From: Liolophura sinensis
Lineage: Eukaryota > Mollusca > Polyplacophora > Chitonida > Chitonidae
DNA: 64,000 bases
Direction: 5' to 3'
NCBI RefSeq assembly: GCF_032854445.1
Contig: NC_088303.1
Location: 2,179,501 to 2,243,500, forward strand
The notes under the pieces were generated by a model. That model was not told where the DNA came from. It did no database searches and saw only the letters and a program-made list of their open reading frames with translations. Within the stretch, counting starts at the first letter, position 1, and the number at the start of each line of letters is the position of its first letter. Below are positions 1-64,000 of the stretch, one piece after another. Both the position numbers and the translations under genes were made by a program.

Positions 1-23636
<23,636 letters not shown>

Positions 23637-23719
23637 TCATTACACATGCTAACACAAAGACGATTATGGATGTGCATGGACAGATTAACAGTTCTTCCTT
23701 TATAATTATGCTAGTTAGG

Positions 23720-23725
23720 AATAAA
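23720..23725 (+). terminator. Polyadenylation signal of SPG7
   Basis: AATAAA 84 bases after the SPG7 stop codon. It is the first such hexamer downstream and would give a short 3' UTR. A further AATAAA near 24700 could serve a longer form. Position-based inference only. Confidence 0.6.
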
Positions 23726-24079
23726 GCATTGCTTTTATGATGTGTATGAGTTGCCTCTGGTTTGTACAATTCCAATTCCCAAAAAGGTAGCCATGGATAT
23801 TTTCCCACAAATTGATCTTCATCTTTTCATTAGCCTGTGCATTGTTTTGTCATCCATCCATCAATTTATTGGGGAGTGGGTCGAGGGCTAAGAGATGCAG
23901 ATGCTGGACTTTCAGATGAGGTGTTAGTTTTATCCCAGCCTCAGACAAGGAATCGCCTGTATTACCCAGGCTGTTTTCACCGTTGTCGAAACCTTGATGT
24001 CAGTGAGCGATCGTTAGGGGATCATACAGGACCTTCATTGTAGATCAGTTGAAATCCATATCTGTGACATGTGCGTGTA

Positions 24080-24240
24080 TACTCCATGTTGGAAAGTTTG
24101 TCAAGTACTTGTCCAAGGCCGGTGGTTTACTCCAGGTACTCCAGTTTGCTCTCTATGAACCCATGAAATGTACTGCTGGTGTACAGGAGACAATTTCTTG
24201 AATATATCATTAAATGCCAATCAAATAATTACAAGAAATA
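24080..24240 (+). mobile_element. Diverged SINE
   Basis: Follows the plan of the window's SINEs (GGAAAGTTTGTCAAGTACTT, GGCCGGTGGTTTACTCCAGG, then TCTTGAATATATCATTAAAT and GCCAATCAAATAATT), with many changes. Similar copies lie at about 27945-28075 and 54820-54965. Confidence 0.6.
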
Positions 24241-24495
24241 ATTAATGATTGTTTTCTGTATGATTTGCATCCAGGAATTCCATTGTTACGTGTAAACAGT
24301 GCTCACTTGTTTTTTTTTATTACTGTACATGTACTGCCTTGATATGAAGTGATCAAGATCAAACATTTTGATATGAACAAAAGACGGATCTTGTCCAAGG
24401 CATTTGCATACTTCTTGGCTAGTGACTGAGTATGTTGTGTGGCTTAAAATGTCAGTCAGTTTATGACTTCTGTTGCAGAATTTTTGGATACACCT

Positions 24496-24585
24496 ATTTC
24501 TCTTTTGCCTGCACTATTTCTCTTTTGCTTGCACTATTTCTCTTTTGCTTGCACTATTTCTCTTTTGCTTGCACTATTTCTCCTT
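24496..24585 (+). repeat. Short tandem repeat, 20-bp unit, about 4-5 copies
   Basis: TTTCTCTTTTGCTTGCACTA repeated with one variant (GCCTGCACTA in the first copy). Confidence 0.9.
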
Positions 24586-24856
24586 CTCTTTTTTGGACAG
24601 TTGAAAGAAGGCATTTCCTATATAAATTTAAGCTGATTGCAGATTCTGGATTTACTCTTTTACGACCTTTTTGTACAGCAATATGAAGATGATACCTTTG
24701 AAAATAAAAATGAACATTGTAATGTATTATGAAATCATCATGAGACTTTTCTTTTTGTTATCATAGGGCATGTACATTGGATGAAAATATTAACTGCTTT
24801 GACACTGTTTAACTGATTTCCCAGAATAAGCCTTGGCTAAAGTCAGAAACACACAC

Positions 24857-25045
24857 ACAGGAGGTTGGGCAGCTCCTAGCTCCTCTAATATGGTGGACAC
24901 TAGATTCAGCAATTACATACTACTGCACCAAGCTGGTCAGAACTGCTTGGCATGTCAGTGCATTATTAGATTTGGTTACGCCAGACTTAAAGACCCTGGC
25001 ATCATTTAAAGACTGGAATAGAGTCGGCATTAAAATGTGAACAAA
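24857..25045 (+). repeat. Dispersed repeat D, copy 1
   Basis: Shares CTCCTCTAATAT, GACACTAGATT, CATACTACTGCACC, CTGGTCAGAACTGCTTGGCA and GACTTAAAGAC with 26306-26500 in the same orientation. The two copies flank the first WRNIP1 exon. No coding content or tRNA-like head seen; family unknown to me. Confidence 0.8.
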
Positions 25046-25496
25046 GAAAATCAGTTTTGACCATATTAGTGAACATCATAAGGTCTTTGTCTTATGAATG
25101 CGCTTATTCACCATCCCCATATTGAAAACTGTTTGAAGTTTTGGCTGAAAGTAAACAAGGAATTAGTTTCCGCTCGATCTGTTGCCTTGCTGATTAGAAA
25201 GCGTGAAGTTTGCTATGTCTTCTTACCAAAGTGTGTGCATCAAAATATTGCATCTGTAGGCCTATGTTCACGGTATAGAAATACATGAAACATTACAAAT
25301 ACTTTAATGAGCTACATATGAGACAACAAAATAACTTTCGTTCTTTGTGTTCGTCATTTGAAGGCGAAGAAACAATCACAATGATAGACTAGAAGGAAAC
25401 GCAGATACTAGTTTATTTTAGGGGAAACAAGTAAGTTGCATTGGCAGAGTTGCCTCCCTTAATACTCTTTCCTGTCTGGAGGTAAATGTGAATGTC

Positions 25497-26081
25497 ATGG
25501 CGGGTAATGGTCAGTGCCCGATTTGTGGGAAAACTTTTCCCGTGAGTCTTCTGAATTCGCATGCAAATGCGTGTTTGGGTGACAGTGACGAGACGCCGCC
25601 ATCCACTGATTCGTTGGATATAGCTGTCATGTCTGTTAGTCAGGCAGTCAGTCTGTCAAACAAGCGGAAATCTGATGACAAATTGGCGTGGGGTAAAATC
25701 TTTTCCCAAGCTAAACGAAGTAAACTGGATGCCACGATCTCTCGACCACAGACATTTTGCAGTTCTTCAGGTTGTGAGTCGACATCAGAGACAGTCATAG
25801 GAAAATCATCACCCGCAGAAAAACTTTCATATCCCATTTCACCTGAAAACATGGCGTTTGTAAAGAAAACTGATCGCAATAATGACACAGATAGTGGAAG
25901 TTCCGGAATCAGAAGCGTCAAAATGCAGTTCGCTCCCCTTCCTGAGAGAATGCGACCTGTAACACTTGAGGAATATGTGGGCCAAGAACAGGCTGTTGGA
26001 AAGCGGAGCTTACTTCGGTCTATACTTAAAACAGCATCTATACCTTCATTGATGTTCTGGGGTCCCCCTGGCTGTGGAAAG
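25497..26081 (+). CDS. WRNIP1: WRNIP1 exon 1: UBZ finger, linker, P-loop
   Basis: 195 codons. Starts [16 protein letters not shown], has the CxxC...HxxxC finger, a linker with S/K-rich segments, then [18 protein letters not shown] and [12 protein letters not shown]. The donor AAAG|GTATTT falls directly after the P-loop lysine, so the Walker A motif is divided between exons 1 and 2. Confidence 0.96.
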
Positions 26082-29000
26082 GTATTTCGTTTCTGAACTT
26101 TCTGCAGACTTCAAGTTCCCAAAATGGGCCCCAATTTTTGTGAAGTTCAAGTGGGATAGGAGTATCGGGACAAGCCAGAGAGGTCATAGTAATCAACTGT
26201 TTTCTGAAACTCAATGAAATATTCAACACGGGTGAATGGCAGCAAACCATAACTGTACGAGCGCCAGTTCAAATATACAAAAGCCATTCAGGGTTAGGTT
26301 GTAATATACACCAACAGGAGGTCTGGCAGACCTGGCTCCTCTAATATAGTTGACACTAGATTTAGTAATTGCATACTACTGCACCTAGCTGGTCAGAACT
26401 GCTTGGCATGTCAGTGCATCATTGGATGTAGTTACCGCAGACTTAAAGACTGGAAGACCCTGGCATCATACAAAGGCTAGAATAGAGAAGGATTTTAATG
26501 GCCACAACTGGAAACTATTGTGTGTAAATCCATACTATGGAATGAAAATTATTTAGTTAAGCAGAAAGAGCACATTTCAGGCTATTCAGAAATAATTAAT
26601 ATTTTGGGGTTTGGTTTATTTTCAGCCTATTTCAGGTATGTTTCTTGGACCAGACTAGAGAAGAAAGGGACTGTAAATGCTTGGACAAATTGGAAATAAA
26701 CCAGTCAAAGTGGCTCCCAAGGGGAGCACTCTCATCACATTCTTCTTTGTCCTGTCCCATAAATAGGCCAGGACATAAACTAGATCATGACATGTTGCGT
26801 GTATATCTTCCTAGTAACTTGGATTGTACTATTTCTAAATCAGTTTCATTCATGCTTCTCAATAGAACAGTTACTGCTGTGTATGAGTCCTAGAAGGATT
26901 CTGGTCTGTGACTTCGTTTTTAGGCTTGCCAGATAAACCTAATAATTAATTTAGAGGCCGAGGAAGCTTTGCATGAGTTGTTTTGATCATTAAATGTTAT
27001 ATCCAGGTTGTTGTGTACAAATGTACGCTGCAAGAGCAAACCAGAATGATTGATACATGGAAATTTTATTTTCAAAGAATCAGCATATTATGATTTTCTA
27101 CTTTATTCTTGTTGAGTTCAGAAAAGATAATGGGTTTTTATGTTTCAGACGACTCTAGCAAAGATTATTGCCAATCACTGCAAGCAGCATTCCAATACCA
27201 AATTTGTACAGCTGTCAGCAGCGTCAGTCGGCGTGGCTGATGTCAGGAACACCATCAAAACTGCTAAAACTGATCAGACAATGTTCAAGCGAAAAACAAT
27301 TTTGTTTTTGGATGAAATCCACAGGTTTAATAAATTGCAACAGGTAAGACTGGTTTTATATTTGAAATCAAATTTCTTGGATGTGCTAGATAGAGTCCTC
27401 AGAATCATAGGTTCATTTGACAGAGTGTTTGTTTTTTGAGAGAAAGCTAGTTATCATGAAGGACTATCACAAAACAAAGTAGCTTCCCCTCGTCTGTTAT
27501 AATCAAACCCAGGTTGGGTCATACCAAAGACATTAAAAAATGGAACTTGTTTGGGCCTCACTTGGTGCTCAGCACTGAAAGGATTGATCAAGGAAACAGG
27601 GCTGGTGGGCCGGTGTCAATATAATGTGACTGGGTGGGGTGTCATGTCTGGTATCTTCGGCATGATACTTTGGTGGCGACAGCACTTTGGTGGCATGGAC
27701 TTTCCCTGCCACAAGAAGACACAGTATATGTACACCTACAGACGCCTCATCGTCATATGATTGAAAAATTGTTAATCACAACGTTGAACCCCAAGCATTC
27801 ATTCATTCATTCATTTAATCTGTTATATTGGATAGTCACAGGCAATTTGCCGATATCCCGGCTGTCACTGTTTCTGTGGACTCGATGACAAACAGTTGAC
27901 ACAATCATGTGGTTGTTCGTAGCCTAGCTTGAGTACCACTTGTTTTGTACCAATATGGTGTGCATATATCTATGTAATATGTGGGAAAATTTATCAGGAA
28001 CTTGCCAAAGGATGGTGGTTTTTCCTGGTTCTTTCAGCCATAAAACTGGTTGCAATAAGCAAAAAAGTATGGCGCTAGAACAATTTCAAAATTAACTAGA
28101 ATGGATCTGCGAACAGCAGATCCTAGGCCGGGATTCCGGATCAGATCGTTGACGTTTTTACCACCCAGTAATACATGTCCCTTGTAACAGCAAGTTTATG
28201 TAAATGTGCCGAATGTGGTAAGTCTGCCTTAGGACATTCCTTCAAAACGCGTATGTCCTGTGTTTGTTGACACAGATCAAAGATTTTTATCACACATAGA
28301 GTACATGTGTAGCGCTTTGCACTCAGTGATTTTCAGCTTTACAGTTGTAACGGCTTTCTCTCACCAGACCTCCAAATATGGTGAAAAATTGCGCTTTTTC
28401 GCGTTTTGATCGCAATTTGCAGCAAAACTGTACGTCGCCATCAAGAAATAAGTCCAGATTCATGATCAGGATGTCAAACTACGTCGGGTAGCATGCTTAC
28501 AATGTTCGTGTGTTTGTCCTAGTCGCAAATGCATTTGAAATGCATCATATAACATGGGGACGTCAAAGTGCCAAATACAGCAAATCGGCCTTTGGACAAT
28601 ATTTGAAGCACTGCAACACCCACATTTATTGACACACTTCCATGATTTTCCGCACGCCTACAGTACCCATATAGCCCTTTGTACTCCGTCATTATCAGCT
28701 CCACAGCTGCAGCAGTTTTGTGTCACGTGACCTCCAAATATGGGCGAAAATTGCACCTTTTCGCACTTTCATAGCAATTGGCGACAAAACTGTGCGTCGG
28801 AGAAAGGAAAAAACCACCAGATTCGTCATCAGAACATCCAACTACGCCTAGCACCCTACTTAAAACCTTGAAATTCACAACATTTTTATCACCTGACAAA
28901 TTGGCTAGGCTGGGATCGAACTCTGACATGACTGACAGGCGTCAGCGGTAAGAGAAAAGAAAGACAGAAGAAAAATCAAAGTTTGTACTTTCATGTCTCA

Positions 29001-32000
29001 GTCCACGACCTGCCATGAACAGACTCACAGCTTTACTGATATCTAGGGCGTTGTTAGAAAGTCAACACCTGGACCACAGCACATGGCGATGTCTGTCAAT
29101 CACATTGGCCTGGTTAGCGTATAGTAAAGAAGATAAGGCCTGCGCAAAATAAAGCTAACTTTTACAGGTCCACATCGTTTGCTGTTGTAGTTAGAATTCT
29201 ACGCCATCTGATAGAGCACTGTATAGTTAAATGTCATCCTACAACCGTTTCGGGAGTTCACAGACAGTGTAGCCGAAAGCATCAGGTCAAATACTGTAAA
29301 CCCAGTCCAGTCCCCATCTAACTCCATGTTAAAGCAATAGGATTCCCATCTTTTTCTAAACAAAAAACGGTGTTGTCATTTAAACGCTTCTAGCGAAAAA
29401 AACTTTTGATCGGAGCTCAAATCTGTTGGCGAATGCTCGAAAGAGCATGTCTTATGCTACTATTTGGTGCAGGTTGCACATTTCTAGCTCCCATAGTTCT
29501 CGAGTTACAGGTCATTGAAGTTACGTAACTTTTTTTTAGTTTTTTTGCTTATATCTCAAAAAGTTACACAGATATGCAAAAAAAAAAAAGCAGATTCGAA
29601 ATCAGCAGCTCAAGATACATCAGAATACGTTGAGAACAATTGACATTTCAGAACTTTTTGTGACGTCACAACTTCAACCAGTGGCGAACTTCCAGAGTTT
29701 TAACCTGAAGTGAACCATTTTTGCAAACTTTTTTAACTTATGACCTTCTGGCTGCATGTCAAATTTGAAAACAATCGGTTCAGTAGTTCTCGAGAAGAAG
29801 ATTTTTAAAGGTTTTATACAAAATTCAATATGGCGGCCGAACCACGTGACATAGAAAAAAAATGGAGAAGTTGTCCCGAGATATTCACCGCCAGAATATA
29901 TGAGCAAAATTTGGGACTTCTATGTTGAATGGTGTAGAAGTTTCCTTGCGAACAAAATCGGTGAAAAAAAAAAAATAAATAATAAGAAGAAGAAGAAAAA
30001 ACAGAACAATTACAATAGGGATCCCATTCAGGAAGAACGGGATCCCTAATAAAACATCAGATTGTTATAAAAGACCTAGACTGTTAGCACATCATTGATG
30101 TAAAACACTGTGCACTGTGATACATGGATTTGGAGGGATATTATTGCAGTTCAAATGCTTGACCAGGCATCTTCAGCGCCATTACTTCACTAGTTGTTGT
30201 TTCATTGGCTTTTCATACATTTTGTTAAATGATGTTAAATGATGTTTGTTAAAGTAGTTTTCTTGGACTCCTTGGCTTTCTAAGGAATCAGTTACATAGT
30301 GGTCGTACATCTGTCAGTATCATCACTATCAGACTTGTCCAGCCTTCATCTGACTTCATCTGGCCTTCAGCCTTAAATATGAAAATAAATTTATTGTGCA
30401 TCTGAAATGGAGAAATGCAGAATTTCTCATCCGGGTAAAAGGATTCCCCCATGCAAGATCAAGGCGCATTCTCTCAGCATATTTATTGCGACGCTCCAGG
30501 ATGGAGAGTTTAGTGTTTTTGCTGTCCCTAGCAGATTATAACATTGCACTTAAGGAAAGCGCACAATGTCTTTAGCCAAGGAAAACAGAGATTGCATGTA
30601 GGGTAGTGGAGGTGAACTGTACCTGTGCCTTGTGAGAGCAGGGGAGGTAACTTGGAACTTAATACAAAACCATGGAGATTAAAGGAGAAAACAATTGTGT
30701 ATTAATATTCATTCTAGTAAGTTTAGAATTTTAATCTACAGGCTGTATTTTTGTCAGTCTCAGACTTTATGTGGCATTTTTTTTTTTGTTATTTATACTG
30801 TTTCTATCAGGATGCGCTGTTGCCCCATGTGGAAGATGGCACAATAACACTGATTGGGGCCACCACAGAAAACCCTTCCTTTTATGTCAACTCTGCTCTG
30901 CTAAGTCGAAGTCGAGTGATTGTGTTGGAAAAGTTGTCCAGTGAAAGTTTGGAGCGTATCCTGCTTCGTGCAGTAGAGAGACTGGATGTAATGATCAAGG
31001 ATACGGGGACAGCTGATCAGGAGAGTAACAGGTATGCTCATGTATTGGGCCTAAAATTTCCCCCATGACGAAGTTGCAAGTTTTGTCTGATTAAGAGTTC
31101 TCTTGATCCTGAAAAGTTGTTTGAAGTTTGTTTGGAAAGTCATATTCTACTGGCAAAATGTAAGTAAGTAAATGTAATTAACATATGCCATACAGTCTAA
31201 TTTCCAGGACAGTATCAATGAGCAACATTTGCCATACAGTCTAATTTCCAGGACAATGTTAGTGAGTAACATGTGTCATGCAGTCTCATTTCCAGAACAG
31301 TGTCATTGAGTAACATATGTTATGCAGTCTTATTTCCAGGACAGTGTCAATGAGTAACATATGTTATGCAGTCTCATTTCCAGGACAATGTCATTGAGTA
31401 ACATATGTTATGCAGTCTCATTTCCAGAACAGTGTCATTGAGTAACATATGTTATGCAGTCTAATTTCCAGGACAGTGTCAATAAGTAACATATGTTATG
31501 AAGTCTCATTTCCAGGACAATGTCATTGAGTAACATATGTTATGCAGTCTCATTTCCAGGACAATGTCATTGAGTAACATATGTTATGCAGTCTAATTTC
31601 CAGAACAGTGTCAATGAGTAACATATGTTATGCAGTCTAATTTCCAGGACAGTGTCAATGAGTAACATATGTTATGCAGTCTAATTTCCAGGACAATGTT
31701 ATTGAGTAACATATGTTATGCAGTCTAATTTCCAGAACAGTGTCAATGAGTAACATATGTTATGCAGTCTAATTTCCAGGACAGTGTCAATGAGTAACAT
31801 ATGTTATGCAGTCTCATTTCCAGGACAGTGTCAATAAATAACATATGTCATGAAGTCTAATTTCCAGGACAGTGTCATTGAGTAACATGTGTCATGCAGT
31901 CTCATTTCCAGAACAGTGTCATTGAGTAACATATGTTATGCAGTCTCATTTCCAGGACAGTGTCAATGAGTAACATATGTTATGCAGTCTAATTTCCAGG

Positions 32001-35000
32001 ACAGTGTCAATAAGTAACATATGTTATGCAGTCTCATTTCCAGGACAGTGTCAATGAGTAACATATGTTATGCAGTCTAATTTCCAGGACAGTGTCAATA
32101 AGTAACATATGTCATGAAGTCTAATTTCCAGGACAATGTCATTGAGTAACATATGTTATGCAGTCTAATTTCCAGGACAGTGTCAATAAATAACATATGT
32201 CATGAAGTCTAATTTCCAGGACAATGTCATTGAGTAACATATGTTATGCAGTCTAATTTCCAGGACAGTATCAATGAGCAATATTTGCCATACAGTCTAA
32301 TTTCCAGGACAATGTTAGTGGGTAACATGTGTCATGCAGTCTCATTTCCAGAACAGTGTCATTGAGTAACATATGTTATGCAGTCTCATTTCCAGGACAG
32401 TGTCAATGAGTAACATATGTTATGCAGTCTAATTTCCAGGACGGTGTCAATAAATAACATATGTCATGAAGTCTAATTTCCAGGACAATGTCATTGAGTA
32501 ACATATGTTATGCAGTCTAATTTCCAGGACAGTATCAATGAGCAATATTTGCCATACAGTCTAATTTCCAGGACAATGTTAGTGGGTAACATGTGTCATG
32601 CAGTCTCATTTCCAGAACAGTGTCATTGAGTAACATATGTTATGCAGTCTCATTTCCAGGACAGTGTCAATGAGTAACATATGTTATGCAGTCTAATTTC
32701 CAGGACAGTGTCAATAAATAACATATGTCATGAAGTCTAATTTCCAGGACAATGTCATTGAGTAACATATGTTATGCAGTCTAATTTCCAGGACAGTGTC
32801 AATAAATAACATATGTCATGAAGTCTAATTTCCAGGACAATGTCATTGAGTAACATATGTTATGCAGTCTAATTTCCAGGACAGTGTCAATAAATAACAT
32901 ATGTCATGAAGTCTAATTTCCAGGACAATGTCATTGAGTAACATATGTTATGCAGTCTAATTTCCAGGACAGTGTCAATAAATAACATATGTCATGAAGT
33001 CTAATTTCCAGGACAGTGTCAATGAGTAACATATGTTATGCAGTCTAATTTCCAGGACAGTGTCAATGAGTAACATATGTTATGCAGTCTCATTTCCAGG
33101 ACAGTGTCAATAAGTAACATATGCCATACAGTCTAATTTCCAGGACAATGTCATTGAGTAACATATGTCATGAAGTCTAATTTCCAGGACAGTGTCAATG
33201 AGTAACATATGTTATGCAGTCTCATTTCCAGGACAGTGTCAATAAGTAACATATGCCATACAGTCTAATTTCCAGGACAATGTCATTGAGTAACATATGT
33301 TATGCAGTCTAATTTCCAGGACAGTATCAATAAGTAACATATGTCATGAAGTCTAATTTCCAGGACAGTATCAATGAGTAACATATGTTATGCAGCCTAA
33401 TTTCCAGGACAATGTCATTGAGTAACATATGTTATGCAGTCTCATTTCCAGGACAGTGTCAATAAGTAACATATGCCATACAGTCTAATTTCCAGGACAA
33501 TGTCATTGAGTAACATATGTTATGCAGTCTAATTTCCAGGACAGTATCAATAAGTAACATATGTCATGAAGTCTAATTTCCAGGACAGTATCAATGAGTA
33601 ACATATGTTATGCAGCCTAATTTCCAGAACAGTGTCATTGAGTAACATATGTTATGCAGTCTCATTTCCAGGACAGTGTCAATGAGTAACATATGTTATG
33701 CAGTCTAATTTCCAGGACGGTGTCAATAAATAACATATGTCATGAAGTCTAATTTCCAGGACAATGTCATTGAGTAACATATGTTATGCAGTCTAATTTC
33801 CAGGACAATGTCATTGAGTAACATATGTTATGCAGTCTAATTTTCAGGACAATGTCATTGAGTAACATATGTCATGAAGTCTCATTTCCAGGACAATGTC
33901 ATTGAGTAACATGTGTCATGAAGTCTCATTTCCAGGACGGTGTCAATAAATAACATATGTCATGAAGTCTAATTTCCAGGACAATGTCATTGAGTAACAT
34001 TTGTCATACAGTCTAATTTTCAGGACAATGTCAGTGATAAACATTTGCCATGCAGCCTTAAATGTAGCTAAAAATTCAATGTGCAGGTTTTCTATTGTCA
34101 TGTAAACATTTTTTCTGAAGAAAATGTCGTGATGTTAACCTGTCATTCTTGTATTGCCGAATATGTTGGTTAATTCTCATTTCTTCTTTAATTTTTTTTA
34201 AACATTTTTTTGTTTTATATTTTCCGAACAGCTCTTCATTGTGGATTGAGAAGGAAGCTATCACTGCTCTGGCTAAGCTCTGTGACGGAGATGCAAGAGC
34301 AGCTTTGAACAGTCTAGATTTGGCAGTTCAGTCATGTATAGGGGGCACTTCGCAGGTGAAAGGTCAGAGTACTGCCAAGGTGTCTGGAGGGTCGGGAAGA
34401 GAGGTGATCACTGTGGAGCAGATTAAAGAAAGTTTACAGAGATCACATATACTGTATGACAAGACTGGTAAGCAAGAAGGCATTGTACTCTAAGCTGTGT
34501 GTCCCATCAAATAATCACATGCAGCATTGTGCTGTCAGCCATGTGTCCTATCAAATAATCACATGCAGTATTGTACTCTCAGCCATTTGTCCTATCAAAT
34601 AATCACATGCAGCATTGTACTTTCAGCTGTGTGTCCCATCAAATAATCACATGCAGCATTGTACTCTACCCCATTTGTCCTATCAAATAAACACATGCAG
34701 CATTGTTCTCTGGGCCATGTGTCCTATCAAATAATCACATGCAGTATTGTACTCTCAGCCATATGTCCTATCAAATAATCACATGCAGCATTGTGCTCTC
34801 AGCCATGTGTCCTATCAAATAGTCACATGCAGCATTGTTCTCTGGGCCCTGTGTCCTATGAAATAATCACATGCAGTATTGTACTCTCAGCCACTTGTCC
34901 TATCAAATAATCACATGCAGCATTGTACTCTCAGCCATGTGTCCTATCAAATAATCACATGGAGCATTGTACTCTACCCCATTTGTCCTATCAAATAATC

Positions 35001-38000
35001 ACATGCAGCATTGTAGTCTCAGCCATGTTTCCTATCAAATAGTTACATGCAGCATTGTGCTCTGGGCCATTTGTCCTATCAAATAGTCACATGCAGCATT
35101 GTACTGTCAGCCATTTGTCCTATCAAATAATCACATGCAGTATTGTGCTCTCAGCCCTGTGTCCTATCAAATAATCACATGCAGCATTGTACTCTCAGCC
35201 ATGTTTCCTATCAAATAGTTACATGCAGGATTGTGCTCTGGGCCATTTGTTCTATCAGATAATCACATGCAGCATTGTGCTCTGGGCCATTTGTCCTATC
35301 AAATAATTACATGCAGCATTGTACTCTGGGCCATTTGTCCTATCAAATAGTCACATGCAACATTGTATTCTCAGCCATTTGTCCTATCAAATAATCACAT
35401 GCAGCATTGTGCTCTCAGTCATGTGTCCTATCAAATAATCACATGCAGCATTGTACTCTCAGTCATGTGTCCTGTAAAATAGTCACATGCAGCATTGTAC
35501 TCTCAGCTGTGTGTCCTATCAAATAATCACATGTAGTATTGTACTCTCAGCTGTGTGTCCTATCAAATAATCACATGCAGCATTGTACTCTACCCCATGT
35601 GTCCTATCAAAAAGTCACATGCAGCATTGTTCTCTGGGCCCTGTGTCCTATCAAATAATCACATGGAGCATTGTACTCTCGGCCATTTGTCCTATCAAAT
35701 AATCACATGGAGCATTGTGCTCTCAGCCATGTGTCCTATCAAATAATCACATGCAGCATTGTGCTCTTAGCCTGTGTCCTATCAAATAATCACATGAAGT
35801 ATTGTACTCTCAGCCATTTGTCCTATCAAATAATCACATGCAGCATTGTGCTCTCAGCCATCAAATAATCACATGCAGCATTGTATTCTCAGCCATGTGT
35901 CCTATCAAATAATTACATGCAGTATTGTGCTCTCAGCCATGTGTCCTATCAAATAACTACATGCAGTATTGTGCTCGCAGCTGTGTGTCCTATCAAATAA
36001 TCACATGCAGTATTGTGCTCTCAGCTGTGTGTCCTATCAAATAATCACATGCAGCATTGTGCTCTCAGCCATGTGTCCTATCAAATAGTCACATGCAGCA
36101 TTGTTCTCTGGGCCCTGTGTCCTATGAAATAATCACATGCAGTATTGTACTCTCAGCCACGTGTCCTATCAAATAATCACATGCAGCATTGTACTCTCAG
36201 CCATGTGTCCTATCAAATAATCACATGGAGCATTGTACTCTACCCCATTTGTCCTATCAAATAATCACATGCAGCATTGTGCTCTCAGCCATGTTTCCTA
36301 TCAAATAGTCACATGCAGCATTGTGCTCTGGGCCATTTGTCCTATCAAATAAACACATGCAGCATTGTGCTCTTAGCCATGTGTCCTATCAAATAATCAC
36401 ATGCAGTATTGTACTCTCAGCCATTTGTCCTATCAAATAATCACATGCAGTATTGTACTCTCAGCCATTTGTCCTATCAAATAATCACATGCAGCATTGT
36501 GCTCTTAGCCATGTGTCCTATCAAATAATCACATGCAGTATTGTACTCTTAGCCATGTGTCCTATCAAATAATCACATGCAGCATTGTGCTCTCAACCAT
36601 GTGTCCTATCAAATAATCACATGCAGTATTGTACTCTCAGCCATGTGTCCTATCAAATAATTACATGCAGTATTGTGCTCTCAGCCCTGTGTCCTATCAA
36701 ATAATCACATGCAGTATTGTGCTCGCAGCTGTGTGTCCTATCAAATAATCACATGCAGTATTGTGCTCTCAGCTGTGTGTCCTATCAAATAATCACATGC
36801 AGCATTGTACTCTCAGCCATTTGTCCTATCAAATAATGACATACAGCATTGTACTCTCAGCCATGTGTCCTATCAAATAATCACATGTAGCATTGTACTC
36901 TCAGCCATTTTTCCTATCAAATAGTCACATGAAGTATTGTACTATCAGCCATTTTCCCTATCAAATAATCACATGCAGCATTGTACTCTGGGCCATTTGT
37001 CCTGTCAAATAATCACATGCAGCATTGTACTCTCAGCCATTTGTCCTGTCAAATAATCACATGCAGCATTGTACTCTGGGCCATTTGTCCTATCAAATAA
37101 TCATATGCAGCATTGTACTCTCAGCCATGTGTCCTATCAAATAAACACATGCAGCATTGTACTCTCAGCCATGTGTCCTATCAAATAAACACATGGAGCA
37201 TTGTGCTCTCAGCCATTTGTCCTATCAGATGGTCACATGCAGCATTGTACTCTCAGCTGTGTGTCCTATCAAATAATCACATGCAGCATTGTACTATCAG
37301 CCATGTGTCCTATCAAATAATCACATGCAGTATTGTACTCTCAGCCATTTGTCCTATCAAATGATCACATGCAGCATTGTACTCTCAGCCATGTGTCCTA
37401 TCAAATAAACACATGCAGCATTGTGCTCTCAGCCATTTGTCCTATCAGATGGTCACATGCAGTATTGTGCTCTCAGCCATTTGTCCTATCAAATAATCAC
37501 ATGCAGCATTGTGCTCTCAGCCATGTGTCCTATCAAATAATCACATGCAGCATTGTACTCTCAGCCATTTGTCCTATCAAATAATCACATGGAGCATTGT
37601 ACTCTCAACCATGTGTCCTATCAAATAAATACATGCAGCATTGTACTCTCAACCATGTGTCCTATCAAATAATCACATGCAGTATTGTACTCTCAGCCAT
37701 TTGTCCTATCAAATAATCACATGCAGCATTGTACTCTCAGCCATTTTTCCTATCAAATAATCACATGCAGCATTGTACTCTCAGCCATGTGTCCTATCAA
37801 ATAATCACATGCAGCATTGTACTCTCAGCCATGTGTCCTATCAAGTAATCACATGCAGTATTGTACTCTCAGCCATTTGTCCTATCAAATAATCACATGC
37901 AGCATTGTGCTCTCAACCATGTGTCCTATCAAATAAATACATGCAACATTGTGCTCTCAGCCATTTGTCCTATCAGATGGTCACATGCAGTATTGTACTC

Positions 38001-41000
38001 TCAGCCATGTGTCCTATCAAATAATCACATGCAGTTTTGTACTCTCAGCCATATGTCCTATCAAATAATCACATGCAGCATTGTGCTCTTAGCCATGTGT
38101 CCTATCAAATAATCACATGCAGTATTGTACTCTCAGCCATTTGTCCTATCAAATAATCACATGCAGTATTGTGCTCTTAGCCATGTGTCCTATCAAATAA
38201 TCACATGCAGCATTGTACTCTGGGCCATTTGTCCTATCAAATAATCACATGCAGTATTGTGCTCTCAGCCATTTGTCCTATCAAATAATCACATGCAGCA
38301 TTGTGCTCTTAGCCATGTGTCCTATCATATAATCACATGCAGTATTGTACTCTCAACCATTTGTCCTATCAAATAATCACATGCAGCATTGTGCTCTCAA
38401 CCATGTTTCCTATCAAATAATCACATGCAGTATTGTACTCTCAGCCATTTGTCCTATCAAATAATCACATGCAGCATTGTATTCTCAGCCATGTGTCCTA
38501 TCAAATAATTACATGCAGTATTGTACTCTCAGCCATTTGTCCTATCAAATAATCACATGCAGCATTGTATTCTCAGCCATGTGTCCTATCAAATAATCAC
38601 ATGCAGCATTGTATTCTCAGCCATGTGTCCTATCAAATAATTACATGCAGTATTGTACTCTCAGCCATTTGTCCTATCAAATAATCACATGCAGCATTGT
38701 ATTCTCAGCCATGTTTCCTATCAAATAATCACATGCAGCGTTGTACTCTCAGCCATGTGTCCTATCAAATAATCACATGCAGCATTGTATTCTCAGCCAT
38801 GTGTCCTATCAAATAATCACATGCAGCGTTGTACTCTCAGCCATGTGTCCTATCAAATAATCACATGCAGCATTGTATTCTCAGCCATGTGTCCTATCAA
38901 ATAATCACATGCAGCATTGTGCTCTCAACCATGTGTCCTATCAAATAATCACATGCAGTATTGTACTCTCAGCCATGTGTCCTATCAAATAATTACATGC
39001 AGTATTGTGGTCGCAGCTGTGTGTCCTATCAAATAATTACATGCAGTATTGTGCTTGCAGCTGTGTGTCCTATCAAATAATTACATGCAGTATTGTGCTC
39101 GCAGCTGTGTGTCCTATCAAATAATCACATGCAGTATTGTACTCTCAGCCATGTGTCCTATCAAATAATCACATGCAGTATTGTGCTCGCAGCTGTGTGT
39201 CCTATCAAATAATTACATGCAGTATTGTGCTCGCAGCTGTGTGTCCTATCAAATAATCACATGCAGCATTGTACTCTCAGCCATTTGTCCTATCAAATAA
39301 TCACATACAGCATTGTACTCTCAGCCATGTGTCCTATCAAATAATCACATGCAGCATTGTATTCTCAGCCATGTGTCCTATCAAATAATTACATGCAGTA
39401 TTGTGCTCTCAGCCATGTGTCCTATCAAATAATTACATGCAGTATTGTGCTCGCAGCTGTGTGTCCTATCAAATAATCACATGCAGTATTGTGCTCTCAG
39501 CTGTGTGTCCTATCAAATAATCACATTCAGCATTGTACTCTCAGCCATTTGTCTTAACAAATAATCACATGCAGTATTGTGCTCTCAGCTGTGTGTCCTA
39601 TCAAATAATCACATTCAGCATTGTACTCTCAGCCATTTGTCTTAACAAATAATCACATGCAGCATTGTGCTCTCAACCATTTGTCCTATCAAATAGTTAC
39701 ATGCAGCATTGTACTCTGGGCCATTTGTCCTATCAACTAATCACATGCAGCATTGTACTCTGGGCCATTTGTCCTATCAGATGGTCACATGCAGTATTGT
39801 ACTCTCAGCTGTGTGTCCTATCAAATAGTCACATGCAGCATTGTGCTCGCAGCTGTGTGTCCTATCAAATAATCCAATGCAGCATTGTACTCTCAGCCAT
39901 GTGTCCTATCAAATTATCACATGCAGCATTGTGCTTTCAGCCATTTGTCCTAACAAATAATCACATGCAGCATTGTACTCTTAGCCATGTGTCCTATCAA
40001 ATTATCACATGCAGCATTGTGCTTTCAGCCATTTGTCCTAACAAATAATCACATGCAGTGTTGTGCTCTCAGCTGTGTGTCCTATCAAATAATCACATGC
40101 AGCGTTGTACTCTCAGCCCTGTGTCCTATCAAATGGTCACATGCAGCTTTGTACTCTCAGCTGTGTGCCCTATCAAATAGTCACTTGCAGTCCAGATATA
40201 GTTGAAGAGGAAATTTGAAAAGCACAAAACATAATGACATTTCTCATGTGTAGTTTTTGCAGGATCCTGATTTTATGATTTCGATATGTGTAGCTTGCAA
40301 GTCTGGTACTAAATAAACAGTATGTCAATGGCTAATTCACTGCACTTCTTTATTGCCTAATCATTGTTTGTTACAACATTGATCCTGTATATATATATAT
40401 GTATGCTTGGGGTTTTACGTCGTACTTAACAACTTTTCAGTCACATGACGAGGAGGAGTCATTAATGTTGTGTACATATAGTGTGTCAACTTGTGGCAGG
40501 GTGAGTTCATGTCGCCACTGAGGTATCATGTCAGAGACACCAGACATGACATCCGACCATTCACATCATACTGACCTCGGGCCAACCAGCCCTGCCTCCT
40601 TTCTCTAGCCTATCTGTGCTGAGTGCCAAGCAAGGCGGCTACAAGTACCATTTTTATACACCCCTGCCATTAGGTGAAGCGTAGTATGTTATTGCGATTT
40701 TGTCCATCCGTTTGTATTCGTGTTTTCTGCATGAAGTTTTAATTTTTGATGCATACAAACATACACAGATGACGATTTGTTGCAACTCACGTTTGTTCAT
40801 TTCTGCTGTTGTCATGGTTACCAGATCACCAGTTTCCCTATATATGCTATATAAATAGATATGATTTCATTTCCGGGCTATAACTCCAAGAGTTTTCCAC
40901 ACAGAATTTTAATATTTGGTGGATACATAGATACACAGATGATGATGTGTCATGACTCACATTTGCCCATTTTCGCAGTTGTCATGGTAACTAGATAGCC

Positions 41001-44000
41001 ATTTTCCTTATATATACTATATAAATAGAAATGATTTCATGTCCAGACTGCAACTCCAACTGTTTTCCGCATGCAATTTGGATTTAGGATGGACACCTTT
41101 ATCAACTTTCGATGAAGATTCCCCTCAGGGGTTATATTCGCCACAGTGTTGCTAGTATTCTTTTAAACATTTCAAACAGATGCATTTTCTGGGGCATATA
41201 TTGTGTTCCTGTGAAGGCTTGTTAAGTCTTTGTTTGATCCCAGGTCTCTTCACTTTGAGGCGAACGCTCTAGCATTTAGGCCTCCAAAGCTGTCTAACAT
41301 TGATTTTGTGATGTCGTGTTGTGAAGCATGGAATGAATGATAATTGCTTAACGCCACATTGGCAATATTTCAGCCATCTTGTGGGACATGAAGGGTGAGG
41401 GATGTATTCATCCAAACCTTCCTGTACACGAAGCTAACAATTCTTCAAGCTTCACTGAGGCTTGATAGGTGACATTGGCTTCGGGGTAAATTGGAAATCT
41501 GTAAAGCAAGTATATTTTGTATGGGCGGCTTTTATGTGTCAGACACTGATAGCAAATGCATTTCTTCCAGGTGAGGAGCACTACAATTGCATGTCAGCCT
41601 TGCAAAAGTCCATCAGAGGGTCGGATGCTAACGCCGCCCTCTACTGGACAGCAAGGATGCTAGAAGGGGGAGAGAACCCACTGGTTGTGGCTAGAAGGCT
41701 TGTGAGAACTGCCAGTGAGGATGTGGGTATGTTCACATTTGTACACAAAGTATAAAGGAAGGAATCTCTGTATACAGTATGTCTGTCCTTTGATTTTCTC
41801 CACTAGCATTTGTCCAATCTGCTTCACACATGAAGCAAGCCTCCGTGGCTCAGTTGGTTAGTGTGTTAGCGTAGCGTAATGACCCAGGAGCCTCTCACCA
41901 AGGCAGTTGCTGCGAGTTCAAGTCCAACTCATGCTGGCTTCCTCTCTGGCCGTACATGGAAAGTTCTGCCAGCAACCTGCAGATGGTCGTGTCTTTCACC
42001 CAGGCTCTGCCTGGTTTCCTCCAACCACAACGCTGGCAGCAGCCATATAAGTGAAATATTCTTGAGCACGGTGTAAAACAGCAATTCAATAAATAAATCA
42101 CACATGAAGTGAATACCGTATGAAGTAGGCGCATGTCATTTACACCTTACGTTAGATGTGAATTATTTTCAAGAGGTAGTATTCACAATTGACTTTGTGT
42201 GACTTCATCTTAAAGTGTTGGAGTTCATGCCCTGGTATGTTTTTTGTTGCACCTAGTTTTAGTGTACATGTCGATGTTAAGATGGTGGTTGGACATCAGT
42301 GCACATGTAGCTTGTTGTGATTAAGGTCAGAGGTCAGTCTTGGTCACACGTTTGTTCATCAGACTGTAAGCTGGCAGTCTGAGGGGCCTCCATGCCAGTG
42401 CAGCACGATGACCCAGGAGCCCCTCACCAATGTAGCCGCTGTGAGTTTGTTCATCAAACTGTAAGCTGGCAGTCTGAGGGGCCTCCATGCCAGTGCAGCA
42501 CGATGACCCAGGAGCCCCTCACCAATGTAGCCGCTGTGAGTTTGTTCATCAAACTGTAAGCTGGCAGTCTGAGGGGCCTCCATGCCAGTGCAGCACGATG
42601 ACCCAGGAGCCCCTCACCAATGTAGCCGCTGTGAGTCTGTTCATCAAACTGTAAGCTGGCAGTCTGAGGGTCCTCCATGCCAGTGCAGCACGATGACCCA
42701 GGAGCCCCTCACCAATGTAGCCGGTGTGAGTTTAAGTTCAGCTCATGCTTCTTTTCTCAGTCGTACATGGGGAGGTCAGCCAGCCACCTGCAAGTGGTCA
42801 TGGTTTCCTCTGGTCTCTGCCAAGGTTCTGTCCAGCATGATTCTGGTACCCATCATAAAATGAAATAGTCCTGAGTACGATGTACAACACCAATCAAATA
42901 AAGAAATAAATAAATGCATAATTTTCTGGCAAATATATTTGACAAGATAGCCCAGGTCTTTCATAACTTTTGTTACATGTATTCAAGTCCCCAATTTCTG
43001 GATGTAGTTATATTGAGTGTGCTGAAATTACATGTCTACTGTAAAGTGTTGGTTCTTATATAACATCCTATTTCTCTTCAATACTACAGGGTTAGCCGAC
43101 TCTCAGGCTTTACCCCTGGCTGTGTCAGCATTTCAAGCCTGTCATTTCATCGGAATGCCAGAATGTGATGTAAGAATTACATATATATATGTGTGTATAT
43201 CTATATTATCCCTTTTGAATGCAATGGGGGCGTCTGATTTTAAGGGTTTCATTTTGTATGTGATTTGAACCTCTTGTTAAGCTGTGGTGAAACGATTATG
43301 TGAATAATCATGGAAAATACCTGATGCATCAGTGAAATGAATAGTTACATATATGTAGTGTTGTTCAATTCTGACCTGTTTTCTTTATGCACAGGTAATA
43401 TTAGCCCAATGTGCTGCTTACCTAGCCAGAGCCCCTAAGTCTGTAGAAGTTTACCTGGCCTATGACAGGGCTAAGAACTGCGTGCGTAACCACCAGGGCC
43501 CCATGCCTGGGGTACCTCTACACCTGAGGAATGCCTCAACAAAACTCATGAAGGACCTGGGTAAGTTATATTGGTATCTTGTTGACTGTATATTGTTGAA
43601 ATTTATTTATGTGAAGTGTGTAATAACATATTGAATTGGCTTGAACTGAAATGAAAAAGTGCCTTTTGGACTGGCAACAGCTTTACTTCAAGTGACTTAT
43701 CCCGAGACTTTTCGCAAAAAAGAGCAGTGCATCTGAATTTTTGCAGTTTGAAAATTTCAAATAATTATCTTTCACAAAATATCAGAATCTTCTGTGCACA
43801 TATTTCTGCTAAAAATCAATCGTAAAGTTCCTAAAATTTATAATGCCGGTTGCATTATAACTTTCAGCCTTAAAATCATTTTCACACTGTAAATAATATG
43901 GTATTTACTGAAGGGCAGTACTTTTAGCTATTCTTGATAAATACAGAAAATTTGCAATGTAGCAAATACATCTTTTTAAAAAAAAATCTCTTGTACCACC

Positions 44001-45931
44001 CTCTTTTCAGGAAAACCAAAGTGTTTGTTGGTCTACCAGGTGTGTGGGTTCCCCCCCTCTGGGCTCTGCTTGGTTTCCTCCAACCATAATGCTCAATATT
44101 CTTGAGTACAGCATAAAACTATGTAAACAAATCAGTTGTTTAAGACCACAAACCTAACCATAGACAAGAGACAAGCCACAAATGTAATGTGTCAAGAGAG
44201 ATCACAAACCTTACCACAAGGGTAGTGTGTTAAGAGAAGCCACAAACCTTACCAGAGACGAGAGACAATCCACAAGGGTAGTGTGTCAAGAGATCACAAA
44301 CCTAACCATAGACAAGAGACAAGCCACAAGTGTAGTGTGTCAAGAGAGATCACATACCTTACCACAGACAAGAGACAAGCCACAAGGGTAGTGTGTTAAG
44401 GGAGACCACAAACCTAACCACAGACAAGAGACAAGCCACAAGTGTAGTGTGTTAAGAGAGACCACAAACCTAACCACAGACAAGAGACAAGCCACAAGGG
44501 TAGTGTGTTAAGAGAGACCACAAACCTTACCAGAGACAAGAGACAATCCACAAGGGTAGTGTGTCAAGAGATCACAAACCTAACCTTAGGCAAGAGACAA
44601 GCCACAAGTGTAGTGTGTCAAGAGAGATCACATACCTTACCACAGACAAGAGACAAGCCACAAGGGTAGTGTGTTAAGAGAGACCACAAACCTAACCACA
44701 GACAAGAGACAAGCCACAAGTGTAGTGTGTCAAGAGAGATCACAAACCTTACCACAGACAAGAGACAAGCCACTAGGGTAGTGTGTCAAGAGAGACCACA
44801 AATGTTACTACAGACAAGAGACAAGCCACAAGGGTAGTGTGTTAAGAGAGACCACAAACCTAACCATAGACAAGAGACAAGCCACAAATGTAGTGTGTCA
44901 AGAGAGATCACAAACCTTACCACAGACAAGAGACAAGCCACAAGTGTAGTGTGTTAAGAGAGACCACAAACCTAACCATAGAAAAGAGACAAGCCACAAG
45001 TGTAGTGTGTCAAGAGAGATCACAAACCTTACCACAGACAAGAGACAAGCCACAAGTGTAGTATGTCAAGAGAGACCACAAAACTAATCACAGACAAGAG
45101 ACAAGCCACAAGTGTGGTGTGTCAAGAGAGACCACGAACCTAACCATAGACAAGAGACAAGCCACAAATGTAGTGTGTCAAGAGAGATCACAAACCTTAC
45201 CACAGACAAGAGACAAGCCACAAGTGTAGTGTGTTAAGAGAGACCACAAACCTAACCATAGAAAAGAGACAAGCCACAAGGGTAGTGTGTCAAGAGAGAT
45301 CACAAACCTTACCACAGACAAGAGACAAGCCACAAGGGTAGTGTGTCAAGAGAGATCACAAACCTTACCACAGACAAAAGACAAGCCACAAGTGTAGTAT
45401 GTCAAGAGAGACCACAAACCTAATCACAGACAAGAGACAAGCCACAAGTGTGGTATGTCAAGAGAGACCACAAACCTAATCACAGACAAGAGACAAGCCG
45501 CAAGTGTAGTATGTCAAGAGAGACCACAAACCTAATCACAGACAAGAGACAAGCCACAAGTGTGGTATGTCAAGAGAGATCACAAACCTTACCGCAGACA
45601 AGCCACAAGTGTAGTACATTAAGAGAGACCACAAACCTAACAACAGACAAGAGACAAGCCACAAATGTAGTGTGCCAAGAGACCTCGTGTCGTGTGTGCC
45701 TCGTGCCATCTGTGCCTCATGTCTTGTGTGCCTCATGTCACGTGTACAGGGTGCCTCATGCCATCTGGTAGTGTTGTAGATTGTGTATTACTGTGTCCTA
45801 CTGATCAGGGGACCTTCTTATTTTCAGGGTATGGTAAAGGGTACAAAGGAAAACCTGACCAGGATGGTTCATATGAACAGGAATATTTCCCTGAAGGCTT
45901 GGAAGGCACAGACTTCTTCAGCTGCCACTGA
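25497..45931 (+). CDS. WRNIP1: WRNIP1 / MgsA-family AAA+ ATPase, complete
   Basis: Eight exons: 25497-26081, 27149-27343, 30811-31031, 34232-34467, 41571-41726, 43090-43169, 43395-43560 and 45828-45931. All have GT/AG borders and matching phases and encode 580 aa. Seen: a UBZ4-type zinc finger at residues 7-26 (C7, C10, H22, C26), a serine-rich linker, an AAA+ module with Walker A GPPGCGKT (189-196) and Walker B ILFLDEIH (D250, E251), GATTENPSF sensor 1 region, and the C-terminal MgsA/WRNIP1 tetramerisation-type domain ending LMKDLGYGKGYK. Family knowledge: WRNIP1 binds ubiquitin through UBZ, interacts with WRN helicase and DNA polymerase delta, and protects stalled forks in the nucleus; bacterial and yeast relatives are RarA and Mgs1. 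Human WRNIP1 is about 665 aa, with a longer linker. The chosen start is the ATG at 25497, immediately before the zinc finger. Introns 3 and 4 are almost entirely 44-bp minisatellites. Confidence 0.97.
26306..26500 (+). repeat. Dispersed repeat D, copy 2
   Basis: Direct-orientation partner of 24857-25045, about 1.45 kb downstream, in WRNIP1 intron 1. The similarity is interrupted by small indels (an extra GACTGGAAGACC-like stretch near 26445). Origin unknown. Confidence 0.8.
26501..27148. other. WRNIP1 intron 1 remainder, nothing recognised
   Basis: Unique sequence. The frame at 26645-26893 has no recognisable content. No repeat seen. Confidence 0.5.
27149..27343 (+). CDS. WRNIP1: WRNIP1 exon 2: Walker B
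   Basis: Acceptor TTTTTATGTTTCAG, donor CAACAG|GTAAGA. 65 codons: [36 protein letters not shown] and [15 protein letters not shown]. Phase 0 at both ends. Confidence 0.97.
27553..27810 (-). mobile_element. Dispersed repeat K, inverted copy
   Basis: Reverse complement matches 40403-40665: here GTGTCATGTCTGGTATCTTC and TTGGTGGCGACAGCAC, there the complementary GACATGACATCCGACC and TCATGTCGCCACTGAG. Ends in TTAATCACAACGTTGAACCC, the complement of the other copy's start, then an (ATTC)n run. It looks like a short interspersed element, without a clear tRNA-like head. Frames at 27551-27888 are inside it. Confidence 0.75.
28100..30050. mobile_element. Unclassified 1.95-kb element with terminal hairpins
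   Basis: The left end has a perfect 8-bp stem, GGATCTGC (28103-28110) with GCAGATCC (28116-28123). The right end has AGGGATCCC (30017-30025) with GGGATCCCT (30039-30047), preceded by a purine-rich A/G tract (29965-30005). Inside, two diverged halves repeat about 360 bases apart (CCTCCAAATATGG at 28369 and 28730; TTGACACA followed by the TTTGCACTC/TTTGTACTC segments). No long open frame, so non-autonomous if mobile. The right end, hairpin then CTAAT, loosely recalls a Helitron end, but the spacing is not typical. It lies in WRNIP1 intron 2. Confidence 0.5.
30051..30810. other. WRNIP1 intron 2 remainder, nothing recognised
   Basis: Unique sequence between the hairpin-ended element and exon 3. 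No repeat or gene recognised. Confidence 0.5.
30811..31031 (+). CDS. WRNIP1: WRNIP1 exon 3: sensor 1
   Basis: Acceptor CTGTTTCTATCAG, donor TAACAG|GTATGC. Encodes [40 protein letters not shown] and the following helix [14 protein letters not shown]. Leaves in phase 2. Confidence 0.96.
31165..34062 (+). repeat. Minisatellite, 44-bp unit, about 66 copies
   Basis: Unit parts: GTCTAATTTCCAGGACAGTG, TCAATGAGTAACATATGTTA, TGCA. Common variants: GTCTCATT, ACAATGTCATTG, AATAAATAACATATGTCATG. The array occupies nearly all of WRNIP1 intron 3 (31032-34231). Variant blocks of about 88 and 132 bases recur, suggesting higher-order repeats. Confidence 0.97.
34232..34467 (+). CDS. WRNIP1: WRNIP1 exon 4: AAA lid and sensor 2
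   Basis: Acceptor ATTTTCCGAACAG, donor GACTG|GTAAGC. Encodes [31 protein letters not shown], a small G/S-rich loop and [18 protein letters not shown]. The 44-bp array begins about 11 bases beyond the donor. Confidence 0.95.
34478..40192 (+). repeat. Minisatellite, 44-bp unit, about 130 copies
   Basis: Unit parts: GTGTCCTATCAAATAATCAC, ATGCAGCATTGTACTCTCAG, CCAT. Variants: TTTGTCC, GCAGTATTG, TGGGCC, GCTGTG, AAACACATG. Starts about 11 bases after the exon 4 donor and runs for 5.7 kb, the longest array in the window. The 83- to 127-codon open frames inside it (for example 37113-37584, 39665-40048) are translations of the repeat and not genes. Confidence 0.97.
40403..40665 (+). mobile_element. 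Dispersed repeat K, direct copy
   Basis: Starts CTTGGGGTTTTACGTCGTAC and includes TCAACTTGTGGCAGGGTGAG, TCATGTCGCCACTGAGGTAT and GGGCCAACCAGCCCTGCC, ending GTGCCAAGCAAGGCGGC. Same family as 27553-27810 in inverse orientation. Preceded by a short (TA)n at 40388-40400. Confidence 0.75.
40690..41110 (+). repeat. Diverged tandem duplication, about 169-bp unit, about 2.5 copies
   Basis: CACAGATGACGATTTGTTGC at about 40764 and CACAGATGATGATGTGTCAT at about 40933, followed by matching GTTGTCATGGTTACC or GTTGTCATGGTAACT and TATATAAATAGA segments. Part of WRNIP1 intron 4. Nature unknown; possibly the 3' part of an old retroelement. Confidence 0.65.
41111..41570. other. WRNIP1 intron 4 end
   Basis: Contains a short SINE-like patch at about 41337-41400 (TTGCTTAACGCCACATTGGC, AATATTTCAGCCATCTTGTG). 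No other feature recognised before the exon 5 acceptor. Confidence 0.45.
41571..41726 (+). CDS. WRNIP1: WRNIP1 exon 5: C-terminal domain
   Basis: Acceptor GCATTTCTTCCAG, donor GTGG|GTATGT. Encodes [36 protein letters not shown] and [14 protein letters not shown], the most conserved stretch of the MgsA C-terminal domain. Confidence 0.96.
41834..42099 (+). mobile_element. tRNA-derived SINE, full length
   Basis: Head CCTCCGTGGCTCAGTTGGTT AG carries an A-box (TGGCTCAGTTGGTTAG) and a B-box-like GAGTTCAAGTCC near 41917. The body (CTGGCCGTACATGGAAAG, GCCTGGTTTCCTCCAACCAC) and tail (AGTGAAATATTCTTGAGCAC, CAATTCAATAAATAAATC) follow. In WRNIP1 intron 5. Confidence 0.88.
42345..42730 (+). repeat. Minisatellite, 95-bp unit, 4 copies, SINE-derived
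   Basis: Unit parts: GTTCATCAAACTGTAAGCTG, GCAGTCTGAGGGGCCTCCAT, GCCAGTGCAGCACGATGACC, CAGGAGCCCCTCACCAATGT, AGCCGCTGTGA. Its second half is the head of the SINE (compare 41875-41920). Frames on both strands (42359-42863) are repeat translations. Confidence 0.93.
42579..42918 (+). mobile_element. SINE at the right end of the 95-bp array
   Basis: The last array unit runs on into a complete SINE body (CAGTCGTACATGGGGAGGTC, ATGGTTTCCTCTGGTCTCTG) and tail (CCTGAGTACGATGTACAACA, CCAATCAAATAAAGAAATAA). This shows the array arose by repeated duplication of the SINE's 5' part with its left flank. Confidence 0.8.
43090..43169 (+). CDS. WRNIP1: WRNIP1 exon 6
   Basis: Acceptor TTCAATACTACAG, donor TGTGAT|GTAAGA. 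Encodes [20 protein letters not shown] and GMPECD. Continues the MgsA C-terminal domain in frame. Confidence 0.95.
43395..43560 (+). CDS. WRNIP1: WRNIP1 exon 7
   Basis: Acceptor TTTATGCACAG, donor CCTGG|GTAAGT. Encodes [51 protein letters not shown]. Leaves in phase 1. Confidence 0.96.
44035..44125 (+). mobile_element. SINE tail fragment
   Basis: CTCTGCTTGGTTTCCTCCAA, CCATAATGCT, then AATATTCTTGAGTACAGCAT. Truncated, with an internal deletion before AATATTC. Directly precedes the 56-bp array in WRNIP1 intron 7. Confidence 0.7.
44135..45688 (+). repeat. Minisatellite, 56-bp unit, about 28 copies
   Basis: Unit parts: GACCACAAACCTAACCACAG, ACAAGAGACAAGCCACAAGT, GTAGTGTGTCAAGAGA. Two main variants (GACCACAAACCTAACC and GATCACAAACCTTACC) alternate, giving a 112-bp higher-order unit over much of the array. 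Fills WRNIP1 intron 7. The tail after 45688 has a small TGTGCCTCATG repeat. Frames at 45448-45771 are repeat translations. Confidence 0.96.
45828..45931 (+). CDS. WRNIP1: WRNIP1 exon 8, C terminus
   Basis: Acceptor TTATTTTCAG. Encodes [20 protein letters not shown] then [13 protein letters not shown] and TGA at 45929-45931, which matches the family ending (GYGKGYK, then a DQEYLPE-like segment and a DFF near the end). The last 12 codons are the first, diverged unit of a 54-bp tandem array that continues past the stop. Confidence 0.95.
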
Positions 45932-46240
45932 TGTGCCTACTGCCCTGGAGGCTTGGATGACACACACGTCTTCAGCTGCCACTGATGTGCCTACTGCCCT
46001 GGAGGCTTGGATGACACACACGTCTTTAGCTGCCACTGATGTGCCTACTGCCCTGGAGGCTTGGATGACACACACGTCTTCAGCTGCCACTGATGTGCCT
46101 ACTGCCCTGGAGGCTTGGATGACACACACGTCTTCAGCTGCCACTGATGTGCCTACTGCCCTGGAGGCTTGGATGACACACACGTCTTCAGCTGCCACTG
46201 ATGTGCCTACTGCCCTGGAGGCTTGGATGACACACACGTC
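45895..46240 (+). repeat. 54-bp tandem array overlapping the WRNIP1 stop codon, about 6 copies
   Basis: Unit parts: GTCTTCAGCTGCCACTGATG, TGCCTACTGCCCTGGAGGCT, TGGATGACACACAC. The first, diverged unit is the end of exon 8. Since 54 is a multiple of 3, every unit repeats the gene's last codons (TTCAGCTGCCACTGA) in the gene's frame, including the stop. Another frame stays open across it (45783-46292, 18-residue repeat), as does the minus strand (45869-46237). Confidence 0.95.
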
Positions 46241-46640
46241 TTCAGCTGCCTCAGATGGTTCATCGAGCCATGGAAGGCACAGACGAAAATGACGTCATAT
46301 AAGACAGTAAGACATTACAGTAGACACTGATACATTGTAATATTGAGCTTATTAATTATTAAATAATAATTGCTCAATAATTAAATAATTCATTATTAAG
46401 CTATTAATTCCCGAGGCTTAGTTACAAGCGAAATCTTCTATTGAAGTATATGCCGTCTTCCCATTCCACTAAACCACTGGCAAGTTGATTTGCTTGAAAA
46501 TCTTAAGACTGGTGTGGTACTTCTACCTTTGGTTGTCTAACTAGGACATGGTATCATAGGCATATCCTGTCAACTGCGTAAGTCTAACCCAGAGCATCAA
46601 AAGAAATGAATGAAGATAATAACTGTTTTAGGTTCATGAA

Positions 46641-46646
46641 AATAAA
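46641..46646 (+). terminator. Candidate polyadenylation signal of WRNIP1
   Basis: AATAAA about 710 bases after the stop codon. Best match to the consensus I noticed in the stretch that follows the 54-bp array. Inference from position only. Confidence 0.45.
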
Positions 46647-46999
46647 GAGGGTACAAGTGATACTTGTTGATACCTTATTTGTACATTGGTATTAAAAAAA
46701 TACTGAACCCAGTTTGCATTTAATCTCATTTATCCATTTATTTCTGTATACCCTATTTCTTCTAATATTTAGGACGGATATTACTAGTGTTGAAAGCAGA
46801 ATAGTATATTTCTGTACCAGTCTTTTGGAAAAGTAAAGATATGAGTATGTTGTTCATTAGATGGTCTAACCATATGAGAAGAAAGAAACTTAATATTCCT
46901 GCGACAATTACATACATGTATATACTGGTTAAAATGAGCACACCAGGTGTCCCAAAAATTAAAAGTAAGTAAGTATTAGACCTTGTTATACATGTACCT

Positions 47000-47400
47000 C
47001 AAGCTGTGAGACAAAGGTACCTCAAACTGTCAGCCTGTTCTGGCAAAGGTACCTCAAGCTGTCAACATGTTCAGACAAAGGTACCTCAAGCTGTCAACAT
47101 GTTCCAACACAAGTACCTCAAGGTGTCAACATGTTCCAACACAGGCACCTCAAACTGTCTACTTGTTCAGACACAGGTACCTCAAGCTGTCAACATGTTC
47201 AGACACAGGTACCTCAAGCTGTCAACGTGTTCAGACACAGGTACCTCAAACTGCCAGCCTTTTCAGGCTGAGATGTTCTCAGACAAAAGTACCTCAATGT
47301 TTTCATAGGTACCTCAAACTGTCAACCTTTCCAGACAAAGGTGCCTCACTCCGTCAACCTCTTCAGACCAAGGTTTCTCACGCTTTCAACCTTTTCACGC
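47000..47400 (+). repeat. Minisatellite, about 32-bp unit, about 12 copies
   Basis: Unit GGTACCTCAAGCTGTCAACA plus TGTTCAGACACA, with decay towards the right end (GGTGCCTCACTCCGTCAACC). It lies between the WRNIP1 and PIEZO 3' ends. Frames at 47006-47435 are repeat translations. Confidence 0.92.
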
Positions 47401-49642
47401 AATCAAAACTATGTGAAAAGTTTGTGCTTAAGTAATACATATAGATACTTGTGACACAAAGGCATAATTAAGGTTTTACAGAAGACGGCTTTATTTGCAA
47501 ACAATTGTCACGCTATAAAGGAAAATAAAATCACCCATTTTGACAGTTATGGCCTTCTTGTATGAAAACCTGGCATGTCACCAGGTCACTGCTAAATGTA
47601 CATGTACAATCCCATAGACAACACTTACAAAAATAGTCACCACCACGCCCCCCCCCTTCCCCTTCCCCAAGGAAAAGTGGAAAAATAGTTTTAACCATGT
47701 ATCTGAGACCAGATGTCATCTTTGAAATGAAGACCATGATGGAGGGTTGTGTAGGACCTAAATTGCAGCAGGTTATTGTTGTTTTGGAAAAGAGGGAATT
47801 GCCCCACAAGGCATGCGTACAAAACTTTAAACTCTGAAGCCCAGTGATTACCAGAAGTACACAATTAACACATACTGGTGAGTAGGAACATTAACACCTT
47901 TTCATCATGGATCATATTAAAAGCCACAATGTTCCATCAGGTTTTCAAACACAGGCTTAGCTGATTATAGGCTACCTTGTAATAATCCACTCCATATTTT
48001 AATTTTCTTTACAATACAGTTTTAATTTAAAGGATTACTTAGAGAATATCAAAATTTTATACGTTTTAGACCAACTTTAATTCACAAAATATGAATTCAA
48101 CAGCTGTGTTCTAGGTCAGTGTAACTTGGGGGACGGTTGAGTTGCTTAACAAGAGTTTAACAGCTGTCCATGATTCCTTCCTAACACATGTACACATAAA
48201 ATGTCTAAAATTCAAGGGTATTTACCCTGACACTAATCAATAACACAACATGGCTAAGTCCTAAATCACACACATAGAAACACAGTTACACATAAGCATG
48301 TATAATCTAAAACTGATCAGCCTATTGCGCTTATAGCACCATGCCGTACCTAAAGTACATAATCTATAATCATAACTACAATTCGGCACAACTATAACCA
48401 GAAAAATCTCATCTAGTCAGGTGTTCAGAACCACTGAGCTTAGCACATGGGAAACGGCATCCTCAGCCCCACCGTTTCACTGATGAATGACCCCACAAAA
48501 ACTGAGGCAACAAAAACATATTATACCAGCTTATCTAAATATATGAAACACTAATAGTTATCTCCCTTTTGTACAACAATATGAATTGATACAAAAACAT
48601 GGTTAATAAATGGAACAATCAGTGTTGTTTAGATGCAAAATCTATCAAAACAGAGAAGTCATACAGAGTATTATATACAGATTCAAGTTAAAATTGAAAT
48701 GTCTACATAATATTTGCACAAAATACTTTGTTTTGTGGTATATGTATGTACACTCAAAATTTGCCTATATTTGATTACTAAACAACTAGATATTTTTCAT
48801 GCAAAATGGTTTGGAAATGAGAACATCTCGTGAAACGTGGACAGTTGACATCTGCAGTCAAGATAATCTAGAGTGGCAGAGATCCACCAGGGAATTCTCT
48901 CGGGATATCCAGTGGTCTGCTATTCAAATATTCACAGCAATTGTTATTCGGCACTTTTCCGATTTCATGCAGACTCGCTTAAGGATTTATCAGAGAGTTT
49001 ATAAACCGTATTTAACATTATCTAGGATTCATGGAGATCACCAGTCAAGATTGTTTACGATTCATTCAGATCCATACTCAAGGTTATCTGGAATTCTAGG
49101 TGCAAATTTGGAAATTATTGAGAAATCACTGTTGACATGCAATTTTCTTTTTTCAGTAAGGGCCTGTCTGGTACATTTAACACCAGTTTGCTATCAAAAT
49201 GAATCAGTCTTCACTTAAATGTCTGCATGTGAAATGAAATTAGAAAAAATTACCAATGAAATGCTGGTTTAGATCAACTGGCTTGATTCCCTAAATCAGA
49301 AGGTTCTGTAAACTCCTATTTAGTTCATGGGAGTGCGGTTTGATACCATATTTTGTTAACGTATTGTTAACAAATTTCCACATCAGCTTAACCATCAAGA
49401 GTTGGATTTGAACACACATCACTGATAACAGTCTCATTTACTGGATAGTCCTCCACTTTCCTTCACTAGTCTGTAAATAGCCATTCCTTATAGGTTTAAA
49501 TCCAAAATCTACCTGGACCATGAAGCTGCATGAAATGGTGGCACGGGAAATGTTCCACAGACTTATCTCAGTACCTGTACCATGTCATCAAGGTGCACGC
49601 AGTTACCATCAGATTTAATCATCCATGATTGCTTCGTATTTT

Positions 49643-49795
49643 ATTTGTTTGATTGGTGTTTTACGCTGTACTCAAGAATATTTCACTTATACAATGGCCG
49701 CCAGCATTATGGTGGTGGAAACCGGGCAGCGCTCGGAGGAAACTCACGACCATCCGCAGGCTGCTGCCAGACCATCTGACTTACGGCCGGTGATT
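49643..49795 (-). mobile_element. SINE 3' part, inverted
   Basis: TTGTTTGATTGGTGTTTTAC, GCTGTACTCAAGAATATTTC, GGCCGCCAGCATTATGGTGG and AACTCACGACCATCCGCAGG are the reverse complement of the SINE tail and body. The tRNA-like head is absent. Confidence 0.85.
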
Positions 49796-49981
49796 GCCTG
49801 GTAGAAGAGGTTATCAAACACTCCCAGTCCTATTCGCTGGCACTTGTGCTAGTCAGTACATCCTAGCAATAGAAAACATAGACAATTTATATGTACACTG
49901 CTGCCCTTTGAGACCACCAGTACATACAGTTTACTATACTTCAGACCATTGTTTGATACATGGCATTATATTACCTCTCAG

Positions 49982-49982
<1 letters not shown>

Positions 49983-50013
<31 letters not shown>
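49983..50013. repeat. (TA)n microsatellite
   Basis: About 15 TA dinucleotides followed by ACACACA. Confidence 0.95.
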
Positions 50014-50021
<8 letters not shown>

Positions 50022-51124
50022 TAAAATGAAGGCGAGTGCTCTGGATTTCTCAACAACAGATAACAACAGACATTTGGGGCCCGGCTTACAAGGAGACACA
50101 TCATGAGCCTGGCGTGATGTGCATGGCAACATGCAGTTAAGAGAAACATCACCATGGTTAATGTTCTTGCCGTGAGAGCTTTGTCAGACAGGCCCACTAA
50201 TTATCAATACAGCTGTACATCTTACATGACCACACGGAGGATACATCTACAATGTACGCTACAGGTATCACCAACAGAAACCATGTAGGCTACAACTTTC
50301 TGTCAGTCATGACAATCAGCTTTCCCAGGAATTTCTTGGCTGAAAACATCAATCTGAAGTTCTAAACAGACCACTGTGGTGTTGCATCGATCTTCAGTCC
50401 CACACAGAACACTGCTGTGTTAAAGCGTGTCAATAATACCCTGATACGTCATTTTCATCTTCATACAAATCCAAATTCCAAATCTGTGGAGTTCATACAT
50501 GTACAATGTACATCAGGAAAAATCAGTCAAATAAACATACTTAACACATAAGTACAAATTGTTCCATGATATTCAACAAACTCATTTTCATAAAGGTTAC
50601 ACACATGTTGTACACTGTGACCTATTTTCTACAGAAGGAAAGTCTGGGAACACAGTTGTTTTACGGTTACATTTGATTTCATGATTCCCAAATTTAGTAT
50701 TAAAACTAGACCAAAGAAACTGATGCCATAGGACAGGTATATAACATAAAATGGCTTCTTATTATATAGCACTTGCATGTAGGTGCATACCTGAAAACTG
50801 AAAACAAATGCACAAGAAGTAATAGCTTCAACACATAACCTGTTCACCTGTAATTTTTGACCCAAAACAAAATCCATGATGAACTCCATGCATGTTCTGT
50901 TCATTCTTCTATAACTATTGCCACTATAATTTTACATTTAATTGTAACTAAAACTACTGCCACTATAATTTTACATTATTTGTAACTACCAATTCTCAAG
51001 CTGTTAACTTACTTTTTATACATCATTTTAATACATAAATTTACACATACAAATATGTGGATTTCAATGTGTACCCAAGTTGCTAATACTTCTAATGCTA
51101 GAAAGTTCTGGAATTCGAGATTTG

Positions 51125-51377
51125 TCATGACGTTTTGAATTTGGTATACTTTATCATCGTCTCTGGTGACCGATACAAGAAGATCAGTCTGGCAAAGAGG
51201 TCCTCTTCCAGCATGTAGTTTCTGCATTCTCGGACAAGGTACAGGTCAATGCAGATCTGGTAGACTTTGTCAACATAAGGCAGTTCCAAGAACATAATCC
51301 GGTCTGAGACGCCCCACACGAACACACGCACATACCGCCCAATGACAATGACAAAGGACAGATACAAACCTAGTATA
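51125..51377 (-). CDS. PIEZO: PIEZO terminal exon, distal copy (pore helix and C-terminal domain)
   Basis: Minus-strand acceptor with a strong pyrimidine tract, TTTTTCTTTCTTTCAG; 1 base plus 84 codons including TGA at 51127-51125. Encodes ILGLYLSFVIVIGRYVRVFV, DRIMFLELPYVDKVYQICID and LEEDLFARLIFLYRSPETMI, ending KYTKFKTS. It keeps the family's SPE motif and one acid after IMF (LE). Same entry phase as the proximal copy, so either can follow the cap exon in frame. Confidence 0.94.
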
Positions 51378-54300
51378 CTGAAAGAAAGAAAAAGCACAAA
51401 AAAAGTGAAATGATGAAGGTTTTAAGATGGGAGTGGATCAACTGCCTTTAACAGTCATCCAACGAGTAAATAAACCATAGTTTTAACTACATATGTGAAG
51501 ACGAGAGTTGATCTGACATGAAGCACAACAATTGCACAGACTATTGCAAATTTTTATATCTCTCCACTAAATACCGGGATTAAAAAATGGATCTGTCTTA
51601 GAAGACAGTTATAATATAAAAAAGATGCTACAAATCTGTGTACAATTTAGTCATGGATTGGTCAGACCAACTCTAGAACCTACATCTAACAAAAAATAAA
51701 ATAAAACACCCTTCAACCCAAGTCAGCACCGGCAGATTTCTCCTGACACAATACCACACACCACTGGTTAATATTTTTAGTCCTGAAATGGTTGAACCCG
51801 ATGGTTTCCCAGGTCGACGTCACCAAAATCGGCAGCAACGTATAAATCAATCAAGTTTTTTGGTGATGATGAGATCTCTGGGGAGCCGTGTGTATTGAAT
51901 CATCATAGCCGGCGAGCGATAGAGGAAGATGAGGCGTGCCAACAAATCTTCCTCCAAACGGAATTCCTTCATCTCTCGAACAAGGTACAGGTCCATACAC
52001 AGACGTAAAATACGGTCCACGAAAGGCAGTTGCAGGAACATGATGTTTTGATACAGGCCGGATGTGCCCATACGCAAAAAACGACCAATCAACAGAATGA
52101 AGGACACGTAGAGTCCAATAATGCTGTGAACAGAAACAGATAGTATGCGGGTAAAGACCTGTGCGCCCTTGTGGAGCTTGTTGTGTTAGCAGTGTTTTGT
52201 TGGCGACATGCTTGGTTAGGGACAGGCTACCATGCACAGATACATGTAGCATGATGCAACACTCAGCAAGCTTCAATTCCCGCTACCATTGGTTAGGCTT
52301 CTTCCCTAGTTATTCTAACATGGTAACGCGAGGTTACATACACAAAAATCTCATTTCTCCTGTGTTAAATATGGCCAAAATGAGACTTAAAATAAATTCA
52401 CTACCATCAGCAGTGCAACTTAATAAATATACTCTCACTCTTTTGAGTACAGTAGCAAGTTTTGAAACTACTAGACTACAATCATATTGCTCTGCTAGAT
52501 TTACCTAAAATTTCTTAAAATTATCAGTAGTGCCTTAATGTACACATGATCAAATCTGACTGGCTGAGCAGACAAATAGAAATACAAAAATGTAAAACCA
52601 TTTCCAATATTAGTGTATGTATTTGTTACTGCTGTATTACTGCATTAAAGGCTATACCAGCATTGGCAATTAACATAAAATGATCACTCTCAGATAAACA
52701 ATACCTTATCACGTTGAATGATGCAACGTCAGTAGAATTTAAATAAGTTGGATAATTACTCCCCCAACAAGATGGTTTAATTCTGTGTCAACTGTCCTGG
52801 TCGGAACCAACATTTGTGTCATGGCTTCTTTGATATGGACATGGACAATAGCCAGGTTGAGGAGAGAGTATTTATATTTATTTATTTCTTTATTAAGTTT
52901 AATGTGTATTAAGCAACCTAATCTTCTACATGTATGCTGCCAGAATGAGGCACAATGCCCAAGAAACAGGGAAAGTGTATCTATGAAACTGATGAAATGA
53001 GCTGCACATTTTTCATGTGGAGAAAAAAAAAGGACTAATGTTAGTAGCTCAGTGAAGTTTCTACTTATCATTAGAAATACATGCATGTAGGTCAAGATTA
53101 TTTCCAACAAGCTAGATCATCTAATGCAGCTTCTTTGCAATGGGTTAGATGATAGCAATGATTTCCCAAGTGAGGTTATGCAGTGCTTCCATTTGCTTCA
53201 AACAAAAGAAAAACCATCAGCAGTAAAAATGCCACATCTGAAAGAAAATCACAAGACACAAATGCAACAACAACATCAAAGATATGGAAGGCACTGGCAG
53301 AAAGAATATCTATCACACTATTTTAATTTGTTAATGTTGATACTGATATATACCAATATGAACATGAAAGTGAACACCAAATAAATGCTTGGTCACAAGG
53401 ATGAGCGCTTATAAGAAAATAAATCGTATCCGCCATTGATTACTGCAGCAAAAGTACAAAACTTGGTAGACCAAGTCTTCTGTTCTCATGAGAACAGAAA
53501 TCACAACAGAAATGCACTGTAAGAATGATGAAAGAAATAAGTGATTAAAAATATGAGCATACATACTGAACAAGGTACATGCACAGGTGATATGACAGAA
53601 AGCAATTAGTCTAGGATGCAGGTGAACAGTTCCTATGGCAACACATTGAATATGTTGGCATAAAATTTGTTCACCATACTTTTGTGTCTAAAACCAAGAA
53701 GTAGCTTGTTTTAATACTAAAGAAAAGAAATAATATGCATAAAACTATAACAGAGTTCCATGTTATCAGTAGAGAGACAAGCTGACATTTACAATGAAGC
53801 ATGCTACAGCATCTATATCCTTTGCACAACAGCATTACAGCCAGGCAGCTTTGCATACTGCAGGGGAAATCAGACGAGTAAGACATCAAGATTGTTTAAT
53901 AAAGTATCTTGCAAACAGAATCATCATTATACTTGTATCAAGCATGACAAAACTTATATATCAGAGGTGATTAAAGCACAAAAGAAAAAAGATTCTTTAA
54001 CTTGTTATTTTTATTTTTAATTTTACAACTGCAAATTCAGAAAATTTCTTATACCAGTATGAATGATTATTTTGACCTGAAGAAAAAAAGAGTGCACTGT
54101 AACACTCGCAACTTGTCATGAACATACCCGTAGCCAACCAAAGAAGCAAAGCCCGCTGGCGCCACGCGGTCGTTAAATGCTATCATCGTGATGTTGTTGT
54201 AGAAATCAGGGTTCTGTGGCTCATGGGGGTCAAATATGTCTGGACCACGTCTTTCCCTGACCTTCCACCATTCAGTTTCGTCTAACATCCCCTCAAACTG

Positions 54301-57300
54301 CCCACGCATCAACTGAATAGACACATCACTCAAGTCTGTGGTATCAAATGGAAAGAAACATCAAGAATTTTCATTTTACATCCTGTTACTCTAGAAGAAA
54401 AGAACACTCTCAAATGATGCTGAAATTCACAAAAAAAAAAAAACAAAAAAAAAAAACTGAATATTTAAAATAAATGCCCAGCCCTGGGGACTCAAAACTG
54501 TGAATAGATAGTTTAATGTCCCCTGAACCCACTGAACTAAAAAATGCTGAAAACATAATAAAACTAATATTATTTAATAATCTAACTACTCTCCTTAGGC
54601 AGGGGGCTGTAGTCGCAAGTCTACTCAACCTCTGCTGTAATGCCTGCACATGACATACGGTGACATAAACACAACCAGTTAAAATAATCCTTAGCGACCA
54701 ATGGAAATTACCGTATCATCTCTTCACGGGAAGTCGTAAACAATGCCTGACAGTTGACATCTCCAGACCTTTATAGCTTATGACAATGATATGACCGGTT
54801 GCACAGCTATTTAAGACCATGGTGTGCATGTCAGTGTGTTAAACATGGGAAAGTTCATCAGCAACTTGCCAAAGGTCACTGGTTCACATCACTCACTCTG
54901 GTTTCCTCCACTCATAAATTATTCTTGAGTGTGAGGTTCAACAACAACCAAATAAATGAATAAACCTGGAACACTCAGTTTAAATCAACTGCACAGGTGT
55001 ATAATACCACTTCTCCTAGTCTATTTCAGCTGCAGGTCTCGGGTAGAACACCATAACCAGTGTAATTATGAAGGGAAATAAATGATGGCTGAGTGAAACC
55101 CTCTCTGCAGTAAACACTTTTTCACTGAGGAAAGGCAAACAGACCCTTACCCCACCCTTTACCAACGGATTCTACATGTATCTTATTTTTAATACAGAGC
55201 ATGGCTCTGTGTTCAGGTGCTGAACTCTTAATTCCTGGCACACAATGTGCAGGTTCAGTGTAGGGAATTTCCAGATTCCTTTGCTCTCACTACAACACCT
55301 TTCTTAATCACCAGAGGTCCTACTTGCAGCCAGCAATATAAAGGGCTTGGACAGTAGAGAAAGTCAAGCTGGACAAGGAAATCAAAGAGCATGGGGGTAA
55401 ACTTGTAGCTGCTGGAGATGGTCGGGCAAACAGCCCAGGACATAGTGCAAAGTATGGCAGCTGTACACTGATGGATGTGAAGCTCACCAAAACTGTGGAC
55501 TAACAACTTGTAATGGTCAGAAAGTATACTTGTGCTTGAGGAGAAACGCTTCAAGCTTCTACTCACTCACTCACTCAGTGCTTCATCTAATGGGTGTTTA
55601 TCTAGTTGAGCATACTACTTCTTTGATACAAGAAAAAATTATGTCTTGTTCCCAGAAGCTTTGTGTATTACGTGTAAGTTAAGGTTAAGCATAATGGTGT
55701 AAGACAGTGCAGTAATCATTCTAATATTACAGGTATCTGAAGTGTCCAGCAGCACTGTCATGGAGAGGGAAGGGTTTGTACATTCCGTGAAAGCAACTGA
55801 TTTATTTATTTATTTCATTGGTTTTTTACGCATATTTATAGAATATTTCATTTGTCCGACGGCAGTCAGCAGTATGGTGGGAGGAAACCGGGCAGAGCCC
55901 GGACAAAACCCACGACCATCCGCAAGTTGCTGCCAGACCTTCCCACGTACGGCCGAAGAGGAAGCCAGCATGACCTCGACTTGAACTCACAGTGACCGCA
56001 TTGGAAAGCAATTGAGGAGAGAGGATTAGAACCGGAGAGTTTGGTAACTGACAGGCATGTTGCCATTAGAAAGCTCATGTGAGAAGAGAAAAGTCTTGTC
56101 AAGTATGGTTTGGATGTTTGGCATACTGTACAAGGCAAGTTTACCACACAGAATTTTTATAGTCCAATCAACATGCAAACTTCGTTTTATTTATTTATTT
56201 ATTTATTTTTAATGTATTTTGTTATTTGTATTGTTTGCACGATTTGTCAGTCTACTGTACTGGGTAGTGGGTATGTCTCCTCAGTATGACGCAGAGACAA
56301 ACCTGAAGCAATGCGACAAGCAGACAAAGAAGAAATGGGAGTCAATTGTCACAAAAATGTAGGTCGATGTACAAAAGCACAGACCTGTAAGATAAGCCAT
56401 GTTTTTATTATCACACAAACATAGATCAATGTACAAAAGCACAGACCTCTAAGATAAGCCATGTTTATTATCACATTTCATTATCACACAAATGTAGGTC
56501 AATGTACAAAGGCACAGACCTCTAAGATAAGCCATGTTTTTGTTATCACACAAACATAGGTCAATGTACAAAAGCACAGACCTCTAAGATAAGCCATGTT
56601 TTCATTATCACACAAATGTAGGTCAATGTACAAAGGCACAGACCTCTAAGATAAGCCATGTTTTTATTATCACACAAACGTAGGTCAATGTACAAAAGCA
56701 CAGCCCTCTAAGATAAGCCCTGTTTTTATTATCACACAAAAGTAGGTCTATGTACAAAAGCACAGCCCTCTAAGATAAGCCCTGTTTTCATTATCACACA
56801 AATGTAGGTCAATGTACAAAAGCACAGCCCTCTAAAATAAGCCATGTTTTTATTACACTGATACATTGTACAAACTACACCCTGACCAGAATGTCAGAAA
56901 AAATTCTGATTCGTTGTCTTAAAAAACAAAAAATAGCATTCTAACGCATATGCTTATGATTGATATCGAATAAAATTCAATTTACAGAGATTCAATCATT
57001 CTGCCCCTAAAATGGTGCATTTCTTTTATGAGGGTATGAACAACAGGTGAGGATTATAATGAAACATTGCCACACAGAATAATTAAGGTGTAATGCAAAA
57101 TTTGTTTATAGATCATATGTAGGTAGGAACTAGCTGGACATGTCATTCAAGCTATGTGATGTGTATGTGTTTGTTAGTTGCTGACTTTCCCCGAAGCCTG
57201 GAACAAGCTGGACACGTCATTCAAGTTATGTGATGTGTATGTGTTTGTTAGTTGCTGACTTTCCCCCACGAGGCCTGGAACTAGCTGGACATGTCATTCA

Positions 57301-60300
57301 AGCTATGTGATGTGTATGTGTTTGTTAGTTGCTGACTTTCCCCGAAGCCTGGAACTAGCTGGACATGTCATTCAAGCTATGTGATGTATATGTTTTTGTT
57401 AGTTGCTGATTCCCCCCACGAGGCCTGGAACTAGCTAGACATGTCATTCAAGCTATGTGATGTGTATGTGATGTGTATGTGATGTGGTGCATGTTCCCAG
57501 GTCGAGTCAATAAATGATTCGTTTGCACTAAGACCCATTTCTATCCAAATACCGGATATATTTGAGAGCATTAAACATGGTATTTACACCAAACCGTGTT
57601 CTATTCAACTGAACGATTGTTTGACATTGAATTCCCAAAGCAAACATTTAACTATTTCCAAATGTGGACATACCAACTGTCTTACATGTCCATCATTTGA
57701 TACATCCGCCACTTTTATTTCCTCACTGGCTGGTAAATGTCATTCTGTTAATTCCTACGTTAACTTAAGTTGTATTGCGTCCAATTGTATTTACTTGGTA
57801 ACATGCAAGATGTGTGGTCAGCAGTATGTTGGGAAGGCCACCCAGAAACTACATCTACGGGTGAACGGGCACCGTAAGTCCGTGCGCAAGAAACAATTGC
57901 TAATAGGCAAGCATTTCTCTGCCTGTGACCATGACTGGGACCATTTCAGCATTCAGATAATAGAATCGGTTTATCCATCCAGACAGATGTCGAATTTGAA
58001 CGTAAAATCCGTGACCGTGAGCTTTTCTGGATGCTAGAGATTGGTTCAGTCTTCCCATATGGGTTGAATGATAACGTTATGGGATTCGGCAATGTAACAT
58101 CTAGCCAACCATATGACTCCATCGTAACAAATTTATTCAAATACCATAAACGTAGACCTCGCAGTCATGGTAGGAGGAAGTTCAACAGAAACATGATTCA
58201 CAAACATGTTATAGTTAGCTATTTAGTAGGATTGTCGTATGACACCAATAGCATGCATGCTCTACGCACAGTATTATATGCACTGCCACTGAACTTGCTA
58301 AAACAGGTAGTTCAAGACGTATCCAATAACATACACAATTTTAATGTTCCACCTCACCTTGTACGTCTGTGTCAAGACATATCGTATTTTCGATTGTATC
58401 GCCCTGTAACTACAACTGAAACTCAACACGATCGACTCTTTCTGAAGATAAAGTAAAGTACGTAAAGTGGCCTTGATTTAATTAACATACCACGCATCTT
58501 TAATGAACCTGATGTTCGTAGTGATGTGCCTAATTATTTTAATATCCAAGAGCCACCTTGCATATCCTATGAGTATACAAAGCCTATCGCTTCCAAAATT
58601 TTCAATTATTTGGCGACGTATACTTCTTGCAGCTATACCTGTGATTGTGAATCCTCAGTTTTTACCTACGACAAATGTAAACATGTCCTGACTGGTGACC
58701 TTACTATTATTAAGAATCATGACCTAAGGAATCTCTTTGTGAGGGGTTCTAAGTATAGAGAAAAGAGTAATGTTGATATTCGATCAAACAAAAAAAATAT
58801 TATCTCGGCACTTGAGGAGTATGTTAAAAAATGGTCAAAACGGGAGAAAGTGGATTCTTTGGTACTTAACGATTGGCTTGAGATTGTCAAAAAGAAAGTT
58901 AGTTTAACTATAAACCGTCTAGGCATTGATGCTCTACCTAAAGTTAAACAGGTTCTGAAGGATCCCACTGTGCAAGAAACACTCGCTGACCTTCATAGTA
59001 AATTTGTCATCACTGTAGCAGACAAGGCTCCTAATAATGTCATCTTTATTTGCAAGAATTATTATTATCAAATTCTTGTTCAAGAGCTATGTGCATCTAC
59101 AACGACATCCACGTATTCTGCTACTACATGTACTCTGGAGGAACTATTTAACAAACACAAAACCTTTCTTAAAGAAAGGCGCATATACCTACCCGTCACA
59201 CAGAAATACCACAACTTTACTGGATTCCTAAAATGCATAAATCCCCATAAAAGGCTAGATTTATTGCAGGTTCAAGAAGCTGTACCACCAAACTCTTGTC
59301 AACTCTACTTACGAGAGCGTTACAAGAAGTGAAGTCATTTTGGAATAAGTATTGTTGTGCCACAACCAAAAATTCAGGTGTCTACTGCATGTGGATTCTT
59401 AACAACTCCAAACGTCTTACAGAAGAACTTGATGCTCACATGCATATAAAGACGTATCCACATGGGATTTCTCTACTCTCTATACTACGATTCCTCACAA
59501 AGATCTTTTTGAAAGAATATCGTCGTTAATTGTCTCGGTATTTACTAAAACAGGTCACCGTTACATTAACGTCAGAAGCAATAAGGCTTTCTTTAGTTCT
59601 ACTCTTTATAAAGGTTACCACTCATGGGATGTTACATTATTTATTGAATTACTTGAAATTCTCATTAATAACATCTATGTGAAATTCGGAGATACCATTT
59701 ACCAACACCGCATAGGTATTCCAATGGGTACCAATTGTGCGCCTCTTTTGGCAGACCTATACCTGTTTTCATATGAATACGACTATATGCAGAAATTACT
59801 TAAAAGTAATATCTTTAAAGCTCGATCCTTTTCATTTACCAAGCGGTATATTGATGATCTACTGGCGTTAAATAATCCCCATATTGCTGAAGCGATGAAG
59901 GAAATCTATTCGCCTTCATTGGATTTAAAGGAGACAACAGATAGTCCTGATGGTACATCTTATTTGGATCTATATCTGTACAAAGACGAACAAGGTCTCC
60001 TTTCACGCCGCCTTTACGACAAAAGGGATAATTTCAATTTTGATATTGTAAATTATCCTTATTTAGATAGCAATATACCAAAGGGTCCTGCATATGGCGT
60101 ATACATATCTCGCCTTGTAGCATTTGTCAGATCTTGCGTTAATTAAGATGACTTTAATCTGCGTCACAAGTTGCTAGTTCAAAAACTAGTTTGTCAAGGA
60201 TACTCCTTTAAACGCCTTCATTCTAAGTTTCTCAAATTTTACAATGAGTATAACACTCTCGTTGGCAGGTATGGACAGAGAGGTCAGAATCTCTGGCGAT

Positions 60301-63300
60301 CTGCATTGTGATCAACCACATAGACAGCGCTGTTATCCCTATGTACATATCTATCACGTACATGGTATTTAACAACATAGATGGAGCTGGTTGCCCAGTG
60401 TAACCGTCTATCTTGTATGTCATGTGTAATATTATAGATGGCGCCTCTTGTAGTATGAGATTTTTACATATTAACGGGAAAGACGTAATCATCCGTTACT
60501 TTTGAATCACAATCTGATCGGTCAGGGTCTGTAACGCTTGTCATTTTCAAACTGTATCTAATATCGCTTAACCTGGGGCTAGGGGCCGCAAAGGTAGCCA
60601 TGCTAATTACATCAGCATGATGTCTTTATGAACAGTTGCTATTAACGCGCCACTGAGATACCTGTTTAATTGTTATTTGACACGGAACTCATTCATGGAC
60701 TACGAATTTGAACTTTGATATGGAAGCTATGTGATGTGTATGTGTTTGTTAGTTGCTGATTCCCCCCACGAGGCCTGGAACTAGCTGGACACGTCATTCA
60801 AGCTATGTGATGTGTATGTGTTTGTTAGTTGCTGATTCCCCCCATGAGGCCTGGAACTAGCTGGACACGTCATTCAAGCTATGTGATGTGTATGTGTTTG
60901 TTAGTTGCTGATTCCCCCTATGAGGCCTGGAACTAGCTGGACATGTCATTCAAGTTATGTGATGTGTATGTGTTTGTTAGTTGCTGATTCCCCCCACGAG
61001 GCCTGGAACAAGCTGGACACGTCATTCAAGCTATGTGATGTGTATGTGTTTGTTAGCTGCTGACTTTCCCCGAAGCCTGGAACTACCTGGAAATGTCATT
61101 CAAGCTATGTGATGTGTATGTGTTTGTTAGCTGCTGACTTTCCCCCACGAGGCCTGGAACTAGCTGGACACGTCATTCAAGCTATGTGATGTGTATGTGT
61201 TTGTTAGTTGCTGACTTTCCCCCACGAGGCCTGGAACTAGCTGGACACGTCATTCAAGCTATGTGATGTGTATGTGTTTGTTAGTTGCTGACTTTCCCCC
61301 ACGAGGCCTGGAACTAGCTGGACACGTCATTCAAGCTATGTGATGTGTATGTGTTTGTTAGTTGCTGACTTTCCCCCATGAGGCCTGGAACTAGCTGGAC
61401 GTGTCATTCAAGCTATGTGATGTGTATGTGTTTGTTAGTTGCTGACTTTCCCCCACGAGGCCTGGAACTAGCTGGACACGTCATTCAAGCTATGTGATGT
61501 GTATGTGTTTGTTAGTTGCTGATTCCCCCCACGAGGCCTGGAACTAGCGGGACACGTCATTCAAGCTATGTGATGTGTATGTGTTTGTTAGTTGCTGATT
61601 CCCCCCATGAGGCCTGGAACTAGCTGGACACGTCATTCAAGCTATGTGATGTGTATGTGTTTGTTAGTTGCTGATTCCCCCTATGAGGCCTGGAACTAGC
61701 TGGACATGTCATTCAAGTTATGTGATGTGTATGTGTTTGTTAGCTGCTGACTTTCCCCCATGAGGCCTGGAACAAGCTGGACACGTCATTCAAGCTATGT
61801 GATGTGTATGTGTTTGTTAGTTGCTGACTTTCCCCCATGAGGCCTGGAACTAGCTGGACATGTCATTCAAGCTATGTGATGTGTATGTGTTTGTTAGTTG
61901 CTGACTTTCCCCCACGAGGCCTGGAACTAGCTGGACATGTCATTCAAGCTATGTGATGTGTATGTGTTTGTTAGTTGCTGACTTTCCCCCATGAGGCCTG
62001 GAACTAGCTGGACATGTCATTCAAGCTATGTGATGTGTATGTGTTTGTTAGTTGCTGACTTTCCCCGAAGCCTGGAACTAGCTCGACATGTCATTCAAGC
62101 TATGTGATGTATATGTGTTTGTTAGTTGCTGACTTTCCCCCACGAGGCCTGGAACTAGCTGGACACGTCATTCAAGCTATGTGATGTGTATGTGTTTGTT
62201 AGTTGCTGACTTTCCCCCACGAGGCCTGGAACTAGCTGGACACGTCATTCAAGCTATGTGATGTGTATGTGTTTGTTAGTTGCTGACTTTCCCCCATGAG
62301 GCCTGGAACTAGCTGGACGTGTCATTCAAGCTATGTGATGTGTATGTGTTTGTTAGTTGCTGACTTTCCCCCACGAGGCCTGGAACTAGCTGGACACGTC
62401 ATTCAAGCTATGTGATGTGTATGTGTTTGTTAGTTGCTGATTCCCCCCACGAGGCCTGGAACTAGCGGGACACGTCATTCAAGCTATGTGATGTGTATGT
62501 GTTTGTTAGTTGCTGACTTTCCCCCACAAGGCCTGGAACTAGCTGGACATGTCATTCAAGTTATGTGATGTGTATGTGTTTGTTAATTGCTGACTTTCCC
62601 CCACGAGGCCTGGAACTAGCTGGACACGTCATTCAAGTTATGTGATGTGTATGTGTTTGTTAGTTGCTGATTCCCCCCACGAGGCCTGGAACTAGCTGGA
62701 CGTGTCATTCAAGCTATGTGATGTGTATGTGTTTGTTAGCTGCTGACTTTCCCCCATGAGGCCTGGAACTAGCTAGACGTCATTCAAATTATGTGATGTG
62801 TATGTGTTTGTTAGTTGCTGACTTTCCCCGAAGCCTGGAACTAGCTAGACATGTCATTCAAGCTATGTGATGTGTATGTGTTTGTTAGTTGCCGACTTTC
62901 TCCCACGAGGCCTGGAACTAGCTAGACATGTCATTCAAGCTATGTGATGTGTATGTGTTTGTTAGTTGCTGACTTTCCCCCACGGCAGACAAGATAGGCA
63001 GACAGTACAACTTTAATGTTCTTTTTAAAGTAGAGCTGGTCATCATTTTACATTTTCAAATGCAGTTTACAGACTAACATAACTTGAAGATTGTGTGTAG
63101 CGCATACTTACTGTGAAGATAAAAGCGTTGGGGTTATCCTTTAAGGTTTCTGTTGATTGCTTTCATGTTTTGTACTAAACACTTCAGTGCCTGGCCATAG
63201 CTTTCATCAGCCTACTGCCATACTGTTGGCTACAGGAGGATGGTGTGTGTAGGTTTGTGAACAACCCAATCATGGGCCTTGACAGATTTCCTGGAATTCT

Positions 63301-63954
63301 GCCTTCTCCCCGGCTACAAACCATAGATCTAATTTCATGTTCACAATATGTCTATTGTGCTGTTTTTCCAGCTTTGGATCCTTGCAGTACATAACAAAAA
63401 GTTAAGACTTTTTGCCATAGGTACTTGTTACCATAGGTACTTGTTGCAATGTACTTTAACTTCTTAACCGATCGGACAATTTCTTTTAAAGACTAAAGCC
63501 ACACAAAATGTCTGATCCCTGAAACACAACCTCTGAATAAACTAAAGACATACATGTATCGTGTTTTTTCTTTTTCACAAAGCCATGATACCGTTTTCCA
63601 AGAGTCAACTTTGTCTAGTCAACTAGTCTATCATTTTGGCAAATGATGAGATTGACATAACTTCTAAGTTACACTAGGTCGGTTTATAAATTTTATCTTT
63701 ACTTAGATACTGTTGTACATGTATGGTAAACAACACTTGGTAAACATGTAAAACAGTTTGAATTGATTTTGTTAAAACTCTCACTCTAAACCTTTAGATT
63801 TACAATCTGTACAATTTTAATTCAAACAAACTACCTCAAGAAGCTCAAAATTGTAACAAAGTGAATGCCGTTACCTTCCCGCAGAATGCCCAAGGGCTTG
63901 GCTTGACCTTTTGAGCCCAGTCGCAAATAACGCGGGAACAAGTCTTTAATTACG
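51125..63954 (-). CDS. PIEZO: PIEZO mechanosensitive cation channel, 3' end with two alternative last exons
   Basis: Minus-strand exons: 63954-63875 and 54335-54128 (extracellular cap), then two alternative terminal exons, 52123-51847 and 51377-51125. The cap exon ends with GG in phase 2 after ...LVGY, and each terminal exon starts with one base that completes the glycine and then I-I-G-L-Y or I-L-G-L-Y. Family knowledge: PIEZO channels are trimers in the plasma membrane. After the cap come the pore-lining inner helix and the intracellular C-terminal domain, which end in a conserved LIFLYRSPETMIK segment. Both terminal exons reproduce this plan. The remainder of the protein (more than 2,000 residues in known PIEZOs) lies to the right of the window. 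The 9.5-kb intron 54336-63874 holds a retroelement and minisatellites. Identification is firm; whether it corresponds to vertebrate PIEZO1 or PIEZO2 cannot be decided from this part. Confidence 0.95.
51378..51846. other. Spacer between the two PIEZO terminal exons
   Basis: 469 bases of unique sequence. On the minus strand I see no clear AATAAA, so a transcript ending in the proximal exon may read on through the distal exon and use the downstream polyadenylation site. It contains the branch and pyrimidine tract for the distal acceptor. Confidence 0.5.
51847..52123 (-). CDS. PIEZO: PIEZO terminal exon, proximal copy (pore helix and C-terminal domain)
   Basis: Minus-strand acceptor CTGTTCACAG; 1 base plus 92 codons including TGA at 51849-51847. 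Encodes IIGLYVSFILLIGRFLRMGT (inner helix), NIMFLQLPFVDRILRLCMDL and LEEDLLARLIFLYRSPAMMI, ending with a longer basic tail QYTRLPRDLIITKKLD. Compared with vertebrate PIEZO1, the acidic pair after IMF is LQ instead of EE, and SPE is SPA. About 45 of 78 aligned residues equal the distal copy. Confidence 0.94.
52124..54127. other. PIEZO intron before the terminal exons, nothing recognised
   Basis: 2.0 kb of unique AT-rich sequence. Several short frames on both strands show nothing I recognise. No minisatellite. Confidence 0.55.
54128..54335 (-). CDS. PIEZO: PIEZO cap exon (penultimate)
   Basis: Minus-strand acceptor TTGATACCACAG, donor TACGG|GTATGT. Encodes LSDVSIQLMRGQFEGMLDET, EWWKVRERRG and NITMIAFNDRVAPAGFASLV GY. 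The EWW and the (F/V)(S/N)D(K/R)V-P segments, then GF...GYG, are characteristic of the end of the PIEZO cap. It must splice to one of the two terminal exons. Confidence 0.95.
54820..54965 (+). mobile_element. Diverged SINE
   Basis: GGGAAAGTTCATCAGCAACT, TGCCAAAGGTCACTGGTTCA, CTGGTTTCCTCCACTCATAA, TTATTCTTGAGTGTGAGGTT and CAACCAAATAAATGAATAAA follow the order of the second SINE type in the window (compare 27945-28075). Confidence 0.65.
55306..55566 (+). pseudogene. Decayed transposase-like fragment (GDGR..SPGHSAKY motif)
   Basis: In one plus frame: HQRSYLQPAI, stop, RAWTVEKVKLDKEIKEHGGK, LVAAGDGRANSPGHSAKYGS, CTLMDVKLTKTVD, stop at 55501, QLVMVRKYT. I associate the segment GDGR(A/C)xSPGHSAKYGSYT-L-M with a family of uncharacterised transposase-like proteins common in invertebrate and fish genomes. 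The in-frame stops and lack of surrounding frame indicate a dead fragment. Inside a PIEZO intron, opposite strand. Confidence 0.5.
55797..56012 (-). mobile_element. SINE, inverted, nearly complete
   Basis: Starts TTTATTTATTTATTTCATTG, then TATTTATAGAATATTTCATT, CAGTATGGTGGGAGGAAACC, CCACGACCATCCGCAAGTTG, CTTCCCACGTACGGCCGAAG, GAAGCCAGCATGACCTCGAC and a B-box complement (GACTTGAACTC). The head is partly lost. Confidence 0.85.
56345..56860 (+). repeat. Minisatellite, 62-bp unit, about 8 copies
   Basis: Unit parts: CACAGACCTCTAAGATAAGC, CATGTTTTTATTATCACACA, AACATAGGTCAATGTACAAA, AG. In the PIEZO 9.5-kb intron. One copy has a 12-base insertion near 56467. Confidence 0.95.
57113..57490 (+). repeat. 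Minisatellite, 77-bp unit, left part, about 5 copies
   Basis: Same unit as 60722-62986: AGCTATGTGATGTGTATGTG, TTTGTTAGTTGCTGACTTTC, GAGGCCTGGAACTAGCTGGA, CATGTCATTCA. It ends in a short expansion of GTGATGTGTAT at 57463-57485, where the retroelement begins. Confidence 0.95.
57530..57990 (+). pseudogene. Naiad GIY-YIG endonuclease region
   Basis: KCGHTNCLTCPSF cysteine cluster, then CIYLVTCKMCGQQYVGKATQ (the GIY and YIG strands), LHLRVNGHRKSV (catalytic arginine and the first histidine) and KHFSACDH. Target-cleaving nuclease of Penelope-like elements. Followed by a frameshift into RKIRDRELFWMLEIGSVFPY GLND. Confidence 0.85.
58031..59332 (+). pseudogene. Naiad linker with CxC motif and RT N-terminal part
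   Basis: Two open stretches in one frame (58031-58456 and 58526-59332) separated by two TAA stops about 70 bases upstream of 58526. Includes YTCDCESSVFTYDKCKHVLT, which contains the CxC motif, and HSKFVITVADKAPNNVIFIC, typical of the region preceding the RT fingers in Penelope-like elements. Confidence 0.8.
59296..60311 (+). pseudogene. Naiad reverse transcriptase core
   Basis: Frame 59296-59529 (KSFWNKYCC, MWILNNSKRL) shifts near 59454 to the frame that runs to 60311 with one TAA at 60144. Motifs: FSTLYTTIP, YQHRIGIPMGTNCAPLLADL, RYIDDLLALNN, DSPDGTSYLDLYLYKDE, SRRLYDKRDNFNFDIVNYP. Catalytic aspartates are present. Related to telomerase-type RTs by family knowledge. Confidence 0.87.
60722..62986 (+). 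repeat. Minisatellite, 77-bp unit, right part, about 30 copies
   Basis: Continuation of the 57113-57490 array beyond the retroelement. Variants include CCCCCACGAGG, CCCCCATGAGG, CCCCGAAG (shorter unit, about 72 bases), and CACGTC, CATGTC, CGTGTC. Blocks of several units are repeated (for example the CTATGAGGCC variant and its neighbours around 60900 and 61680), which indicates multi-unit duplications. Confidence 0.97.
62987..63874. other. PIEZO intron, nothing recognised
   Basis: About 890 bases of unique AT-rich sequence between the 77-bp array and the upstream cap exon. No repeat or gene recognised. Confidence 0.55.
63875..63954 (-). CDS. PIEZO: PIEZO cap exon (upstream)
   Basis: Minus-strand acceptor TTCATTCTTGCAG and donor GGAAG|GTAACG. 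80 bases encode VIKDLFPRYLRLGSKGQAKP then LGILRE, resembling the PKYIRAPNGPEA segment of vertebrate PIEZO caps. Phase 1 exit joins the next exon's first two bases to give aspartate (RED-LSDVSIQL). Confidence 0.88.
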
Positions 63955-64000
63955 CTGCAAGAATGAAAAACAAACACTCAATCACCACTAACTTCATTAT

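Follow-up and report, generated by a model that had tools for sequence, protein, structure and literature searches.

To our knowledge, the nearest functional parallel to the gene described here is NALCN. NALCN exons 15/31 are described as alternative selectivity-filter exons of one invertebrate channel gene, conserved over phyla and with both forms expressed in a snail (PMC3557258). Within the PIEZO family, splicing of mammalian Piezo2 tunes inactivation (Szczot 2017, as cited in PMC10531961); as described there, it removes a peripheral intracellular region, whereas in the PIEZO gene of the chiton Liolophura sinensis splicing would swap the pore itself. The pore module of PIEZO1 and PIEZO2 (PF12166 Piezo_cap; PIEZO1 2466-2544) aligns gap-free with two exons of the chiton, so that the module is encoded twice within one gene. 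Like NALCN, this is one invertebrate channel gene with alternative exons for the pore. NALCN however exchanges selectivity-filter residues in a four-domain channel, while the exchange in PIEZO would concern the terminal exon of a trimeric mechanosensitive channel and, unlike the NALCN exons as presented in PMC3557258, would bring in the whole inner helix, the cytosolic domain and the stop codon. No report of a duplicated PIEZO pore exon was found in the open-access literature, subscription journals being outside that coverage. The Liolophura genome was published under the name L. japonica, which the authors later corrected to L. sinensis (PMC12441733).

We analysed a stretch of 64,000 nucleotides of this genome, here called the window, and used its coordinates throughout. 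Reading of the sequence places PIEZO on the minus strand, with two candidate last exons 3' of the cap exon (54335-54128):

63875 to 63954, minus strand: PIEZO exon n-2, cap region ...VIKDLFPRYLRLGSKGQAKPLGILRE; phase 2 in, phase 1 out; splice sites read directly
54128 to 54335, minus strand: PIEZO exon n-1, end of cap ...FNDRVAPAGFASLVGYG; ends GG/gtatgt, phase 2
51847 to 52123, minus strand: terminal exon A; codes for the inner helix and the C-terminal domain (91 aa), ending in TGA
51378 to 51846, minus strand: 3' UTR of A, or A-B interval; 469 nt; hexamer scan
51125 to 51377, minus strand: terminal exon B; codes for the inner helix and the C-terminal domain (83 aa), ending in TGA
51027 to 51032, minus strand: ATTAAA, candidate poly(A) signal 3' of exon B; hexamer scan, consensus match only
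50942 to 50937, minus strand: second ATTAAA 3' of exon B; hexamer scan, consensus match only

An earlier note on this DNA had described two minus-strand terminal exons, at 52123-51847 and 51377-51125, and both are there, each with its stop. Exon A has 277 nt, an acceptor reading ...ctgttcacag/C, 91 residues and TGA at 51849-51847; exon B has 253 nt, an acceptor reading ...ctttctttcag/T, 83 residues and TGA at 51127-51125. They lie 0.5 kb apart and are contained within 1 kb. The 3' end of the cap exon at 54128 reads ...GGC TAC GG/gtatgt, and the first base of either A or B completes a GGN (Gly) codon; both exons are thus phase 2 onto the exon ending at 54128, which bears out the equal acceptor phase that had been claimed. 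A and B exclude each other because A carries its own stop codon, and for this reason 'alternative last exons' describes them more exactly than the earlier 'mutually exclusive' exons. The final GT inside exon A is found at 51943, so that no donor could excise the stop alone. Pyrimidines make up 18/20 positions of the acceptor tract of exon B versus 14/20 for exon A. Neither AATAAA nor ATTAAA occurs in the 469 nt from the stop of A to B, where the hexamer scan returned the weak variants TATAAA (51558) and ACTAAA (51781 and 51651); as a canonical poly(A) signal is absent ahead of B, an A transcript may use a variant signal or extend through B.

Upstream of the pair, exon n-2 resembles by eye the 'LFPRFIRLGGQGKANPI' stretch of Solemya P0003 and falls within the 99% of the query that the P0208 match covers. 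Exon n-1 aligns with positions 156-211 of Pfam Piezo_cap (E 0.00056, which alone is under the family cut-off) and is matched by Haliotis P0010 in tblastn (E 2.6e-8). Exons A and B both pass the Piezo_cap cut-off and belong to the PIEZO family by sequence, with positions 219-297 of 298 matched by A (E 2.3e-32) and by B (E 2.4e-34). Each matches 15 distinct solved PIEZO sequences, and both align gap-free with the inner helix and C-terminal domain of solved PIEZO1/2. The two chiton copies share 46/80 residues in an ungapped alignment, close to the 45 of 78 or so counted before, and their mutual tblastn match (E 3e-29) puts this likeness above chance. Over the 80 codons, 28, 17 and 51 changes fall at codon positions 1, 2 and 3, as would be expected if two coding copies had diverged while the protein was constrained. 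Saturation of the synonymous sites between A and B (dN 0.37, no dS) leaves dN/dS without a value. The locus thus holds homologous tandem exons of equal phase, each with its own stop.

Genome-wide searches covered 632 sequences (609,464,459 bases). Exon A as a query returned two matches genome-wide, namely A and B; Piezo_cap returned three, which are A, B and one cap exon of the same gene; Piezo_TM25-28 returned two, both upstream within the same PIEZO gene. Five molluscan PIEZOs used as tblastn queries gave 27-34 pieces each. The pieces of P0005 and P0010 are ordered, with gaps, over approximately 51-121 kb in window-based coordinates, and small overlaps aside the last piece alone is doubled; a weak N-terminal piece lies near 146 kb (E 8e-5). 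A multi-exon gene coding for the remainder of PIEZO is therefore found upstream of A and B by tblastn and Piezo_TM25-28, with a predicted length of at least 70 kb and perhaps 95 kb. In 183.5 kb of sequence nothing under E 0.5 other than A and B was obtained in the search for a weaker third copy of the terminal exon. These searches support the presence in Liolophura of one PIEZO gene with two terminal pore exons, and on their basis we reject a second PIEZO paralogue or an assembly artefact as candidate explanations. The heterozygosity of the sequenced species, given as 1.24% (PMC11068029), is what might lend credit to a second copy produced by the assembly, through haplotypes or paralogous genes collapsed or joined. 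We regard this as extremely improbable, since 34/80 residues differ between A and B, no second PIEZO gene appeared in the whole-genome searches, the 0.5 kb between the exons is under the average length of the HiFi reads from which the assembly was built (8.3 kb; PMC11068029), and tandem copies occur in the gene models of three other molluscs. The earlier note had named an assembly artefact as a way in which its reading could fail; with both exons within 1 kb, no N in the same 183.5 kb and the same pair in other molluscs, that outcome is unlikely.

Besides the PIEZO exons, the window contains a Penelope-like retroelement remnant at 57483-60146 on the plus strand, inside a PIEZO intron. Here an RT-like frame (RVT_1 E 0.0039) is preceded by a GIY-YIG-like domain (Pfam E 0.00096), both matches being below the cut-off, and the N-terminal place of GIY-YIG recalls the Naiad type of Penelope-like elements. 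The remnant is bordered on either side by related tandem repeats, of 77 bp (29.6 copies, 60724-62984) and of 74 bp (4.6 copies, 57126-57470). The same intron holds, at 56345-56855, about 8 tandem copies of a 62-bp unit. An open frame at 25422-26096 on the plus strand encodes a zinc finger at the N-terminus as well as the beginning of an AAA ATPase; by eye we take it to be WRNIP1-like.

We next considered PIEZO proteins of other animals, in a database clustered at 90% identity. The search with the exon A protein returned 936 proteins, of which the best 120 were used. The four top matches are molluscan models with an A-type and then a B-type copy in series: Mya arenaria P0001/P0002, Solemya velum P0003 and Octopus vulgaris P0004, all predicted proteins; in the last of these A is reduced to 49 residues. 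A precedes B in each of four genes (chiton, Mya, Solemya and O. vulgaris). The comparison with other molluscs that the earlier note had called for thus finds the pair shared by two bivalves and an octopus, which speaks against a copy lost or broken in relatives and against collapsed paralogues. Within the best 120 of 936, A-type ends are present in oysters, mussels, scallop, clams, abalone and limpet, as well as in caenogastropods, pulmonates, sea slugs and octopus. Outside the window, B-type ends amount to four distinct sequences, from Mya, Solemya, O. vulgaris and the cephalopod-like P0041, which is 66% identical to Octopus bimaculoides P0018. No B-type copy was seen in gastropods among the matches listed; clustering at 90% merges isoforms differing in the last 80 of 2,400 residues, so this absence means little. 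In the B-type search, which was crowded by Drosophila isoforms, P0041 is the one non-insect sequence in the best 120 of 633. A search for short fragments spanning the junction gave 9 matches, none recognisable as molluscan.

More than one copy of the terminal module is found in 8/216 proteins, and a one-copy model may still have a second exon in its genome. The models from Rotaria, Adineta and Gonioctena resemble the chiton in having a second copy of the same module. In bdelloid rotifers, P0024 and P0031 (Rotaria) and P0036 (Adineta) have two tandem terminal modules, the first of which is without the RSPET motif; Gonioctena quinquepunctata P0021 has a very diverged second module after a normal one (end branch 2.62). 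These rotifer and beetle tandem copies are possibly separate duplications or model errors. The P0211/P0212 terminal-exon fragment is mixed, with QTTGM as in A copies and VIVIG as in B, and P0211 was placed with rotifers in the tree.

Read literally, P0001-P0004, predicted with both copies serially, would make one protein with the A and then the B module. This is a very improbable account: ends with A alone and with B alone exist, the joins differ among the three species as gene-model error would give, P0004 has 49 residues of A only, and in the chiton removal of the stop via the GT at 51943 would also cost about 30 residues of the domain. Single ends are found in transcript-like sequences carrying the 'lgn' label, which we take to mark assemblies of public reads. 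A-type ends are carried by P0008, which is 98% identical to Crassostrea gigas P0006 and has 902 aa on a contig of 5,030 nt, by P0015 (2,356 aa, contig of 7,306 nt) and by P0017 (974 aa, contig of 4,996 nt); P0041, with 2,389 aa on an 8,635-nt contig, has the B end straight after the cap ...ITGYG. Long unbroken frames on contigs far below the size of a PIEZO gene are suggestive of cDNA, and indicate that both end types are transcribed in molluscs generally. The O. vulgaris models carry A in P0016 and a fused A and B in P0004, and are 95% identical over 1,305 aligned positions. Two PIEZO family genes have been described in this species (PMC12919962), and the two "genes" of that description could be the two isoforms. 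Leeches are described as having two piezo genes (PMC7992859).

We built a tree from 57 copies of the module, taken from 50/216 proteins, over 80 columns, which are few for this number of rows. P0002, whose copies are both identical to those of P0001 across 80 residues, is omitted from the 27 A rows, as are P0008, P0014, P0040, P0047 and the A portion of P0004 (49 residues); with omitted rows restored the A count is 33. All 27 molluscan A rows, the chiton included, form one clade (support 98/94), and the five B rows, again with the chiton, form a separate clade (95/90). On these 80 columns only, copies thus group by type and not by species, in agreement with the old divergence that the earlier note had proposed. 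Long branches were flagged in the tree, those of the chiton B and the second Mya copy among them. In AU tests, on pairs picked after the tree was seen, forcing A and B of one species together cost 32.2 log units in Mya (p 0.0002), 36.2 in Solemya (p 0.0005) and 16.4 in the chiton, where the rejection is weak (p 0.036); forcing the four cephalopod A and B rows together cost 32.2 (p 0.006). A joint clade of molluscan A and B is absent from the free tree but was not rejected when constrained (p 0.24). The tree gives no support for placing the rotifer copies together with molluscan A or B, although four AU tests forcing this did not firmly reject it (p 0.041, 0.085, 0.059 and 0.059).

Pairwise identities between classes are 64-70% for A-A and 61-70% for B-B, with 49-61% for A-B within genes. 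Compared to Mya, Solemya and Octopus, the chiton copies are 64-70% (A) and 61-65% (B) identical to their own type; its within-gene identity of 58% is little below its B-B range. Chiton A and B are equally near to mouse PIEZO1 (6bpz; 46/80 each), while in Mya, Solemya and Octopus B shares 51, 51 and 56 of 80 residues with it, versus 42, 43 and 51 for A. Considering the separate A and B clades and the AU rejections, the terminal-exon duplication most likely took place before chitons, bivalves and cephalopods separated. Over such a time a copy no longer spliced in the chiton, readable by chance or through occasional use, would decay. The lack of a canonical poly(A) signal ahead of B and the weaker polypyrimidine tract of A are what such a relic might display, yet in both copies the frame is open and the splice sites and stops are intact, both keep the identity to their own type, and the changes between them are concentrated at third codon positions. 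Conservation and open frames count against this view, and we consider a relic distinctly unlikely; both A and B are presumably spliced in the chiton.

In order to compare the two predicted pores we used mouse PIEZO1 numbering (column 1 is 2466, from 5z10), which agrees with 2473-IVLVV-2477 as given in PMC6349400. In the mouse channel, L2475/V2476 is described as the main inactivation gate and M2493/F2494 as a secondary one, mutations at the MF site having a moderate effect only on inactivation, while P2536/E2537 influences deactivation and current size (PMC6349400). Calcium selectivity, conductance and block have been tied to E2495/E2496 (PMC7796548), and so has sensitivity to ruthenium red (PMC8042031). 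All five B rows keep V2476, F2484, M2493/F2494, E2496 and P2536/E2537. In the A rows, F2484 is replaced by S, G or A in 27/27 and F2485 by T in 25/27, M2493 is retained in 12/27 and P2536 in 15/27. Both sites are largely altered in bivalve A rows (M2493 in 13/13, P2536 in 12/13), among which P0015 was counted for its likeness to Mytilus. At 2495 an acid occurs in 0/27 A rows, 18 of which have R or K, and in 2/5 B rows; at 2496 it occurs in 25/27 and 5/5, and at 2537 in 26/27 and 5/5. The chiton A has L2495, Q2496 and A2537, so that the three acids are absent, where the chiton B has L, E and E. Of the residues that the earlier note had listed as invariant in the family, IMF is not so in A-type copies, given the M2493 count. 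At 2476, L occurs in 26/27 A rows (30/33 with omitted rows, the Elysia rows P0040 and P0047 having I and V). V2476L was considered as a hallmark of A and dropped, as the remaining proteins, too, most often have L there (144/180, mostly flies).

The A-B differences at gating and permeation residues predict different channel behaviour, and by inference from these residues the A and B pores would inactivate differently and be unlike in how divalent ions permeate or block them. Alternative last exons swap the 3' UTR too, and both ends could be made with equivalent pores, the choice serving mRNA stability or localisation through 3' UTR regulation. This is an unlikely reading, since at six positions (2481, 2484, 2485, 2489, 2516 and 2544), several of them near known gates, no residue is common to the 27 A and five B rows.

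Altogether, we consider it very probable that alternative choice of the last exon lets one gene produce two PIEZO pores. In the proposed mechanism, the last exon of a single PIEZO gene, coding for the whole inner pore helix and the C-terminal domain, would have been tandemly duplicated before the sampled molluscan classes diverged, and both copies would have been kept as alternative last exons. Splicing of the cap exon to A would yield an A-pore channel terminated at the stop of A, while skipping of A and splicing to B would yield a B-pore channel. The choice may well be regulated, which the weaker tract of A and the stronger tract of B would fit. As PIEZO is a trimer, mixed trimers could add intermediate pores, although this is speculative. 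The joint reading, to which we give about an even chance, is that one gene has provided two mechanosensitive pores since before the class split, B with near-canonical gates and A with altered inactivation, deactivation and calcium permeation or block, that mixed trimers grade between them, and that the exon may have been re-duplicated in rotifers.

As molluscan gene models can fuse A and B, which was seen in four, expression studies may miscount isoforms. Gating of the PIEZO pore has so far been studied via point mutation in mouse channels, and the conserved exon pair would be a ready-made pore swap with the backbone unchanged, in which the swapped part spans the LV inactivation gate, the MF and PE constrictions and E2495/E2496. 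The pair offers a test of whether kinetics and permeation are determined by the pore module by itself, and of how varied mechanosensory currents could arise in an animal that has a single PIEZO gene. If the reading is true, molluscs would with one gene match the solution that vertebrates have in PIEZO1 and PIEZO2.
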